This document shows positions 1 through 64,000 of a stretch of 64,000 nucleotides of DNA, piece by piece. Within the stretch, counting starts at the first letter, position 1. Every line of letters starts with the position of its first letter. The stretch comes from Vibrio penaeicida (GTDB taxonomy: Bacteria; Pseudomonadota; Gammaproteobacteria; Enterobacterales; Vibrionaceae). Position numbers and translations under genes: made by a program. A model generated the notes under the pieces. The model did not search any database and had not been told where the DNA came from. It saw nothing but the letters and a program-made list of their open reading frames with translations. The stretch is from the NCBI RefSeq assembly GCF_019977755.1, contig NZ_AP025144.1:744001-808000 (forward strand). The letters run 5' to 3'.

Positions 1-33
1 GGCGCGCCAGCCACCTGTACCGAACTTAATCAT
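1..33 (-). CDS. Phosphohexomutase, first 11 codons only (cut by window edge)
   Basis: Reading from 33 down to 1 gives MIKFGTGGWRA, which matches the N terminus of alpha-D-phosphohexomutases (FGTGGWRA). An AGGA ribosome-binding site lies upstream of the ATG. It follows the chitobiose phosphorylase gene on the same strand by 118 nt. In Vibrio chb operons the gene in this place encodes a mutase that converts GlcNAc-1-phosphate, the product of phosphorolysis, to GlcNAc-6-phosphate. Only the start is visible, so the substrate is inferred from context. Confidence 0.8.
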   Translation of the reverse strand, partial: MIKFGTGGWRA

Positions 34-151
34 ATTAAAATCCTATTTCTCTCCGCGGTTCGCAATGAACCAAAAAATAAATGGGTGGGAGAAAACCCTC
101 CCACCAAAAAATTGTCCAAGAACCGTTAGGTTATCTAAGACCAACTAAGAG

Positions 152-2557
152 CTAGCCAAGAATAACGACAACGTCGTTGATGCTGCCTTCAGCTTGTACT
201 GGAACTACGCCGCTTACCGCTTCGCCATTCACAGTGATAGATTTCACGCCCTTGCTGACGGAATCTGGGTTTTGCACTTTAATGTTGTACGTTGCTCCAC
301 GCCATTGACGCGTCACTTCAAATCCAGGCCATTCGGTTGGGATACAAGGATCAATACTTAAGCCTTCAAATCCAGCACTTACACCAAGAATAAAGTTGGT
401 CACGGCGAAATATGCCCAGCCAGAAGTACCCGTCAACCAAGGGTGGTTTGCACGGCCATGATCTTGGTGGTCGCGACCCATGATGAACTGAACGTAGGAG
501 TAAGGTTCAGCAACACGCTTTTCGATGTTCTCGTTTTGGTTGTATGGGTTCAGTGCATCGAAGAACTTCATTGCACGGTTGCCACGCCCCAATTTCGCTT
601 CTGCAACCCATGCCCAAGGGTTCGGGTGAGAGAAGATCGCACCGTTTTCTTTTACGCCTTGATAAACACGAGTAACAAAGCCGATGTCGTCGTTTGGAGT
701 AGCGAAAGAAGGCGCGTTTAGGTGCAAGCCGTATTCAGAGAATAGGTTCTCATCAACCGCGTCCATTGCTTTTTCGCCGCGCTCTTGAGATACCGCTCCA
801 GACAGTACCGCCAGAGTATTGGACTCTAGGTGTACACGCCCTTCTTTTTGCTGGGCTGTACCAATTTTTTCACCATTCTTTGTTAGACCACGGATGTACC
901 AGCCACCTTCGTCGTCCCAAAGGTGCGTTTCACAAGCTTCACGAACGTTTGCTGCCATTTCAGTGTACTTAGCAACATCTTCATCGTTGCCGCGGTATTT
1001 CGCGAGGTCGATAAATTCTTGCAGTGCCCAGAAATGAAGGAATGACACCATAGAAGACTCACCGCCACCTAGGTTCAGACAGTCGTTCCAGTCTGCACGT
1101 AGACCTTTACAAATACCTGTTTGTCCAACGTATTTAGCCGAGAAGTCTAGGGCTGCTTTCATGTGATCATAAACGGACGCATCGCCACCGTCTGCGTAAG
1201 GAATACTTTCGTCGAAGAAGCTTTCTTCACCCGTTTCCATAACGTACTTACAGATAGTAGGAACCAACCATAAGTGATCATCTGAACATGTATCTTCAAT
1301 GCCGTGGATCTTGTCTTCGTCTGAAGGCGTTGGAACCACTGTTGGCGATTTCGAAGGCTCAACGTCAGCTTTTTCAGGATCAAACCAATCAGGATCAAAT
1401 AGGTGCAAGCCGTAGCCCGCTTTAACTTGACCACGTAGAAGATCGACGAGACGCTTACGTGTCATTTCAGCATTGGAGTGAGGCACCGAAATGGCATCTT
1501 GCGCGGTATCGCGGTAACCCAAACCAGTACGACCACCTACTTCAATGAAAGAGGCAAAGCGAGACCAAACCACACATGTTTCTGCTTGGTATAGCGTCCA
1601 TGTGTTGATCATGGTATCCAAGCCTTCGTTTGGTGACTTCACTTGGAACTTGGCACAACGCTCGTCCCAGTGGGCTTTAATGCCATCAAATGCTGCATCC
1701 ACTTCATTGAGATCTTGGTATTTTTCACGCAGGCGCTCGCCATTGCCTTTACCAATACCTAAGATGTAAGCAAAACGCACTTCTTCACCCGGTTGGATAG
1801 TGAATTGCTTGTGCAATGATCCACAGTGGTTGTAACAAGTTTGTGCAGTGTTAGAACACTTGCCGTTTTCAACTGCGATCGGGTTTGCTTCGTCGCGGTA
1901 AGCACCTAGGAAGCTGTCGCGCTGGCCATCGTATGAGTCTGGGCTGAACGTAGAAGCTAGGTAGTAGAAACCTTCAAAGTCATTTGTGTTGTAGTAAAGG
2001 TCATACTCAATCACACCGTCTTTGTATTCCGTACCTGCAGAGTACAAAGACATTTGGTGGTTTTGGTTATCTGATTGGATATGGCTGAACGAGAATTCAA
2101 CAAATGAAAACGCACTGATGGTACGAGGCTTATCTGATGTGTTTTTAAGAACAACATCCCAGATTTCTGCATCTTCGCCTTTTGGTACAAACAACGTTTT
2201 GGTCGCAGTAATACCCGCATATTCACATTTGAATTTTGAGTAAGAAAGACCATGACGAACTTCGTAGTTCGCTTCATCTAGGCTTTTTGCCACTGGTTGC
2301 CATGAAATTGACCAGTAATCACCTGTTTCATCGTCACGCAGGTAAACGTAATGTCCTGGGCGATCAAGAGTCGCATTTGGACGAAACTTAGTGACACGGT
2401 TGTATTCTGGAGAGTTATAGAATGAGTAACCGCCTGCGTTATGAGAAATCACAGTACAGAACTTTTCCGTGCCTAAGTAGTTTGTCCATGGCGCTGGTGC
2501 ATCTGGACGCGTAATGACATATTCACGATTATCGTTATCGAAATAGCCGTATTTCAT
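152..2557 (-). CDS. chbP: N,N'-diacetylchitobiose phosphorylase (GH94)
   Basis: A cytoplasmic inverting phosphorylase that splits (GlcNAc)2 with phosphate into GlcNAc-1-phosphate and GlcNAc. The protein has 801 residues, the same length as the characterised Vibrio proteolyticus enzyme. The motif RADWNDCLN places Asp492 exactly where the general acid of that enzyme lies. The fold expected from the family is an N-terminal beta-sandwich (about 1-270), a linker helix and an (alpha/alpha)6 barrel. There is no signal peptide. The ATG is preceded by AAAGGAAAG. It is the penultimate visible gene of the chb operon, 83 nt after the GH20 gene, and works with the following mutase. Identification is very firm. 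Confidence 0.95.
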   Translation of the reverse strand: MKYGYFDNDNREYVITRPDAPAPWTNYLGTEKFCTVISHNAGGYSFYNSPEYNRVTKFRPNATLDRPGHYVYLRDDETGDYWSISWQPVAKSLDEANYEVRHGLSYSKFKCEYAGITATKTLFVPKGEDAEIWDVVLKNTSDKPRTISAFSFVEFSFSHIQSDNQNHQMSLYSAGTEYKDGVIEYDLYYNTNDFEGFYYLASTFSPDSYDGQRDSFLGAYRDEANPIAVENGKCSNTAQTCYNHCGSLHKQFTIQPGEEVRFAYILGIGKGNGERLREKYQDLNEVDAAFDGIKAHWDERCAKFQVKSPNEGLDTMINTWTLYQAETCVVWSRFASFIEVGGRTGLGYRDTAQDAISVPHSNAEMTRKRLVDLLRGQVKAGYGLHLFDPDWFDPEKADVEPSKSPTVVPTPSDEDKIHGIEDTCSDDHLWLVPTICKYVMETGEESFFDESIPYADGGDASVYDHMKAALDFSAKYVGQTGICKGLRADWNDCLNLGGGESSMVSFLHFWALQEFIDLAKYRGNDEDVAKYTEMAANVREACETHLWDDEGGWYIRGLTKNGEKIGTAQQKEGRVHLESNTLAVLSGAVSQERGEKAMDAVDENLFSEYGLHLNAPSFATPNDDIGFVTRVYQGVKENGAIFSHPNPWAWVAEAKLGRGNRAMKFFDALNPYNQNENIEKRVAEPYSYVQFIMGRDHQDHGRANHPWLTGTSGWAYFAVTNFILGVSAGFEGLSIDPCIPTEWPGFEVTRQWRGATYNIKVQNPDSVSKGVKSITVNGEAVSGVVPVQAEGSINDVVVILG

Positions 2558-2640
2558 GGTTCTTTCCTTTTAAACAAACTGCGAAGGGTTGCAGTAAAAA
2601 ACGAGTAATTTCTTCGTCTAAGCCGTTGCTTGACGCAATG

Positions 2641-4560
2641 TTAATCTTGCCAAGGCGAGCGGTAATTCACGCCCAAGCGTTGCCAGTGAGGCAGATGTCC
2701 TTTCAATCTGGACAAATAGTCCAGCCAATCTCGTTGTTTGGTTTGGCTCCAACTGACTTCCGCTAATGCAGAAATTCGAGGGAATACCATATATTCAAGA
2801 CGAGATGGGTCTGATATTTTTTCACACCATAAGGCGCACTGAATGCCCCAGATTCTTTGACGGATAGGGTCGTCATTGGGAACATCACTCAATGGTTCAT
2901 AGTGGTAGGCCAGCTCAAGAGGGATAGGGTTGGCCCAGTCTACGCCCGGTTCTTCTGGTGCGTAGTCTTGTGTCATGTCGAGGTACGTGGTTTGTGCGGG
3001 TTGAAGCACTACGTCAAACCCATCTTTGGCACATTCCAATGCGGCTTCTTCGTTTAGCCAAGAATAAATAACCGTCTCTTTAGAGACTTTGTTACCGTGT
3101 TTTGCTTCTTCCCAGCCCAACATGCGTTTACCGAGAGACTTAAGCTTTTTCTCCGCGTGACGCAACAGATGCCCTTGCAGTTCTTTGGCATCTTCATAAC
3201 CGAATTCTTCCATCATTGCTTGGCAACGAGGGCTTTTGGTCCAAACGTTCTTGGGAACCTCATCCGCACCAATGTGAACGTAAGGGGAAGGGAACAAATC
3301 GGAAACTTCGGTGAGCACTGTATCTAAAAACTGGTAAGTGCCATCAATGGCTGGAGAAAGCACATTGTCGGAGTAGTTTTGGATACTTAAATATTCGGAT
3401 TGATCTTCTTTATCGACTAACAAGTCGGGCAAAGCTTTGATCGCTGCGCGGCAGTGACCAGGAATATCAATTTCAGGTATTACCGTAATGGCACGCTTCG
3501 CCGCGTATTCGATAACGTCCTTTATGTCTTCTTGTGTATAGAAACCATCATAAGGTGTGGCTAAATGGCTGTATTGGGCATCATTTGCCATTCCAGGTCC
3601 GCGTTTAGCACCGATGTCAGTTAACTCTGGAAACGCTTTAATCTCGATTCGCCAGCCTTCGTCATCGGTTAGGTGCCAATGGAAGTAGTTAAATTTGTAG
3701 TAAGCAAGATGGTTAATCATCTTCTTAACTTGCTCAACGCTGTGAAAATGTCTTGCGCAATCGAGCATCATGCCGCGGTAGCTGTATCTCGGGTTGTCTT
3801 TAATGGTCACACACGGAATGTGAGTATTGACCAGCTTAGCCGAGACAAGCTGCATCAAAGTTGCACATGCATGCATAAAACCAGAGCGAGATCCGGACTC
3901 TAATGTTATTGACTGCTCTTGAACGGTAAGGTTGTAATGACCTTTATCGAGCGTAGGATTACTCCTAAAGATGACATTTCCATTTTCGTTGCGTGTCAGG
4001 TTGATATTAGCTGTATGGGCTAATTCTTCTATCAGCCATTCCGTTGCTTCTTCTGCTAACGATGTCGAAACTGAAACACCGGTCACCTCAGTGAGCGCAA
4101 ATGTTCCATCCTGCTGCGTAATGCTGCTTGGTTTGGGAATTAATGCGATATCTGCCGCTTCTACTTGTGGAATGCTTTCGCGCTTCTTGTAAGGAGACAA
4201 GAGAGCAATGGGCGTAATATCAACTGATAGGTTTTTCGAACCTTCGCCTTGTTTGATTTCAAGGTAGGCATCATCAATACCATCGGCAAGATAGCGAAAT
4301 GGGAATGTATTCGTCGAAAATTCGATAAAGTAATGATGGTTGGCAGCAAGGGCTTCACTATTCTGAGGCGTGAGAATGCAATGGCTACCGACTTGCTCTA
4401 GATTGCCTTGCGTTAGGGTATCCGTAAGGATGTATCGATCTAATGAAAAGTGCAGTGCCCAAGAAGAAATGTCCTGATCACTCAAATTATGGAGAGTAAG
4501 ACCAAAGCGAGCGACGCCATTTTGCTCTGAAAGTACAGCAAGATCGACACGATAATTCAT
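2641..4560 (-). CDS. Cytoplasmic beta-N-acetylhexosaminidase (GH20)
   Basis: Releases non-reducing-end GlcNAc from imported chitooligosaccharides. The protein has 639 residues and no signal peptide, so it is cytoplasmic like the Vibrio furnissii ExoI type. The catalytic motif HIGADEV places the Asp-Glu pair of substrate-assisted catalysis at D433-E434. Barrel motifs YRGMMLDCARHF (about 261-272) and HWHLTDDEGW (about 294-303) are intact. The ATG is preceded by GAGGTAAT and starts 5 nt after the gspK stop, so the two are probably translationally coupled. It is part of the chb operon. Confidence 0.93.
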   Translation of the reverse strand: MNYRVDLAVLSEQNGVARFGLTLHNLSDQDISSWALHFSLDRYILTDTLTQGNLEQVGSHCILTPQNSEALAANHHYFIEFSTNTFPFRYLADGIDDAYLEIKQGEGSKNLSVDITPIALLSPYKKRESIPQVEAADIALIPKPSSITQQDGTFALTEVTGVSVSTSLAEEATEWLIEELAHTANINLTRNENGNVIFRSNPTLDKGHYNLTVQEQSITLESGSRSGFMHACATLMQLVSAKLVNTHIPCVTIKDNPRYSYRGMMLDCARHFHSVEQVKKMINHLAYYKFNYFHWHLTDDEGWRIEIKAFPELTDIGAKRGPGMANDAQYSHLATPYDGFYTQEDIKDVIEYAAKRAITVIPEIDIPGHCRAAIKALPDLLVDKEDQSEYLSIQNYSDNVLSPAIDGTYQFLDTVLTEVSDLFPSPYVHIGADEVPKNVWTKSPRCQAMMEEFGYEDAKELQGHLLRHAEKKLKSLGKRMLGWEEAKHGNKVSKETVIYSWLNEEAALECAKDGFDVVLQPAQTTYLDMTQDYAPEEPGVDWANPIPLELAYHYEPLSDVPNDDPIRQRIWGIQCALWCEKISDPSRLEYMVFPRISALAEVSWSQTKQRDWLDYLSRLKGHLPHWQRLGVNYRSPWQD

Positions 4561-4565
4561 AAATA

Positions 4566-5450
4566 TTACCTCAGAGTAAATAGATTGTGCTCTGGTTTGC
4601 CCGCCATCATGATGCCGCCTTCAATGGCATCGTGTTTAGGTGTCACAATCCAGTTTTGTACAGGGGGAGATAGCCATTGGACAATACGTTCGCCAATACT
4701 GCCCATTAGAGCGATGCGTTCTGCCCCTCTTTTGTTCAATGCCACTAAGAACATTTCAACATCGGAAGCAGTTTGCTTAAGCATTTTTACGCCCAGTTCA
4801 TCGCCTTGGTAGGCGTGCTCGAAAATAGCGGGAGAGAATTGCCCATAATCACGAGGCTTTGCTGTTTTAGACCAAGTCACAATATTGTCTATGTTATTGT
4901 CGAAATGGTTCATGACATGTTGAGATAGCTGTGTTTTTGCAACGATCCCGTCTTCAGCTAATAGTACCTGTTGAATGAGGTGTAACCCCATAACGGCACC
5001 GCCACCTTGATCCGAGATAGGAAACTCTCGTCCACCGACAACATGCTGTTCGCCGTCTTTTAGCAAAATACCGCAAGACCCAGTTCCGGCGATCATAATG
5101 GCGCCATTTTCACCATTGTGAGCACCCAAACATGCACCATAGGCGTCTGTATTCAGCACGATGCTGGCAAAAGGGTGTGGCAGAGCCATAAAATCTTGCC
5201 AGAACGATTCTTGCTCAGCCCCAGCCAATGCCATGCCAAGATGCATGTTATTTAAATCGGCATCAGATAAACCACCTTGTTTAGCGGCTTCTGTTACTGC
5301 CGTAATAATGGAATCCATTGCTAATTGGACACCTAACATGATATTGGCACTTCCACTTTTGGCTTCGCCTAGTGTTTCGCCTTGTTCATTTCTAATGCGA
5401 GCTCGACACGAGGTGCCGCCGCCGTCGATACCGACAAAATACTGAGTCAT
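4566..5450 (-). CDS. gspK: Glucosamine-specific kinase
   Basis: ATP-dependent kinase making glucosamine-6-phosphate from cytoplasmic glucosamine. It is a BadF/BadG/ASKHA-fold protein with phosphate loop VGIDGGGTS at residues 6-14 and the GTGSCGILL motif near 110-120. I chose the ATG at 5450 (MTQYFVGIDGGGT), which gives 294 residues, the length I recall for V. cholerae GspK. The frame is open further upstream, but those residues are the antisense-like tail of the neighbouring gene's coding DNA. The start overlaps the GH9 stop in an ATGA tetranucleotide, a typical sign of translational coupling. The coupling makes sense because the GH9 enzyme releases glucosamine. Confidence 0.93.
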   Translation of the reverse strand: MTQYFVGIDGGGTSCRARIRNEQGETLGEAKSGSANIMLGVQLAMDSIITAVTEAAKQGGLSDADLNNMHLGMALAGAEQESFWQDFMALPHPFASIVLNTDAYGACLGAHNGENGAIMIAGTGSCGILLKDGEQHVVGGREFPISDQGGGAVMGLHLIQQVLLAEDGIVAKTQLSQHVMNHFDNNIDNIVTWSKTAKPRDYGQFSPAIFEHAYQGDELGVKMLKQTASDVEMFLVALNKRGAERIALMGSIGERIVQWLSPPVQNWIVTPKHDAIEGGIMMAGKPEHNLFTLR

Positions 5451-7198
5451 TCGTTTGAATCCTGAGGTTGACCTAAGTCTTGTGTTTGAACAGAAAACTG
5501 CGCCATGATGGCAAGCAAGTACCAAGCGCCATGCGGGATCCATTGTTCACCCCAACGCCAGTTTTGAAGCATGTCGTCTTTCTGACCTTCTGGGTTGAAA
5601 GCGATATCTTCTTCGTCGTCAAAGCCACCCGTTATCCCGTTGCAAATACCACCTTTGGCGTTATAAAAACCATATTGTGGTAAGTAATCTGGGTTGTTTT
5701 TTCCGTATCCATCTAGCATGCACATGTCATAGGGATTGAGACCAACGATCCAGTCGAGACAGCGCTGAGCATAAGCTTGAGCTTTAGTTTGCAACGATTC
5801 GGTGAGATATGGCTTGGCAAGATAAACCATGCTTGAAAGAGAACCCAAGCGAGCATTTTCGCCTTGCCACCAATACCCAGATTCATTTTCGTGTGCGACG
5901 AAGAATGCATCTCGTTTTACGCCATTTACCGACTTAACGTATTGGCGAGGATACCCAAATGGGTTATCCACGTGATGAGTGATATTAAGTTCGAACTCAA
6001 CCGCTTGATTGATGACTTCTTGGATTCTTTCTTTTTGCGATTCGCGTCTTTCAATAGACAAATATTCACAAAGTGCAATAACGGGTAACCCCGCTTCTGC
6101 TGCGTGATAATAAGGGCGACTGCCATCGTCTGTGGCAGCCCAGTAATGTTCAAAACGTGCGTCGGTCAGCTGGCGTAACGATAGGCGGTTCGCCCACATT
6201 TGCGCCTCCGACAGGTAGCATTGTTCACCTGTGGAGCGGTACAGCTCAACACAGGCCATCAATGCACAATACTCATCAATAATGTTCTCTACACCATCAT
6301 TGAGGTAGCGAGTATTGTACTCCTTTAAGTGCCAGTAGCCTTTTTCTGCCGCTTCTAGGTAATGTTCTTGCGAAAATTCGCCACACACATCTAGCCGAGA
6401 AGCGGAAGCTAGGGCTGCGATTGCCATTCCGCCACCTTGACGAAAACCTGCATGGTAGTCGCCTTTTTTGTGGCCGTCCTGCGTTTCGTAGGCACAAATC
6501 TCCCGTTGCTTTATGTCTTTGCTCCATTTGTCAAAGACCGTCATATAAAAGAAACCCTCCGGGTGTTGCATACGGGCTAAGAAGTCGGCACCAAACAGTG
6601 CTTCTTCTATTAGCCTCACCCGAGAATATGCTGCAAAGTCAGAGCGTTCCTCCACTAACTCTAAGCCTTTCAACATATTCCATACGACCATTGGAGTTTG
6701 TTGAGGGTTTAAAAAATTGGCATAAGACAGGTGGCTCATATATTTACTAACGTCACCTGATGCATCGTACCAACCACCTCGAACGTCGACAGTTTTGTCT
6801 GAGTTCAGTAGAGGGATAGTGCGATCTTGTTTCTCGTAAATCCCACCACAACGTTGGGATTTAAAATAATGAAGGACATCCGAGAAGGTGGTGTTCATCA
6901 ACACACCTTCACGAATATCGAAGGGAGAAGATTGCAACTCATTAACTTGCAGCAAGAAGCGACCGGATTCCGAAAATTCTGAAAAGTCGATTTCGCAAAA
7001 TAGCCCTTGATGCCAGTGAGCAACTTGAGTGGCTTCACCAATCTGGAATGAAGCAACTATTTCTTCAGAACCAGTGTCTATAGAGTCAGCTCTTACCAGT
7101 AGAGCTAGGCTGTCTTTTGCGAGTGCTTCGTCAACACAAAGCACCGCGTGCTTTGCGCCTGAAGCCTCATAGCCTATCTGGTTAGTTAAGAGTTGCAT
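5447..7198 (-). CDS. GH9 exo-beta-D-glucosaminidase (annotated elsewhere as endoglucanase-related)
   Basis: A 583-residue GH9 protein with an N-terminal Ig-like cellulase domain (about 1-90) and an (alpha/alpha)6 barrel. The catalytic base region reads GGWYDASGDVSKY, a departure from the DAGD of cellulases. The C-terminal acid region around GGFDDEEDIAFNP carries acidic residues. It has no signal peptide, so it acts on imported sugars. Close homologues in Vibrionaceae (Photobacterium profundum) were shown to be exo-beta-D-glucosaminidases acting on partly deacetylated chitooligosaccharides. The overlap with the glucosamine kinase gene supports that role over a cellulase. RBS GGGAG precedes the ATG. 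Confidence 0.85.
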   Translation of the reverse strand: MQLLTNQIGYEASGAKHAVLCVDEALAKDSLALLVRADSIDTGSEEIVASFQIGEATQVAHWHQGLFCEIDFSEFSESGRFLLQVNELQSSPFDIREGVLMNTTFSDVLHYFKSQRCGGIYEKQDRTIPLLNSDKTVDVRGGWYDASGDVSKYMSHLSYANFLNPQQTPMVVWNMLKGLELVEERSDFAAYSRVRLIEEALFGADFLARMQHPEGFFYMTVFDKWSKDIKQREICAYETQDGHKKGDYHAGFRQGGGMAIAALASASRLDVCGEFSQEHYLEAAEKGYWHLKEYNTRYLNDGVENIIDEYCALMACVELYRSTGEQCYLSEAQMWANRLSLRQLTDARFEHYWAATDDGSRPYYHAAEAGLPVIALCEYLSIERRESQKERIQEVINQAVEFELNITHHVDNPFGYPRQYVKSVNGVKRDAFFVAHENESGYWWQGENARLGSLSSMVYLAKPYLTESLQTKAQAYAQRCLDWIVGLNPYDMCMLDGYGKNNPDYLPQYGFYNAKGGICNGITGGFDDEEDIAFNPEGQKDDMLQNWRWGEQWIPHGAWYLLAIMAQFSVQTQDLGQPQDSNE

Positions 7199-7292
7199 TG
7201 GGTTCTCCCGTAAATTAAATCAGTGAGGCACAAATCGGTGCCTCAAATATTTTGTATAGCTTGCTTCTTGTGAAGCCTAGTTTTCTAACAAT

Positions 7293-8288
7293 TTAGTTTT
7301 CGTACAGATAACAACGGACAAAGTGATTGTCTGATAGTTGAGTAACACCCGGTAGCTGCTCTTTGCATTTATCGGAAACGTGAGTACAACGACCAGCAAA
7401 CGGACAACCTGCCGACTCTGGTGTCCAGAGAGGGATGTCCCCTTTGTTGCCTTTCAACTTTTCATGGATCGATTTCTTTGGATCCGGCACAGCCGATACC
7501 AAAAGCTGAGTGTAAGGGTGTTGAGGAGCGTGAATGATCTCTTCAGTGTCTCCCCACTCAACCATATGACCTACGTACATAACGGCTAAGTCTTCAGCAA
7601 TGTAACGTGCGGTTGCGATGTCGTGAGTGATGTAAAGCAAAGACATCTGCTTTTCAAACTTCATTTCTTCCATTAGGTTTAGTACACCTGCACGGATAGA
7701 AACGTCTAGCATCGAGGTTGGTTCATCAGCCAAAACGACCTCAGCTCCAACGGCAATATTTCTTGCCAAATTAACACGCTGGCGTTGGCCACCAGAAAGC
7801 TGGTGGGGGAACTTTTCTGCCGTTTCTTTTGGCGGAATCAGTCCGACTTGCTCAAGAAGATCGTATACGCGTTCTTCGAGCTCTTTTTTATTGCCAGACG
7901 TGATCTTCTTATGAATCAGCAACGGGCGCGCAATATGGTGGAAGATATTATGCGTTGGGTTCAATGAACCAAACGGGTCTTGCCATACCATTTGAACACC
8001 TTCGCGATAATGCATCATGTCTTTACGACTACTAATGCCTTGAATGTCACGACCTTTATATTCGATAACGCCTTCAGTTGGGGCGTACATTTTCGCGATC
8101 ATTTTTGCCGTTGTGGATTTGCCTGAACCAGACTCTCCAACCACTGACAGACCGCGGCTTTTATACATTTTGAATGACACGTCGTTAATGGCACGCATCA
8201 TAGGTTGGTTTAAGGAATTACTGTTGATAGGGAAGTCTTTTACGACATTCTTGCCTTCAACCAGTAGTTCGCCAAAATCTTTGCTCAT
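7293..8288 (-). CDS. Chitooligosaccharide ABC transporter ATPase (OppF/DppF-like)
   Basis: Second ATPase of the Opp/Dpp-type importer. The protein has 331 residues. Walker A is GESGSGKST (about 55-63), the signature is LSGGQRQR (about 164-171) and Walker B is VVLADEPTS. The C-terminal oligopeptide-transporter extension has the cysteine-containing CPFAGRC motif typical of family members. It follows the other ATPase by 44 nt in the same operon. In V. cholerae the equivalent transporter imports GlcNAc oligomers although its sequence family is peptide transport; the chitin role here is inferred from context. Confidence 0.9.
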   Translation of the reverse strand: MSKDFGELLVEGKNVVKDFPINSNSLNQPMMRAINDVSFKMYKSRGLSVVGESGSGKSTTAKMIAKMYAPTEGVIEYKGRDIQGISSRKDMMHYREGVQMVWQDPFGSLNPTHNIFHHIARPLLIHKKITSGNKKELEERVYDLLEQVGLIPPKETAEKFPHQLSGGQRQRVNLARNIAVGAEVVLADEPTSMLDVSIRAGVLNLMEEMKFEKQMSLLYITHDIATARYIAEDLAVMYVGHMVEWGDTEEIIHAPQHPYTQLLVSAVPDPKKSIHEKLKGNKGDIPLWTPESAGCPFAGRCTHVSDKCKEQLPGVTQLSDNHFVRCYLYEN

Positions 8289-8332
8289 AATTGTCTCCAG
8301 TTTCTCTTTCGCTTTTTTATTTTTTGTTGGCT

Positions 8333-9316
8333 CTATGCTTTGGCCGTCGCGATTGGTTGTCCATATAAATGGCAGTTAGAGAAGCGGTTTGGTTCTATTT
8401 GACGCAGTGTTGTTGCATTAGTCGTACATGCTTCGTGTACGCGGTCACAACGCGATTGGAATCGACAGCCCTGCGGAATTTCCAGTAAGTTCAGCGGGTT
8501 GCCAGGAATGCCAGTTAACTTGGTTTTTGGACCTGTTAATGGAGGGAAAGAACTTCCCAGCCCTTTAGTATATGGATGGTATGGGCTTTCCAATATTTCC
8601 TTAGAAGGGGCAACTTCAATCAATTCACCTGAGTACATGATGCCGATGCGGTCTGAGAATTCGACCATCAACGATATATCATGAGTGATGAAGAGAATGG
8701 AGAAACCAAATTCCTCTTTTAATGCGTAGATCTTTTGTAGGATTTCTCGCTGTACAACCACATCTAGTGCTGTAGTTGGCTCATCCATAATGATCATCTT
8801 AGGATTTAGCGCTAACGCGATAGCGATAACCAGCCTTTGACGCATACCGCCAGAGAATTGGTGCGGGAAGTCATTTAAGCGGCTAGGGTGGATATCAACA
8901 ATTTCCAATAACCCTTCTGCACGACGGACAGCTTGTTCACGTGTCATATTGGTATGACGCATAATGACATCGCAGAATTGCTCTTCCATCGTGAGGACAG
9001 GATTGAGCGCATTCATCGCGCTCTGGAACACCATCGACATTTCACTCCAGCGGAACGACTGCATACGCTCGTCATCGTACTTAAGGATATCTTCGCCATT
9101 GAAGATAACCTGTCCGCCAGTAATGAATGCTGGTGGCTTATGAAGACGCATCAGTGAGAATGCAACGGTGGATTTTCCGCAGCCTGACTCTCCAGCCAGC
9201 CCGAAAACTTCCCCTTTACCTATGTCAAAACTTACGTGGTTACAAGCGCGGACATCGCCCGCGTCTGTAATGTAGTCCACGCACAAATCTTTTACAGAAA
9301 TGAGTGGCTCAGTCAT
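8333..9316 (-). CDS. Chitooligosaccharide ABC transporter ATPase (OppD/DppD-like)
   Basis: First ATPase of the importer. I chose the ATG at 9316 (MTEPLISVKDL, 327 residues) because it has a GGAGA ribosome-binding site and lies 2 nt after the upstream permease stop; the frame is open upstream but reads into the permease gene. Walker A is GESGCGKST, the signature is FSGGMRQR and Walker B is MIIMDEPTTALD. The C-terminal CRFQSRCDRVHEAC motif is the usual oligopeptide-transporter extension. It probably forms a heterodimer with the product of 7293-8288. Confidence 0.9.
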   Translation of the reverse strand: MTEPLISVKDLCVDYITDAGDVRACNHVSFDIGKGEVFGLAGESGCGKSTVAFSLMRLHKPPAFITGGQVIFNGEDILKYDDERMQSFRWSEMSMVFQSAMNALNPVLTMEEQFCDVIMRHTNMTREQAVRRAEGLLEIVDIHPSRLNDFPHQFSGGMRQRLVIAIALALNPKMIIMDEPTTALDVVVQREILQKIYALKEEFGFSILFITHDISLMVEFSDRIGIMYSGELIEVAPSKEILESPYHPYTKGLGSSFPPLTGPKTKLTGIPGNPLNLLEIPQGCRFQSRCDRVHEACTTNATTLRQIEPNRFSNCHLYGQPIATAKA

Positions 9317-9318
9317 GA

Positions 9319-10344
9319 TTACTTGTCTCCGCTCCAAAGTGCATTTTGTGGTGGAAGTTCTGACTGGCGTTCTTTTTGGTCTTGAGCGTTGAGTTTCTTC
9401 CAACGCTTCATACCTTTGTGAGAACGCAGTTGTGGGTTAGCAATTTCATCTACTGCGAAGTTAAGCAATGCAAGACCGGTAACAAGCAGCGTCAATGCCA
9501 TACATGGAGCAACCAGTTCCCACCAAGCGCCAATAAGCATTGATGACGAGGTTTGCACGTTGTAAAGCATGATGCCCCAGCTGATGGTACTTGGGTCGCC
9601 AAGACCTAGGAAGGAGATTGTCGCTTCCATCATGATGGCGTACATAACTGAACCGATGAAGCTTGCACCTACAATTGGGATAAGGTTTGGCAAGATTTCA
9701 ACGAAGATGATTCTCCAAGAAGACTCACCCAATACTTCTGCTGCTTTAACAAACTCTTTCTCACGCAACGCCAGTGTTTGCGATCGAATAACCCTTGCAC
9801 CCCAAGCCCAGGATGTACACCCAACTATGATGGCAATGGTTAAAGGTCCTGCCTCCCCAATAAATGCCGCCAGTACAAACAGGAGCGGATACTGTGGAAT
9901 AACGAGCATGATATTCATTGCGGCTGTCAGAATGTCATCGACTCGACCGCCGAAGTAACCTGCTGAGATACCAATAATCGTGGCGAGGAAACACACGGTA
10001 ATACCAGCACCGAAGCCAACGGAAAGCGACACACGTGCACCGTAAGCTAACTGAGACCATACGTCACGACCCATACGAGTTGTTCCAAAAACATGGTCTG
10101 CTTTTTTCGACATCAGTAGGGTGCGGCGATCGGTTGCTAAGTTTTCTGCAACCCAACCGTCAGGGTTGTTTTGAGCAGCTTTAACAACGAAGCCAGGGTA
10201 TTCGTGAGGTTTACCAGTACGCTTATCTGGCGCGTGTTTCGTAATAATAGGTGCAGCCAAAGCCATGAATAAGAATAGGCTCAGAATAACGACACCAATC
10301 ATAGCAACGGGGTTGCTCCAAACTAATTTAGCGAAACCTTTCAT
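9319..10344 (-). CDS. Chitooligosaccharide ABC transporter permease (DppC-like)
   Basis: Inner-membrane permease of 341 residues. A first hydrophobic helix (about 10-32) is followed by a periplasmic insert and a BPD-transport domain with about five helices. The EAA loop that contacts the ATPases (EVLGESSWRIIFVEILPN) is intact. It starts 2 nt after the DppB-like permease stop and ends 2 nt before the OppD-like ATPase, a tightly packed operon. The substrate is inferred from the operon. Confidence 0.9.
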   Translation of the reverse strand: MKGFAKLVWSNPVAMIGVVILSLFLFMALAAPIITKHAPDKRTGKPHEYPGFVVKAAQNNPDGWVAENLATDRRTLLMSKKADHVFGTTRMGRDVWSQLAYGARVSLSVGFGAGITVCFLATIIGISAGYFGGRVDDILTAAMNIMLVIPQYPLLFVLAAFIGEAGPLTIAIIVGCTSWAWGARVIRSQTLALREKEFVKAAEVLGESSWRIIFVEILPNLIPIVGASFIGSVMYAIMMEATISFLGLGDPSTISWGIMLYNVQTSSSMLIGAWWELVAPCMALTLLVTGLALLNFAVDEIANPQLRSHKGMKRWKKLNAQDQKERQSELPPQNALWSGDK

Positions 10345-10346
10345 GA

Positions 10347-11333
10347 TTATTTGCCTCCCTTACGTAGGCGTGGGTCAAGAACCACATACAACATGTCTGC
10401 AACCAGGTTAAAGAACAGCATAAACAGGGTCATTATGAGTAGTTGTCCCTGAAGTACTTGGTAGTCACGAGCGTGAATCGCGTTGAATAGCACCGAGCCA
10501 AGACCAGGGTAGTTAAAGATGATTTCGATGATAAGCTGACCACCGATCGCCATACCAAGAGACATAGACAGTGCTGTCACACTTGGAAGTAAGGCGTTAC
10601 GAGCTGCGTAGTTGAATACCACACGGTTTTCGCTCAGACCCTTACCTTTCGCCATGGTGATGTAATCTTCAGCCAATAGGTTGATCATGTTGTTACGCAT
10701 GTTCACCAAGAAGCCACCGATTTGTACTACTGAAGCACAGAATAATGGAAGAACAGCGTGGTAAGCGGCGTCTTTATAGAACTCCCAGCTTGTCCATTCA
10801 GGTAGTGTACCTGCCGTGTAAGCGTAACCTGTTGGGAACCACTTAAGGCCAATCGCAAAGGTAAACAGAGCTAGCATCGCGATAACAACCTGTGGTACCG
10901 CTTGAATGATCAGCATACCTGGAGTGATGAAGGTGTCGTAACGGCTACCACGTTTCCACGCAGCGAAAATACCTAAAATAGAACCGATTGAAAATGATAG
11001 AACAACGGCAGTACCAGCTAGGAAAAGAGACCAGCCAAACGCGCTACCTAGTAGTTCGTTTACGCTAAGAGGGTAAAACTGAATTGAAGTGCCCAGTTCC
11101 CAGCTTAGGATGTTCTTCATGTAGGCAAAATACTGTACCCAAATTGGACCATCCACAAAGCCCAGAAGTTGTTTCATTGCTTCAATACGCTCAGGTGTTA
11201 CCTGAACAGAAGCGTTAGCGAACATCATGGTAACAGGGTCACCTGGCATTGCTCGCGGAATGATGAAGTTCAAAGTGGCTGCAACTAACAGCGCAATAAA
11301 GTAAAACGACAAACGTCTTAAAAAATATCCCAT
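10347..11333 (-). CDS. Chitooligosaccharide ABC transporter permease (DppB-like)
   Basis: Inner-membrane permease of 328 residues with six predicted helices. The N terminus (MGYFLRRLSFYFIALLVAA) and the GDPVTMMFAN segment are typical of DppB/OppB-type permeases, and the EAA-like loop reads MAKGKGLSENRVVFNYAARN. It pairs with the DppC-like permease to form the channel. It is separated from the binding-protein gene by 157 nt that hold a stem-loop, which would allow lower expression of the membrane part than of the binding protein. Confidence 0.9.
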   Translation of the reverse strand: MGYFLRRLSFYFIALLVAATLNFIIPRAMPGDPVTMMFANASVQVTPERIEAMKQLLGFVDGPIWVQYFAYMKNILSWELGTSIQFYPLSVNELLGSAFGWSLFLAGTAVVLSFSIGSILGIFAAWKRGSRYDTFITPGMLIIQAVPQVVIAMLALFTFAIGLKWFPTGYAYTAGTLPEWTSWEFYKDAAYHAVLPLFCASVVQIGGFLVNMRNNMINLLAEDYITMAKGKGLSENRVVFNYAARNALLPSVTALSMSLGMAIGGQLIIEIIFNYPGLGSVLFNAIHARDYQVLQGQLLIMTLFMLFFNLVADMLYVVLDPRLRKGGK

Positions 11334-11455
11334 AACTTATACCTTACTCACCCAGATTTTTTACCTGATCCTGGATTCAGGACGCCCTTTTTGGAACGAA
11401 AAACCCCCTGACGACGAGCGCCATACCTTAAACAACTAGGGAGAGGGTTTAGAGA

Positions 11456-11478
11456 GCGGTGCACGGAATGCGCACCGC
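11456..11478 (-). promoter_or_regulatory. Intercistronic stem-loop after the binding-protein gene
   Basis: GCGGTGC at 11456-11462 and GCACCGC at 11472-11478 form a perfect 7-bp GC-rich stem with a 9-nt loop. It starts 12 nt downstream of the binding-protein stop and has no U tract. Such a structure commonly protects the upstream message from 3' decay, as after malE. The function is inferred. Confidence 0.55.
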
Positions 11479-11490
11479 AAAGGTTATTGC

Positions 11491-13170
11491 TTACTTAACT
11501 GGTTTTAGGTCCAGTACGTGAAGCAGACGCTCAGGGATACCAGCCCAAACATTTGGACGTCCCTTAGGATTCTTCTCACTCCACCAACCTGTGAAACGAG
11601 CTGTGTTGTATTGGTACATGTAAGCACCAGACATTACAGGAATCGTTACTTGGTTAGATGCGATGATTTGCTGAATACCATGAGCGATTTCAAGCTGCTC
11701 GTTTTTGTTTGCAGTCTTGTAGAAGCTGTCTAGAAGTGAATCTAGCTTGCTGTCTTTGAAGTAGTGCATTGCAAAACGAGGCATACCTGCACCTTCTTGA
11801 AGGTTTGAGTTGTATGCACTGTTCCAGTATAGGTACGGGTCAGCACCGTGGAAGTAGTTTGTGTATGCAACATCGTAAGTACCTTCAAGCATCGCTTGGT
11901 TGTACACAGAGAAGTCTGGTGTACGAGCACGTGCTTTGATGCCAACTTCTTGAAGTTGCTCAACCGCTAGCTGTACTGTGTTGTTGAAGTCAGTCCAACC
12001 ATTTGGAGACTGAACCAACAGCTCAAAAGACTTACCTGATGGAGTGTCAACGAAACCATCGTTGTTTACGTCTTTGAATCCAGCTTTCTTCAGAAGAGCT
12101 TTAGCACCATCAACATTGTACGTGTTGTAGCCCTTGTACTTGTTGTGAGTCTTTTCATCAGACCATGCTTCAAACGCATAACCTAGACCAGATGCGAAGT
12201 CATTCACTGTACCGCCACCGTAGAACGCGATGTCGATGATAGTTTGACGGTCTAGAGCCATTGAGAATGCACGACGGAATTCAACATTGTTAAGTGCTTC
12301 GTTCTTCGCTGCATCTGGGTGCTTGAAGTTTACAACAAACGCCTGAGTACCTGCTGGCGGGTACCAGTAGTGGTGTTTAGGGCTTGCTGCTGCGTAAGTA
12401 CGGTCGATGTCTGGAATGAATGAAGAAGTCCAGTCCATTTCGCTGTTTACAACTTTACCTAGGAACTGGTCGTTGTTTGCGATTTGTGGAACACGCAGAC
12501 AATCAACTTCTAGGTTATCGTTGTCCCAGTATTGTGGGTTACGACATTGAACGTAAAGTTGAGGTGTGAAAGTAGCAATCTCTGTGAACGGACCTGAACC
12601 AACAGGGTTCTCGTTCATAAACGTTGTTGGATCTTCAACTTTAGACCAAACGTGCTCAGGTACGATAGAAACTTTAGCAATTTCGTAAGGTACATTGGAG
12701 TTAGCTTCAGTCAAACGGAAACGTACTTTGTACTCGTCGATTTTCTCAACGTTTGCAACCCAGTTGTTTGTACCGTGTTGGTCAAGAGCCGGTGTTTTCT
12801 TCACAAGATCGAAAGAGAATACAACGTCGTCTGCAGTGAACTTTTCGCCATCCGACCATTTCACACCCTTACGGATGTCAAAGGTTACGCTCATTAGGTC
12901 GTCAGACATTTTGAAGTCTTCAGCCAAACGCATAACTGGCGTGTTGCCGTGCATTTCGTTAAACACAACTAAAGGCTCGTATAGGAAGTCCCAAGTTGTG
13001 TGAAGGTGAGTTGCGCCCAAGAATGGGTTGAAGTTACGAACGAACGTGGTGAACTCTTTAGGGTGAATAGTCAGTTCACTACGCTCTGCAGCTGAAACTA
13101 CAGGAGCGACGGCAGTTGCTGCAGCAACTACTGCGACTGCTAGCGCTGTCTTCTTAATATTGGCAAGCAT
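11491..13170 (-). CDS. cbp: Periplasmic chitin-oligosaccharide-binding protein CBP (SBP family 5)
   Basis: A 559-residue extracytoplasmic binding protein. The signal peptide has a basic start, a hydrophobic core (LAVAVVAAATAVAPVV) and a cleavage site after about SAA at residue 27-28. The family 5 body contains the motif VTFDIRKGVKWSDGEKFTAD. In V. cholerae the homologous CBP captures (GlcNAc)n for the ABC importer. When unliganded it also holds the sensor ChiS inactive, so it is both transporter part and signal receptor. Being the first gene of the operon, next to chiS, fits this dual role. Confidence 0.93.
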   Translation of the reverse strand: MLANIKKTALAVAVVAAATAVAPVVSAAERSELTIHPKEFTTFVRNFNPFLGATHLHTTWDFLYEPLVVFNEMHGNTPVMRLAEDFKMSDDLMSVTFDIRKGVKWSDGEKFTADDVVFSFDLVKKTPALDQHGTNNWVANVEKIDEYKVRFRLTEANSNVPYEIAKVSIVPEHVWSKVEDPTTFMNENPVGSGPFTEIATFTPQLYVQCRNPQYWDNDNLEVDCLRVPQIANNDQFLGKVVNSEMDWTSSFIPDIDRTYAAASPKHHYWYPPAGTQAFVVNFKHPDAAKNEALNNVEFRRAFSMALDRQTIIDIAFYGGGTVNDFASGLGYAFEAWSDEKTHNKYKGYNTYNVDGAKALLKKAGFKDVNNDGFVDTPSGKSFELLVQSPNGWTDFNNTVQLAVEQLQEVGIKARARTPDFSVYNQAMLEGTYDVAYTNYFHGADPYLYWNSAYNSNLQEGAGMPRFAMHYFKDSKLDSLLDSFYKTANKNEQLEIAHGIQQIIASNQVTIPVMSGAYMYQYNTARFTGWWSEKNPKGRPNVWAGIPERLLHVLDLKPVK

Positions 13171-13242
13171 AGCTGTTCCTTACTCATTGCTTTTATTTCA
13201 CTAAATGGATGTGAATGTCATCAATTGATAAACACTCGCCGC

Positions 13243-13299
13243 GGCTATCCCAACATCCTCCAACTTCGAAAATTGAGAGAAGTTGGGTGGCCTATAGCC
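13243..13299 (-). promoter_or_regulatory. Structured chb leader, nested and alternative stems
   Basis: An outer stem pairs 13243-13248 (ggctat) with 13294-13299 (atagcc). Inside it, 13260-13267 (ccaacttc) pairs perfectly over 8 bp with 13279-13286 (gaagttgg). The same right arm (13282-13287, gttggg) can instead pair with 13249-13254 (cccaac), so two inner folds exclude each other. It lies 73-129 nt upstream of the binding-protein ATG and would be in the mRNA if transcription starts further upstream. Confidence 0.5.
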
Positions 13300-13351
13300 C
13301 TCGGTCAAGGCTAAGAAAACACCTTGCAGAGTAAATGGTCAAATAGGGTGT

Positions 13352-13394
13352 ACGTTAAAAACGTTAAAACCACGTTTAACTACGTCATAAACGT
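13352..13394. promoter_or_regulatory. Five helically phased ACGT motifs upstream of chb
   Basis: ACGT occurs at 13352, 13361, 13372, 13382 and 13391, with spacings of 9, 11, 10 and 9 bp, close to one helical turn each. Most are followed or preceded by TAAA/TTTA. It lies about 180-225 bp before the chb start codon. A repeated, phased palindromic core suggests an operator array. A ChiS-binding role is speculation. Confidence 0.4.
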
Positions 13395-13477
13395 CAAAAT
13401 AAGCTTTAATGTGTGTTTTTTAGTCAATTTTTTTGGTGTGATCAATGTCTAATAAAGTACTGTTTTATAGTGTTGGT

Positions 13478-13493
13478 GTTAGTGTTTACTAAC
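13478..13493. promoter_or_regulatory. Perfect inverted repeat, possible activator site
   Basis: GTTAGT (13478-13483) and ACTAAC (13488-13493) are perfect inverted copies separated by 4 bp. Each arm differs by one base from the arms of the SlmA consensus GTGAGT-ACTCAC, which however has no spacer. It lies about 310 bp upstream of the binding-protein start codon. Confidence 0.35.
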
Positions 13494-13606
13494 TCTTTGC
13501 TTGTTGTTTTTTATGGTGTGTTTCAGGTTTTTCTTTTTAAAGAGATCTTACTCACTATGCGGTTCTTACGTTAATTTACATCGATAAAATTATTCTGACA
13601 ATTTGT

Positions 13607-13622
13607 TGTGACTGGCTTCTCA
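13607..13622. promoter_or_regulatory. CRP-like binding site
   Basis: TGTGA at 13607-13611, a 6-bp spacer and TCTCA at 13618-13622 match 9 of the 10 conserved bases of the CRP consensus TGTGA-N6-TCACA. Chitin utilisation in Vibrio depends on CRP. It lies about 440 bp from the chb ATG and could serve chb. Confidence 0.45.
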
Positions 13623-13997
13623 AAGACGTAACAAAACGGGATTTTTACCTGATAAGTTCGTAAAAACAACGAAATTAGAGGTGATTTAGGTGTGCGATTT
13701 TAAGGTTAATTTAAACGGTAAAATAACCCAGTTATTCGTGAAATTAGGCGAAAGATAACAGGGAAAAAATCCCTTGCTTCTGTAGAGGCTTTCCTTAATA
13801 AAAATACTGAGCGTAGAATAAAAAAGTACTCAATTATAATACCTTTCTTGAGGTGAAAAGGAGGCTTGAAGGTTTGCGGCCTCTTATTTAAATCAAGCTT
13901 GGATAGACTAGAATATTGAGCTTTATACGTAACAGTTAAAGTGGGATGTGATTGGAATAAGGCATTTTTTTGAGTAGAAAGAGTAACGAAACCAGCA

Positions 13998-14034
13998 ATA
14001 AAAAGGCTTCATAATCGAAGCCTTCGTTTTTTTT
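13998..14034 (-). terminator. Terminator of chiS
   Basis: An 8-bp stem AAGGCTTC (14003-14010) / GAAGCCTT (14017-14024) is followed on the minus strand by TTTTATT, 42 nt after the chiS stop. On the plus strand it is followed by CG and eight T, so it may act in both directions. Confidence 0.75.
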
Positions 14035-14065
14035 AATAAACTCTTTGTTCAAATTTGAGTGCTAA

Positions 14066-17000
14066 CTACGAAGTCAAAAGTTTTTGCAGCTTGTCTCTTA
14101 GCGTAATCAACTTTTCACGTTGACCACTAGGTGTATGGCAATGCTCTAGTATGAACTCAATAGAGTTAATGACGGTTCGCCACCTAGGCGTTTTTGGTAG
14201 TGTTTCTACCCTTAAATACTTATCAAGAGTTCGGGTTTGAAGTGTACTTCTGTCTAGGTATACACGCCACAGCCCGCTTTGTTCCGCAAAAGAGAACTTA
14301 GTCTGACCCGTTTCAGACTCCCAGTAATCGATGGCTGTCGTCATTGAATCGACGAGGATTTCTCTCATTAGCTCCTGTTTATCACCACCGCGCCCAGATA
14401 CTTTGTCGGCGATACGTGTAAATTCACCGCCTAATTCTTTGAGCTGTTGGAGCTTACCTTTATCCCCTTCAAATGCGTAGCTTGATAGTGCCTCTACGGC
14501 GGTTTCTAGGTTGTTAATTCTGGCTGCGTTCAAGCCGCCACCAACATTGAAGATATACATATAGTGGATATCAGAGCCTTCTGGGAGCTTAAGGACATCC
14601 GCAGAAATGTGGTCGCGTCGATCATCGACATATACATCAATACCGCCGCAGAAGTGGTCTTCCTGAAGATTGAGGTATTTAGGTGCGATAACTTCATCGC
14701 CATTAGAGCGTTTAAGTTGCTCTTGTGTCCGTTTAAACAGTTTTGCTGCTGCTTCATTTGCGAAACGGATTCGACCATCATCCCGCAGACAGAGAATAGC
14801 TTCGGGAGCTGATTCTAATTGCTCAAGCAGCCTACCTTGTGTTTCAAGCAAGTTTGCCTCTACAAGTGCACGCTGCTTTAATTCAGCCTGAAGTTTGTCA
14901 TTTTCAATTCGCCTTAGCTCTGCTTTACCTGCAGCAAGGTGAGCTTTAATACGCGATGCTAGTTCTAATTTGTTGAATGGCTTAGTGAGATAGTCATTGG
15001 CACCGCTATCAAAGCCTTTGATTCTGTCGTTAGTTTGACTTAAAGCGGTAAGCATGATGACAGGTAACTCTGAGTGGTCATAACTCAACCTGACTTGCTC
15101 ACATACTTGATACCCGCTTAAGCCTGGCATCATAACGTCTAAAAGGAGCAGCTCAGGCTTCTCTTGCTGAACCAATTCTAATGCTTCAGTCCCATCTTTT
15201 GCTGTTTTAACTCTATAGCCTTCCATTTTTAGGAAGCTGTCCAGAATCTGTAGGTTCACTGGTTCATCATCAGCAACGACAATCAGTGGACCGTCTGGGT
15301 TTTCAGGTAGTGAGTTTTCATCCAGTTTGGCACTGTCCGAACTATCGGGTGCCTGAAAGTGGCTTTGTGTTGTCCCCAGTTGTTTGGATATCGAAATCTC
15401 TTCTTCAGAGGCTAAAGGTAGCGAGAAACTGAATGTGGTGCCTACTAAAGGTTGGCTACTGACATACAGCGTTCCACCCATCAGTTCAATTAACTGGCGG
15501 CTAATCGATAGTCCTAGCCCTGCGCCTTGTCGATAGCGACTAGAGTCTTGTCCTGCTTGAATCAAGGGTTCGAATATATGTTCAAGCTGTTCTGCCGGTA
15601 TACCTTGACCGGTATCGACAACTTGTACTCTAAGTTTCTCGTCGAGTACGGTCGCGGAAATAACGATTTTACCTTCCGACGTGTACTTAATAGCATTACC
15701 GATTAGGTTGTAAAGTACTTGCTCAATGCGCTGAGGATCTGCGGAAACCAAAGGAAGATCCATTGGGACTTGATTAATGATGCGAATGGATTTGTTCCCC
15801 AACAAATGCTGAGATAATTCCAAAACAAGTCGAGTCGACGAGGATAAGTTTACCGCGGAGGCTTGAATATCTAGGCTGCCATAGCGCATCTTATGGTAAT
15901 CGAGCAAGTCATCAACCAAAGTCGCCAGCCGCTGACCGCTGTTAATGATGATGTCGAGTTGGTGTTTCTGATTGGCTGGGATAGGACCGTTTGCGCCACT
16001 GATGAGAGCCTCGGCAATACCGACCATTCCGTGTAGTGGTGTTCTCAATTCATGCGAAGTTGTTGCCAGAAATTCATCTTTTAACTTGTTGGCGAGTTGC
16101 AATTCATCATTTTGGGTCTGAATCACCTTCAAGTGCGCTTCAAGCTCTTCATTCTGAGATTTGATCGTTAGAATTTTCTCGCGTATTGAGCGCTGCATCC
16201 GCTGGAAGCTGACACCTAACCTGCCGATTTCATCTTTACGTTTGGTTTCAAACATCACTTCATCAAGATCACCTGCCGACACTCGTTCTGCAGACCAAGT
16301 TAGCTTGAGAAGAGGGGAGGTAATAAAATTAGACAAATAATGTGAACAAATCACCACCAAGATAATGGCGATAAACATGGCGACCACAAACACTTTTTCA
16401 AGCTGTTGTATTCGCGCAAAAGCTTCTGCTTCTGTACGCTCAGCAACTAATGCCCATTCAATGTTTTGGATTTGAATATTCGTAAATGCGGCAATAATGT
16501 TTTCGCCAGAGGTGTTTACAAAGGTTTTTACTGATGTTTGATCGTTTAATGCAAGCTCGATAATCTCGGCACTTTCGTCAATTTCTTCTTGAGATACGTT
16601 AAAAATACGAGCTGCTTTATCTTCACCAACTAAGAAAGCTTTGATGGTTTTACTCGTTGCAGCATCTTCAAACAGCGACAAAAGTTTGGTGCTCGGCAAA
16701 CGAAATAGCGCGTAACTGTGTAAGTATTCATGTTGCACAATGGGGGCGGCAAACCACGCAACATGTTCGTTGCCTTCTAAAGCAAAGTCCGACATAGCGA
16801 TAGGCGTGAAATCTTGGTTGTCTTTGTGCTTTCTAACTTTTTCTTTTAACGCGTTAAAAGTTTTGCCTAGATTGCTTTCACTGTATTTTCCGGTATTTAG
16901 ATTAGTACCATAATTGTCATATTTATTAAGGGAATAAACGACATTACCATCCATATCTACTAATAAAATATCGTCAAAATCGCTACGTTTCAGCAAATCA

Positions 17001-17455
17001 ACGTAGCGGCGGTGATAGCGTTTGTGCATTAATCGGTAGCGCTCACTACCCTGATAGTCTTCGGACTCTGGTAACACCGACGTTTTTATTTGATCGCCAG
17101 AACCTTGTATATAACGCTGTTGTGCATAGTCTCGGGCTTGCTCAATGGTCTCGCCCAAGTTATTGAAAGCATTTATTAAACCGTAGAACCTTCCTCCGCT
17201 ATTGTACGCCAGTTCAGAACGGACAAAGCCCATCACCTCAGACTCTTTGGCTTCGAAATAATCGAGTAACTGTTGTTTTTTTGTATCTCGAACTGAAAGG
17301 AGGTGAGACGTACTTTGTTCTTGTAAATCTTTACTATGGGACTGGAGAAAAAACAGCGCGATCATAGTCAGTGGCGTGATGCTCAAAACGAGAAAAGCCA
17401 CCATCAACGTGTGCTGAAGACGTTTAAATTTTTGTTTTTTATTAGGTTTAAACAT
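14066..17455 (-). CDS. chiS: ChiS, noncanonical DNA-binding hybrid sensor kinase for chitin
   Basis: A master regulator of chitin utilisation with 1129 residues. Visible parts are: TM1 (about 17-38), a large periplasmic sensor domain (about 39-353), TM2 (about 354-373), HAMP (about 375-425), an HK domain with H-box TTSHELRTPLHGMVG and His468, ATPase boxes GNAIKYTSEG and GQGIP/GAGLGLSIS, a receiver domain with LLLLDVMMPG and Asp near 773, and a C-terminal region (about 870-1129) of no common family name. In V. cholerae this C-terminal part binds the chb promoter directly and CBP inhibits the periplasmic domain. All catalytic boxes are intact here. It lies upstream of the chb operon in the same direction. 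Confidence 0.95.
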   Translation of the reverse strand: MFKPNKKQKFKRLQHTLMVAFLVLSITPLTMIALFFLQSHSKDLQEQSTSHLLSVRDTKKQQLLDYFEAKESEVMGFVRSELAYNSGGRFYGLINAFNNLGETIEQARDYAQQRYIQGSGDQIKTSVLPESEDYQGSERYRLMHKRYHRRYVDLLKRSDFDDILLVDMDGNVVYSLNKYDNYGTNLNTGKYSESNLGKTFNALKEKVRKHKDNQDFTPIAMSDFALEGNEHVAWFAAPIVQHEYLHSYALFRLPSTKLLSLFEDAATSKTIKAFLVGEDKAARIFNVSQEEIDESAEIIELALNDQTSVKTFVNTSGENIIAAFTNIQIQNIEWALVAERTEAEAFARIQQLEKVFVVAMFIAIILVVICSHYLSNFITSPLLKLTWSAERVSAGDLDEVMFETKRKDEIGRLGVSFQRMQRSIREKILTIKSQNEELEAHLKVIQTQNDELQLANKLKDEFLATTSHELRTPLHGMVGIAEALISGANGPIPANQKHQLDIIINSGQRLATLVDDLLDYHKMRYGSLDIQASAVNLSSSTRLVLELSQHLLGNKSIRIINQVPMDLPLVSADPQRIEQVLYNLIGNAIKYTSEGKIVISATVLDEKLRVQVVDTGQGIPAEQLEHIFEPLIQAGQDSSRYRQGAGLGLSISRQLIELMGGTLYVSSQPLVGTTFSFSLPLASEEEISISKQLGTTQSHFQAPDSSDSAKLDENSLPENPDGPLIVVADDEPVNLQILDSFLKMEGYRVKTAKDGTEALELVQQEKPELLLLDVMMPGLSGYQVCEQVRLSYDHSELPVIMLTALSQTNDRIKGFDSGANDYLTKPFNKLELASRIKAHLAAGKAELRRIENDKLQAELKQRALVEANLLETQGRLLEQLESAPEAILCLRDDGRIRFANEAAAKLFKRTQEQLKRSNGDEVIAPKYLNLQEDHFCGGIDVYVDDRRDHISADVLKLPEGSDIHYMYIFNVGGGLNAARINNLETAVEALSSYAFEGDKGKLQQLKELGGEFTRIADKVSGRGGDKQELMREILVDSMTTAIDYWESETGQTKFSFAEQSGLWRVYLDRSTLQTRTLDKYLRVETLPKTPRWRTVINSIEFILEHCHTPSGQREKLITLRDKLQKLLTS

Positions 17456-17491
17456 AAGTGTCGTTTAAAAAAGCCTATTAACAACTCAAGC

Positions 17492-17517
17492 CGTTTTCGT
17501 AAGCTGCGACGAAAACG
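17492..17517. promoter_or_regulatory. Inverted repeat upstream of chiS
   Basis: CGTTTTCGT (17492-17500) and ACGAAAACG (17509-17517) form a perfect 9-bp inverted repeat with an 8-bp spacer, 37 bp before the chiS ATG. The arms are A/T-rich with CG ends and no U tract follows, so it is either an operator or a leader hairpin. The rest of the 242-bp gap to rsmC holds no recognisable gene. Confidence 0.4.
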
Positions 17518-17697
17518 ACAAAACGGGAAATGACGATTTTAACGTTTATACGAGGTTTTTTTTCTTAATCAAGTAAGTGCCATATAAATCGTGGTCAATA
17601 ACGCAAAAATTGAGTCTCGCTAAGCAACAGTCGCATGAGTATTGGTGCAAAAGTAACGCCAGCATGAGAGATCAGGCCGGCAGGTAAACTCAATCTG

Positions 17698-18723
17698 TTA
17701 TGCTTTATTTGCTTGGTAAATAGCGAACTTTGTTGTTTTGTCAGCTAACTCGCAGTGACCAAATGCTTTTTCAATAATTGGAGGATATTTTAGAAAGCTA
17801 TTGGCGACGATGTGTAATGTCCCTTTTTTATTCAAGTAAGCAGGGGCTTGGGCCAATAATGTTTCTGTCGCACTGTAGCTGGTATCTAAGCCTGAATGAA
17901 ACGGCGGGTTAGAGATTAAAAAATCATAAGAATCATTCACATCTGAATACACGTCAGTTGCAAACACATGACCTTCAATGTTATTGGCTGTAAGTGTGGC
18001 TTTGGAGGAGGCAACAGCCAGTGCGCTGACATCACACATAGACAAGTTAATTTCTGGGAATTGATTCGCCATCGCAGCGCCAATAACCCCAGCACCACAC
18101 CCGAAGTCGAGCACTTTTCCTGCTAAGTTAGGGAGCGTTTTCAATAGCAATTGAGTACCAAGATCAAATTCACCATGGCTAAACACACCTGGTAGACTTT
18201 TTATGGTTAAGTCAGCGCCGCCGATGTTTAATGAATAGCTTTTGTACCATTGCTGAATGTCAAATTCAGCGGGCTCAGAGGTACATTGCCCCCAGTAAAA
18301 AGAGCAACGGCGCGCGGAATCGTATTTCTTGATGACGCCATAAGGTTTGAAGAATTTCTCTATGCTTTTGATACCAGAACGGTTTTCTCCAATGACGACA
18401 ACTTCCGTATCTGCACCGAGTTTGCTCATCAACATTGCCAACAGATATTCAGCTTCAGCTTTTGCTTTTGGCCAATACAGCAAGATGAGATCAGCTTGAC
18501 TTGGCGCTGTGAATTCTTCACCGAAAAAACGTTGAATAGAGGCGTGGTTTTCGAGTTGGCGATAGTAACCATAATGTGTGGTAAATACCGAAACACTTTC
18601 ACAGTTCTTGGCGAGTTCTATTGGAAACAGATCTTCTGCTTCGCCCGCAACCAATACGTGTTTGCCATTAAAATATTCCAGATTTCGCTCTGCAATTTGG
18701 CTAGGAGCGGTAAATGCTGACAT
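17698..18723 (-). CDS. rsmC: 16S rRNA m2G1207 methyltransferase
   Basis: Methylates guanine N2 at position 1207 of 16S rRNA using SAM. The 341-residue length agrees with the family. A degenerate N-terminal methyltransferase-like domain is followed by the active C-terminal Rossmann domain with [14 protein letters not shown] (SAM motif I, about 206-219) and [12 protein letters not shown] (motif IV, NPPF catalytic loop). It stands alone between the terminator of the permease gene and the chiS upstream region. Confidence 0.93.
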
Positions 18724-18736
18724 GAAAGGATCTCGA

Positions 18737-18776
18737 AAAGAAAAATATGGTCGGATTCTCGCACAATCCGACCATA
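18737..18776 (-). terminator. Terminator of the AI-2E-family permease gene
   Basis: A 12-bp perfect stem TATGGTCGGATT (18746-...)/AATCCGACCATA (...-18776) with a 7-nt loop is followed on the minus strand by TTTTTCTTTT. It separates the permease gene from rsmC. Confidence 0.9.
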
Positions 18777-18813
18777 GCTTGAAGTGCCTATGAAGGAATT
18801 AGGTCAACAGATT

Positions 18814-19899
18814 TTAACTGTTGTCTTGTTTATTTAAGAAGGTTTGGAACTCTTCTTCATAAATAGTGAATAGCACCATGGTGACTGCAAAGATAAGTGG
18901 ACCATAGATTAAACCTATTAACCCGAATAGCTGGATACCCCCTAATAGGGAGAAGAAAATCATCAGTGTATTCATCCCAGCACTGCCCTGCATTAGTAGG
19001 GGACGTAGGATGTTATCGATAGAACCAACAATGACGACACTCCATATGGTTAAGAAGATTGCCCAGCCCGTGTCACCTGTAACAAATAGGTAAATTGCTG
19101 CCGGTATCCATATTAAAGCGGTACCAACCAGTGGAATGAAGGAAGCGAATCCCATCATGGTTCCCCAAAATAGCCCGGGGAAGCCGGCTAGCCACATTCC
19201 AATACCACCAGCCAAGCCTTGCGCTATCGCAGTGAGAAATGACCCTAAAACTGCCGACTTTGATACTTTCTCAATTTCTTCAAGTAGCCTGTCTTCTTGG
19301 CTACGGGAAAGAGGAAGGATATGGCGGATTGCTTTAATGATTTTGTCGTGATCTCTTAATAAGAAGAAAAGCACAAACAGCATCAAGAAGAAATCCATTA
19401 AAAAGTTGGTCGCATCCCCAAGTACTTTGGCACTAAATGCCACTAACTGAGAACCAAACTGAGAAACAAACTCTGCGACTTTTTGGGCAATTTGCTGCGG
19501 GTCTATTGCATCAAAAGGCAGGTACTCATTAATAAAGCCGAGCGCTTTGATAACAAAAGGATGCGATGTGGCTTCTTGAATTCCGCCGTGAGTTAGCCAG
19601 TTATAAGCATTTTGAGAAAAACCGGCTCCTTGCTGAACAATGGCCGTAAATACGGCTAATAAAGGCAAAACAATGATGACAGTGAGTAACACGCAAGATA
19701 AGACAGATGCGGTATTTTTGTAGTTTGGCATTTTGTTTTCTAGCCACTCATGTACAGGAAACATAAGAAGAGAAATAATGAACGCCAAAATAATGGAGTT
19801 AACGTAGGGCTGGACAAGCAAATAGCACGCATAACCAGCAGCCAAAAGTGCGAGTACGAGTACCCAGTGACTGGAAGATAACTTGAGTTTATCTGACAC
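18814..19899 (-). CDS. AI-2E/PerM-family inner-membrane permease
   Basis: An integral membrane protein of the AI-2E transporter family with about seven or eight helices. The long GSFLTAIAQGLAGGIGMWLAGFPG region and GMNTLMIFFSLLGGIQLFG are typical. I chose the GTG at 19899 (VSDKLKL, 361 residues), which has AGAGG at good spacing. A longer frame starts at a TTG (19950) without a good ribosome-binding site. The substrate is unknown; members differ widely and the family name does not prove autoinducer transport. Confidence 0.85.
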   Translation of the reverse strand: MSDKLKLSSSHWVLVLALLAAGYACYLLVQPYVNSIILAFIISLLMFPVHEWLENKMPNYKNTASVLSCVLLTVIIVLPLLAVFTAIVQQGAGFSQNAYNWLTHGGIQEATSHPFVIKALGFINEYLPFDAIDPQQIAQKVAEFVSQFGSQLVAFSAKVLGDATNFLMDFFLMLFVLFFLLRDHDKIIKAIRHILPLSRSQEDRLLEEIEKVSKSAVLGSFLTAIAQGLAGGIGMWLAGFPGLFWGTMMGFASFIPLVGTALIWIPAAIYLFVTGDTGWAIFLTIWSVVIVGSIDNILRPLLMQGSAGMNTLMIFFSLLGGIQLFGLIGLIYGPLIFAVTMVLFTIYEEEFQTFLNKQDNS

Positions 19900-20074
19900 G
19901 GTATTGCCTCTAATCTTTTTAGTCTGTGCATTATAATGGCGGTAATACAACTGGTTATCAACAAAAGAAAAGCGTTATGGCTTGCTGTAGAAAAGAGAAA
20001 GCGTACTCAGGAAAAAGAAGCCGTTATACTATGTGTTTGTGTACTTCTCGCTTTAGTAATTTTCAGTTGGCGAT

Positions 20075-20097
20075 AAAAAGGGCAGCGAAGGCTGCCC
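20075..20097 (-). terminator. Terminator of hemL
   Basis: GGGCAGC and GCTGCCC (20080-20086/20091-20097) form a 7-bp stem with a 4-nt loop, followed on the minus strand by TTTTT. It lies 39 nt after the hemL stop. Confidence 0.9.
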
Positions 20098-20135
20098 TAA
20101 ATAGACTGATTTTTATTAAAAATCGATATAAGAAT

Positions 20136-21428
20136 TTATGCTTCAGAAGCAAGGATCGCAAAACAGCGGTCTGCCGCTTCCAGCGTTGCATCAATTTCTT
20201 TGCTGCCGTGCGCCAAAGAAGTGAAGCTTGCTTCAAAAGCTGAAGGTGCAAGATAAACACCGTGATCAAGCATAAGGTGGAAGAATCGCTTAAAACGCTC
20301 AATATCGCATTTTGTGACGTCTTCATAGCTCGTTACGTTAGTCTGATCCGTAAAGAAGAATCCAAACATCCCACCGACTTGGTTCACAACTAAAGGAATG
20401 CCATTTTTATCGGCCAATTCTTTGAATCCATCAGCCAGTTGCTTGGTCACGTCTGCCAGACGTTGTTCATTGCCTTCACACGTTAATTCCTGCAAACAAG
20501 CGTAGCCAGCAGCCATTGCCACTGGGTTACCAGAAAGGGTACCCGCTTGATAAACAGGCCCAGTTGGTGCGATATGCTGCATGACTTCTTTCTTACCACC
20601 AAACGCACCGACTGGCATACCACCGCCAATTACTTTACCTAACGTAGTCAAATCTGGCTGAATATTGTAGTAAGCCTGAGCGCCACCTTGTGCAACACGG
20701 AAGCCCGTCATGACTTCATCAAAAATCAGCAAAGCACCTTCTTGATCGCAGATGCTACGTAGACCTTCATGGAAACCATCGACAGGAGGAATACAGTTCA
20801 TATTACCCGCAACAGGTTCTACAATAATGCAGGCAATTTCCCCTTTGTTTGCAGCAAACAGCTCTTTTACCGACTCTAGATCGTTAAAAGTCGCAGTAAG
20901 AGTGTATTTAGCAAAATCGGCTGGTACACCTGGAGAGCTTGGCTGACCAAGGGTGAGAGCTCCTGAGCCTGCTTTCACCAATAGACTATCAGCATGACCA
21001 TGATAACAGCCTTCAAACTTCAGAATTTTATCTCGACCAGTGTAGCCACGAGCTAATCGAATCGCACTCATAGTGGCTTCAGTTCCAGAGCTCACCATGC
21101 GAAGTTGCTCCATTGAAGGAACCAATGTCGACACCAACTCCGCCATTTTGATTTCCATCTCGGTTGGCGCACCAAAACTCAGTCCGCGATTAGCGGCTTC
21201 TACTACGGCATCGCGAACAGCAACATGGTTGTGACCTAGAATCATTGGTCCCCATGAACCAACATAGTCGATGTAAGCTTTACCATCAGCATCAAAGATA
21301 AATGCGCCGTCAGCTCGTTCTATAAATAGCGGCGAGCCACCTACGCCATTAAAAGCGCGTACAGGGGAGTTAACGCCTCCCGGGATAATATCTTGCGCTT
21401 TTTGATACAGCTCGGCTGATTTGGTCAT
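20136..21428 (-). CDS. hemL: Glutamate-1-semialdehyde 2,1-aminomutase
   Basis: A PLP enzyme making 5-aminolevulinate from glutamate-1-semialdehyde in C5-pathway tetrapyrrole synthesis. I chose the ATG at 21428 ([18 protein letters not shown], 430 residues) because it matches the family N terminus and has AAGGA upstream; the upstream in-frame extension is not family-like. The PLP-lysine region [18 protein letters not shown], the [14 protein letters not shown] motif and the FDEVMTGFR motif are intact. It is divergent from erpA. Confidence 0.95.
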
Positions 21429-21628
21429 GGAGAAATCCTTATTTAAGTTGAACGCACGCATTGTAACGGTAACCGCGATTTTTGCATTATCCAATTTAAA
21501 GTTTTGTGTGACTTAGGTTGAAATAGGCAATACTTGAACGTAACAGTCAGGTATTAGATAATCAGCCAATAATCGAAATTTTAATAAGTCGGCGTATTGA
21601 TGAAATAAGCCGCGTGAGAGAGGTCGTT

Positions 21629-21970
21629 GTGAGTGAATTAAATGTACCCTTGTCCTTTTCAGATACGGCGGCAGCACGTGTAAAGCTCCTAATTTCTGAA
21701 GAAGAAAATCCAGAACTAAAACTGCGTGTATACATCACTGGAGGTGGTTGCAGCGGTTTTCAGTATGGATTTACTTTTGATGAGTCCGTCAATGAAGGTG
21801 ACTCGATTATCGAAAATGATGGTGTTGTTCTTGTTGTCGACCCGATGAGTCTTCAGTATCTAATGGGGGGGATTGTTGATTACACTGAAGGTTTAGAAGG
21901 CAGCCGCTTCTTCGTCAACAACCCTAATGCTACGACAACATGTGGTTGTGGAGCATCATTTAGCGTCTAG
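21629..21970 (+). CDS. erpA: Iron-sulfur cluster insertion protein ErpA (A-type carrier)
   Basis: A scaffold/carrier that delivers Fe-S clusters to apoproteins. The three ligand cysteines are present in [11 protein letters not shown] and [10 protein letters not shown] chose the GTG at 21629 (113 residues, [10 protein letters not shown]), preceded by AGAGAGG, because it matches the length and start of Vibrio homologues; a GTG at 21614 adds five unlikely residues. It is monocistronic, with a terminator directly downstream. Confidence 0.95.
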
Positions 21971-22001
21971 TCGCAGTTTTAATACGCCCTTTAATTCTAT
22001 G

Positions 22002-22028
22002 AAAACCCAGTAATTTACTGGGTTTTTT
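22002..22028 (+). terminator. Terminator of erpA
   Basis: AACCCAGTA/TACTGGGTT form a stem with a 3-nt loop, followed by a T run. It lies 31 nt after the erpA stop. Confidence 0.9.
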
Positions 22029-22214
22029 CATTTTTTTGTGAGTTTACTTGCAAAACACTGTTCGGTACGGTGTATTGTTTCCGTATACTTGATTAGCATT
22101 GGGTCATTCAATGTTAATCTGAGCTTAAGGTTGCTCAGATATAATCCCCGTCTAAATTGAGTCTTTTGCGTTAGGAAGTCGTATAAGACAAAAAAAATAT
22201 AACAAGGAATTTGT

Positions 22215-23297
22215 ATGCCAGTTGCAAGAACTAATGGCTTTTTCTCTCAACGCCCTTGGCTAGTTTCCCTCATACTCGTTACTATTCTCACCGTTTGGCT
22301 TGGTCTTGGTATTCTAAAAGCGGAAGAATCACCTCAAAGTAATAAGCAAGAAGAAACCATCCCACTCGCAAAGGTTGTTGTTGATAGTTTTATAGCTCAG
22401 CCCACCGCTAAAAATATTAACCTCTATGGTCGTACCGCACCAAACCGTGAAGCCACTCTCGGCGCAGAAATCGCTGGAAAAATTATCGCGCTTAAAGCGA
22501 GTAAAGGTGACTTTGTTAAGAAGGGGCAAGCTATTGCCCAAATAGACAAGGCGGATTTGGATATTAGGCTTGAGAAAGCCAAAGCGTTGTTGACTGTAAA
22601 AGAAAAAGAATTTAAAGCAGCTAACTCTTTGAAAAAAAGAGGGCTACAAGGTGAGGTGGCTTACAGTAATGCTCAAGCTGCTTTAACCGATGCACGAGCT
22701 GGTGTTCGAAATGCACAATTGGCACTCAGTAATACTGAAGTTAAAGCACCTTTCTCTGGCTTTGTAGAAGACATGATGATTGAAGTCGGGGACTTCGTTG
22801 GTGTGGGTGATCCCGTCGCGAAAGTCTTAGATCTTTCTAAGTTGGTTATCGAGGCAGACGTCAGCGAGCGCCATGTTCATCAGCTTAAACTGAATCAACT
22901 TGCTTCTATTCGCTTGGTGACTGGCGAGATTATTGAAGGGCGCTTACGCTATCTTTCTCGTGTTTCCTCTTTATCTACCAATACGTTTGCCATTGAAATT
23001 GAAATTCCGAATAAAGGGCAGAAAACACCAGCAGGTGTGAGCGCTGAGGTTGATCTAGAGCTAGAGACTCAGCTTGCTGTTAAAGTTACGCCCGCAATGT
23101 TAGCGCTAGATGAATCTGGGAACTTAGGCGTGAAAACGGTTCAAGCCAAAGACATAGTTAAGTTTATTCCTATTCAATTGGTTAAAGCGGAACAAGACGG
23201 TGTTTGGCTGACAGGGCTAGGCAGTGAAGTGGATATCATTACTGTTGGTCAAGGATTCGTCCGTGATGGCGATTCCGTAATCGCTACTCGCCAATAA
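22215..23297 (+). CDS. RND efflux periplasmic adaptor (HlyD/MFP family)
   Basis: A periplasmic adaptor of 360 residues. The N-terminal membrane anchor (about 14-35) is followed by the barrel-sandwich motif GRTAPNREATLGAEIAGKI and the coiled-coil hairpin rich in Ala, Lys and Glu (about 110-165). There is no lipobox, so it is anchored by the helix. The RND pump gene begins 12 nt later, which makes a two-gene operon without an outer-membrane channel; TolC would be expected to serve. By position it corresponds to one of the V. cholerae Vex systems, but I cannot say which with certainty. Confidence 0.88.
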   Translation: MPVARTNGFFSQRPWLVSLILVTILTVWLGLGILKAEESPQSNKQEETIPLAKVVVDSFIAQPTAKNINLYGRTAPNREATLGAEIAGKIIALKASKGDFVKKGQAIAQIDKADLDIRLEKAKALLTVKEKEFKAANSLKKRGLQGEVAYSNAQAALTDARAGVRNAQLALSNTEVKAPFSGFVEDMMIEVGDFVGVGDPVAKVLDLSKLVIEADVSERHVHQLKLNQLASIRLVTGEIIEGRLRYLSRVSSLSTNTFAIEIEIPNKGQKTPAGVSAEVDLELETQLAVKVTPAMLALDESGNLGVKTVQAKDIVKFIPIQLVKAEQDGVWLTGLGSEVDIITVGQGFVRDGDSVIATRQ

Positions 23298-23309
23298 GAG
23301 GGCTGTATT

Positions 23310-26300
23310 ATGTATTCTGTAATTGATGCAGCACTCTCGCGTAGCCGTACAATGCTGACTTTGTTGGTCTTGATTTTGGTTGCAGGAGCACTGACTTACC
23401 AAGCGATCCCCAAAGAATCCAGCCCGGATATTACCATTCCAATTATTTATGTGTCTGTTGGACACCAAGGTATCTCACCTGGAGATTCAGAGCGACTGCT
23501 TGTACGACCTATTGAGCAGGAGCTACGCTCAATTGAAGGTGTAAAAGAGATGAATTCCACCGCTTCAGAAGGTCATGCTTCTGTCATGCTGGAATTCAAT
23601 GTTGGTGTTGACCTCAATAAAGCAATGGCTGATGTTCGTGAGGCAGTGGATTTAGCCAAAGCTAAACTGCCAGCAGACAGTGACGAACCAACCGTTAACG
23701 AAGTAACTTTGGCTTCCGCGCAGCCGATTTTATCTGTTGTGCTATACGGGACAGTACCGGAACGTACTATTGTTCAGGTGGGGCGCCAAATACGAGATAA
23801 GCTGGAAGGTTTCCGTCAGGTTCTTGAAGTCGATATTGCTGGTGACCGCGATGATGTTGTTGAAATCATTGTCGATCCGCTTCTCATGGAAAGCTATGGT
23901 CTTGATCAAGGCGATATCTACAATCTAATTGCTCAAAATAACAAAGTTGTTGCGGCCGGTTTTGTTGATACTGGCTATGGACGATTCTCTGTCAAAGTGC
24001 CTTCGGTTTTTGACTCTCTAAAAGACGTCTTAGAGCTGCCAGTAAAAGTCGATGGAAAACAAGTTATTACCTTTGGTGATATCGCGACCGTAAGACGCGC
24101 ATTCCGAGACCCTGAAAGTTACGCTCGACTCGATGGTGAGTCCGCTGTCGTTCTCGATGTGAAGAAACGAGCTGGCGAAAACATCATTGAAACTGTTGAT
24201 CTGGTTAAGTTAGTTCTAGCAGAGGCGCAGAAACGTGATGATTGGCCCTCAAACCTGTTAGTTAAATATACTTGGGATGAGTCAAAAGATGTGAAGACTA
24301 TGCTTAATGATCTTCAAAACAACATTCTTTCTGCGATCATTCTTGTTGTCATCGTGATCATTGCGATTCTTGGTACACGAACGGCTTTCTTAGTTGGTGT
24401 ATCCATTCCTGGATCATTTCTTACGGGATTGCTGGTTCTCGCGATATTTGGCTTAACGGTTAATATTGTCGTTCTTTTCTCGTTGATCATGGCTGTCGGT
24501 ATGCTGGTAGATGGTGCCATTGTAGTCACCGAATTTGCAGACAGAAGAATGCAAGAAGGTGTCGATAAGAAACAGGCCTACCGAGATGCAGCAAAACGAA
24601 TGGCGTGGCCTATTACCGCTTCTACCGCTACTACGCTGGCTGCATTTGCTCCCTTACTATTCTGGCCCGATACCACGGGCGAGTTCATGAAGTATCTACC
24701 GCTGACGCTGATTGCAACGCTAAGTGCATCTTTGGTCATGGCGCTATTGTTTGTTCCGGTTCTTGGTGGGTTGCTAGGCAAACGGCAGTACGTTTCTCCC
24801 GCTAAGCAGAAAGAAATGGTGGCTCTGCATGATGGCGACTTTGAGAAAGCGACAGGTTTAACAAGGGTATATTATAAAACCCTGTCTGTGGCGATTAAGC
24901 ATCCTCTCAAAATTCTATTTTCTGCGATCTTACTGGCCGTTGCCGTAGGCTTTGCTTATAACAAAGCCGGTCTTGGTGCAGAGTTCTTCCCTGAGGTTGA
25001 TCCTCCATTCTTTACGGTAAAAGTACGCTCACATGGTGATTTATCATTACGTGAAAAAGACACCATCATGCGCGAAGTTGAAGCCGCTGTTTTAGGTCAC
25101 GATGAATTTGAGAGTGTTTATACCAAAACAGGTGGAAAAGATGAGATAGGGCAGATCCAAATTACCCCTATTGATTGGCAGTATCGTCGTAAAGTGACCG
25201 TAATTATCGAAGAGCTTCGTGAAGTGACAAATAAGTTTGCAGGGGTCGAGATCGAATACAAATTCCCAGATGCAGGTCCCCCAGTAGAAAATGACTTAGT
25301 CATCGAGATGTCTTCAAACCAACCTGATAACTTGGACGAAGGCGCGAAAATTGTACGCCATTGGGCGGATTCATATCCTGCGTTCACAAACTTGAATGAC
25401 ACATCTAGTAAAGAGGGTATCGACTGGCAAATCGATATTCGACGCGATGACGCTTCACGTTTTGCGGCGGATGCAACCTTAGTAGGAAACACGGTTCAAT
25501 TTGTCACAAACGGATTGAAAATTGGTGATTACCTTCCCGATGATGCAAATGAAGAAGTGGATATTTTGGTTCGATTCCCTGAAGACAAGCGAGATATTGG
25601 ACGCTTTGATCAATTGAGAGTCAAAACTCAACAAGGGTTAGTGCCAATTACTAATTTTGCAGAAATTAAACCGCACCAAAAACAAGACGCGATCCAACGT
25701 CTCGATGGGCACCGTATCATCAACATCATGGCTGACATGAAAGAGGGTGAGGAATACAACCTAGCTAATGAACTGCCTAAGATTGAAGAAGCTTTGGCGA
25801 AACTAGAGCTTCCTGCTGGTGTGGAATACAAGATTCGAGGACAGAATGAGGAGCAAGAAAACTCGTCTGCATTTTTGCAAAAAGCGTTCTTGATTGCGTT
25901 GGCTGTGATGGCGTTGATTCTGATTACCCAGTTCAATAGCTTCTATCAAGCATTCTTGATTTTGAGTGCAGTGCTGTTTTCAACTGTTGGTGTGTTTGTT
26001 GGTTTGTTGATTTTCCAAAGGCCATTTGGCGTGATTATGTCAGGAATTGGTGTTATTGCGCTGGCGGGTATTGTCGTTAACAACAATATAGTACTTATTG
26101 ATACATACAATCAGTTGAGAAAGCGCGGTTTAGACAAGACCAATGCGATATTACGTACCGGAGTTCAGCGTCTTCGCCCAGTTATGTTAACCACTGTGAC
26201 CACTATTTTAGGTCTTCTGCCAATGGTATTGGAAATGAACATTGACCTTATTAATCAGAAGATAGAATTTGGTGCGCCAAGTACTCAGTGGTGGTCTCAA

Positions 26301-26480
26301 TTAGCAACGGCTGTTGCGGGTGGGCTGGCATTTGCGACAGTGTTAACACTGGTCTTGACACCTTGTTTGCTCATGCTCGGTAGGGAGCCTAAAACAGAAG
26401 TCAAATCAGACGACTCTTCTGTTATTGGAAAAACAGAGTCAGAAAAAACGGAGCTGGAATTGGTAAACGAGGCATCGTAA
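23310..26480 (+). CDS. RND-family efflux pump (AcrB/HAE1-like inner-membrane transporter)
   Basis: A proton- or sodium-driven efflux pump of 1056 residues, full family length. The first helix follows the family start (AALSRSRTMLTLLVLILVAGALTYQAIP is its region). TM4 contains GMLVDGAIVVTEFADR, whose Asp is the conserved proton-relay residue, though AcrB's double Asp (GLLVDDAIVV) is reduced to one. Two periplasmic porter loops and twelve helices are evident. It resembles the VexF-like, short-substrate-list branch. The substrate is not predictable. Confidence 0.88.
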   Translation: MYSVIDAALSRSRTMLTLLVLILVAGALTYQAIPKESSPDITIPIIYVSVGHQGISPGDSERLLVRPIEQELRSIEGVKEMNSTASEGHASVMLEFNVGVDLNKAMADVREAVDLAKAKLPADSDEPTVNEVTLASAQPILSVVLYGTVPERTIVQVGRQIRDKLEGFRQVLEVDIAGDRDDVVEIIVDPLLMESYGLDQGDIYNLIAQNNKVVAAGFVDTGYGRFSVKVPSVFDSLKDVLELPVKVDGKQVITFGDIATVRRAFRDPESYARLDGESAVVLDVKKRAGENIIETVDLVKLVLAEAQKRDDWPSNLLVKYTWDESKDVKTMLNDLQNNILSAIILVVIVIIAILGTRTAFLVGVSIPGSFLTGLLVLAIFGLTVNIVVLFSLIMAVGMLVDGAIVVTEFADRRMQEGVDKKQAYRDAAKRMAWPITASTATTLAAFAPLLFWPDTTGEFMKYLPLTLIATLSASLVMALLFVPVLGGLLGKRQYVSPAKQKEMVALHDGDFEKATGLTRVYYKTLSVAIKHPLKILFSAILLAVAVGFAYNKAGLGAEFFPEVDPPFFTVKVRSHGDLSLREKDTIMREVEAAVLGHDEFESVYTKTGGKDEIGQIQITPIDWQYRRKVTVIIEELREVTNKFAGVEIEYKFPDAGPPVENDLVIEMSSNQPDNLDEGAKIVRHWADSYPAFTNLNDTSSKEGIDWQIDIRRDDASRFAADATLVGNTVQFVTNGLKIGDYLPDDANEEVDILVRFPEDKRDIGRFDQLRVKTQQGLVPITNFAEIKPHQKQDAIQRLDGHRIINIMADMKEGEEYNLANELPKIEEALAKLELPAGVEYKIRGQNEEQENSSAFLQKAFLIALAVMALILITQFNSFYQAFLILSAVLFSTVGVFVGLLIFQRPFGVIMSGIGVIALAGIVVNNNIVLIDTYNQLRKRGLDKTNAILRTGVQRLRPVMLTTVTTILGLLPMVLEMNIDLINQKIEFGAPSTQWWSQLATAVAGGLAFATVLTLVLTPCLLMLGREPKTEVKSDDSSVIGKTESEKTELELVNEAS

Positions 26481-26508
26481 TTTCTCTCACTACTCTCGCT
26501 TAAAAATG

Positions 26509-26545
26509 AAAAACGCCAGCTTAGTATCACTAAGCTGGCGTTTTT
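26509..26545. terminator. Bidirectional terminator between RND pump and M23 peptidase genes
   Basis: A perfect 17-bp palindromic stem (26509-26525/26529-26545) with a 3-nt loop carries A5 on one side and T5 on the other. It serves the converging genes on both strands. Confidence 0.92.
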
Positions 26546-26571
26546 GTTTGCATGTGAAAATACAGCGAACG

Positions 26572-27864
26572 CTAACTTTCTTGAGGTTGTAGAAGCACTT
26601 TGTATTTATCAAGTTGCTCTAAACGAAGCTTAGAGTTGGCAATAAATGTTTGCTTCGCTTTCCCTTTTAACGATTTGGACTCAGGAAGCTTAACCGTCCG
26701 AGGGTTTTTATGTACACCATTAACCAAAAATTCGTAGTGAAGGTGCGCTCCAGTGACTCTACCAGTGCTACCCAAAGTGCCAACGGTTTGCCCCTGTTTT
26801 ACTCTTTGCCCTGTTTTTACTCTACGCTTTTTCATGTGTAGATACTTAGTTATGTACGTGTTGCTGTGGCGAATAAAGACATAATTGCCATTAAACTTGT
26901 TGTAGCCAGACTTCTCAACAATCCCGTCTCCAGCCGCCCAGATAGGTGTACCAACAGGTGCAACATAGTCGGTTCCTCTGTGCGCGCGTACTTTGCCCGT
27001 CACAGGGTGTAGCCGTCGTGGGTTGAAATTAGAGCTGACATAACGGAAGTTGATTGGAGAACGAAGGAACGCTTTTTTCATTGCGCGTCCATCTTGATCG
27101 TAATAGTTACCCGTTTTTCTATCACGAATCGCTTTGAATGTGTCACCTTGGTTGGTAAAAATGGCGGCAATGATATTACCTCGTCCAATCTTTTCACCTT
27201 CGACAACTTTTTCTTCGTACAACACCTGAAAGTTATCGCCTTTTCGAATATCCAGAGCGAAGTCGATATCCCAGCCAAATATCCCAGCCAGCTCCATAAT
27301 CTGATTTGCATTTAAACCGGCGGTAACGCCTGCGTTCCAAAAGTTCGACGTAATTTCTGCCTCGGCATAATTGTATTGTATGTCGACTTCTTTCTTACTT
27401 AGCTGGGAGGTATACCCATCTTCAGACCGAGTAATACTGAATGTTTCAAAGGCGTTTAACTGACGATTCAAATGAATCAGCTCATTATTCTCATCAAAGC
27501 CAAATTTTAACGTATCTCCTGGGCGCAAACGTGATAGCTGTCTGTTGATTTCTTTGTTGCTGCTAATCAGGTTATGTAAAAGACGAGGAGATAACCCTAT
27601 GCGGCTAAATAGGACAGCAGCGCTTTCACCTGAACGTACTTTATGGGTTTCCCAGCGAATCAGAGAAAGGGTTTTGGGCTCGTAGCTTGGGCTTAAGTTC
27701 GCACCATCAATGGGGATTGGATAGGCTTTGCCCACTTCCAAACTTTGAGTCTTGGGTTTGAGCTCACTGGCGTCTGGAAGAAGAAACACAGCGATGATGA
27801 CAATCGCAGAAAAGAAGGCAATCCATACTCGGTGCAACGGAGAAAGACGTGCGAATTTAGACAT
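26572..27864 (-). CDS. M23 murein DD-endopeptidase (MepM-like)
   Basis: Cleaves D-Ala-mDAP cross-links of peptidoglycan and allows cell-wall growth. The 430-residue layout matches E. coli MepM: a cytoplasmic start, one membrane helix (about 12-30), a LysM-like/OapA region (about 70-130) and a C-terminal LytM domain. Zinc ligands are visible in HRGTDYVAPVGTP (His, Asp) and GAHLHYEF (HxH). It is divergent from tyrS with 130 bp between them. Vibrio species have several such enzymes with partly overlapping roles. Confidence 0.9.
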   Translation of the reverse strand: MSKFARLSPLHRVWIAFFSAIVIIAVFLLPDASELKPKTQSLEVGKAYPIPIDGANLSPSYEPKTLSLIRWETHKVRSGESAAVLFSRIGLSPRLLHNLISSNKEINRQLSRLRPGDTLKFGFDENNELIHLNRQLNAFETFSITRSEDGYTSQLSKKEVDIQYNYAEAEITSNFWNAGVTAGLNANQIMELAGIFGWDIDFALDIRKGDNFQVLYEEKVVEGEKIGRGNIIAAIFTNQGDTFKAIRDRKTGNYYDQDGRAMKKAFLRSPINFRYVSSNFNPRRLHPVTGKVRAHRGTDYVAPVGTPIWAAGDGIVEKSGYNKFNGNYVFIRHSNTYITKYLHMKKRRVKTGQRVKQGQTVGTLGSTGRVTGAHLHYEFLVNGVHKNPRTVKLPESKSLKGKAKQTFIANSKLRLEQLDKYKVLLQPQES

Positions 27865-27994
27865 CGGAATCCATTTATTGGGTTAATGATATAAAAAAGA
27901 CAATTACTGAGTCTAACTGGTTTCAAAACTGAGTGCTATTCAAGTAAGATGGCGGAATATCAAATTTTTGCCAAATCTGTGGGAGTGAACAAGA

Positions 27995-29182
27995 ATGGCG
28001 AGTATTGAAGCAGCACTGGCGGAAATTAAGCGCGGTGCCGAAGAGCTTATTCCAGAAGAAGAATTAATTGAAAAGTTAAAGGAAGGTCGCCCTTTACGTA
28101 TTAAGCTAGGTGCCGATCCTACTGCACCAGACATCCATCTCGGTCATACCGTTATTTTTAATAAGTTGCGTACATTTCAGGATTTAGGTCATGAAGTGAC
28201 GTTCCTTATTGGTGATTTTACCGCAATGGTTGGTGATCCAACGGGTAAAAATAACACTCGCCCACCTCTTAGCCGTGAAGATGTTCTTCGCAACGCAGAA
28301 ACGTATAAAGAGCAAGTGTTTAAAATTCTTGATCCAGCAAAAACCAAGATCCAATTTAACTCAGAGTGGTTATCGGAGTTGGGTGCTGAAGGTATGATCC
28401 GTTTAGCTGCGAATCAAACCGTTGCGCGTATGTTAGAGCGTGACGACTTTAAGAAGCGTTATGCTGGTGGTCAACCTATTGCGATTCACGAATTTATGTA
28501 TCCATTGCTTCAAGGTTGGGATTCAGTCGCAATGGAAACGGATGTAGAGCTGGGCGGTACAGACCAGAAGTTTAACCTCCTAATGGGACGCGAACTGCAA
28601 AAGTCTAACGGTCAAAAACCACAAGCTGTTTTGATGATGCCTTTATTGGTAGGTTTGGACGGTGAGAAGAAAATGTCCAAGTCGGCGAATAACTACATTG
28701 GTATCAGTGAAGCGCCAAGCGAAATGTTCGGTAAAATCATGTCGATCTCTGATGATTTGATGTGGAGTTACTATGAGTTGTTGTCATTCCGCCCATTAGG
28801 TGAAGTTGAGCAATTCAAAACTGATATCGAAAATGGTAAAAATCCACGTGATATCAAAATACTATTGGCTAAAGAAATCATTGCTCGCTTCCACTCCGAA
28901 GCGGATGCTGATGCAGCTGAGCAAGAATTCATTAACCGTTTCCAGAAAGGCGCAATGCCTGAAGAAATGCCTGAATTTGAGTTTGATGCAGGGTTGCCAA
29001 TTACGAACTTGCTGAAGGATGCTGGGCTAGTTAATTCAACATCAGATGCGATGCGAATGATTAAACAAGGCGCAGCCAAAATAGACGGCGAGAAAGTTGC
29101 AGACAACAAACTTGTCCCTGAAGCCGGCACTGCTGTTTACCAAGTGGGTAAACGCAAATTTGCACGAGTGACAATTAAGTAG
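27995..29182 (+). CDS. tyrS: Tyrosyl-tRNA synthetase
   Basis: A class I aminoacyl-tRNA synthetase of 395 residues. The HIGH-type motif is HLGHT (about 48-52), the KMSKS motif is KKMSKS (about 228-233), and a C-terminal S4 RNA-binding domain starts near 330. The length and sequence resemble the shorter TyrZ-like branch rather than E. coli TyrS (424). RBS GGGAGTG precedes the ATG. Monocistronic with its own terminator. Confidence 0.95.
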
Positions 29183-29196
29183 AAATAACTTTTTTG

Positions 29197-29227
29197 AAAA
29201 AGCCCTGATTTATCAGGGCTTTTTTTA
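29197..29227. terminator. Terminator shared by tyrS and the converging ybaN-like gene
   Basis: AAAAAGCCCTGAT pairs with ATCAGGGCTTTTT, giving an A- and T-flanked palindrome usable on both strands. It lies 15 nt after the tyrS stop and 2 nt from the ybaN-like stop. Confidence 0.9.
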
Positions 29228-29229
29228 TA

Positions 29230-29640
29230 TTAGAGATCGTTGGGAGTATAGCTTTTAAATCGAGCGATAAACCAAGTTTCAAATACAAGTAAAGAGATAA
29301 CGCCATATTGCCAATGGGTTCCCCATGCAAGCCAATACAAGACCGCTCCCATAGACAACCAGATAACCACTAGTGATTGGATTTTCTCTGCTTTTGTTAA
29401 CCCTTGCTTGTTCTTTAACCGTCTTGAAATAGGTCCTAAATACTTATTTTGAAGCAACCAATTTTGAAATTTCTCAGATGTTGCTCCAAAGCAATAAAGC
29501 GAGACGAGCAGAAATGGAACGGTGGGAAGCAACGGAATAAATACCCCGATAAAAGCGAGCACAACCGTAAGCCACCCTAGAGCGATAAGGAAAAGGCGCT
29601 TTCCGTTTGAGATTGGCGTATCTGTGTGCACTTTTTCCAT
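29230..29640 (-). CDS. YbaN/DUF454-family inner-membrane protein
   Basis: A 136-residue membrane protein with about three or four helices. The family pattern is GWLTVVLAFIGVFIPLLPTVPFLLVSLYCF followed by the NKYLGP motif. The biochemical function of this family is unknown. A promoter with a strong cluster of Fur boxes lies upstream (29707-29748), so it is probably iron-regulated. That fits family members found in iron-related loci. Confidence 0.85.
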   Translation of the reverse strand: MEKVHTDTPISNGKRLFLIALGWLTVVLAFIGVFIPLLPTVPFLLVSLYCFGATSEKFQNWLLQNKYLGPISRRLKNKQGLTKAEKIQSLVVIWLSMGAVLYWLAWGTHWQYGVISLLVFETWFIARFKSYTPNDL

Positions 29641-29706
29641 GTGAATCCAATTTGTGTGTATAAAAAGCCTTGTCTATATGGTGGAAGTATAGACCAATTA
29701 ATATGT

Positions 29707-29748
29707 TGATTGTCATTCTAATTTTGATGCTAATGAGAATCAATATTA
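29707..29748 (-). promoter_or_regulatory. Overlapping Fur boxes on the ybaN-like promoter
   Basis: Three copies resemble the 7-1-7 Fur consensus TGATAAT-N-ATTATCA: 29707-29721 (10/14), 29728-29742 (11/14) and 29734-29748 (11/14). A minus-strand -10 TATACT (29686-29691) lies at the promoter-proximal side with a -35-like ATGACA/TGACAA near 29710-29716. The Fur boxes therefore cover the -35 region and should repress under iron-replete conditions. Confidence 0.7.
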
Positions 29749-29873
29749 AAACGGTGTGCTGTTGCTCAATTGGTTGTTAGGATCTTATTAGTGCGACCAA
29801 TTGGTTAGCATATATGTTGATTTTTAAGGAATTAAAGTTCCTTTTATGCCATTCGAATTTTTAGAGGGCGTGG

Positions 29874-29879
29874 TAAAAT
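29874..29879 (+). promoter_or_regulatory. Likely promoter of the mgtE leader (-10)
   Basis: TAAAAT at 29874-29879 is a fair -10 element; the -35 (TTCGAA, 16 bp upstream) is poor, so activation is possible. Transcription would begin near 29886, just before a CTGCA/TGCAG hairpin (29887-29900) and the leader ORF. Confidence 0.45.
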
Positions 29880-29916
29880 CCTCGCGCTGCAATCGTGCAG
29901 TAGATAGGAGCTTATC

Positions 29917-29961
29917 ATGAGTAATGCCGACAATCCTCCCAGTAGTCGAGGAGAAAAATAG
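29917..29961 (+). CDS. 14-residue leader peptide upstream of the MgtE-like gene
   Basis: ATG to TAG encodes MSNADNPPSSRGEK, preceded by TAGGAG at ideal spacing. It lies 165 nt upstream of the transporter start. An acidic residue followed by a Pro-Pro pair within the first eight codons resembles, in composition though not in sequence, the ribosome-destabilising EPDP of enterobacterial MgtL. The peptide is too short for ordinary gene calling. I infer a cis-acting regulatory ORF that senses low Mg2+ or slow proline decoding. Confidence 0.6.
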   Translation: MSNADNPPSSRGEK

Positions 29962-30126
29962 CTGCATGATCCTGAAATGACTCTCCATCGATTTCAAACT
30001 TCTATTTATCTCCCTTCTACAAGAGCAAGACTTCCCTTTACAGGTAACTGAATTCCGGAAGTATGTTGGTTGTTCATGAAATTTACTGTCTTTTGGCAAT
30101 AGATACCGCTAATCGGGAGATTCGCA
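29962..30126 (+). promoter_or_regulatory. C-rich, G-poor leader between leader ORF and mgtE-like gene
   Basis: The segment 29980-30050 is pyrimidine-rich and poor in G, the composition of Rho-loading (rut) sites. ACTTCC at 30030-30035 can pair with GGAAGT at 30057-30062, and TTCCGGAA at 30053-30060 is self-complementary. Ribosome stalling or drop-off at the leader ORF could expose or hide these parts. No intrinsic terminator is visible, so Rho-dependent attenuation is the simplest model. Confidence 0.45.
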
Positions 30127-30939
30127 ATGACAATATATTCTGAAGAAGAAACAAATACGGTATTCACAGTATTTAAGCAGTATGACCATGAACATCAGCT
30201 TTACTTACTTTCAATTATGCCACTGGAAGAAGTAACAGCGATTCTCATGCATTACTCAGTAAGGGAAGTTCAGCACTTTATGAAGCAACTCGAAAAGTGT
30301 GGTCATGATTTACGTGCACGGCAGTGCGCAATCCGGCTTGGCTTCATTCATTCTGAAGCTGAAACCGCGCAAGGGTATATGTCTACCAATGTGTTTGAAC
30401 ACTTTAAACAGCGTGTTGGGTGGATAATTGGATTAGCACTGCTAGGAATAGTTTCAGGGCTTATTATTGCTCAATATGAGGATACACTAAGCCAATTAGT
30501 GTTATTGGCAATTTATATGCCGGTCATCGCTGCAGCTGGAGGAAATACTGGAACTCAAGCTGCAACACTTGTCATTCGTGCACTCGCAACTGGAGAAATA
30601 AGAAAGAGGCAGTGGCTACAGGTACTTTGGAAAGAAAGCCGTGTGTCTCTTTTGTTAGCAATTGTGGTCGCGATAGTGATTGTAGCCAGAATCATGCTAT
30701 TTAGCGGAAATGTGAATACTTCGAACTTTGAATTGGAATTGATCGCGATAGCAGTAGCTGTCGCTCTGTTTATTCAAGTCACCATATCTACAACGTTAGG
30801 TGGTGTGTTGCCTATTTTAGCGCGAGCGTGTCGACTGGACCCAGCAGTTTTAGTGAGCCCAGTATTGGCGTCTATTGTCGATATATCAGGCATTTGGATC
30901 TATTTTACCGTAGTGAATCATTTTCTAGGCTTGAGTTAA
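30127..30939 (+). CDS. Short MgtE-like Mg2+ transporter lacking CBS domains
   Basis: A 270-residue protein, about 60 percent of usual MgtE length. A reduced N domain (about 5-85) leads directly into five membrane helices (about 98-268). The permeation signature GGNTGTQAATLVIRALATGE (138-157) and the DPAVLVSPV...VDISG segment, with Asp252 at the family's ion-selecting position, are intact. The tandem CBS domains that gate full-length MgtE by binding Mg2+ are absent. Mg2+, Co2+ or another divalent cation could be carried. Its 3' end overlaps the converging dacB by 35 bp. Confidence 0.85.
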   Translation: MTIYSEEETNTVFTVFKQYDHEHQLYLLSIMPLEEVTAILMHYSVREVQHFMKQLEKCGHDLRARQCAIRLGFIHSEAETAQGYMSTNVFEHFKQRVGWIIGLALLGIVSGLIIAQYEDTLSQLVLLAIYMPVIAAAGGNTGTQAATLVIRALATGEIRKRQWLQVLWKESRVSLLLAIVVAIVIVARIMLFSGNVNTSNFELELIAIAVAVALFIQVTISTTLGGVLPILARACRLDPAVLVSPVLASIVDISGIWIYFTVVNHFLGLS

Positions 30940-32308
30940 TCAAGTCGCGATAAAATTGTTTCTCAAAATTAAATATAGGGGCGATAACCTTTGGGGCGTC
31001 GTCCTTTTTTACAGGGTGATAGTCAGTAACGAATTGAACAAACAGCGATGTTGGTTTGTTTTTTTCATCCAAAACATATCCAGCCATATTGTAGCTGCCG
31101 TACAGCGACCCACTTTTTGCGGTTATCCGACCGGCTATAGGCTTTTTCCTCATGCTTTTTCGATATTTAAGTGTGCCAGACTGGCCGGAAACAGGAAGTA
31201 GCTCTATTAAACCCAGCTCGGCATTATGTTTCCAAACGTATTTAAGCACTTTTTCCATATCAGAGCTTGTTAAGCGGTTATTCCGTGAAAGCCCAGAGCC
31301 ATCTTCCAGTTGCGTATGCTCTAAATTGATGCCTGCTCGTGTATAAAGAATTTGTTTAATGGCTTCAGTGCCGTTCGAGAAACTACCTGGCTGGTGGTAA
31401 AAACGAGCCCCCATTGTTTTGGTTAAGTTGTCAGCAATTAAGTTGTCTGACTTACTCAACATTATCTTGAGTAACTCTGGGAGTACTTGGGATTGATGTG
31501 TAGCAACAATGATCCCTTTTTTAGTCTCACTTTTACTTGAGAACGAGCCTGCTACGCTGATGCCATTTTTAGCTAAGATGCGCTGGATAATGGCAGATAC
31601 GTAAAGAGAGGTATCTTGCACCGCAAATTTTAGCGGCAGTGGCTTATCTCTCTCCTGTATGCACCCTGATAGGTGGTACTGATTCCCCTCAGAGGTTATC
31701 AGCTCTAACTGGCATCGTTTGGATTTCACTGCCACCTTATTCAAGCTAAGAGCATCGGTTGTGACATTGATGGGCTGGTGGCTTGGGACAAATACCGATG
31801 TTGCTTGATTGGATTGAGACGAAATCGACGCTTGTACACAGTTGTTGTCCAGTGTTATCGCACTGGCTGGAGCACTATAGCAGACGCCTAAAATGTCCCA
31901 AGGCCAGCCTACTGCTCGTTCGTACCCTCTGAAAGCACTATTGTCTAGGATGACGTTGTTAACAGAGGTTATACCTTGTTGCGTAAGCTGCTGAGTAAGA
32001 GCCGTTAAATGTTCGGTTCTTAACTCAGGATCGCCACTAAAGCGAATAACAAGGTTCTGTTCAACCATTTCAAAATGCGTTTCAAAGCGAAAATCATTGC
32101 CTAGTTCTAATTTTGCAGCCAGAGCAGTCAGAATTTTTAGAGTGCTTGCTGGAGGAAAAAACTGTTCGCTGTTTTTCTTTAATGCGTAGTCTCCGAAGCT
32201 GTTTGACACTAAAAGAGTGTGCCTAGAACCGTATGGGAGTGAATCCACGGGGGCATATGCTAAAGATTGGAAACTGATGAGAAAAAACAGGAATATTAGT
32301 GTTCGCAT
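30905..32308 (-). CDS. dacB: D-alanyl-D-alanine carboxypeptidase/endopeptidase (PBP4)
   Basis: A periplasmic low-molecular-mass penicillin-binding protein of class C, 467 residues, that trims or cleaves peptidoglycan peptides. It has a signal peptide (1-18, ending SLAYA). The active-site triad is SxxK in PASTLKI (S55-K58), SxN in LSKSDN, and KTG replaced by KSG in ITAKSGSLYG. The replacement is frequent in PBP4. The start codon lies in a short gap after the ompU terminator, so it probably has its own promoter. Confidence 0.93.
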   Translation of the reverse strand: MRTLIFLFFLISFQSLAYAPVDSLPYGSRHTLLVSNSFGDYALKKNSEQFFPPASTLKILTALAAKLELGNDFRFETHFEMVEQNLVIRFSGDPELRTEHLTALTQQLTQQGITSVNNVILDNSAFRGYERAVGWPWDILGVCYSAPASAITLDNNCVQASISSQSNQATSVFVPSHQPINVTTDALSLNKVAVKSKRCQLELITSEGNQYHLSGCIQERDKPLPLKFAVQDTSLYVSAIIQRILAKNGISVAGSFSSKSETKKGIIVATHQSQVLPELLKIMLSKSDNLIADNLTKTMGARFYHQPGSFSNGTEAIKQILYTRAGINLEHTQLEDGSGLSRNNRLTSSDMEKVLKYVWKHNAELGLIELLPVSGQSGTLKYRKSMRKKPIAGRITAKSGSLYGSYNMAGYVLDEKNKPTSLFVQFVTDYHPVKKDDAPKVIAPIFNFEKQFYRDLINSSLENDSLR

Positions 32309-32357
32309 AATATGGGGTCAAAGATGCATATCGGTTTTCAGTGTAGCAAATAATCAG

Positions 32358-32387
32358 CAAAAAAAAACGTCCACCCTAAGGTGGACG
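32358..32387 (-). terminator. Terminator of ompU
   Basis: CGTCCACC (32368-32375) and GGTGGACG (32380-32387) form an 8-bp stem with a 4-nt loop, followed on the minus strand by a run of nine or more T. It is a strong terminator, as expected for a very abundant message. Confidence 0.93.
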
Positions 32388-32417
32388 CTCTATCATTCAA
32401 TTCAGCTAAAAGCGGAA

Positions 32418-33437
32418 TTAGAAGTCGTAACGTAGACCAAGAACTGCTTCGTTTTGTGCGCCTAGCTTGCCAACTTTGTCTGAATCTAGCAGGTTAAAGT
32501 TGTAAGAAACGTACGAACGGAAGTTGTTGTTGAAGTAGTAAGTTGCATCTACAGCGATGTTGTCTTTTTCTACTTCTGATTCTGAGTTTGCTGCGTTTGA
32601 TTTGTCGTTCAAACGGTTATAAGTCGTTGTGAACTTAGCTTGACCCATTGTGTAAGCTGCTGCTAGTTCATAACCGTCGCCTTTTGAACCGTTGTTCGCG
32701 CCATCTTCTTGGTTGTCGATGTTTGTGTAAAGACCAGCTACGTAAAACGCATCAAATTCGTAAGATGCACCTAGCATGAATTCTTTAACAGACTTAGTCG
32801 CAGATTCGTCTTGAGCAGCGTAAGCAGCTGTTAAACGTGCGCCAGTGTCACCGATTGAGTAAATGCCAGAAAGAGCGTAACCGCTGTTATTGTCTTTCTC
32901 GTTTTTATCAGTAGTTGTGTTAGCCGTAGCTGAACCAATGGTGTAGTTAGCACGAGCTTCGAAATCACCGAAAGTACCAGCGTACGCGATTGAGCGATCT
33001 GGACGGTCTGCAGCGTTCACTTTAGGTGCTGCAGTGTTACCGTGGTAAGCCATGATATCTGTGAAGTCAGTAACCGCTTGTAGAGAACCTTTTACAGTAC
33101 CCATTGTTACTTCACCAAAGTTACCGCCAATACCAGCAAACACGTAACGGTGCTCAATTGTATCTTGAGTAGAGCCGTTGTGACCACTTTCGTTGTATGC
33201 CTTGAACTCACCTTCGTAGAAGCCTAGACCGTATAGCTCGTCAGTGATCTGAGTTTTACCTAAGAAGTTTAGACGTACGCGAGACTTGTCTTCTACTTTG
33301 TTATCTTTAAGAGAAAGACGAGCTTCAACACGACCACCCATTTCAAGAGAAGCGTTGTCGTTTTTCGCGATTTCAGCAGCAGTAGCGCCAGTGCTAGCAG
33401 CCGCAGCTACAGCTAGAGCAATTAGATTTTTGTTCAT
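32418..33437 (-). CDS. ompU: Outer-membrane porin OmpU
   Basis: A general porin, 339 residues, expected to be a trimer of 16-stranded barrels. The signal peptide (about 1-20, ending TGATA) is followed by the mature start AEIAKNDNASLEMGGRVEARL. The C-terminal strand ends in VLGLRYDF with terminal Phe, the Bam recognition signal. Codon use is strongly biased, as in a highly expressed gene. Position next to greA and dacB agrees with V. cholerae, where it is activated by ToxR. Confidence 0.93.
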   Translation of the reverse strand: MNKNLIALAVAAAASTGATAAEIAKNDNASLEMGGRVEARLSLKDNKVEDKSRVRLNFLGKTQITDELYGLGFYEGEFKAYNESGHNGSTQDTIEHRYVFAGIGGNFGEVTMGTVKGSLQAVTDFTDIMAYHGNTAAPKVNAADRPDRSIAYAGTFGDFEARANYTIGSATANTTTDKNEKDNNSGYALSGIYSIGDTGARLTAAYAAQDESATKSVKEFMLGASYEFDAFYVAGLYTNIDNQEDGANNGSKGDGYELAAAYTMGQAKFTTTYNRLNDKSNAANSESEVEKDNIAVDATYYFNNNFRSYVSYNFNLLDSDKVGKLGAQNEAVLGLRYDF

Positions 33438-33675
33438 TGCTTTCTAAGTCCTAGTTTTAGTCCGTAAATATAAGCAGGTAGGTTATTTTCCTGCCCACTT
33501 AGGGATGCGAATAACATCATGCAGATATCTGTGTGATTTAATTCGCATTTATAAGGTGAGGAATTTGTACCCTTAAAGTTCAGGTAGCCGTTAGTAAAAT
33601 GATATAAAATCAAATAATGAACATTGTTTTTTTAGGCTTTTGTTGTTGGGTTTCACTTTAAAAACATGACGTTGT

Positions 33676-33724
33676 GATTTTTTTTATTTTTTTTCTTAAA
33701 TGATTTTTTTATATTTTTTTATAT
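33676..33724. promoter_or_regulatory. A/T tract upstream of ompU, likely ToxR/H-NS region
   Basis: Repeated runs of 5-9 T on the plus strand (A tracts for ompU) interrupted by short A/T steps. The position, about 240-290 bp before the ompU start, and the composition agree with ToxR-activated porin promoters, where ToxR binds degenerate A/T-rich sites. No exact ToxR boxes are claimed. Confidence 0.4.
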
Positions 33725-33831
33725 GAATTATGTTTGATTTGTTGGAAATTTATAATTGTGGTGATTAGGTAAGATTGGAGAAATCCGTCAATTTAAGGTT
33801 TTGTGACTCACAACTTTTGAAGTACGTGACC

Positions 33832-33859
33832 TTGTGAAAAAGTTTGATTACACTATTTA
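33832..33859 (+). promoter_or_regulatory. Promoter of greA
   Basis: -35 TTGTGA (33832-33837), 16-bp spacer, -10 TATTTA (33854-33859). Transcription would begin near 33866, giving a leader of about 100 nt before the greA ATG. Confidence 0.55.
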
Positions 33860-33874
33860 AAAGTGAACCATTTG

Positions 33875-33914
33875 CCCCGCCTCATACTCGCAGCTTGAGT
33901 AGGAGAGGGGTTTT
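33875..33914 (+). terminator. Attenuator-like hairpin in the greA leader
   Basis: CCCC (33875-33878) pairs with GGGG (33907-33910), and TACTC with GAGTA near the apex, with an imperfect middle. TTTTG follows. It stands about 55 nt before the greA start. In E. coli a leader terminator here produces the small RNA GraL; this is a positional analogue without evident sequence identity. Confidence 0.5.
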
Positions 33915-33968
33915 GTTGTCTGAAGATTCTGGCAAATACACTAAGTCAGATATCTGTTGAGGTATAAG

Positions 33969-34442
33969 ATGGAAAAAGTTCCAATGACTGCTCGTGGTGA
34001 GCAGAAACTACGCGAAGAACTGGAAACGTTGATGAAACGTCGTCCATTGATTTCTGAAGCAATTGCAGAAGCTCGTGAGCTTGGTGATCTAAAAGAGAAC
34101 GCAGAGTATCATGCGGCTCGTGAAGAGCAGGGCATATGTGAAGCTCAGATTCGTGATATTGAATACAAACTCTCGGTTGCACAAGTTATTGATGTGACCA
34201 AGATGGAAAACACTGGCAAAGTGATTTTTGGTACAACAGTAACCTTGGTGGACATTGATACAGACCAAGAAAGTACATACCAAATTGTCGGCGATGATGA
34301 AGCAGAGATTAAAGCAGGAAAAATTTCTGTTAGCTCTCCGATTGCCCGTGGTCTAATTGGTAAAGTAGAAGGTGATGAAGTTACCATTACTACGCCAGGT
34401 GGTATCAAAGACTACGACATCGCAAAAGTTGAATACTTATAG
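33969..34442 (+). CDS. greA: Transcript cleavage factor GreA
   Basis: Rescues backtracked RNA polymerase by stimulating its intrinsic RNA cleavage. The ATG at 33969 ([18 protein letters not shown], 157 residues) has GAGG six nt upstream; a TTG at 33957 would add four residues. The N-terminal coiled coil carries the tip acidic residues near 41-44 ([14 protein letters not shown]), and a C-terminal FKBP-like domain follows. Terminates at 34494-34522. Confidence 0.96.
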
Positions 34443-34493
34443 AAAGATAGTGATTGAACCTTGCTTTTAAGGGAATAAAACATCTTAGAAAAT

Positions 34494-34522
34494 AAAAAAG
34501 GTCGCCAATGCGACCTTTTTTA
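34494..34522. terminator. Bidirectional terminator, greA / yhbY
   Basis: AAAAAAGGTCGC / GCGACCTTTTTT with a 4-nt loop, usable by both converging genes. Confidence 0.93.
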
Positions 34523-34558
34523 ATTGAAGCCACAAATTGGTGCTTCAAAGGCAATCCG

Positions 34559-34855
34559 TTATTTACGAGGAATCTCGATTTTGCGTTCCTCAGACTGACG
34601 GTACAGAACCAGTACTTTACCAATGGTTTGTACTTTTTCAGCTTTAGTCTCACGTACAATAGCGTCGATAATGAGAACTTTTGTTTCTCTGTCTTCAGAG
34701 GCAACTTTTACTTTGATTAGCTCGTGGTGGTCTAGAGCCAGCTCAATTTCAGCAAGTACGGCTTCGGTCAATCCATTGGCACCCATTAGTACCACAGGTT
34801 TTAAACTGTGAGCTAGGCCTTTCAAATACTGCTTTTGTTTGGTGCTTAGGTTCAT
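34559..34855 (-). CDS. yhbY: CRS1-YhbY-domain RNA-binding protein
   Basis: A 98-residue single-domain protein that binds RNA and associates with the 50S ribosome precursor. The CRM-domain pattern LKGLAHSLKPVVLMGANGLTE (loop GANG at the GxxG position) is intact. I chose the ATG at 34855 (MNLSTKQKQYLKG), the family start; the frame is open 18 codons further without family similarity. Divergent from rlmE, as in E. coli. Confidence 0.92.
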   Translation of the reverse strand: MNLSTKQKQYLKGLAHSLKPVVLMGANGLTEAVLAEIELALDHHELIKVKVASEDRETKVLIIDAIVRETKAEKVQTIGKVLVLYRQSEERKIEIPRK

Positions 34856-34978
34856 TGTGCGCCCAATTTTCTTTAATATAAGGGTTGAAAACCGCCATTT
34901 TAACGCCATCTATCCCTGAAGACTATAATTTCTACCATACTTATTTGGTGGATGGTCATTCAAGCAATTAGGAATCGA

Positions 34979-35608
34979 ATGAGTAAACAGAAACACTCAG
35001 CTAGCTCAGGTCGCTGGTTGAAAGAACATTTCGATGATAAATACGTAAATGAAGCAAAGAAGAAAGGTTATCGTTCACGTGCTATCTTCAAAATTGAAGA
35101 AATTCAAGGCAAAGATAAGCTATTGAAACCTGGAATGACCGTTGTCGATCTTGGTGCTGCACCTGGTGGTTGGTCTCAATACGCCGCTAAGCACGTAGGA
35201 CAAGAAGGACAGGTCATAGCTTGTGACATTTTACCTATGGATTCGATCGCTGGCGTTGCCTTTTTGCAAGGTGATTTCCGTGAAGACGCTGTTCTAGAAG
35301 CACTTTTAGAGCGAATTCAACCAGATATGGTTGATGTTGTAATGTCTGATATGGCGCCAAATATGGCTGGTAACCTTTCGGTAGATCAACCTAGAGCCAT
35401 GTATTTGGTGGAACTGGCGTTGGATATGTGTCGACAAGTTCTGGCTCCAAGTGGTAGTTTCGTTGTTAAGGTATTTCAGGGCGAAGGCTTTGATCAATAC
35501 GTTAAAGATGTGCGAGACATGTTTAAGACCGTAAAAATAAGAAAGCCAGACTCTTCAAGAGCTCGCTCAAGAGAAGTCTATATTGTAGCGACTGGTTACA
35601 AAGGCTAG
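34979..35608 (+). CDS. rlmE: 23S rRNA 2'-O-methyltransferase (U2552)
   Basis: Methylates the 2'-OH of U2552 in 23S rRNA during late 50S assembly (also called RrmJ/FtsJ). The ATG at 34979 ([17 protein letters not shown]) gives 209 residues, equal to E. coli. SAM motif [15 protein letters not shown] and the K-D-K-E tetrad region (K38, D124 in [11 protein letters not shown]164, E199 in family numbering) appear present. Co-directional with ftsH, 96 nt apart, a conserved heat-shock operon. Confidence 0.95.
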
Positions 35609-35704
35609 CTTACGTTTACAAAGAGCAATTTAACACTATAGCTACAGCGTATAAACTGTAGTACCCTACCTTTAATTACAATTAGTTATCGAGAGGCTGA
35701 CACC

Positions 35705-37657
35705 TTGAGTGACATGGCAAAAAATTTAATTTTGTGGCTAGTAATCGCCGTAGTCTTGATGTCGGTTTTCCAGAGCTTCGGCCCTGGGGAAAATAGCGGC
35801 AGAACAGTGGATTACACCACATTTGTACAGGAAGTTGGCCAAGGCCAGATTCGAGAAGCTCAATTCAAAGACAGAGAAATCACGTATTACCGTCGTGATA
35901 ACACTCGCTATGTGACTTATATGCCTGTGTACGACAGTAAGTTGCTTGATGATTTGATTAACAAGAATGTGAAAGTAGTCGGTACTCCGCCAGAAGAGCA
36001 GAGCTTACTGGGTACTATTTTCATTTCTTGGTTCCCAATGATCTTATTGATTGGTGTGTGGATTTTCTTCATGCGTCAAATGCAAGGCGGTGGCGGTAAA
36101 GGTGCCATGTCTTTCGGTAAGAGCAAAGCTCGTATGATGAGCGAAGAACAAATCAAAACAACGTTTGCTGATGTTGCTGGCTGTGATGAAGCAAAAGAAG
36201 ATGTTAAAGAGTTGGTTGATTACTTACGTGACCCAAGTCGCTTCCAAAAGCTCGGTGGTAAGATCCCTACCGGTGTTTTGATGGTTGGTCCTCCGGGTAC
36301 GGGTAAAACTTTGCTTGCTAAAGCCATTGCTGGTGAAGCAAAAGTGCCGTTCTTTACGATATCAGGTTCTGATTTCGTCGAAATGTTCGTTGGTGTTGGT
36401 GCATCTCGTGTACGTGACATGTTTGAACAAGCGAAGAAAGCCGCGCCTTGTATCATCTTCATTGATGAAATCGATGCTGTAGGTCGCCAACGTGGTGCTG
36501 GTGTTGGTGGTGGTCATGATGAACGTGAACAAACATTGAACCAAATGCTGGTTGAAATGGATGGCTTTGAAGGTAACGAAGGTATCATTGTTATCGCAGC
36601 AACTAACCGTCCGGACGTTCTTGACCCTGCACTTCTTCGTCCTGGTCGTTTTGACCGTCAGGTTGTTGTTGGTCTTCCAGATGTTCGTGGTCGTGAACAA
36701 ATCCTTAAAGTTCACATGCGTAAGGTGCCACTTGCTGGTGACGTTGAGCCATCTTTGATTGCTCGTGGTACACCTGGCTTCTCTGGTGCAGACTTAGCGA
36801 ACCTAGTGAATGAAGCAGCCCTATTCGCAGCTCGTGGAAACAAACGCAATGTATCAATGGTTGAGTTTGAACTTGCTAAAGACAAAATCATGATGGGTGC
36901 GGAACGTCGCTCAATGGTTATGTCTGAAGACATTAAAGAATCCACAGCGTACCACGAAGCGGGTCACGCTATTGTTGGTCGTTTGGTTCCTGAGCACGAT
37001 CCAGTATATAAAGTGTCTATCATTCCACGTGGTCGTGCGTTGGGTGTCACTATGTATTTACCAGAAAGTGATCGTGTGAGTATGTCTCGTCAGCATCTAG
37101 AGTCGATGATCTCAAGCTTATACGGTGGTCGTTTAGCCGAAGAGCTTATCTACGGTTCTGATAAAGTATCAACTGGCGCGTCAAACGATATTGAACGTGC
37201 AACAGACATTGCTCGTAAAATGGTCACTCAATGGGGCTTCTCAGACAAACTTGGTCCTTTGCTTTATGCAGAAGATGAAGGCGAGGTGTTCCTTGGTCGT
37301 AGTGTGACTCAAACTAAACATGTTTCTGACGATACGGCAAAACTTATCGACGACGAAGTTCGCAGTATTATTGACCGTAACTATGATCGCGCTAAAGTCA
37401 TTCTTGAAGCGAACATGGATATCATGCATTCAATGAAAGATGCATTAATGAAATATGAAACGATTGACGCAGGACAGATCGACGACTTGATGGAGCGAAA
37501 GGAAGATGTTCGTGAACCAGCAGGTTGGGGCGATCAAACTCGTGCTCAAGAAGAGTCAAACAACGAAAAGAAAGCACAGCCAAATAAAGAAGAAAAAGAT
37601 GAAGAAGAAAAACCTTCAGCCCCTTCTGATGAAAGTGCCGACAAAAACGTTGAGTAA
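35705..37657 (+). CDS. ftsH: ATP-dependent membrane zinc protease FtsH
   Basis: A hexameric membrane AAA+ protease that degrades LpxC, sigma-32 and damaged membrane proteins. 650 residues: TM1 (about 8-25), a periplasmic domain, TM2 (about 105-124), Walker A GPPGTGKT, Walker B FIDEIDA, the arginine-finger SRH segment, and the zinc site HEAGH. The start is probably TTG at 35705, which has GAGAGG 8 nt upstream; the internal ATG three codons later lies too far from it. The C-terminal tail is highly charged and ends in SADKNVE. Confidence 0.96.
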
Positions 37658-37672
37658 AAAATAGTTAAATAC

Positions 37673-37698
37673 AAACCCCGAGGAAACTCGGGGTTTTT
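37673..37698 (+). terminator. Terminator of ftsH
   Basis: AAACCCCGAG / CTCGGGGTTT with a GAAA tetraloop and T5. It lies between ftsH and folP, whose start is 18 nt further; some read-through may feed folP-glmM. Confidence 0.85.
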
Positions 37699-37715
37699 CT
37701 GTTTCTAGAATAGTC

Positions 37716-38546
37716 ATGTTTATACGATCCAATAATAAAAAACTCGATTTAAGCAGCCCCCATATTATGGGGATATTGAACGTAACCCCCGACTCATTTT
37801 CAGATGGTGGTCAGTTCAATCGTATTGATGATGCTTTAAGCCAAGCACGTTCAATGATATCGGCAGGTGCAACGATCATTGATATTGGCGGAGAATCAAC
37901 GCGACCAGGTGCTCCAGACGTTACGTTAGACGAAGAACTTGAACGTGTTATTCCTGTCATAAAAGCATTAAGAGCAGAGTCTGATGTATGGATATCTATT
38001 GATACCAGCAAAGCAGAGGTTATGATACAAGCTACTTCTGCGGGAGCTGATATCATCAACGATGTGAGAGCACTTCGGGAGCCCGGAGCTTTGCAAGCTG
38101 CAGCTCAAGCTAATGTGCCGATATGTCTCATGCATATGCAGGGGCAACCTAGAACCATGCAAGAAAACCCTACATATCATGATCTCTTGAAAGATGTTGA
38201 GGCATTTCTGGCAGAGCGTGTTTCTGCTTGTGAAAATGCAGGGATAGAGCGTGGACAATTGATTTTAGATCCAGGGTTTGGATTCGGTAAAACGATTGAA
38301 CACAATTATCACATATTGGCAAATCTAGAGCGGTTCCATCGCTTTGAGTTACCTATCCTTGCTGGGATGTCTCGTAAATCAATGATATTTAAGCTCTTGG
38401 ATAAAGAACCGAAAGAATGCCTGATCGGCAGTGTTACATGTGCAAGCGTCTCTGCACTGAAAGGTGCCCAGATCATACGTGTTCATGATGTGGTCGAAAC
38501 GGTTGAAGCGATAAAAATTATCAATACAATCAGTACAAACCAATAA
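37716..38546 (+). CDS. folP: Dihydropteroate synthase
   Basis: Joins p-aminobenzoate to dihydropterin pyrophosphate in folate synthesis and is the sulfonamide target. It has 276 residues in a TIM barrel. The signature MGILNVTPDSFSDGG (18-32) and the pABA loop IGGESTRPGA are intact, as is LDPGFGFGKT. glmM starts 18 nt later, the conserved folP-glmM operon. Confidence 0.95.
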   Translation: MFIRSNNKKLDLSSPHIMGILNVTPDSFSDGGQFNRIDDALSQARSMISAGATIIDIGGESTRPGAPDVTLDEELERVIPVIKALRAESDVWISIDTSKAEVMIQATSAGADIINDVRALREPGALQAAAQANVPICLMHMQGQPRTMQENPTYHDLLKDVEAFLAERVSACENAGIERGQLILDPGFGFGKTIEHNYHILANLERFHRFELPILAGMSRKSMIFKLLDKEPKECLIGSVTCASVSALKGAQIIRVHDVVETVEAIKIINTISTNQ

Positions 38547-38564
38547 AAATTATTAGGAAATATT

Positions 38565-39902
38565 ATGTCTAAAAGGCGTTATTTTGGTACGGACGGTGTT
38601 CGTGGGAAGGTAGGACAATACCCAATCACTCCCGATTTTGTATTAAAGCTTGGCTGGGCTGCTGGTCGCGTACTTGCAAAGCAAGGAACAAAAAAAGTTA
38701 TTATCGGCAAAGATACACGTATTTCTGGGTATATGTTGGAATCTGCGCTTGAAGCTGGTCTTGCAGCTGCAGGGCTAAAGGCGACATTCACAGGTCCAAT
38801 GCCAACTCCTGCTGTCGCTTACTTGACACAAACATTCCGCGCTGAAGCTGGCATTGTAATTTCTGCATCTCACAATCCTTACTATGACAATGGCATCAAA
38901 TTCTTCTCATCTGAGGGAACAAAGTTACCAGATGATATCGAATTAGCGATTGAAGCTGAGTTAGACAAAGACATTGAATGTGTTGAGTCAGCACTGCTCG
39001 GTAAAGCATCACGACTTGATGATGCCGCAGGTCGATACATTGAATTTTGTAAGAGCACATTCCCTAATGAATTGAGTTTAGCTGGACAGAAGATCGTTGT
39101 GGATTGCGCACATGGTGCAACTTACCACATTGCTCCTAGTGTTTTTAAAGAGCTCGGTGCAGAAGTTATCGCAATGGGTATTGAGCCCAACGGCACAAAC
39201 ATTAATGATGAAGTGGGTGCAACGGATGTTCGAGCGTTGCAAAAGCGAGTGATCGAGGAGCAAGCAAATCTTGGATTGGCCTTTGATGGCGATGGTGATC
39301 GTATCATCATGGTTGATGAGCTTGGGAACAAGATTGATGGTGATCAGATTGCTTACATCATTGCGCGAGATGCACTCCGTCGTGGCGAACTAAAAGGTGG
39401 CGTAGTCGGTACATTGATGACGAACCTTGGTATGGAAAATGGACTCAAACAACTGGGTATTCCATTTGTACGGGCAGCCGTTGGTGACCGCTATGTCATG
39501 GAGCAACTGCTGGCGAAAGGCTGGAAAATCGGTGCAGAAAACTCTGGGCATGTGATTTTGTTGGACAAAGTAACAACAGGTGATGCAATCGTCGCTGCAT
39601 TGCAAGTGTTGGCATCAGTGGTTGATAGCGAAATGACTCTGAATGAACTTTCTCAAGGTATGACGCTATATCCTCAAGTGTTAGAGAATGTTCGATTCTG
39701 TGGAGATTCAAACCCTCTTGAAGCTCAAGCTGTAAAAGATGCAGTGGTTAAGGTTGAGTCTAAATTGGGTGAAAAAGGTCGAGTGCTTTTGAGAAAGTCC
39801 GGTACAGAACCTCTTCTTCGTGTCATGGTTGAGGGTGAAGATGCGGAACTTGTACAGAAATCGGCACTAGAGATAGCAGAAGCGGTAAAAGCGAGCTGTT
39901 GA
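38565..39902 (+). CDS. glmM: Phosphoglucosamine mutase
   Basis: Converts glucosamine-6-phosphate to glucosamine-1-phosphate for UDP-GlcNAc, hence for peptidoglycan and LPS. 445 residues. The phosphoserine loop is [13 protein letters not shown] (Ser about 102), the metal loop FDGDGDR and the sugar loop ENSGH. Note the metabolic link to the chb operon, which feeds amino-sugar phosphates into the same pool. Confidence 0.96.
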
Positions 39903-39916
39903 TCTCAACAATATAA

Positions 39917-39939
39917 AAGCCAAAGTTTTACTTTGGCTT
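39917..39939 (+). terminator. Stem-loop after glmM
   Basis: AAGCCAAAGT / ACTTTGGCTT, a 10-bp stem with a 3-nt loop, 14 nt after the stop. The U tract is weak (TGATGG), so it is a poor terminator or a processing/stability hairpin. The following 230 bp to secG contain no other gene. Confidence 0.55.
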
Positions 39940-40169
39940 GATGGCTCTAAATTAGGTTTGTGTATTTGGTTAAGCTTCTTTTTTTAGCGCTTTGCTAATA
40001 TTTTGACCACTTAAGCCCTAAGCTTTACAATTTAGTGAATTTTTACTTGTCAGCGTAAAAGGCATTCGATAGTATTGCTCCGCCTTCGAAAGGGAGGTGC
40101 GCTAGCTTTGTCTCTGTGCTTATTCAGTACGACGGCGCTGGCTCAACAATTTGGAACATAGGTGGAAGA

Positions 40170-40514
40170 ATGTTTACAGTTCTACTTGTGATTTACCTGT
40201 TGGCAGCGGTTGGTGTTATTGGCCTAGTGTTGATTCAACAAGGTAAAGGCGCAGACATGGGAGCTTCGTTCGGAGCTGGCGGTTCAAACACAGTGTTTGG
40301 CGCGAGTGGCTCAGGAAATTTCCTAACCCGAACAACTGCAGTTTTTGCGGTAGTATTTTTTATCGTTAGTTTAGTTCTTGGTCGTATGTCTACAAACAGC
40401 GGCGAAACAGAAAGTATTCTAGCGAACCCAAGCCAGGCTGCATCATCTATTGAGCAAGCGGCTGATGTAACGAGTGAAATTCCTGCCGGAAGCGGCGACG
40501 AAATTCCTCAGTAA
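40170..40514 (+). CDS. secG: Preprotein translocase subunit SecG
   Basis: An accessory subunit of the SecYEG channel. Start at ATG 40170 ([19 protein letters not shown]) preceded by GGTGG gives 114 residues. Two helices (about 3-22 and 53-72) flank the Gly-rich cytoplasmic loop [20 protein letters not shown]. The longer upstream frame is not family-like. A tRNA-Leu gene begins 9 nt after the stop, so both are probably on one transcript, as in E. coli. Confidence 0.93.
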
Positions 40515-40523
40515 AGAATTTAT

Positions 40524-40607
40524 GCCGAGATGGTGAAATTGGTAGACACGCTAGCATGAGGTGCTAGTGCCTTTGGTGTGAGGGTTCGAGTCCCTCTCTC
40601 GGCACCA
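40524..40607 (+). tRNA. leuU: tRNA-Leu (GAG)
   Basis: The acceptor stem GCCGAGA / TCTCGGC ends in encoded ACCA. The anticodon loop ATGAGGT contains GAG, closed by CTAGC/GCTAG. A class II long variable arm and the TTCGAGTCCC T arm are present. It lies directly after secG. Confidence 0.95.
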
Positions 40608-40621
40608 TAAGTTCTGCAAAC

Positions 40622-40649
40622 TTGTAAATTACTGCCTTGGGCGTATAAT
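40622..40649 (+). promoter_or_regulatory. Promoter of tRNA-fMet / rimP-nusA operon
   Basis: -35 TTGTAA (40622-40627), 16-bp spacer, perfect -10 TATAAT (40644-40649). The discriminator GCTCAGC is GC-rich, a hallmark of stringent control of tRNA promoters. Confidence 0.75.
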
Positions 40650-40663
40650 GCTCAGCAGTCGGA

Positions 40664-40740
<77 letters not shown>

Positions 40741-40843
40741 ATTTCTAGCAAGTGATGTTGTTAAAGTTGGATGCAAGTTTGAGCGGTTTTACCTAACCGC
40801 AAACTGAACAAGATAATGTTCAGTTATATCAGGGTCCAGCAAC

Positions 40844-40870
40844 AAAAACCCCGACTAATCGGGGTTTTTT
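40844..40870 (+). terminator. First terminator between tRNA-fMet and rimP
   Basis: AAAACCCCGA / TCGGGGTTTT with CTAA loop and T6. Because the downstream nus operon is normally fed by read-through, it probably attenuates rather than fully stops. Confidence 0.9.
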
Positions 40871-40923
40871 GTTATTTGTATTTTGTACTGTGCAAAATAT
40901 GAGTAATGCTCGGCTATTTGATA

Positions 40924-40943
40924 GGGCTATTAGCCCTTTTTTT
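40924..40943 (+). terminator. Second terminator/attenuator before rimP
   Basis: GGGCT / AGCCC with 3-nt loop followed by T7, only 32 nt before the rimP ATG. An upstream GGCTA (about 40911-40916) could pair with the TAGCC arm and act as anti-terminator. Confidence 0.75.
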
Positions 40944-40974
40944 GTTTCTAGAGTGGTTATCTAAGGGTGATTTC

Positions 40975-41430
40975 ATGACGGGTTTGGAAAGACAACTAAC
41001 AGAAATGCTGGACGCGCCAGTGGAAGCATCTGGTTATGAGTTAGTTGGATTGGAGTTCATCCGTGCTGGTGAGCATTCAACATTGCGTATTTATATTGAT
41101 CACGAGAACGGCATCAATGTAGATGACTGTGCAGAGGTAAGTCATCAGGTTAGCGCAGTGCTCGATGTTGAAGATCCTATTTCTGTCGCTTATAACCTTG
41201 AAGTATCTTCACCTGGTTTAGAAAGACCACTTTTTAAAGCAGAACACTATCAGCAATTTATAGGTCACGAGGTCAGCCTTGTCTTGAAAATGGCTATGGG
41301 CAACCGTCGTAAGTGGAAAGGTGTGATCGAAAGCGTTGAAGGCGAAACGATCACAATCACAGTGGACAATGCGAAAGAAGAGTTTGCACTAAGCAACATT
41401 TCCAAAGCTAACCTGATCCCTAAGTTTTAA
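40975..41430 (+). CDS. rimP: Ribosome maturation factor RimP
   Basis: Needed for 30S subunit maturation. Start at ATG 40975 ([23 protein letters not shown]), 151 residues, agrees with the family length; the preceding 23 in-frame codons encode the terminator region and are rejected. First gene of rimP-nusA-infB. Confidence 0.94.
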
Positions 41431-41448
41431 GTCTTAAGAGGCTAGAGA

Positions 41449-42936
41449 ATGAACAGAGAAATTTTAGCGGTAGTAGAAGCTGTTTCTAATGAGAAAGCGG
41501 TTCCTCGTGAGCGTATTTTTGAAGCTCTAGAAATCGCATTAGCTACGGCAACTAAAAAGAAATACGAGATTGAAATTGACGTTCGTGTTGCGATTGATCG
41601 CAAGACGGGTAATTTCGACACTTACCGCCGTTGGTTGGTTGTGGAAGAAGTAGAAAGCCCAACTAAAGAAATTTCACTGGAAGCAGCGCAGTACGATGAC
41701 GAAGAAATGGAACTGGGTAGCTTTGTAGAAGATGATATTGAGTCAGTAACATTCGACCGTATTACCACTCAAACCGCTAAGCAAGTTATTGTACAAAAAG
41801 TACGTGAAGCTGAGCGTGCACAAATCGTTGAGCAGTTCATTGATAACGAAGGTGACCTGATCACTGGTGCGGTTAAAAAAGTGAACCGTGAAACCGTTGT
41901 TCTTGACCTAGGCAACAATGCTGAAGCAGTCATTTTACGTGATGACCAACTTCCTCGTGAAAACTTCCGTCCAGGTGACCGTGTTCGTGGTCTTCTGTAC
42001 AAAGTTGCTCCTGAAGCGCGTGGCTTCCAACTGTTTGTCACTCGCTCTAAGCCTGAAATGCTATCTGAACTTTTCCGAGTAGAAGTGCCAGAGATTGCTG
42101 AAGAGTTAATTGAACTAAAAGGCGCAGCTCGTGATCCGGGTTCACGTGCAAAAATTGCAGTGAAAACAAACGACAGACGTATTGACCCAGTTGGTGCTTG
42201 TGTTGGTATGCGTGGTGCACGTGTACAGGCGGTATCAGGTGAATTAGGTGGTGAGCGCATCGATATCGTACTTTGGGACGATAACCCAGCTCAGTTTGTT
42301 ATCAATGCAATGGCACCAGCAGATGTGGCTTCCATCATCGTAGATGAAGACGCACACGCAATGGATATTGCAGTTGAAGCCGATAACTTGGCTCAAGCCA
42401 TCGGTCGTAACGGTCAAAACGTACGTTTAGCATCTCAACTATCTGGTTGGGAACTGAACGTAATGACAGTAGAAGATCTAGAAAAGAAACACCAAGAAGA
42501 ATCTGGTGCGGCTATCGAAAACTTTATGAAGTACCTCGATATCGAACAAGATTTTGCAGAAATGCTCGTTGAAGAAGGTTTCTCAACACTAGAAGAAGTG
42601 GCTTATGTGCCAGTGAATGAACTTCTGGAAGTTGATGGACTAAACGAAGAGCTTGTAGAAGAATTGCGCCAACGTGCAAAAGATGCCCTAACTACGATCG
42701 CCTTGGCGAAAGAAGAGTCATTCGATGGTCTTGAGCCAGCGGAAGACCTACTTGCACTAGAAGGTTTAGAGCGCGAAATGGCGTTTAAACTTGCAGCGAA
42801 AGGTGTCGTAACACTTGAAGATTTAGCCGACCAGGGTACTGATGAGCTTGAAGGCATTGAAGACCTAACGGAAGAGCGTGCTGGTGAGCTGATTATGGCT
42901 GCACGTAACATCTGTTGGTTTGGCGACGAAGAATAA
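41449..42936 (+). CDS. nusA: Transcription termination/antitermination factor NusA
   Basis: Binds RNA polymerase and modulates pausing, termination and antitermination. 495 residues: N-terminal polymerase-binding domain (1-130), S1 (about 135-200), KH1 and KH2 (about 205-345; [11 protein letters not shown] and [12 protein letters not shown]xxG loops) and two acidic C-terminal repeats as in enterobacteria. It likely autoregulates the operon through the upstream attenuators. Confidence 0.96.
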
Positions 42937-42957
42937 ATTCAGCAAGGAGGAAGTGGC

Positions 42958-45663
42958 ATGACAGAATTAACGGTTAAAGCACTGAGTGATGAGATTGGTA
43001 CGCCAGTTGACCGCTTGATTGAGCAACTTGCTGATGCTGGAATGAAAAAAACGGGCGTAGACACCGTTTCCGACGATGAGAAGCAAAAGCTTCTTACTCA
43101 TTTGAAAAAAGAGCATGGTGATACCTCAGGAGATTCTGAGCCAACTCGCTTAACTCTCCAGCGTAAAACTCGCAGTACTTTAAGTGTGAATGCGGGTGGC
43201 GGTAAGAGTAAAAATGTTCAAGTAGAGGTGCGCAAAAAGCGCACGTACGTAAAACGCAGTGCAATCGATGAAGAAGCCAAGCGAGAAGCTGAGGAAGCAG
43301 CTAAACGTGAAGCTGAAGAGCTAGCGAAGCGTGAAGCGGAAGAGCTAGCTAAACGTGAAGCTGCAGAGAAAGCACAACGCGAAGCGGATGAAAAAGCAAA
43401 ACGAGAAGCTGAGGAAGCAGCTAAACGTGACGCTGAAGAGAAAGCAAAGCGCGTACAAGCTGATAAGGCTAAGAAAGACATGAACACAAAGAGTGCGGAA
43501 GTAAGTTCGCAAGCAAAAAAAGAAGCTGATGAGCTGAAACGCCGTCAGGAAGAAGAAGCGCAACGTAAAGCAGAAGCTGAAGCGGCGAAGCTAGTTGAAG
43601 AAGCTCGCAAATTGGCTGAAGAAAATGCAGCACGTTGGTCTGAAGCAGAGAAGAAAGAAAAAGTGATGGAAGAAGGCGACTATCACGTGACAACTTCTAC
43701 TTTTGCTCGTGAAGCAGAAGATGCAGCTGACCAAAGCGAAGAGAAGGCGCCTCGTCGTCGTAAGAAGAAGTCTTCTGCGAACAATGACGATAAAGGTGGC
43801 AACAATCGTAGTGGTAACCGTAACCAACGTGGTCGCGGTGGTAGGAAAGGCAAACTGGCTAAACCTACTTCAATGCAGCATGGCTTCGATAAGAGTGCAT
43901 CAGTTGCGAAATCTGACGTTGTAGTTGGTGAGACAATTGTTCTTTCTGAGCTGGCAAACAAGATGTCAGTTAAAGCGACTGAAGTAATTAAAGTGATGAT
44001 GAAGATGGGTGCTATGGCAACCATCAACCAGGTAATTGACCAAGAGACTGCTCAGCTTGTTGCTGAAGAAATGGGTCACAAAGTTATCCTGCGTAAAGAA
44101 AATGAATTGGAAGAAGCAGTACTGTCTGATCGTGATAACAGTGCTGAATCTGTACCACGTGCTCCAGTAGTTACCATCATGGGTCACGTTGACCACGGTA
44201 AAACATCTACGCTGGATTACATCCGTAAAGCACACGTTGCTTCCGGTGAAGCGGGTGGTATTACCCAGCACATTGGTGCTTACCACGTAGAAACGGACAA
44301 CGGCATGATCACCTTCCTGGATACTCCAGGACACGCAGCGTTTACTGCAATGCGTGCACGTGGTGCTCAGGCTACAGATATCGTTGTTCTTGTTGTGGCG
44401 GCAGACGATGGTGTAATGCCTCAAACAATCGAAGCAATCCAGCACGCTAAAGCGGCAGGTGTACCTTTGATTGTTGCTGTAAACAAGATTGATAAAGAAG
44501 ACGCAAACCCAGATAACGTTAAAAACGAACTGGCTCAATACGATGTTATTCCTGAAGAGTGGGGCGGTGAGAACATGTTTGTTCACATCTCTGCGAAACA
44601 AGGTACTAACATTGAAGGTCTTCTAGAGACAATTCTTCTTCAGTCTGAAGTTCTTGAACTAACAGCTGTAGAAGAAGGAATGGCATCGGGTGTGGTTGTA
44701 GAATCTCGCCTAGACAAAGGTCGTGGTCCTGTTGCTACTGTACTGGTTCAATCTGGTACATTGAACAAAGGCGATATCGTTCTTTGTGGTCAAGAGTACG
44801 GTCGAGTTCGTGCAATGCGCGACGAGAATGGACGCGAAATCACGACTGCTGGTCCTTCTATTCCTGTTGAAATTCTTGGTCTATCTGGCGTTCCTGCTTC
44901 TGGTGACGAAGCAACGGTTGTACGTGATGAGCGTAAAGCACGTGAAGTAGCGAATTACCGTCAAGGTAAATTCCGTGAAGTGAAACTTGCTCGCCAGCAG
45001 AAAGCGAAACTAGAAAACATGTTTGCGAACATGTCCGCTGGTGAAGTTGCAGAGCTTAACGTTGTGCTTAAAGCTGATGTACAGGGTTCTGTTGAAGCTA
45101 TCGCTGATTCACTACGTAAACTGTCTACAGAAGAAGTTAAGGTCAACATCGTTGGTTCTGGTGTTGGTGGTATTACTGAAACTGATGCAGTACTAGCAGC
45201 GGCTTCTAACGCTATCATTCTAGGCTTTAACGTGCGTGCTGATGCTTCTGCTCGCCGCACTGTTGAAACTGAAAACCTAGACCTTCGTTACTACTCAATC
45301 ATTTACCAATTGATTGACGAAGTGAAACAAGCAATGGGCGGTATGCTTGCTCCAGAATTCAAGCAAGAGATCATTGGTCTTGCTGAAGTGCGTGACGTGT
45401 TTAAGTCGCCGAAACTGGGTGCAATCGCTGGTTGTATGGTTACTGAAGGTCTTATCAAGCGTAACAACCCGATCCGCGTATTACGCGACAACGTAGTAAT
45501 CTATGAAGGTGAGCTAGAATCTCTACGCCGCTTCAAAGATGACGTTCAAGAAGTTAAGAACGGCTACGAGTGTGGTATCGGCGTTAAGAACTACAACGAC
45601 GTTCGCGTAGGCGACCAGATCGAAGTATTCGAAATCGTTGAAGTGAAGCGTACTCTAGACTAA
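42958..45663 (+). CDS. infB: Translation initiation factor IF-2
   Basis: GTPase that brings fMet-tRNA to the 30S subunit. 901 residues. The N-terminal IF2_N domain (1-50) is followed by a long highly charged Lys/Arg/Glu/Ala helix (about 95-240) with tandem KREAEE-like repeats, a basic Arg/Gly linker, a second N domain, then the G domain with GHVDHGKT (G1), DTPGHA (G3) and NKID (G4), and the C domains. Start RBS AAGGAGG is near-perfect. Confidence 0.97.
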
Positions 45664-45671
45664 TAGACAAA

Positions 45672-45739
45672 ATTGCCTTGTTTATTTAGATAAACGGCAA
45701 AGGTTGTTGAATACACCATGGGGGGCGTTTGCCCCCCAT
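45672..45739 (+). promoter_or_regulatory. Two stem-loops between infB and rbfA
   Basis: The first pairs TTGCC..GTTTA with TAAAC..GGCAA (about 45672-45700, 2-nt bulge). The second is ATGGGGGGC (45718-45726) / GCCCCCCAT (45731-45739), 9 bp with a GTTT loop. A weak U-rich TTCTTTCT follows the second. They may partially terminate or process the operon message. Confidence 0.6.
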
Positions 45740-45761
45740 TCTTTCTATAGTGAGAAAAGAA

Positions 45762-46157
45762 ATGTCAAAAGAATTTAGCCGCACGCAGCGCGTGTCGCAG
45801 CAACTACAAAAAGAGTTAGCGCTGATTCTTCAGCGTGAAGTTCGTGACTCTCGTATCGGAATGGTGACCATTTCTGATGTTGAGGTCTCTCGTGATCTCG
45901 CCTATGCAAAAGTATTTGTAACTTTCCTATGTGTAGGTGAGCAAACACCTGAAGATAGCCTTGCAGCACTAAAAGAGCATGAAGTTCAGATTCGAATGAT
46001 GCTTGGTAAGCGTATTCGCTTACGTTTAACTCCTGAAGTACGATTTACCTATGACAATACACTTGTTGAAGGTATGCGTATGTCTAATTTAGTGAGTGAT
46101 GTCGTCAGCAAAGACCAGCAGAAAAAACAAGATGCAGGTCGAGGAGACGAAGAGTAA
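45762..46157 (+). CDS. rbfA: 30S ribosome-binding factor RbfA
   Basis: Cold-shock factor for 16S rRNA 5' end maturation, one KH-like domain. ATG 45762 ([24 protein letters not shown]'s region start), 131 residues, fits the family; upstream in-frame codons lie in the hairpin. Its stop overlaps the truB start as TAATG. Confidence 0.94.
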
Positions 46158-47110
46158 TGGGTCGCCGTCGTAAAGGTCGTCCGGTTAACGGCGTTGTACT
46201 ACTTGATAAGCCAACGGGTATTTCCTCTAACGATGCATTACAGAAAGTAAAGCGTATTTACTTCGCTGAAAAAGCGGGCCATACCGGTGCTTTAGACCCA
46301 TTGGCAACGGGCATGTTGCCTATCTGTTTGGGTGAAGCGACTAAGTTTTCTCAGTTTCTTCTCGATTCTGATAAGCGATATGTTGTCATCGCTAAGCTAG
46401 GTGAGCGTACTAATACATCAGACTCAGATGGCGAAGTCGTTGAAACTCGTGATGTTAACGTGACGAAAGAACAGCTCTTAGAATGTATTGAGAAGTTCAA
46501 AGGTACAACGGATCAAATCCCTTCTATGTTTTCTGCCTTGAAGTATCAAGGTCGTCCACTCTACGAATATGCGCGCGAAGGTATTGAAGTTCCACGTGAA
46601 TCTCGAAAGATCACGGTTTATTCTATTCAACTACTTCGCTTTGAAGGCGATGAAGTAGAAATGGAAATCCACTGCTCAAAAGGGACCTACATCCGCACTA
46701 TCACTGATGATTTAGGTGAAATGTTGGGCTGTGGTGCGCATGTTACTTACCTTCGTCGTACTGGGGTTGCGAACTACCCATACGATCGCATGGTCACTTT
46801 AGAGCAGCTAAATGAACTGCTAGAACATGCTAATGATCAGGGGTTACCTCCTAAAGATTTGTTAGATGCTTTGTTGCTTCCGATGGATACAGCGGTTGAG
46901 GATTTGCCAGAAGTTAATTTAAATTCTGAATTGACTGATATGGTTCAACATGGGCAACCTGTACAAGTCTTTGGTGCACCAGTTGAAGGCACAGTAAGAA
47001 TGACGAGTGGCGATGAGAAGCTCTTTATTGGCGTCGGTGAAATTGATGATAACGGTAAAGTTGCTCCAAAACGTCTAGTTGTTTTTCGTGATGAAGAACA
47101 TTCTGCGTGA
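46157..47110 (+). CDS. truB: tRNA pseudouridine-55 synthase
   Basis: Makes pseudouridine 55 in the T arm of tRNAs. 317 residues. The catalytic Asp lies in [15 protein letters not shown], and the C-terminal PUA-like domain is present. The start overlaps the rbfA stop by one base (TAATG), so translation is coupled. Confidence 0.96.
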
Positions 47111-47148
47111 GCGAAATGTAATTGAGAAAGCTCAACAAACCCTAAAGT

Positions 47149-47195
47149 AAACCGAGGCATTTCTGCGTAATTTAGAGTGTTTCGGTTTTGTTTTT
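47149..47195 (+). terminator. Possible terminator between truB and rpsO
   Basis: AAACCGA (47149-47155) pairs with TCGGTTT (47182-47188), a 7-bp stem with a 26-nt loop, followed by TGTTTTTAG. The long loop makes it weaker than the others. Confidence 0.45.
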
Positions 47196-47305
47196 AGAGT
47201 GCTTGTGTTTACTCATTACACCCCGTATAATTCGCGCTTCGCGTGTCGGCTGAATCAGAGATTGGCTGGCACAGTTTTATACTCAACTCTTATTAGGAGA
47301 GAAAT

Positions 47306-47575
47306 ATGTCTCTGAATGCAGAAACTAAAGCAGCAATCGTTGCTGATTACGCACAATCTGAAGGCGACACTGGTTCACCAGAAGTACAAGTAGCTCTACT
47401 GACTGCTTCTATCAACCACCTACAAGGTCACTTCAAATCGCATAAGCAAGACCACCACAGCCGTCGCGGTCTGCTACGTATGGTTTCTCGTCGTCGTAAG
47501 CTTCTAGACTACCTTAAAGGTAAAAACCTAGAGCGTTACCAAGACCTAATCAAACGTCTAGGCCTACGTCGCTAA
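47306..47575 (+). CDS. rpsO: 30S ribosomal protein S15
   Basis: An 89-residue primary 16S-binding protein. Family motif [29 protein letters not shown] is intact (motif spans about 38-66). RBS TTAGGAGAG precedes the ATG. Its message is known in E. coli to be autoregulated by a pseudoknot at the start, which I did not attempt to model here. Followed by a strong terminator and then pnp. Confidence 0.97.
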
Positions 47576-47589
47576 GATCAGTTTGTTTG

Positions 47590-47615
47590 AAAAAGGAGCT
47601 TCGGCTCCTTTTTTT
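47590..47615 (+). terminator. Terminator of rpsO
   Basis: AAAAAGGAGC / GCTCCTTTTT with UUCG-type loop (TTCG) and T7, 14 nt after the stop. Confidence 0.93.
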
Positions 47616-47729
47616 ACGCCTATTGTTTGGGTATAAGACATTTCCGATTAAGTAGTTTATACTACTGCGGATTTGGCTTTTGCCAGTCACACAAAGCAGC
47701 TTTACAGTCACCGATGTCGACCATAAAGG

Positions 47730-47778
47730 TCGCGACTAATGAAAGGAATCTTCCTTAGGTTACTTTCATTAGTCGCGA
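47730..47778 (+). promoter_or_regulatory. Long pnp leader hairpin, RNase III site
   Basis: A perfect 16-bp stem (47730-47745 / 47763-47778) with an inner GGAA/TTCC mini-hairpin, 68 nt upstream of the pnp start. In E. coli such a hairpin is cut by RNase III so that polynucleotide phosphorylase can repress its own message. The length and position here support the same mechanism. Confidence 0.85.
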
Positions 47779-47845
47779 TTGGTAAGGCGCTGTTGTGTTT
47801 AATCTAAGACAACATCTTTGAAATTTTCAAAGTTAAGGAAATTAC

Positions 47846-49969
47846 GTGAATCCAATCGTAAAAACGTTTCAGTACGGCAACCACACCGTAACTATTGAAA
47901 CAGGTGTAGTTGCGCGTCAAGCAACGGCAGCTGTTATGGTTAATATGGACGATACAGCAGTATTCGTATCTGTTGTTGGTAAAAAAGAAGCGGTAGAAGG
48001 TCAAGATTTCTTCCCGCTAACAGTGAACTACCAAGAGCGTACTTATGCTGCAGGTAAAATCCCTGGTGGTTTCTTCAAGCGTGAAGGCCGTCCTTCTGAA
48101 GGTGAAACGCTAACGGCTCGTCTAATCGACCGTCCTATTCGTCCTCTATTCCCAGATGCGTTCAAAAACGAAGTTCAGGTTATTGCGACAGTAATGTCTG
48201 TAAACCCAGACGTTCAGCCAGATATGGTAACAATGATCGGTACTTCAGCGGCTCTTGCTATCTCTGGTATTCCGTTTAACGGTCCTATCGGTGCAGCACG
48301 TGTTGGTCATATCGATGGTCAATTGGTACTAAACCCAAGCAACACAGAGCTAGAAAACTCTAAGCTTGACCTAGTTGTAGCTGGTACTGACAACGCAGTA
48401 CTTATGGTTGAATCTGAGGCAGATAACCTAACTGAAGAAGAAATGCTTTCTGCAGTTGTGTTCGGTCACGATCAACAGCAAGTTGTTATCAATGCGATTA
48501 AAGAGTTTGCTGCTGAAGTGGCTACTCCAGCATGGGAGTGGGAAGCACCTGCAGTAAACACTGAGCTCAAAGCTCGCGTTGCTGAACTAGCAGAAGCTCG
48601 CCTATCAGAAGCTTACCAAATTACTGAAAAAATGGCTCGCTACGAGCAAGTTGGCGTTATTAAAAACGACGTTGTCGAAGCATTGCTTGGACAAGATGAA
48701 GAGCTAGATGAGCGCGAAATCCGTGGCATGCTTGGTTCTCTAGAGAAAAACGTTGTACGTGGTCGCATCATTGCAGGTAACCCACGTATTGATGGCCGTG
48801 AGAAAGACATGGTTCGTGCTCTGGATGTACGTACTGGTATCCTTCCACGTACACACGGTTCTTCACTGTTTACTCGTGGTGAAACTCAGGCGATCGTTAC
48901 TGCTACACTAGGTACGCAGCGTGATGCTCAAATCATTGATGAGCTAACAGGTGAGCGTAAAGATCACTTCTTGCTACACTACAACTTCCCTCCTTACTGT
49001 GTAGGTGAAACTGGTTTTGTTGGTTCTCCTAAGCGTCGTGAAATCGGCCACGGTAAATTGGCTAAACGTGGTATTGCTGCAGTAATGCCATCAGTGGAAG
49101 AGTTCCCATACACAGTACGTGTAGTATCTGAAATCACTGAGTCAAACGGTTCGTCTTCAATGGCGTCTGTATGTGGCACATCTCTAGCACTTATGGATGC
49201 GGGTGTTCCAATTAAAGCTTCTGTTGCGGGTATCGCGATGGGTCTTGTGAAAGAAGGTGACGATTTTGTAGTTCTTTCTGACATCCTTGGCGACGAAGAT
49301 CACCTAGGTGACATGGACTTTAAAGTAGCAGGTACTAATGAAGGTATCACTGCGCTTCAAATGGACATCAAAATCGAAGGTATCACAAAAGAAATCATGC
49401 AAATCGCGCTTAACCAAGCACAAGGCGCGCGTAAGCACATCTTGTCTGTAATGGACGAAGCGATTTCTGGTGCTCGTGATGATATTTCTGAGTTTGCTCC
49501 TCGTATCCATACGATGAAGATCAGCTCTGATAAGATCAAAGACGTTATCGGTAAAGGTGGTGCAGTAATCCGTGCTCTAACTGAAGAAACGGGTACAACT
49601 ATCGAAATCGAAGATGATGGCACAATCAAGATCGCTGCGACCGAAGGTACTGCTGCGAAAGAAGCGATTCGCCGTATCGAAGAAATTACAGCAGAAGTTG
49701 AAGTAGGCACTATCTACACTGGTAAAGTAACTCGCATCGTTGATTTTGGTGCATTCGTTGCTGTTCTAGGTGGTAAAGAAGGCTTAGTACACATTTCTCA
49801 AATCGCTGATAAGCGCATCGAAAAAGTGGCTGATCATCTATCTGAAGGTCAAGAAGTTCAAGTTAAAGTTCTTGAAATTGACCGTCAGAACCGCATTCGT
49901 CTAAGTATGAAAGAAGCGGTTGAAAAGACTGAAGAAGCAGCATCAAATGAGCAACCAAGCGCGGAATAA
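47846..49969 (+). CDS. pnp: Polynucleotide phosphorylase
   Basis: A trimeric 3'-5' phosphorolytic exoribonuclease of the RNA degradosome. 707 residues: two RNase PH domains (about 5-215 and 310-540), a helical domain, KH ([16 protein letters not shown]) and S1 (about 620-690). Start is GTG with AAGGA upstream. Controlled by the RNase III hairpin; terminator at 50006. Confidence 0.97.
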
Positions 49970-50005
49970 CGTGTGAGGCATACGCATTTGAGATAAAGCG
50001 TGTTA

Positions 50006-50032
50006 TAAAGGGGAGCTGAGGCTCCCCTTTTT
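50006..50032 (+). terminator. Terminator of pnp
   Basis: AAAGGGGAGC / GCTCCCCTTT with 3-4 nt loop and T5, 37 nt after the pnp stop. Confidence 0.92.
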
Positions 50033-50145
50033 GTTTTTGGGTCCAGGAAAAAGCTTCATTTCCTGACAATGCCACAATATATATTTCTGTCTATACAGCT
50101 ACTATAACGACAACCTTGGACTGAAGCTAAATAAGGAGAAACAGT

Positions 50146-51042
50146 TTGGCGAAATGGTTAAAAATGGTCGGAGTAATATCAACCCTAATACTCACAGGGT
50201 GTGCTTCCAACCAAAACCAATGGCTTTACCCACCGATGGCGGTGCCGTTGCAGCCTAGCATTCAACAGGAAGTGCAGATTGCAAGGCTGACTCAGCTATT
50301 GCAAAGGCAAGACCTGAAAGAAGAAGTGCGAGCCAAAATGTTCTATGAACGGGGTAATTATTACGACAGCGTAGGCTTACGTGACTTAGCTCGTTTAGAC
50401 TTTGAGCGTTCTTTAAACTTGAACCCTCGTCAGCCAGATGTATACAACCTACTAGGTGTATACTTTACCGAGAAGCGAGAGTTTGATGCTGCATATGACT
50501 CATTTGATTCAACGTTAGAGCTCGATCCAGCTAATCAGTACGCTGAAAGGAATCGCTCTATTGCTTTGTATTATGGTGGACGTTACGAGTTAGCATTTGA
50601 AGAGATGACAACACACTATAATGACGACCCCGATGACCCTTTTCGTGCTCTTTGGTTGTTTTTGATTGAGCGTGAAATTGATGCCGACGTAGCGAAAGAA
50701 AAACTGCTGAATCGTTACGATAAAAGAAGCGAACGATGGGGCTGGCTGATGGTTGCGTTAATGCTGGATCAGATTTCAGAAGAGCGTGCTCTAAAAGCCA
50801 TCGTCAACGCAACGAACGACAACGAACGCTTGTCTCAGCGATTAACAGAAACGTATTTCTATCTGGCCAAACGTTATCAGTTACAAGGTGATTATGGTAA
50901 TGCCATATCGCTGTATAAATTGGCCCTCTCCTTCAATGTCTATGAATACGTCGAACACCGATATTCTTATATGGAGCTGGGCAACATCTACAGCGAATTG
51001 AAAGCAGAAAGAGATAACGATCCGAAAGAAACGGAAATCTAG
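50146..51042 (+). CDS. nlpI: Lipoprotein NlpI (TPR)
   Basis: An outer-membrane-anchored TPR lipoprotein that recruits the protease Prc to degrade peptidoglycan hydrolases such as MepS. 298 residues. Lipobox LTGC (Cys19) follows a short hydrophobic signal. TPR repeats lie at about 60-170 (ERSLNLNPRQPDVYNLLGVYF region). Start is TTG at 50146 with AAGGAG 7 nt upstream. Confidence 0.93.
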   Translation: MAKWLKMVGVISTLILTGCASNQNQWLYPPMAVPLQPSIQQEVQIARLTQLLQRQDLKEEVRAKMFYERGNYYDSVGLRDLARLDFERSLNLNPRQPDVYNLLGVYFTEKREFDAAYDSFDSTLELDPANQYAERNRSIALYYGGRYELAFEEMTTHYNDDPDDPFRALWLFLIEREIDADVAKEKLLNRYDKRSERWGWLMVALMLDQISEERALKAIVNATNDNERLSQRLTETYFYLAKRYQLQGDYGNAISLYKLALSFNVYEYVEHRYSYMELGNIYSELKAERDNDPKETEI

Positions 51043-51049
51043 GAAGTTT

Positions 51050-51090
51050 ATAAGAGAGCCGCCAAAATAAGGCGGCTCTCTTATGTTTTT
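51050..51090. terminator. Terminator of nlpI
   Basis: ATAAGAGAGCCGCC (51050-51063) / GGCGGCTCTCTTAT (51071-51084), 14 bp, then GTTTTTC. It may also serve the converging ubiV weakly. Confidence 0.9.
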
Positions 51091-51104
51091 CTTCTGGTTT
51101 CCAT

Positions 51105-51983
51105 TCAGATGGTGACAGTATTAAGCCCTGCTATTTGATGCCAATAACCATTACAATCTCGGTTTGTTAGTTCTGTTGGGTGAGAGCCATCTTCATTGTT
51201 TTTAAATGCTGAAAGTTGTTGGAACGTCTCTGTTCCAAGAGGACTGAGTCGAATTACATCTACAGTATTATGCATATTAGCTATGTCATTGATTAAATTG
51301 TAGCAATAACCGGATTGTGTCTGAATTCCGTTCAGAGTGAAGACTTCTTGCCCTTCTTGACTGCTGACTTTTAACCCATTTGGATATCGAATACAGCAAG
51401 TCTCGCATTCGTCTTTAGGGCGATCTTCTGCTCTCGCAGTAAAGCAACGTGCAGAGTATGCAAGCGGCAAATAACCATACCCAAACACCTCGACTTCAAA
51501 CTGCTTTCGAATACCTAGCTCGTCACACTGCATGAGTAAGTTACTTAGCCAATCATGTGATAACTCTACAGGCATACACCAGCGCGTCATGCCCTGTTTT
51601 GCGAAAAGACCCAATGTTTGAGCGTTGTAAGCATTAACCGCAGGGCCAACAGTAAACGGAACCTTCTTCTCAAAAGCCAACTGAATGGCAGACACATCGT
51701 TGGCTTCAATGGCAAATTCGCCATTGTCGATGTATCGCTTCATGATGCTGACTTCACTAGGTGCTTCGAGTAATGCCATAGTGGAAATAACTACTTGCTT
51801 ACCACAAGCGCTAAGCTCTTTTGCTAGCATAAGCCAATCTTTAAGTTTTACTTCCCTTCGCTTTGAGCAAACGCTTTCTCCTAAATAAACAATATCTGCC
51901 TCGGAAGATTTGGCGTGATGGTAAAACGCTTCAACATCTTGCTTTTGCCAGAAATAGAGGAGTGGACCTAATGCGTATTTCAT
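51105..51983 (-). CDS. ubiV: UbiV, O2-independent ubiquinone hydroxylation (U32 family)
   Basis: Forms a heterodimer with UbiU that hydroxylates the ubiquinone ring without oxygen, with prephenate as hydroxyl donor in the current model. 292 residues, equal to E. coli YhbV, with closely matching sequence. Fe-S ligand cysteines are visible: one in GESVCSKRR (near 39) and three in YSARCFTARAEDRPKDECETCC. It follows ubiU by 16 nt on the same strand. Confidence 0.92.
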   Translation of the reverse strand: MKYALGPLLYFWQKQDVEAFYHHAKSSEADIVYLGESVCSKRREVKLKDWLMLAKELSACGKQVVISTMALLEAPSEVSIMKRYIDNGEFAIEANDVSAIQLAFEKKVPFTVGPAVNAYNAQTLGLFAKQGMTRWCMPVELSHDWLSNLLMQCDELGIRKQFEVEVFGYGYLPLAYSARCFTARAEDRPKDECETCCIRYPNGLKVSSQEGQEVFTLNGIQTQSGYCYNLINDIANMHNTVDVIRLSPLGTETFQQLSAFKNNEDGSHPTELTNRDCNGYWHQIAGLNTVTI

Positions 51984-51999
51984 ATTTTTCTATTCCAGA

Positions 52000-53013
52000 T
52001 TACTGCCATTTTCTGTGATAGGCACCGAGAGTGGTTTGTGTACCCTCAGAAACGTTTGCTAGTGTGCTATTCCAAGTGTCTTCGACATGATATTGCTCCG
52101 GTGAAGATTGGTAACGATCTATCGCTGCACGCCATGTTCTGGTGACTTGTTCTACATAGGCAGGGCTGCGTTGGCGACCTTCTATTTTGACCGAAGCGAC
52201 ATTGGCTGCAAACAAGTCAGGTAGCAAAGATAGCGTGTTTAAGCTCGTCGGTTCTTCTAGCGCATGGTAGCGTTTTGGTTCCCCATCGATCATCGCATCA
52301 AATCGACCTTTGCACAGCGTCGGGTAGCCTGCATTTTCCCCTTCGGAGTAGCGGTCAATAAGTATGTTATTCAAACGAGATTCCAAGCCCATATCCGTCT
52401 CTTGCCAACGAACATATTTTGCCGGAGAGCAAGCCCCAACCGTATTAGGGGATTCACCAGTCATATATGAGGAAAGGTAGCATCGCCCTTCTGCCATGAT
52501 ACAAAGGCTTCCAAACGCAAAAACTTCCAGCTCAACATCACTGGTCATGTTACGAGCCAACTGTTTGACTTGATGGATTGAAAGGACGCGGGGTAATACA
52601 ACCCGTTTTACATTGAAGTTTTGATGATAGAAATCGATAGAGGCAACATTGGTTGCGGAAGCCTGTACGGAGAGATGTAACTCCAGATCGGGGTATTTTG
52701 TCGAGGCATAATCCAACACCGCAATATCGGCAACAATTAAGGCATCGATACCCAATTGTGCTGCAGTGTCTACTGCCGTTGTCCATCGTTCGAACCCATT
52801 TGGGTGAGCAAAAGTATTCAGTGCGACATGAATTTTTTTATTGTTGTCGTGCACATACTGCACGGCTTTTTCCAGTTTCTTTCCGGTGAAATTCAGACCA
52901 GCGAAATGTCGGGCATTGGTATCATCCTTAAACCCGATGTAAACCGCATCGGCACCACAGTCGATGGCGGTTTTTAGTGCAGGTAAATTGCCCGCAGGAC
53001 AGAGGAGTTCCAT
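52000..53013 (-). CDS. ubiU: UbiU, O2-independent ubiquinone hydroxylation (U32 family)
   Basis: Partner of UbiV with a 4Fe-4S cluster. ATG 53013 (MELLCPAGNLPALK) gives 337 residues and the family N terminus; the upstream ATG at 53031 lacks a ribosome-binding site. Cysteines in FGSLCIMAEGRCYLSS, GACSPAKY and YPTLCKGR match the four E. coli ligands. Transcribed away from rocS, with ubiV behind. Confidence 0.92.
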   Translation of the reverse strand: MELLCPAGNLPALKTAIDCGADAVYIGFKDDTNARHFAGLNFTGKKLEKAVQYVHDNNKKIHVALNTFAHPNGFERWTTAVDTAAQLGIDALIVADIAVLDYASTKYPDLELHLSVQASATNVASIDFYHQNFNVKRVVLPRVLSIHQVKQLARNMTSDVELEVFAFGSLCIMAEGRCYLSSYMTGESPNTVGACSPAKYVRWQETDMGLESRLNNILIDRYSEGENAGYPTLCKGRFDAMIDGEPKRYHALEEPTSLNTLSLLPDLFAANVASVKIEGRQRSPAYVEQVTRTWRAAIDRYQSSPEQYHVEDTWNSTLANVSEGTQTTLGAYHRKWQ

Positions 53014-53156
53014 ACGCTCGTTACCTTTCATTGTTATTGTCAGTAACAGAGCATTTTAGGTAGGTTTTACAAATAGGAATTTGATGTGGGGCAGTTTTTG
53101 TTCAGTTTAGCGTGCACCCAAACAACATTAATGTTCAGGTGGCTTGAGTATAGTGA

Positions 53157-55193
53157 TCAGTTTTTATGGCGGCGATTTTGAACCAATAGCTCTTCAATTT
53201 CTTGCTTAGGTTGCGGACGATAAAAATGATAACCCTGAATTGAATGGCAATTGAGGTTAGACAATAGAGTGGCTTGCTGCGTTGTTTCAACCCCTTCCGC
53301 CACCACGACCAAATTCAATGATTTACCTAAATTAATGATGTTTTCTATGACAGTTAGCTGCTTCGGTAGCGTATCAAGATCGGTAATAAAAGCTCGGTCG
53401 ATTTTTAATTCATCGAGAGGGAAGCGTGCTAAATAGGAGAGAGAAGAGTAACCGGTACCAAAGTCATCAATAGAAAGGGCAAAGCCAAGGTTTTTGATGG
53501 CATTGAGCATCTGAAGTGTATGATCGCTGTCACTCATTACGGCACTTTCGGTTAACTCAAAGGTGATACAGCTTGGGTCGAGTTCCGTCGTACTAAGCAG
53601 CTTTTCCATATAGTCGATAAGTTTTGGGTTTCCGAACTGCTCGGGAGAAAGGTTAATCGCAACCCGACCAGGAAGAATGCCCTGCATCTTCCAACGTTTA
53701 ACGGTTGAAAAGACTTCGCGCATGACCACACGACCAAGGTGTTCTATCAATCCCGCTTTTTCTGCCACTGGAATGAATGCGCCAGGGCTAATGTAGCCTT
53801 CCACAGGGTGTTTCCAGCGAACCAGTGCTTCTGCACCATTGATACTGAAATCACGCGCGTTAACTTTAGGCTGGTACCAGACTTCCAAACCGTTTTGCTG
53901 CAGTGCTTTTTGTAGCTCAATTTCAAGCCACAAGCGCATACGTGCTTCTTTGTTCATCTGATCGTTAAACTTGATCAGACGGTTACGCCCGCGATCTTTC
54001 GCTTCGTACATCGCTGTATCTGCGTTTTGCAGCAAAATACGCGCATCATGTCCGTCACCTGGGTAGCTGACACTACCAATTGAACAAGCCAGACGCTTAC
54101 TAAAGTGGTGTAAATCAAATGGCTGATTAATCAAAGAGATAATACGTTCGGAAAGTTGATCTGCGGTGCGATTGTGATCGGGTTCGGGAAGAATTATGCC
54201 AAACTCATCGCCGCCAAGATGCCCTAAGACTGCTTGTACAGGCAGTAATCTCTGTAAACGAGAGGAGACTTCTTTGATCACTTTGTCGCCGATATGATGC
54301 CCTAAAGAATCGTTAATGTTCTTAAAGTTATCGATATCGAGGTAGAGCATAACCAACGGTGTTTCATTGTGAATGAACTGCTCCAATCGACGCGTAAAGC
54401 CAAAGCGGTTATACAGCTTGGTTAGCGAATCAATATGGGTTTCATTCTGACCGATGCTGGCATCGTTTGCCGCTTCGTCTAACCCTTGAATCAACACGAT
54501 GTGCGATTGGTTTCCCAGTAAACTCGTCAGTTCCGCTTGCAATGAAACTCGTCTTTCTAAGCCACAACGTGCACCCGTTAAGCAAGTTATCTGGGATTCA
54601 GTCAACATACTAAGCAATTGATTACCAAATGTGCGTTTGGATTTCTCATCAATAAACAGACGGCTTAGCTCTTCGCCTAATAATTCGGTCGAGGTATTGA
54701 AGCCCAGCAATCTTGCTGCTGAGGCATTAGCTGAAATAATGCAACCGTCTTCTACAAGAAGAAGCCCATTAGGGAGTAGCTCAGTTAACTTAGAAAATTT
54801 GTTTTCGGACTCTTCAAGAGAGCGAACAAGAATTTGTTTCTCAGAAGTATCGATAGCATGAAAAGCGATATATTCGACCGTTTGCTCTCCAATAACCGGA
54901 GATAAACTAAAATGCAGGCTAGTTTCGAGACTGTGATCATTTAAAGTGATTTCTGCTTCTACAGATTCCCCTTCAAATGCTCGCTCATAATAGGGTTTTA
55001 GGTTTCGATAAAATGCGTCACCTAATACTTGTGTGTCGCGCATACCAACCAATTCTTCGCTGCTAAGACCTGCGATTTCGCAATAGCGAGCGTTTACCAT
55101 GCGGTAATTGTGCTGCTTATCTAAAATGGCAAAGAAAAACGGACTGTGATCAGTGAGTTTTGAAAACCAGTGTTGTAATTGTTCTGTTGGCAT
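53157..55193 (-). CDS. rocS: RocS-like PAS-GGDEF-EAL c-di-GMP enzyme
   Basis: A cytoplasmic two-domain c-di-GMP protein (no membrane helix). Two PAS-like domains (about 10-120 and 130-230) are followed by GGDEF (about 255-415, intact motif LGHLGGDEFG at 324-333) and EAL (about 430-675, intact EAL at 455-457 and DDFGTGYS). Both active sites look functional, so synthesis, degradation or switching is possible. No RxxD I-site is evident before GGDEF. ATG 55193 chosen; an upstream ATG (55229) with TAGGTG would add 12 residues. V. cholerae rocS, which affects rugosity and motility, lies at the same place. Confidence 0.85.
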   Translation of the reverse strand: MPTEQLQHWFSKLTDHSPFFFAILDKQHNYRMVNARYCEIAGLSSEELVGMRDTQVLGDAFYRNLKPYYERAFEGESVEAEITLNDHSLETSLHFSLSPVIGEQTVEYIAFHAIDTSEKQILVRSLEESENKFSKLTELLPNGLLLVEDGCIISANASAARLLGFNTSTELLGEELSRLFIDEKSKRTFGNQLLSMLTESQITCLTGARCGLERRVSLQAELTSLLGNQSHIVLIQGLDEAANDASIGQNETHIDSLTKLYNRFGFTRRLEQFIHNETPLVMLYLDIDNFKNINDSLGHHIGDKVIKEVSSRLQRLLPVQAVLGHLGGDEFGIILPEPDHNRTADQLSERIISLINQPFDLHHFSKRLACSIGSVSYPGDGHDARILLQNADTAMYEAKDRGRNRLIKFNDQMNKEARMRLWLEIELQKALQQNGLEVWYQPKVNARDFSINGAEALVRWKHPVEGYISPGAFIPVAEKAGLIEHLGRVVMREVFSTVKRWKMQGILPGRVAINLSPEQFGNPKLIDYMEKLLSTTELDPSCITFELTESAVMSDSDHTLQMLNAIKNLGFALSIDDFGTGYSSLSYLARFPLDELKIDRAFITDLDTLPKQLTVIENIINLGKSLNLVVVAEGVETTQQATLLSNLNCHSIQGYHFYRPQPKQEIEELLVQNRRHKN

Positions 55194-55388
55194 CAATCTG
55201 TTACCGAGTCTCCGGGGGAGGTAATGCAAACACCTACAGGTGCGAGTCGATAAGTTACTATAACCTTGATATACGAGATGTAAAAGCGATCCAAGGCTTA
55301 GCTGAGCTTTTTTTGATACATAACATAAATTCGAGACAAAGATTGCTCTAGTATTGCAATTATTTATGCCTATCCGAGAGATATTACC

Positions 55389-55916
55389 GTGTTTGAACTC
55401 CTGCGCACTAAACTAGTGCTTAATGCTGCGTCCATTTTGAGATCTCCAGCCCAGTTTTTACCTCACTCTCTTCAAAACAAAGCTATGCTTGAAGGTTTGC
55501 AACACGTATTTAAAGAGGCACTGGAAGATGGAGACTTCGATTTTCTAGAAGGGAAGTGGTTGAAAGTAGAAGTTTCAGATGTCCAACTAGAGTGGTATAT
55601 CAGCTATCGAAATGACGCTCTTGTCGTGAAGAGAGGTGCAGAGCAGCACGATGTAAGTTTTAGTGGAAAATTGAATGACCTCGTTCTCATCGCGGGGCGA
55701 AAAGAAGATCCTGATACGCTTTTTTTCCAACGTCGTCTTAAAATAGAAGGAGACACGGAACTTGGGCTAGAAGTGAAAAACATAATGGACAGTGTGGATC
55801 TCGACGCATTACCGAAAGCACTTAACACTTTGTTAAATCAATTAGCCGACTTTGTTCAAAAAGGGCTACAATCTGCGCCCGAACACAAAGAGGTGATGAA
55901 TGCTTATACGAACTGA
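55389..55916 (+). CDS. ubiT: UbiT, SCP2-domain ubiquinone accessory factor
   Basis: SCP2-like lipid-binding protein needed with UbiU/UbiV for anaerobic ubiquinone synthesis. 175 residues, GTG start with GAGAG upstream. The SCP2 fold spans about 30-140; the region LVLIAGRKEDPDTLFFQRRL is conserved. Its end overlaps the acetyltransferase start by 17 nt. In E. coli it is divergent from ubiU directly; here rocS is between. Confidence 0.9.
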   Translation: MFELLRTKLVLNAASILRSPAQFLPHSLQNKAMLEGLQHVFKEALEDGDFDFLEGKWLKVEVSDVQLEWYISYRNDALVVKRGAEQHDVSFSGKLNDLVLIAGRKEDPDTLFFQRRLKIEGDTELGLEVKNIMDSVDLDALPKALNTLLNQLADFVQKGLQSAPEHKEVMNAYTN

Positions 55917-56403
55917 AGCACCGGCAGATATTCTGCCTATAGAACAGTTAATCAAACATGCTTTCCCAACTGGCGCGGAAGCCGAGTTAGTGAATCGCCT
56001 GCGTGAAAATGGACAAAGAACCTTATCATTGGTTGCCTGCAATGATGAAGGTGAAGTGGTGGGGTATGTGTTATTTAGCCCTGTCACGCTAGATCAACAA
56101 GATTTAAACTGGCAAGGTTTGGCGCCTCTTGCGGTAAAAGAAGAATACCGTGGAAAAGGAATCGCATCAGATTTGGTGAAGGAAGGCTTATCCTCACTCG
56201 CTGAATTGGGTTACCCAGCGTGTGTTGTACTAGGCGACCCTGCATACTATGGTCGATTTGGATTTGAAAACGCTGCTGATTATGAAATGGATACTCAGTG
56301 GGACGTGCCAGAAGGTGCATTTCAAGTTCGAGCCTTAAACGAAGGTGAATTTGACGGTAAATCAGGAAAAGTATTTTTCAGCCCTGAATTTTCAGATATG
56401 TAA
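55900..56403 (+). CDS. GNAT acetyltransferase (YhbS-like)
   Basis: A 167-residue GNAT protein with the acetyl-CoA motif A as LAVKEEYRGKGIASDLVKEG. Substrate unknown. The ATG has AGGTG upstream and lies inside the ubiT 3' end, indicating translational coupling. Same neighbour as yhbS in E. coli. Confidence 0.88.
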   Translation: MLIRTEAPADILPIEQLIKHAFPTGAEAELVNRLRENGQRTLSLVACNDEGEVVGYVLFSPVTLDQQDLNWQGLAPLAVKEEYRGKGIASDLVKEGLSSLAELGYPACVVLGDPAYYGRFGFENAADYEMDTQWDVPEGAFQVRALNEGEFDGKSGKVFFSPEFSDM

Positions 56404-56440
56404 TGGCTGGAATTTTTACCGTACCGTTTTGGAATAATTG

Positions 56441-56466
56441 AAAAAGGGGCTTAAAGCCCCTTTTTT
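56441..56466. terminator. Bidirectional terminator, yhbS / HDAC-like gene
   Basis: AAAAAGGGGC / GCCCC TTTTTT with short AT loop; flanking A and T runs permit both directions. Confidence 0.92.
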
Positions 56467-56481
56467 ACGTCTGTCATATTT

Positions 56482-57600
56482 TTATACTAACAGCGGAGTG
56501 TTCTTTGCTAACAAGTCGATCTTTTCTGCTTGGAGTTGGTTGAAACTTTGGCACGGTTGCTGCGCTTGAATCAATTCCAACATGGGATCTTCGATACCCG
56601 TTTTAACGCCACATAATGTTTCAATTACCGCTAACCCACAAAAAGGCACATACGTTTCAGAATACCCCCCCTCATGAACGATAACTAATTTATTGTTGGC
56701 GTGACGTCCTGAAACCTCCATTATCATTTGCGTCATTGTGCGATATGTTTCGCTATGAGCCAGCATACGGGCAAGTGGGTCCACCCCACAGGCATCGTAC
56801 CCTGAAGCGACCAGTATCAGTTCAGGCTGATAAGCATCGAGTGCTGGGATAACGATTTTTTCCATAGCATTTAGATAACTGGTGTGTCCGCCTCCGGGCA
56901 TCAGCGGAATATTGATATTACTGCCTTTCCCCTTGTTTAACCCTATATCCTCTTCGCCGCTATACCCAGGAGGAAAGCACCCTTGCTGGTGGAGAGAAAT
57001 GGTTAAAACGTCAGGACGGGAGTAAAAGATATCCTGTGTACCATTCCCATGGTGGACATCCCAATCAACGACGGCAATGCGTGATAACCCATGAACTTCA
57101 ATGGCATGCTCTACCGCAATCGCAATATTCGCGAGTAAACAAAAACCCATAGATTGGTCCGCAAGGCAGTGATGCCCTGGCGGTCGGGAAAGTGAGTATG
57201 CGTTATCCAGCTCTCCGCTTATGACTTTATCAACGGCATGACATGCCAAACCTGCTGAGCGTGTCGCAATCTCGAAGCTTCCTTTTCCGAAAGGGGCGTA
57301 TAGACCAAGTTCGCCACCTTTTTCATCGCTGAGTGCTTTAAATTCGTTTAGGTAATGTTCCGGATGCACTCGTAGCAGTTGTGCTTGGCTGCATGATGGG
57401 GCTGAGCTTAAGGTTAGGTGCTTGGTTATGCCAGAGGCATCCAATAAATTTTTTAGACGACGTTTGGTTTCAGGAGATTCTGCATGACCACCAGCACTCA
57501 TGGGTTGCACCCAACCACCAACGGGAAGCACTAGTGCATGCTCGCCAGCAGTATGCCAAAAGCACTGTTCATCATATAAAAAACCGGTTTTATTACTCAT
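56482..57600 (-). CDS. Class II histone-deacetylase-like amidohydrolase
   Basis: A zinc amidohydrolase of 372 residues, close to the length of the Bordetella/Alcaligenes HDAH (369). Catalytic His143-His144 (PPGHH), zinc ligands Asp181 and His183 (DWDVHHGNGTQ) and Asp269 (SGYDA), and a Tyr in HEGGYSETY are all present, so it should be active. ATG 57600 has AAGGAG upstream and overlaps the MFS stop (57593-57600). Possible substrates include acetylated polyamines or other acylated small molecules; the sequence alone cannot decide. Confidence 0.88.
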   Translation of the reverse strand: MSNKTGFLYDEQCFWHTAGEHALVLPVGGWVQPMSAGGHAESPETKRRLKNLLDASGITKHLTLSSAPSCSQAQLLRVHPEHYLNEFKALSDEKGGELGLYAPFGKGSFEIATRSAGLACHAVDKVISGELDNAYSLSRPPGHHCLADQSMGFCLLANIAIAVEHAIEVHGLSRIAVVDWDVHHGNGTQDIFYSRPDVLTISLHQQGCFPPGYSGEEDIGLNKGKGSNINIPLMPGGGHTSYLNAMEKIVIPALDAYQPELILVASGYDACGVDPLARMLAHSETYRTMTQMIMEVSGRHANNKLVIVHEGGYSETYVPFCGLAVIETLCGVKTGIEDPMLELIQAQQPCQSFNQLQAEKIDLLAKNTPLLV

Positions 57601-58792
57601 TGTGAACTCCTTGAACGGAAGGTGTGTTGGATTGAAAAAGAATGAAGCCAAGTAAAATGAAGGAAAGGAAAGCAGTAATGCAGGCATAGATGATCAAATG
57701 ATCGAGGGAGTGCCCCGACTCAAGAAGGTGACCAAATATCGCTGGGCCAATGGCAAGCCCCCCACCAATGACTAGGTTCGTGCTGTTCATGAGTTGTCCT
57801 TGATGGTCAATTCTTGCAAGTGTCGCGAGAATAAAAGGGAGAGCTAACGTCCATGAAAACTTAAACAAGAATGTGGCATTGGAGAAAATATATTCGCTGT
57901 TCTGTTGCAGTAAATACGTTCCTAATATCATCATGCTAAAGCCCGCGAGTAATGGAAGGAATCTGCCCCAACGATGCCCCACCCAAGCGGCGCACAACGC
58001 CCCTGCGATGCCAAAAATACTGGCAACTGAAAATATATCGCCACTTTTGGTTGCGCTTATATTCAGCCTTTCTGCAAACATGCCTGCAAATGTCCATACT
58101 CCATTTAGGCTGACGTAAAACAGCAAGACAGCTACAAGACCTATGACCGCCATATGATTGATTTTTAATGTCTTGGTTGCAGATTTTGTTTGATTAGAAG
58201 CGGTAAAAAATGTGCAGAGTGGAGAGCATCCAAGCATTAACACTGCCAAGGAAAAATACGCTGCTTTTATGCCATAGCTTGAGAACAGATATGGGAGAAC
58301 AGCCAACCCGATGGCACCTACAATGAGTTGCCCTAAGACCCAAAAACTATAGACTCTGTCTGGATTGCGTGTCGTGGATGCAGCCGACAAACAGATGATC
58401 ATTAAAGACCCACCAGCTAGCCCACTTAAAAATCGAAATACAATGAAAAGAAGTTCGGTTTGTGCAAATCCACTTATCAAGTTGAAGCCCACAAAAAGTA
58501 CGATACAGATTCGAGCTGAAGTTGGTTTCGGGTATCGGTGCAGCCAGTACCAAGCAGGAATGGTGGCGAGGCTCATACCGAACAACTCGGATGAGATTAC
58601 CCTTCCGATTTGAGCGGGACCAAATTGGAATTCAGCGGCTAATTGGCTGGCTATTGCTGGTGCCATCATCAATACCGTAGGTAAAAAGGCGGCAATGATC
58701 ACTAGCGCTGCGATCGTGCGTACTTCATTGGATGAATGCTTGTTTGATGAATGATGTTCGTTTGATGAAAACTGAGGAGGTTGTTCTTTCAT
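57593..58792 (-). CDS. MFS transporter linked to the HDAC-like enzyme
   Basis: A 399-residue major facilitator with twelve predicted helices. I chose ATG 58792 (MKEQPPQFSS), preceded by AAGGA. The N terminus has a Ser/His/Asn-rich stretch SSNEHHSSNKHSSNEV encoded by a small tandem repeat. It overlaps the deacylase start by 8 bp, so the two are made together. It probably imports or exports the deacylase substrate or product; specificity unknown. Confidence 0.85.
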   Translation of the reverse strand: MKEQPPQFSSNEHHSSNKHSSNEVRTIAALVIIAAFLPTVLMMAPAIASQLAAEFQFGPAQIGRVISSELFGMSLATIPAWYWLHRYPKPTSARICIVLFVGFNLISGFAQTELLFIVFRFLSGLAGGSLMIICLSAASTTRNPDRVYSFWVLGQLIVGAIGLAVLPYLFSSYGIKAAYFSLAVLMLGCSPLCTFFTASNQTKSATKTLKINHMAVIGLVAVLLFYVSLNGVWTFAGMFAERLNISATKSGDIFSVASIFGIAGALCAAWVGHRWGRFLPLLAGFSMMILGTYLLQQNSEYIFSNATFLFKFSWTLALPFILATLARIDHQGQLMNSTNLVIGGGLAIGPAIFGHLLESGHSLDHLIIYACITAFLSFILLGFILFQSNTPSVQGVHNE

Positions 58793-58905
58793 AGGGATAT
58801 CCTTTCCGCTGTTATTTGAGCGCACGAATCCATGACGTACCTTTCGATACGACCTAAGAAGTGCGTGTTTTAGTGAGTGTTCTAACGGTTAAGCAAGTGA
58901 GAGTA

Positions 58906-59880
58906 CTAATGCAGTAACGGTTGAATTAGCCTGATGAGCTCGGTTTTATTATGAATGTTCAGCTTTTGATACATGGAGCGAATGTGGTGTCTAACCGTAT
59001 TGGGGGCGATATCGAGTTGTCTCGCAATCATTTTATAGGTCATGCCTTCGTTCATGAGCTTAGCGACACTTTTTTCTCGGCTAGAAAGCTGATCCGATTG
59101 ATCTCGATACCTTGCTTGCATGAGCAGTAGCCCACCGATGCGATCAAAAGACAGAGTGATGTTTTCTCCGCAGTATTCAGACTCGTACAATTCAGGTGGT
59201 AATTGTGGTCCCTTCCAGTCGGGGAAATCGGTAAGAAGCAGCGCCGTGAAGGTTGGCTCTGTCATTTGAAGAACGCCTTTTTTATCGCATATCGCAAACG
59301 CTACACGATGGTGGTTAACCGACTCTCTGAGGTTGTACAGCGTTCTAAGTTGGTTTGTAGTAGTCGCAGATACAAGGTGAGGCATAAGGTTAGTGAGAGT
59401 ATCGACATCGGATTGAGTGAAATCGGGTTCTCCGTAACTTCGATACAGCGCTACGTGTTCACATAATTGAGTCACTGGGTCGATAGCGATAACGCACATC
59501 AGTTGGCTAATACCGTGTTCTTTACCCAAGTTCTTGAGCTCTAATGGTGTATCGCTATCAGCAAAGCGAATAATGACTGCCTGCCCCGGATCGTCAAACA
59601 CTTTTTGTACTGTAATGTCTTTCTCTCTCATCGCTTTCCAATCACTCAAATAGCGCTCTGAAAGATTTTTCAAATGTGTTCTGTGTAGGTGAGGTCCGTC
59701 ATTTTGAATTGAGGCACGTCCCCACCATGCACTGCTGTGTGAAATACAGCTTTCAATCGCATTCAGCACTTCACTTTGGAATTCATCAATGGAAACGTGG
59801 CGCGCTAATTCATAGACAGATAGCAGCAACGCACTAAAGGTTTCAAGTTCACTGGAGCACCGATTGATCTGTTTTGACAT
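58906..59880 (-). CDS. LuxR-type regulator of the MFS-deacylase cassette
   Basis: A 324-residue regulator with an N-terminal sensory region of unknown fold (possibly GAF/PAS-like, about 1-250) and a C-terminal LuxR HTH (LSSREKSVAKLMNEG...MTYKMIARQLDIAPNTVRHHI). It is not an autoinducer-type LuxR by length. The second of two adjacent ATGs (59880) has AAAGGTG at good spacing. It is first in the series with the MFS gene 113 nt behind. Confidence 0.85.
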   Translation of the reverse strand: MSKQINRCSSELETFSALLLSVYELARHVSIDEFQSEVLNAIESCISHSSAWWGRASIQNDGPHLHRTHLKNLSERYLSDWKAMREKDITVQKVFDDPGQAVIIRFADSDTPLELKNLGKEHGISQLMCVIAIDPVTQLCEHVALYRSYGEPDFTQSDVDTLTNLMPHLVSATTTNQLRTLYNLRESVNHHRVAFAICDKKGVLQMTEPTFTALLLTDFPDWKGPQLPPELYESEYCGENITLSFDRIGGLLLMQARYRDQSDQLSSREKSVAKLMNEGMTYKMIARQLDIAPNTVRHHIRSMYQKLNIHNKTELIRLIQPLLH

Positions 59881-60191
59881 CATGTCACCTTTGCGTTTGC
59901 ATTGAATGAAGAGTGATTAACATTTTGTTTACATTATCACGGGGAATACTCGAAAAACATCGTCCAAATGTAGGATGGGGCAGTGGCTTGCGAACGTGCA
60001 ATTTAACGAAAAAATGCCATTGGATATTGGTGTCAATGCCTTCGATTTTTTTCAAATTTTATTTTGATAAGAATCAACTCTTTATTCATTTTAGATGAAA
60101 TTATCATCAGAATTTCCTTTCAAGCTCACTGGTTTGTCTATACTGATTTAGCGGTTGTGATCGGTTTGACTAGGAAAAGGGAGAGGATTAT
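59881..60191. other. 311-bp divergent region, LuxR-type regulator / small unknown gene
   Basis: A/T-rich, with promoter-like hexamers but no clear operator or hairpin. A 61-codon frame at 59913-60098 has no ribosome-binding site and is not called. I see nothing further. Confidence 0.6.
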
Positions 60192-60494
60192 ATGCTGGCT
60201 AGACATTTAGATTGTGCGCTGAACGACGTGTCACACTCCAAGGCACATATCGAGGTAAACCCAACTGGTGTGGTCGCTGTTGAAATTCATGAGAGTCATC
60301 AAAGCTTAAGAACAGAATTTGACTCTCTAAGATTCGAACGAAAGGGCAACGTTACAGAGCTTGTCGGGGAAACACCGAATGCTCGTAAAGGTAAAACCTG
60401 GAGGTTGCCTCTATGCCATCGTGATGCTCGAGTTTTGCAAGAATGTATCGATGATGCATCGGAAGAACTAGAAATTTTGATGCGCGATCTCTAA
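60192..60494 (+). CDS. Small hypothetical protein, 100 residues
   Basis: Not recognised. The ATG has a strong GGGAGAGG ribosome-binding site and the gene ends 23 nt before a good terminator, which supports a real gene. The product is soluble, with a mixed composition, a basic centre (ERKGNVTELVGE, NARKGKTWRL) and an acidic C-terminal helix (ECIDDASEELEILMRDL). No signal peptide, membrane helix or cysteine cluster. Codon use resembles the neighbours. Confidence 0.75.
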   Translation: MLARHLDCALNDVSHSKAHIEVNPTGVVAVEIHESHQSLRTEFDSLRFERKGNVTELVGETPNARKGKTWRLPLCHRDARVLQECIDDASEELEILMRDL

Positions 60495-60517
60495 CAACGT
60501 CAATGAATAATTCTTCA

Positions 60518-60543
60518 AGAGCACTTCGGTGCTCTTTTTTTGT
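60518..60543 (+). terminator. Terminator of the small hypothetical gene
   Basis: AAGAGCAC / GTGCTCTT with TTCG loop and T7. Confidence 0.9.
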
Positions 60544-60652
60544 AGTAAATAACCTGAACTCGGGATAAAAATGAGCAGCCTTTTCTTTTCGTGCAAGCAT
60601 CGTTTTTTGTTACTATCGACCACCTCAATGAATAACTAATTGTGTCTATGTC

Positions 60653-61045
60653 ATGAGTAACACGTCTTTTCTTCAAGAAATGCAGATCGATCAGTGGCAG
60701 GTTCTTCACCCTGAGCGTTTAGAAGGGGTGGATATCACACCTATCTCACTGCCAGAGCATTGCCGAATGTTACTGATTTGCCCTAATGTTCCGACATCTG
60801 CCGAGCGCACCTTTCTTGCCAAAGTGCTTGGTAGCTTCAAGGTGAGTATTGATGATGCCTTTTTACTTGAGCCGCAGCAGTTGTCACAAGTAGATATTAC
60901 CAACGTCGAGTGGGTCTGGTTTTGTCAATGTGAGCCTAGTGAACTAGAGAGTGTGAAAACGTTACATTCGGAGTCACTCTCATTGGTTGAATCGAATAAA
61001 GAGCACAAGCAAGCACTTTGGAAGCAAATAAAGTCCTATGAATAA
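60653..61045 (+). CDS. holD: DNA polymerase III psi subunit
   Basis: Links the clamp loader to SSB through chi. 130 residues; the N terminus (SFLQEMQIDQWQVLHPERLEG) and the CPNVPTSAERTFLAKVLGS stretch resemble HolD. rimI begins 8 nt before its end, the same holD-rimI arrangement as in E. coli. Confidence 0.88.
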   Translation: MSNTSFLQEMQIDQWQVLHPERLEGVDITPISLPEHCRMLLICPNVPTSAERTFLAKVLGSFKVSIDDAFLLEPQQLSQVDITNVEWVWFCQCEPSELESVKTLHSESLSLVESNKEHKQALWKQIKSYE

Positions 61046-61484
61046 TGCAATTACGCCGCTGTCTACTCAGCACTTAGATAGTGTTTGGGCGATTGAGCAG
61101 CAAGCGCACAGCCACCCATGGAAAGAATCGATGATACGGGAATTAGACTCTCGTGGAGCGTGCCATTATGGGCTTCATATCGATGATGAGCTGGTGGGGT
61201 ATTTTTACGCGCAGAACATTGTCGGAGAAGTGACGTTACTGAACATTGCCGTTTCTCCTTCTCATCAAGGAAAAGGGTATGGAAAACAGCTGCTTCAAGG
61301 GTTTATTGAAGTATGCGCAGCCGCCAATGCCGAAAGTGCTTGGTTAGAAGTGAGAGAAAGTAATCAGAGTGCATTTGGGCTGTATGAATCGGAAGGGTTC
61401 AATGAAGTTGACCGACGCATAGATTACTACCCGACGGCATCAGGGAAAGAAGACGCGATTATCATGAGTTATCTGTTTATGTAG
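61038..61484 (+). CDS. rimI: Ribosomal protein S18 alanine N-acetyltransferase
   Basis: GNAT enzyme that acetylates the N terminus of S18. 148 residues. Motif A reads IAVSPSHQGKGYGKQLLQGF and the C-terminal ESEGFNEVDRRIDYYP fits RimI (Glu/Tyr positions for catalysis). Overlaps holD by 8 nt. Confidence 0.92.
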   Translation: MNNAITPLSTQHLDSVWAIEQQAHSHPWKESMIRELDSRGACHYGLHIDDELVGYFYAQNIVGEVTLLNIAVSPSHQGKGYGKQLLQGFIEVCAAANAESAWLEVRESNQSAFGLYESEGFNEVDRRIDYYPTASGKEDAIIMSYLFM

Positions 61485-61565
61485 CGTAAAGAAAGAGAAA
61501 TCCCTTTCACTTATATTCTCGCGCCTTGAACCCGTTTAACTGAAACCGAAAACAGCGTAGATCTC

Positions 61566-64000
61566 TCACTTAGATTGACTCAATTGTTTGATGATTTGGT
61601 TGTTGTATTGCGGCTTCTTAAGTCGCAAAGACATAGTTTCTGCATCCAAAGGTTTATCGAATATATATCCCTGAAATTGTTCACAACCTAAGTCTGTTAA
61701 GGCTTTTAGCTCTTCGGGTTCTTCGACACCTTCTGCAATTACTTCTAATCCAAGGCGCTCCGACATCAAAATGATTGAATCGACGATGGCGGTATCGTTT
61801 TTATTAAGGTGAAGTTCGGTTACGAATGAGCGATCGATTTTTAACACGTCCAGTGACAGTCTTTTTAAGTACTTAAGAGATGAATACCCCGTACCAAAGT
61901 CATCAATAGCAATCTTAAAACCTTTCTTTTTCAATTCAGCCATTTTTATTACACAGGCATCGATGTTTTTCAGTAGCATGTTTTCAGTGAGTTCTAGCTC
62001 GATGTCTTCGGGAGCGATACCTGAACGCTCTACCGCGCCCGTCACCTGCTCAACAAAATCTGCCTGAGAAAATTGAAGTGGGCTGATATTGATAGCAAGT
62101 CGTTTGAAGGTACTAGGTACATTACCGCTCTCTTTCCAGTGCGCCATTTGTAAGCAGGCTTGCTCAAGTATCCAAGAGCCCATAGGGATGATCTGCCCAG
62201 TCTCTTCGGCAATAGACATAAAGGTATCTGGCGGGACAGTGCCTTGAGTGGGGTGGTTCCAACGGATGAGCGCTTCAGCACCCACCAATTCCCCTTTTTT
62301 ATTTACTTGGGGCTGATAGTAGAGCTCGAATTGGTTTTTGTTGAGGGCTTCATGAAGCCCTTTTTCGATAGACAAAAAAGAGTCCACTAACTTACGCATT
62401 TCGGGCTCGTAAGTCTTGTAAGTGTTACTGCCCGCCGATTTTGCGCGATACAGAGCGGTATCGGCTTGTCGCAAAAGTTCTAAGGCATTGGTATCTGGGC
62501 TCGGGAAAGTGGCAATGCCAACACTGATACTGCAATACAAGTGGTGTGATTCGACGACATAAGGAGAGCGAGCTAAAGATAAGACCTCCTCCGCGTGTTT
62601 TTTTGCCTGATCTAAAGGGACGTTAGGCATCAAAATCGCAAACTCATCCCCCCCAATCCGAGCGAATAAATGTATCGGGTCGAGTAGCTTTTGCAAACGT
62701 TCTGATACAGCTTGAAGAAGCTGATCGCCAATCGCATGTCCGAGTGAGTCGTTGATCGTTTTGAATCGGTCAAGGTCGAGGTATAGAAGTACCCCTGGTT
62801 CGCTGGTGCGATAAGACTTATTTAGCGCTTCATCCAATCGGTCGAGTAGCTGTTTTCGATTCGGTAGCCCTGTCAGCCCATCAAAATACGCAAGGTTGTG
62901 AATTTGTATTTCAGCCTGCTTACGGTTAGAGATATCCCTCGCTTGCACCAAAAACATCGGAGTATCATTCATAGTAAGCTCAATAGCTGTCGCTTCAACG
63001 GGAAAGGTTGTGCCGTTCTTTTTACGATGAACCGCTTCAAATAAAGAAGCTTGGCTTTCTGACGGTTGCTTCACTTTAAAACCAATGTAATCAATCGAAT
63101 AACTAACGCTAATCGTTACCGCAGGAAAGCCCACCAGCTCTTCTTTTTCGTACCCCAATAAGTCGCAAGTATTACTGTTAACGTGAGTAATTTTGCCATC
63201 TTGATTGATCAGTAAAAGCGCGTCGCTTGAGTTATCCATTATGGTACTGGCGAAATGCTCACTTTTTTCAAGTGCTTCAATGTTTTGACTTAATTGTGCT
63301 GATGCTTGCTCACGTTCATTCCACATGGTTTGGAAAGATTGGGCTAGCTGCCCTAATTCATCGTCTCTTAGTTGCCCTGGGAGCTTTTTTTGAGATTCTT
63401 GAAATTGCAAAGAACGAACCCAGTAGGTGAGATCAATAAGAGGTTTGGACAGTTTTCGATAAAAGAAAAAAAGCAGAATACTGGCTAGGAGTACATTGCG
63501 GATCATATCGAAAATGAGCAGTGATTTTGCTCTTTCTAAAAAGCCATTAGCAGATGCAATGCCGTTAACCGTAAAACTAAGCGTTCCTACAACCTGCGTT
63601 GTGCCTGGCTGGTGGAGTGAGATAGTGTAAATTTGTTCGTTGGTGAAGAGCCACTGACCAAGAGACTGATTCAATCGGCTTTCATAATGAAAAGTTCGAT
63701 GCTCTTCCGATAACACATCATTAAAGTCGTCGGTAAGTACTACATGACGCACAGCTTTATCTGTCATTATGCTGTCCGTCACTTGCTGCGCTAATAAGGG
63801 GTTAACGTGATAAGCCGCTTGGCTGGCATTGGTGTAATTTTGCTCCAGCTTCAGGTGATATTTCTCAGAAATTTTTTGACGTTCTCGGTGTAGATCCAGA
63901 ACAATTTGGTAAAAGCTAAAAAGCAGCCCCAGTGCAACAGCAACCAGAAATACAGTTTTGGTTTGACGAGTGGCAAGAGATTTTCGGGACTGACGATACA
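61566..64000 (-). CDS. Membrane GGDEF-EAL protein (5' end beyond window)
   Basis: The frame stays open from a GTG at 63782 to the window edge, adding 72 residues that contain a basic start, a helix (TVFLVAVALGLLFSFYQIVL) and a charged periplasmic beginning, so the true start lies outside. Order: TM1, periplasmic domain, TM2 (about 63475-63540), HAMP, PAS, GGDEF (FARIGGDEFAIL intact), EAL (GAEALIRW intact) and DDFGTGYSS. Both catalytic motifs are intact, so it may be bifunctional. Inserted next to rimI, where prfC is the expected neighbour. Confidence 0.88.
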   Translation of the reverse strand, partial: YRQSRKSLATRQTKTVFLVAVALGLLFSFYQIVLDLHRERQKISEKYHLKLEQNYTNASQAAYHVNPLLAQQVTDSIMTDKAVRHVVLTDDFNDVLSEEHRTFHYESRLNQSLGQWLFTNEQIYTISLHQPGTTQVVGTLSFTVNGIASANGFLERAKSLLIFDMIRNVLLASILLFFFYRKLSKPLIDLTYWVRSLQFQESQKKLPGQLRDDELGQLAQSFQTMWNEREQASAQLSQNIEALEKSEHFASTIMDNSSDALLLINQDGKITHVNSNTCDLLGYEKEELVGFPAVTISVSYSIDYIGFKVKQPSESQASLFEAVHRKKNGTTFPVEATAIELTMNDTPMFLVQARDISNRKQAEIQIHNLAYFDGLTGLPNRKQLLDRLDEALNKSYRTSEPGVLLYLDLDRFKTINDSLGHAIGDQLLQAVSERLQKLLDPIHLFARIGGDEFAILMPNVPLDQAKKHAEEVLSLARSPYVVESHHLYCSISVGIATFPSPDTNALELLRQADTALYRAKSAGSNTYKTYEPEMRKLVDSFLSIEKGLHEALNKNQFELYYQPQVNKKGELVGAEALIRWNHPTQGTVPPDTFMSIAEETGQIIPMGSWILEQACLQMAHWKESGNVPSTFKRLAINISPLQFSQADFVEQVTGAVERSGIAPEDIELELTENMLLKNIDACVIKMAELKKKGFKIAIDDFGTGYSSLKYLKRLSLDVLKIDRSFVTELHLNKNDTAIVDSIILMSERLGLEVIAEGVEEPEELKALTDLGCEQFQGYIFDKPLDAETMSLRLKKPQYNNQIIKQLSQSK

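Follow-up and report, generated by a model that had tools for sequence, protein, structure and literature searches.

The window, by which we mean the whole stretch of 64,000 nucleotides that was analyzed, carries on its plus strand a short mgtE gene preceded by a small open reading frame (ORF) that ends 165 nt upstream of the mgtE ATG (position 30127). The original prediction had described a 14-codon leader ORF at this distance, provided with a TAGGAG Shine-Dalgarno (SD) sequence and with an acidic residue and Pro-Pro within eight codons, in front of a short MgtE. Its coordinates and sequence agree with ours, D5, P7 and P8 are present as described, and PF01769 is the sole Pfam match of the 270-residue MgtE, which is 98% identical to the MgtE of V. 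penaeicida strain 6E01. The leader ORF reads ATG AGT AAT GCC GAC AAT CCT CCC AGT AGT CGA GGA GAA AAA TAG. The features of the locus are the following:

29887..29900, plus strand: 5' stem-loop CTGC-AATCGT-GCAG, directly 5' of the leader SD (minimum free energy [MFE] fold)
29905..29910, plus strand: SD TAGGAG of the leader ORF (sequence; GGAG is kept here in nearly all relatives)
29917..29961, plus strand: leader ORF encoding MSNADNPPSSRGEK followed by its stop; ATG at 29917, TAG ending at 29961, 14 codons
29950..29961, plus strand: 5' strand of helix P3, GGAGAAAAATAG, formed by the last codons and the stop; pairs with 30002-30013 in the MFE fold and the duplex search (-12.5 kcal/mol)
29962..30060, plus strand: C-rich, G-poor stretch past the leader stop, a possible Rho loading region by composition only (27 C and 13 G in 99 nt)
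30002..30014, plus strand: 3' strand of helix P3, CTATTTATCTCCC (MFE fold, duplex search and sequence)
30064..30079, plus strand: P1 segment TGTTGGTTGTTCATGA, opposite the leader start (29915-29921 and 29926-29932) in the MFE fold
30108..30125, plus strand: mgtE translation initiation hairpin GC.AATC-GGGA-GATT.GC, which holds the mgtE SD GGGAG at 30115-30119 (MFE fold)
30127..30939, plus strand: short mgtE, 270 amino acids, no CBS domain found (PF01769, 4.5e-34, residues 131-262)

A simple scan of the 64 kb for short SD-led ORFs in which Pro-Pro follows an acidic residue within the first ten codons recovered the leader ORF as the sole case on the plus strand and one further ORF, VGEPPIVTPADRRTF, on the minus strand; the plus strand shuffled in two-base blocks gave a mean of 0.06 such ORFs over 50 shuffles. 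Around the ORF, the site of the 5' stem-loop holds stems of altered sequence in relatives (e.g., CTGCC..GGCAG and CTATC..GATAG, by eye in part of the alignment), and the leader SD reads GGATA in locus L101. The mgtE initiation hairpin is near-invariant in sequence in most relatives and altered in L102-L105 and L113. Loci L102-L105, from genomes of group g8, combine GTG-started leaders with a weakened or changed mgtE SD (CCGGGAAA, CCGGATAA).

The gene neighborhood upstream varies. A minus-strand DUF454 gene (29230-29640) lies between tyrS and mgtE in the window, and in some other Vibrio (e.g., L041 and L048) the leader comes directly after a tyrS-like gene's end. In some species an in-frame DGRYLLPIGRFAM precedes the mgtE ATG, as if this region encoded an N-terminal part of MgtE. 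The distance from GTTACC to GCCAATC changes by lengths not divisible by three, and we therefore rejected such a reading as generally valid.

Distribution of the leader and its link to short mgtE

A protein search yielded 65 loci with short mgtE, 64 from Vibrio or Vibrionales and one from Salinivibrio, and a counterpart of the leader was present in every one of them, its commonest form being MNNTDHPPSxKGEK or a near variant. Retrieval made use of a DxPP pattern, yet these 65 mgtE loci were found through the protein, and all carry a DxPP leader. The leader starts 201-357 nt 5' of the mgtE start in the 65 loci, and its stop lies roughly 155-325 nt from mgtE in relatives. R1, a leader covariance model derived from 48 sequences, matched 196 of 296 Vibrionaceae genomes, with one match per genome, in searches that (as in those of 394 genomes of the order) used stricter filters by which weak matches are lost. 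Conservation outside the source genome, on which the original prediction had been made to depend, is thus found: the ORF and its Pro-Pro are kept in most Vibrionaceae, and synonymous changes are present.

The distribution of the leader follows that of short MgtE. With the latter defined by a match at E<=1e-70, the leader was found in 181 of 184 genomes (missing in G132, G254 and G260), and at E<=1e-50 in 185 of 189 (G123 also being without it), a count that includes G230, where the leader is followed by a truncated MgtE. The R1 search found it in none of the 26 genomes having only MgtE matches weaker than 1e-50. Genome G260 has a degenerate leader of the L005 type; in L005 itself the leader has a CTG start and an early stop and may therefore be decaying. 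Three mgtE copies (L068, L070 and L071) have no leader. Conversely, 11 genomes have the leader and no MgtE match at 1e-20, and in each of the eight whose loci were read (G009, G018, G028, G033, G038, G170, G231 and G258) a truncated MgtE follows the leader; the same holds for G267.

At the level of the order, R1 matched 25 of 394 genomes, of which 24 belong to Vibrionaceae and one, G342, to another family. The latter carries both leader and short mgtE (L138, G342:C1:1316600-1319400). No leader was detected in the other 10 genomes of this family, seven of which have longer MgtE frames (428-445 amino acids) and three no match at 1e-20. A transfer from Vibrionaceae into G342 is therefore likely.

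Loci with truncated MgtE were also seen among 30 genomes retrieved through the leader model and picked by hand, in part for missing MgtE. In 10 of these 30 loci the leader is followed by an MgtE that is open yet truncated, at 108-131 amino acids; five belong to Vibrio genus g1 (L088, L089, L091, L113 and L117) and five to genus g10, which is Salinivibrio according to its member L067/L081 (L092, L093, L095, L096 and L097). The truncated protein corresponds to the N domain, lacks the channel, shows no more than one apparent membrane helix, and has been retained in the five g10 genomes despite sequence divergence. A longer MgtE is encoded elsewhere in all eight genomes with truncated MgtE that were checked. 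A longer MgtE-like frame, open over 455 amino acids, also occurs besides short mgtE in the genome of L002 (G000:C1:629613-630113), and the leader model matches this genome once only, before short mgtE.

Coding pattern of the leader ORF

Codons were counted in 132 leaders representing 84 distinct ORFs, among which some genome repeats remain (e.g., L067 and L081); the frameshifted L113, the genomes of L004 and L005 encountered again as L083 and L084, and the leaderless L068, L070 and L071 were dropped. Pro-Pro is invariant in all 84 distinct ORFs. Codon 7 is CCT in 63 and CCC in 21 of them, and codon 8 makes use of all four Pro codons (CCT 37, CCG 29, CCC 14 and CCA 4), a pattern of fixed first and second positions and free third position that is expected from a translated Pro-Pro. 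The original prediction had named an Asp-Asn-Pro-Pro motif. Its Asp and Pro-Pro hold throughout the family, and its Asn is a local variant within a core that is better written Asp-x-Pro-Pro, given that codon 6 encodes His in 76 ORFs, Gln in three, Asn in three, Tyr in one and Ser in one. Codons 3 and 4 also vary.

The boundaries of the ORF are flexible in a manner that respects the frame. Starts are ATG in 80 ORFs, GTG in three and CTG in one, stops are TAA in 47, TAG in 32 and TGA in five, peptides range from 11 to 19 residues, and leaders of the Harveyi type have five additional codons, in frame. Given the four codons at Pro8 and the three kinds of start and of stop codon, the leader ORF is very probably translated. 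In L113 the leader frame is lost, and the gene behind it is truncated too. A chance ORF is ruled out by the 65 of 65 loci, the 196 of 296 genomes and the synonymous codon pattern; the leader ORF is real. Two codons were kept to the letter, GAC at codon 5 in 84 of 84 ORFs and AGT at codon 9 in 81 of 84, indicating that constraint operates at the RNA level as well.

Covarying helices in the leader RNA

Pairings were tested in 68 leaders that remained after thinning at 88% similarity, and in 66 of these where the mgtE start was needed. Two helices that involve the ORF covary in the family. The first, P3, joins the last codons and stop of the ORF to a strand that was sought 40-140 nt past the stop and that mostly lies about 40-100 nt past it. 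Its two strands change together between groups, with GGGAGAAAAAU opposite AUUUUUCUCC in Vibrio, GGAGAAGAAU opposite AUUCUUUUCC in the splendidus group, GGUGGAAAAUC opposite GAUUUUCUUCC in g8 genomes (with one mismatch), and GGGAAGC opposite GCUUCCC in g3 genomes. Native strands paired at -15.26 kcal/mol as compared with -13.73 kcal/mol when strands were swapped between species, a difference reached in 0 of 20000 permutations (n=68) and in 229 of 20000 within a "Vibrio" subset of 41 leaders, one of which is from Salinivibrio (L067). The second helix, P4b, pairs codons 2-5 with the RNA just past the stop (CAAUACCG with CGGUAUUG; CGAUACCG with CGGUGUCG in g8 genomes); its swap test gave 0 of 20000 permutations in the 68 leaders and 22 of 20000 in the subset, as compared with 2115 of 20000 for a control segment. 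Note that permutations are blind to shared ancestry and the significance of all these counts is therefore overstated.

Alignments provided a complementary line of evidence. In a structure-blind alignment (A2) of 33 of the 35 references, from which two members of the divergent clade of the window, L003 and L004, were left out and in which MAFFT placed the 3' strand wrongly in several rows, P3 showed 22 cells changed on both sides versus 9.8 in shuffled data (0 of 500) and 74.9% paired cells versus at most 60.9% when the strands were slid; pairs with double changes numbered 10 versus 6.8 (26 of 500), weakly above chance. In alignment A1, P4a, P4b and P5 together had 37 double-change cells versus 14.0 shuffled and eight pairs with double changes versus 5.9 (59 of 500), with P4a paired in only 72.7% of cells. 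The half of P4 that includes the SD was unsupported as a covarying helix (4869 of 20000 permutations). P3 and P4b cross and must therefore be alternatives or form a pseudoknot. The leader thus displays features expected of a regulatory upstream ORF (uORF): its start, stop and synonymous coding pattern are conserved, and it takes part in two conserved pairings that cross.

Two other pairings were kept apart from these. P1, which in most relatives opposes GATGGTCG to CGACCATC of codons 4-7, showed complementarity (-12.80 versus -8.73 kcal/mol shuffled) and no covariation, native and swapped strands giving -12.80 and -12.63 kcal/mol in the thinned leaders; with a mismatch in L079 in addition, we regard P1 as an idea and not as an established pairing. 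P2, in which UCGUUACC opposes GGUAAUGA at the mgtE start, was kept out of the model; by eye, it shows compensatory change in L102-L105 and L138, is interrupted by one mismatch in L085 and one in L102, and has been lost from L018, L115 and L134.

The fold of the window leader as a whole was no more stable than that of shuffled sequences (z -0.27, with 65 of 200 equally stable). No Rfam family matched at gathering score at the locus or in the four relatives tested, leading us to reject a known Rfam element, including the Mg2+ leaders M-box and Mg sensor. Lax Rfam searches returned chance-level matches only, the one at the locus being on the opposite strand. Elsewhere in the window (40524-40943 and 47242-47362) Rfam identified ordinary elements: two tRNAs, a rimP leader and an S15 leader.

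Predicted effect of ribosomes on the mgtE start

In the P3 3' strand, ATCTCCC (30008-30014) exactly complements GGGAGAT (30115-30121) of the mgtE SD. We folded 66 leaders in silico with segments masked as if covered by ribosomes. Masking the whole ORF decreased mean predicted accessibility of the mgtE SD from 0.65 to 0.44, with a decrease of more than 0.1 in 34 leaders, an increase in two (p 2e-7) and a change of at most 0.1 in the remaining 30. A control mask raised accessibility in seven of 66 and lowered it in nine (p 0.9). Masking from the leader SD to codon 9 had the opposite effect, with increases in 18 of 66 and decreases in five (p 0.0003). These folds lead to the prediction that full translation of the leader represses mgtE and that loss of the ribosome before the end of the ORF permits its expression.

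P3 appears to be one part of this predicted effect. Masking codons 10 to stop only lowered SD accessibility in 15 of 66 and raised it in four (p 0.17), and masking the ORF together with the P3 3' strand lowered it in 20 and raised it in seven (p 0.14); P3 alone is therefore insufficient to explain the effect. With the ORF masked, the mgtE SD was predicted to pair on average with the P3 3' strand (0.20), with the RNA from the stop to this strand (0.17), with its local surroundings (0.12) and with the RNA past the strand (0.06). In the window itself the partner was the segment past the P3 3' strand (0.91) and rarely the strand (0.06).

The position of a single ribosome also matters in the folds. 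A footprint parked at codon 8 (+6 to +36) removed most of P3 and reduced mean accessibility from 0.65 to 0.56, and footprints at the leader stop and start gave 0.54 and 0.67, respectively. A lasting pause at Pro-Pro is thus disfavored as the switch: the codon-8 footprint partly overlaps P3 and makes the SD less accessible in the predicted folds, an effect of the wrong sign.

A model for the control of mgtE and its alternatives

Taken together, the leader most likely exerts ribosome-driven control of mgtE. More specifically, we propose, with a confidence that falls just short of even, that it acts in cis as a translated leader peptide and switches the mgtE mRNA from one fold to another. A ribosome loaded by the strong SD would meet Asp-x-Pro-Pro at codons 5-8. 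A ribosome reading through to the stop would cover the end of the ORF and keep it from pairing in P3 with the downstream strand, exposing pyrimidine-rich, anti-SD-like RNA past the stop that would occlude the mgtE SD and keep mgtE expression low; the exposed C-rich stretch may load Rho as well, with the same outcome. If instead the ribosome dropped off at D-x-P-P, as would be expected at low Mg2+ when ribosomes are unstable, the vacated last codons would form P3, hide the anti-SD-like RNA and allow mgtE to be made. A ribosome that merely paused at codon 8 would not suffice, as it would cover part of P3. Drop-off at DxPP, Mg2+ as the signal, and an output through mgtE translation, Rho or both are steps that we infer. 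The leader has a single acidic residue and carries no repeated or EPDP-type motif of the kind proven to destabilize ribosomes, and its fit to intrinsic ribosome destabilization (IRD) motifs, in which acidic residues near the start of the peptide, repeated or combined with Pro, cause drop-off at low Mg2+, is partial, consisting of one invariant Asp with Pro-Pro.

The alternative that survives best, in our opinion still unlikely, is a strict Rho attenuator of the MgtL type, which would act on transcription and not on translation of mgtE: once the leader had been read to its end, a rut site would become accessible and Rho would terminate, and abort of translation would hide the site. A C-rich, G-poor stretch had been proposed to follow the ORF as a Rho loading signature, and in the window the composition is indeed as described: the best 60-nt excess of C over G past the stop is 15, a value reached by 2% of 130-nt window pieces, and the P3 3' strand sits within this pyrimidine-rich stretch. 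The signature is a loose one. Across 132 leaders the excess averages 11.7 (range 6-19), and since about 10% of window pieces reach that mean, the family as a whole is no more than mildly unusual in this composition. Rho may be involved at the leader, with which the composition fits loosely, but the near-invariant mgtE initiation region and the predicted effect on the SD speak for translational control, and folding suggests control of mgtE translation through its SD at least as much as control through Rho.

Two further alternatives retain the ribosome and change what it senses or does, and we judge both to be improbable. Through its Pro-Pro, the leader could respond to how translation is proceeding (EF-P activity, the supply of charged tRNA-Pro or the slowness of Pro codons) instead of to Mg2+, with mgtE responding because Mg2+ demand follows ribosome content. 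The invariance of Pro-Pro is in line with this possibility, as are the reported control of mgtA of Salmonella by EF-P (PMC6460261) and the title of a paper concerning the Pro codons of MgtL. A pure Pro sensor would, however, have no need of an Asp5 that is equally invariant (84 of 84); the use of all four codons at Pro8 implies that no single codon is tracked, and a ribosome stalled at codon 8 would prevent P3. Translation of the leader could alternatively activate mgtE, by ribosomes opening an inhibitory fold (the long-range P1 pairing or the P4 hairpin) or by coupling that feeds ribosomes to mgtE, a reading to which we accord the same low standing. P1 links leader codons with the segment 5' of the mgtE start, and the gain in SD accessibility under the mask reaching codon 9 points in this direction; the distance from leader stop to mgtE, in the window as in relatives, is beyond simple coupling, and the whole-ORF mask lowers accessibility instead of raising it. 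Lastly, a structured riboswitch in which the ORF is incidental would account for the strong nucleotide conservation, the invariant GAC at codon 5 and the covarying helices, but it is very improbable in view of the hallmarks of translation (synonymous variation at Pro8, alternative starts, shifting in-frame stops and five-codon in-frame additions) and of the lack of an Rfam match at gathering score.

Returning to the proposed translated switch, the original prediction was right about the ORF and probably right about a regulatory role, and its reading as a whole is partly supported. The leader would constitute a single-copy switch kept in most of Vibrionaceae that may control Mg2+ uptake in marine vibrios and their relatives. 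In a salinity transcriptome of Photobacterium damselae, MgtE was 5.35-fold higher at 1% than at 3% NaCl according to PMC10308900, an observation that we do not count as evidence on the leader.

Comparison with known Mg2+-responsive leaders

A literature search (mgtE with Vibrio or Vibrionaceae, leader peptide, uORF and riboswitch), covering neither most subscription papers nor bioRxiv preprints, gave, among the matches listed, no apparent description of this leader. The closest counterparts are found before other Mg2+ transporter genes. The transporter encoded by mgtA is a P-type ATPase, of another family than MgtE. Like MgtL, which precedes mgtA in Salmonella and E. coli, the Vibrio leader is a tiny uORF that precedes a gene for Mg2+ transport, has an acidic residue and Pro early in the peptide, lies upstream of a C-rich stretch, and is placed such that early ribosome abort would alter the downstream fold. 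In PMC11282234, drop-off at EPDP of MgtL in low Mg2+ is described as hiding a Rho site. Membership in the MgtL family is defined by a position before mgtA and an N-terminal EPDP; here the gene is mgtE (PF01769) and the peptide core is D-x-P-P, with one Asp and Pro-Pro in place of EPDP. No sequence similarity to MgtL was seen by eye. Furthermore, and unlike MgtL, the last codons and stop of the Vibrio leader themselves form a strand of a covarying helix.

The logic proposed here is shared more closely with mgtQ, which precedes mgtB in Salmonella. As outlined in PMC8092293, Asp2 and Glu5 of this tiny ORF abort translation, alternative stem-loops form, the anti-RBS is sequestered and the mgtB RBS is freed. 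Unlike the Vibrio leader, mgtQ is described there as lying inside an operon, between mgtC and mgtB, with a single Pro and before another gene. The mgtE motif of Thioalkalivibrio resembles the Vibrio leader in being an element before mgtE with the SD at a stem base (PMC11109978). By that description it is a riboswitch candidate of one genus and not a uORF, and we set it apart as a different element.

It is therefore worth considering, as a tentative proposal that we hold with less confidence than the switch itself, that Vibrionaceae have a ribosome-based Mg2+ sensor of their own for the MgtE channel, in which a nine-codon MNNTDHPPS core would abort translation at Asp-x-Pro-Pro at low Mg2+ and the final codons would act as an anti-anti-SD that frees the mgtE start. 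Such a sensor would be an independent analogue of MgtL and MgtQ, with another transporter family and another destabilizing motif. This suggests that ribosome stability may have been recruited as a gauge of Mg2+ on more than one occasion, and that Asp-x-Pro-Pro may be a second class of motif for ribosome abort. The leader of Vibrio mgtE would thus be alike in logic to the Salmonella Mg2+ switches MgtL and MgtQ and apparently unrelated to them in sequence.
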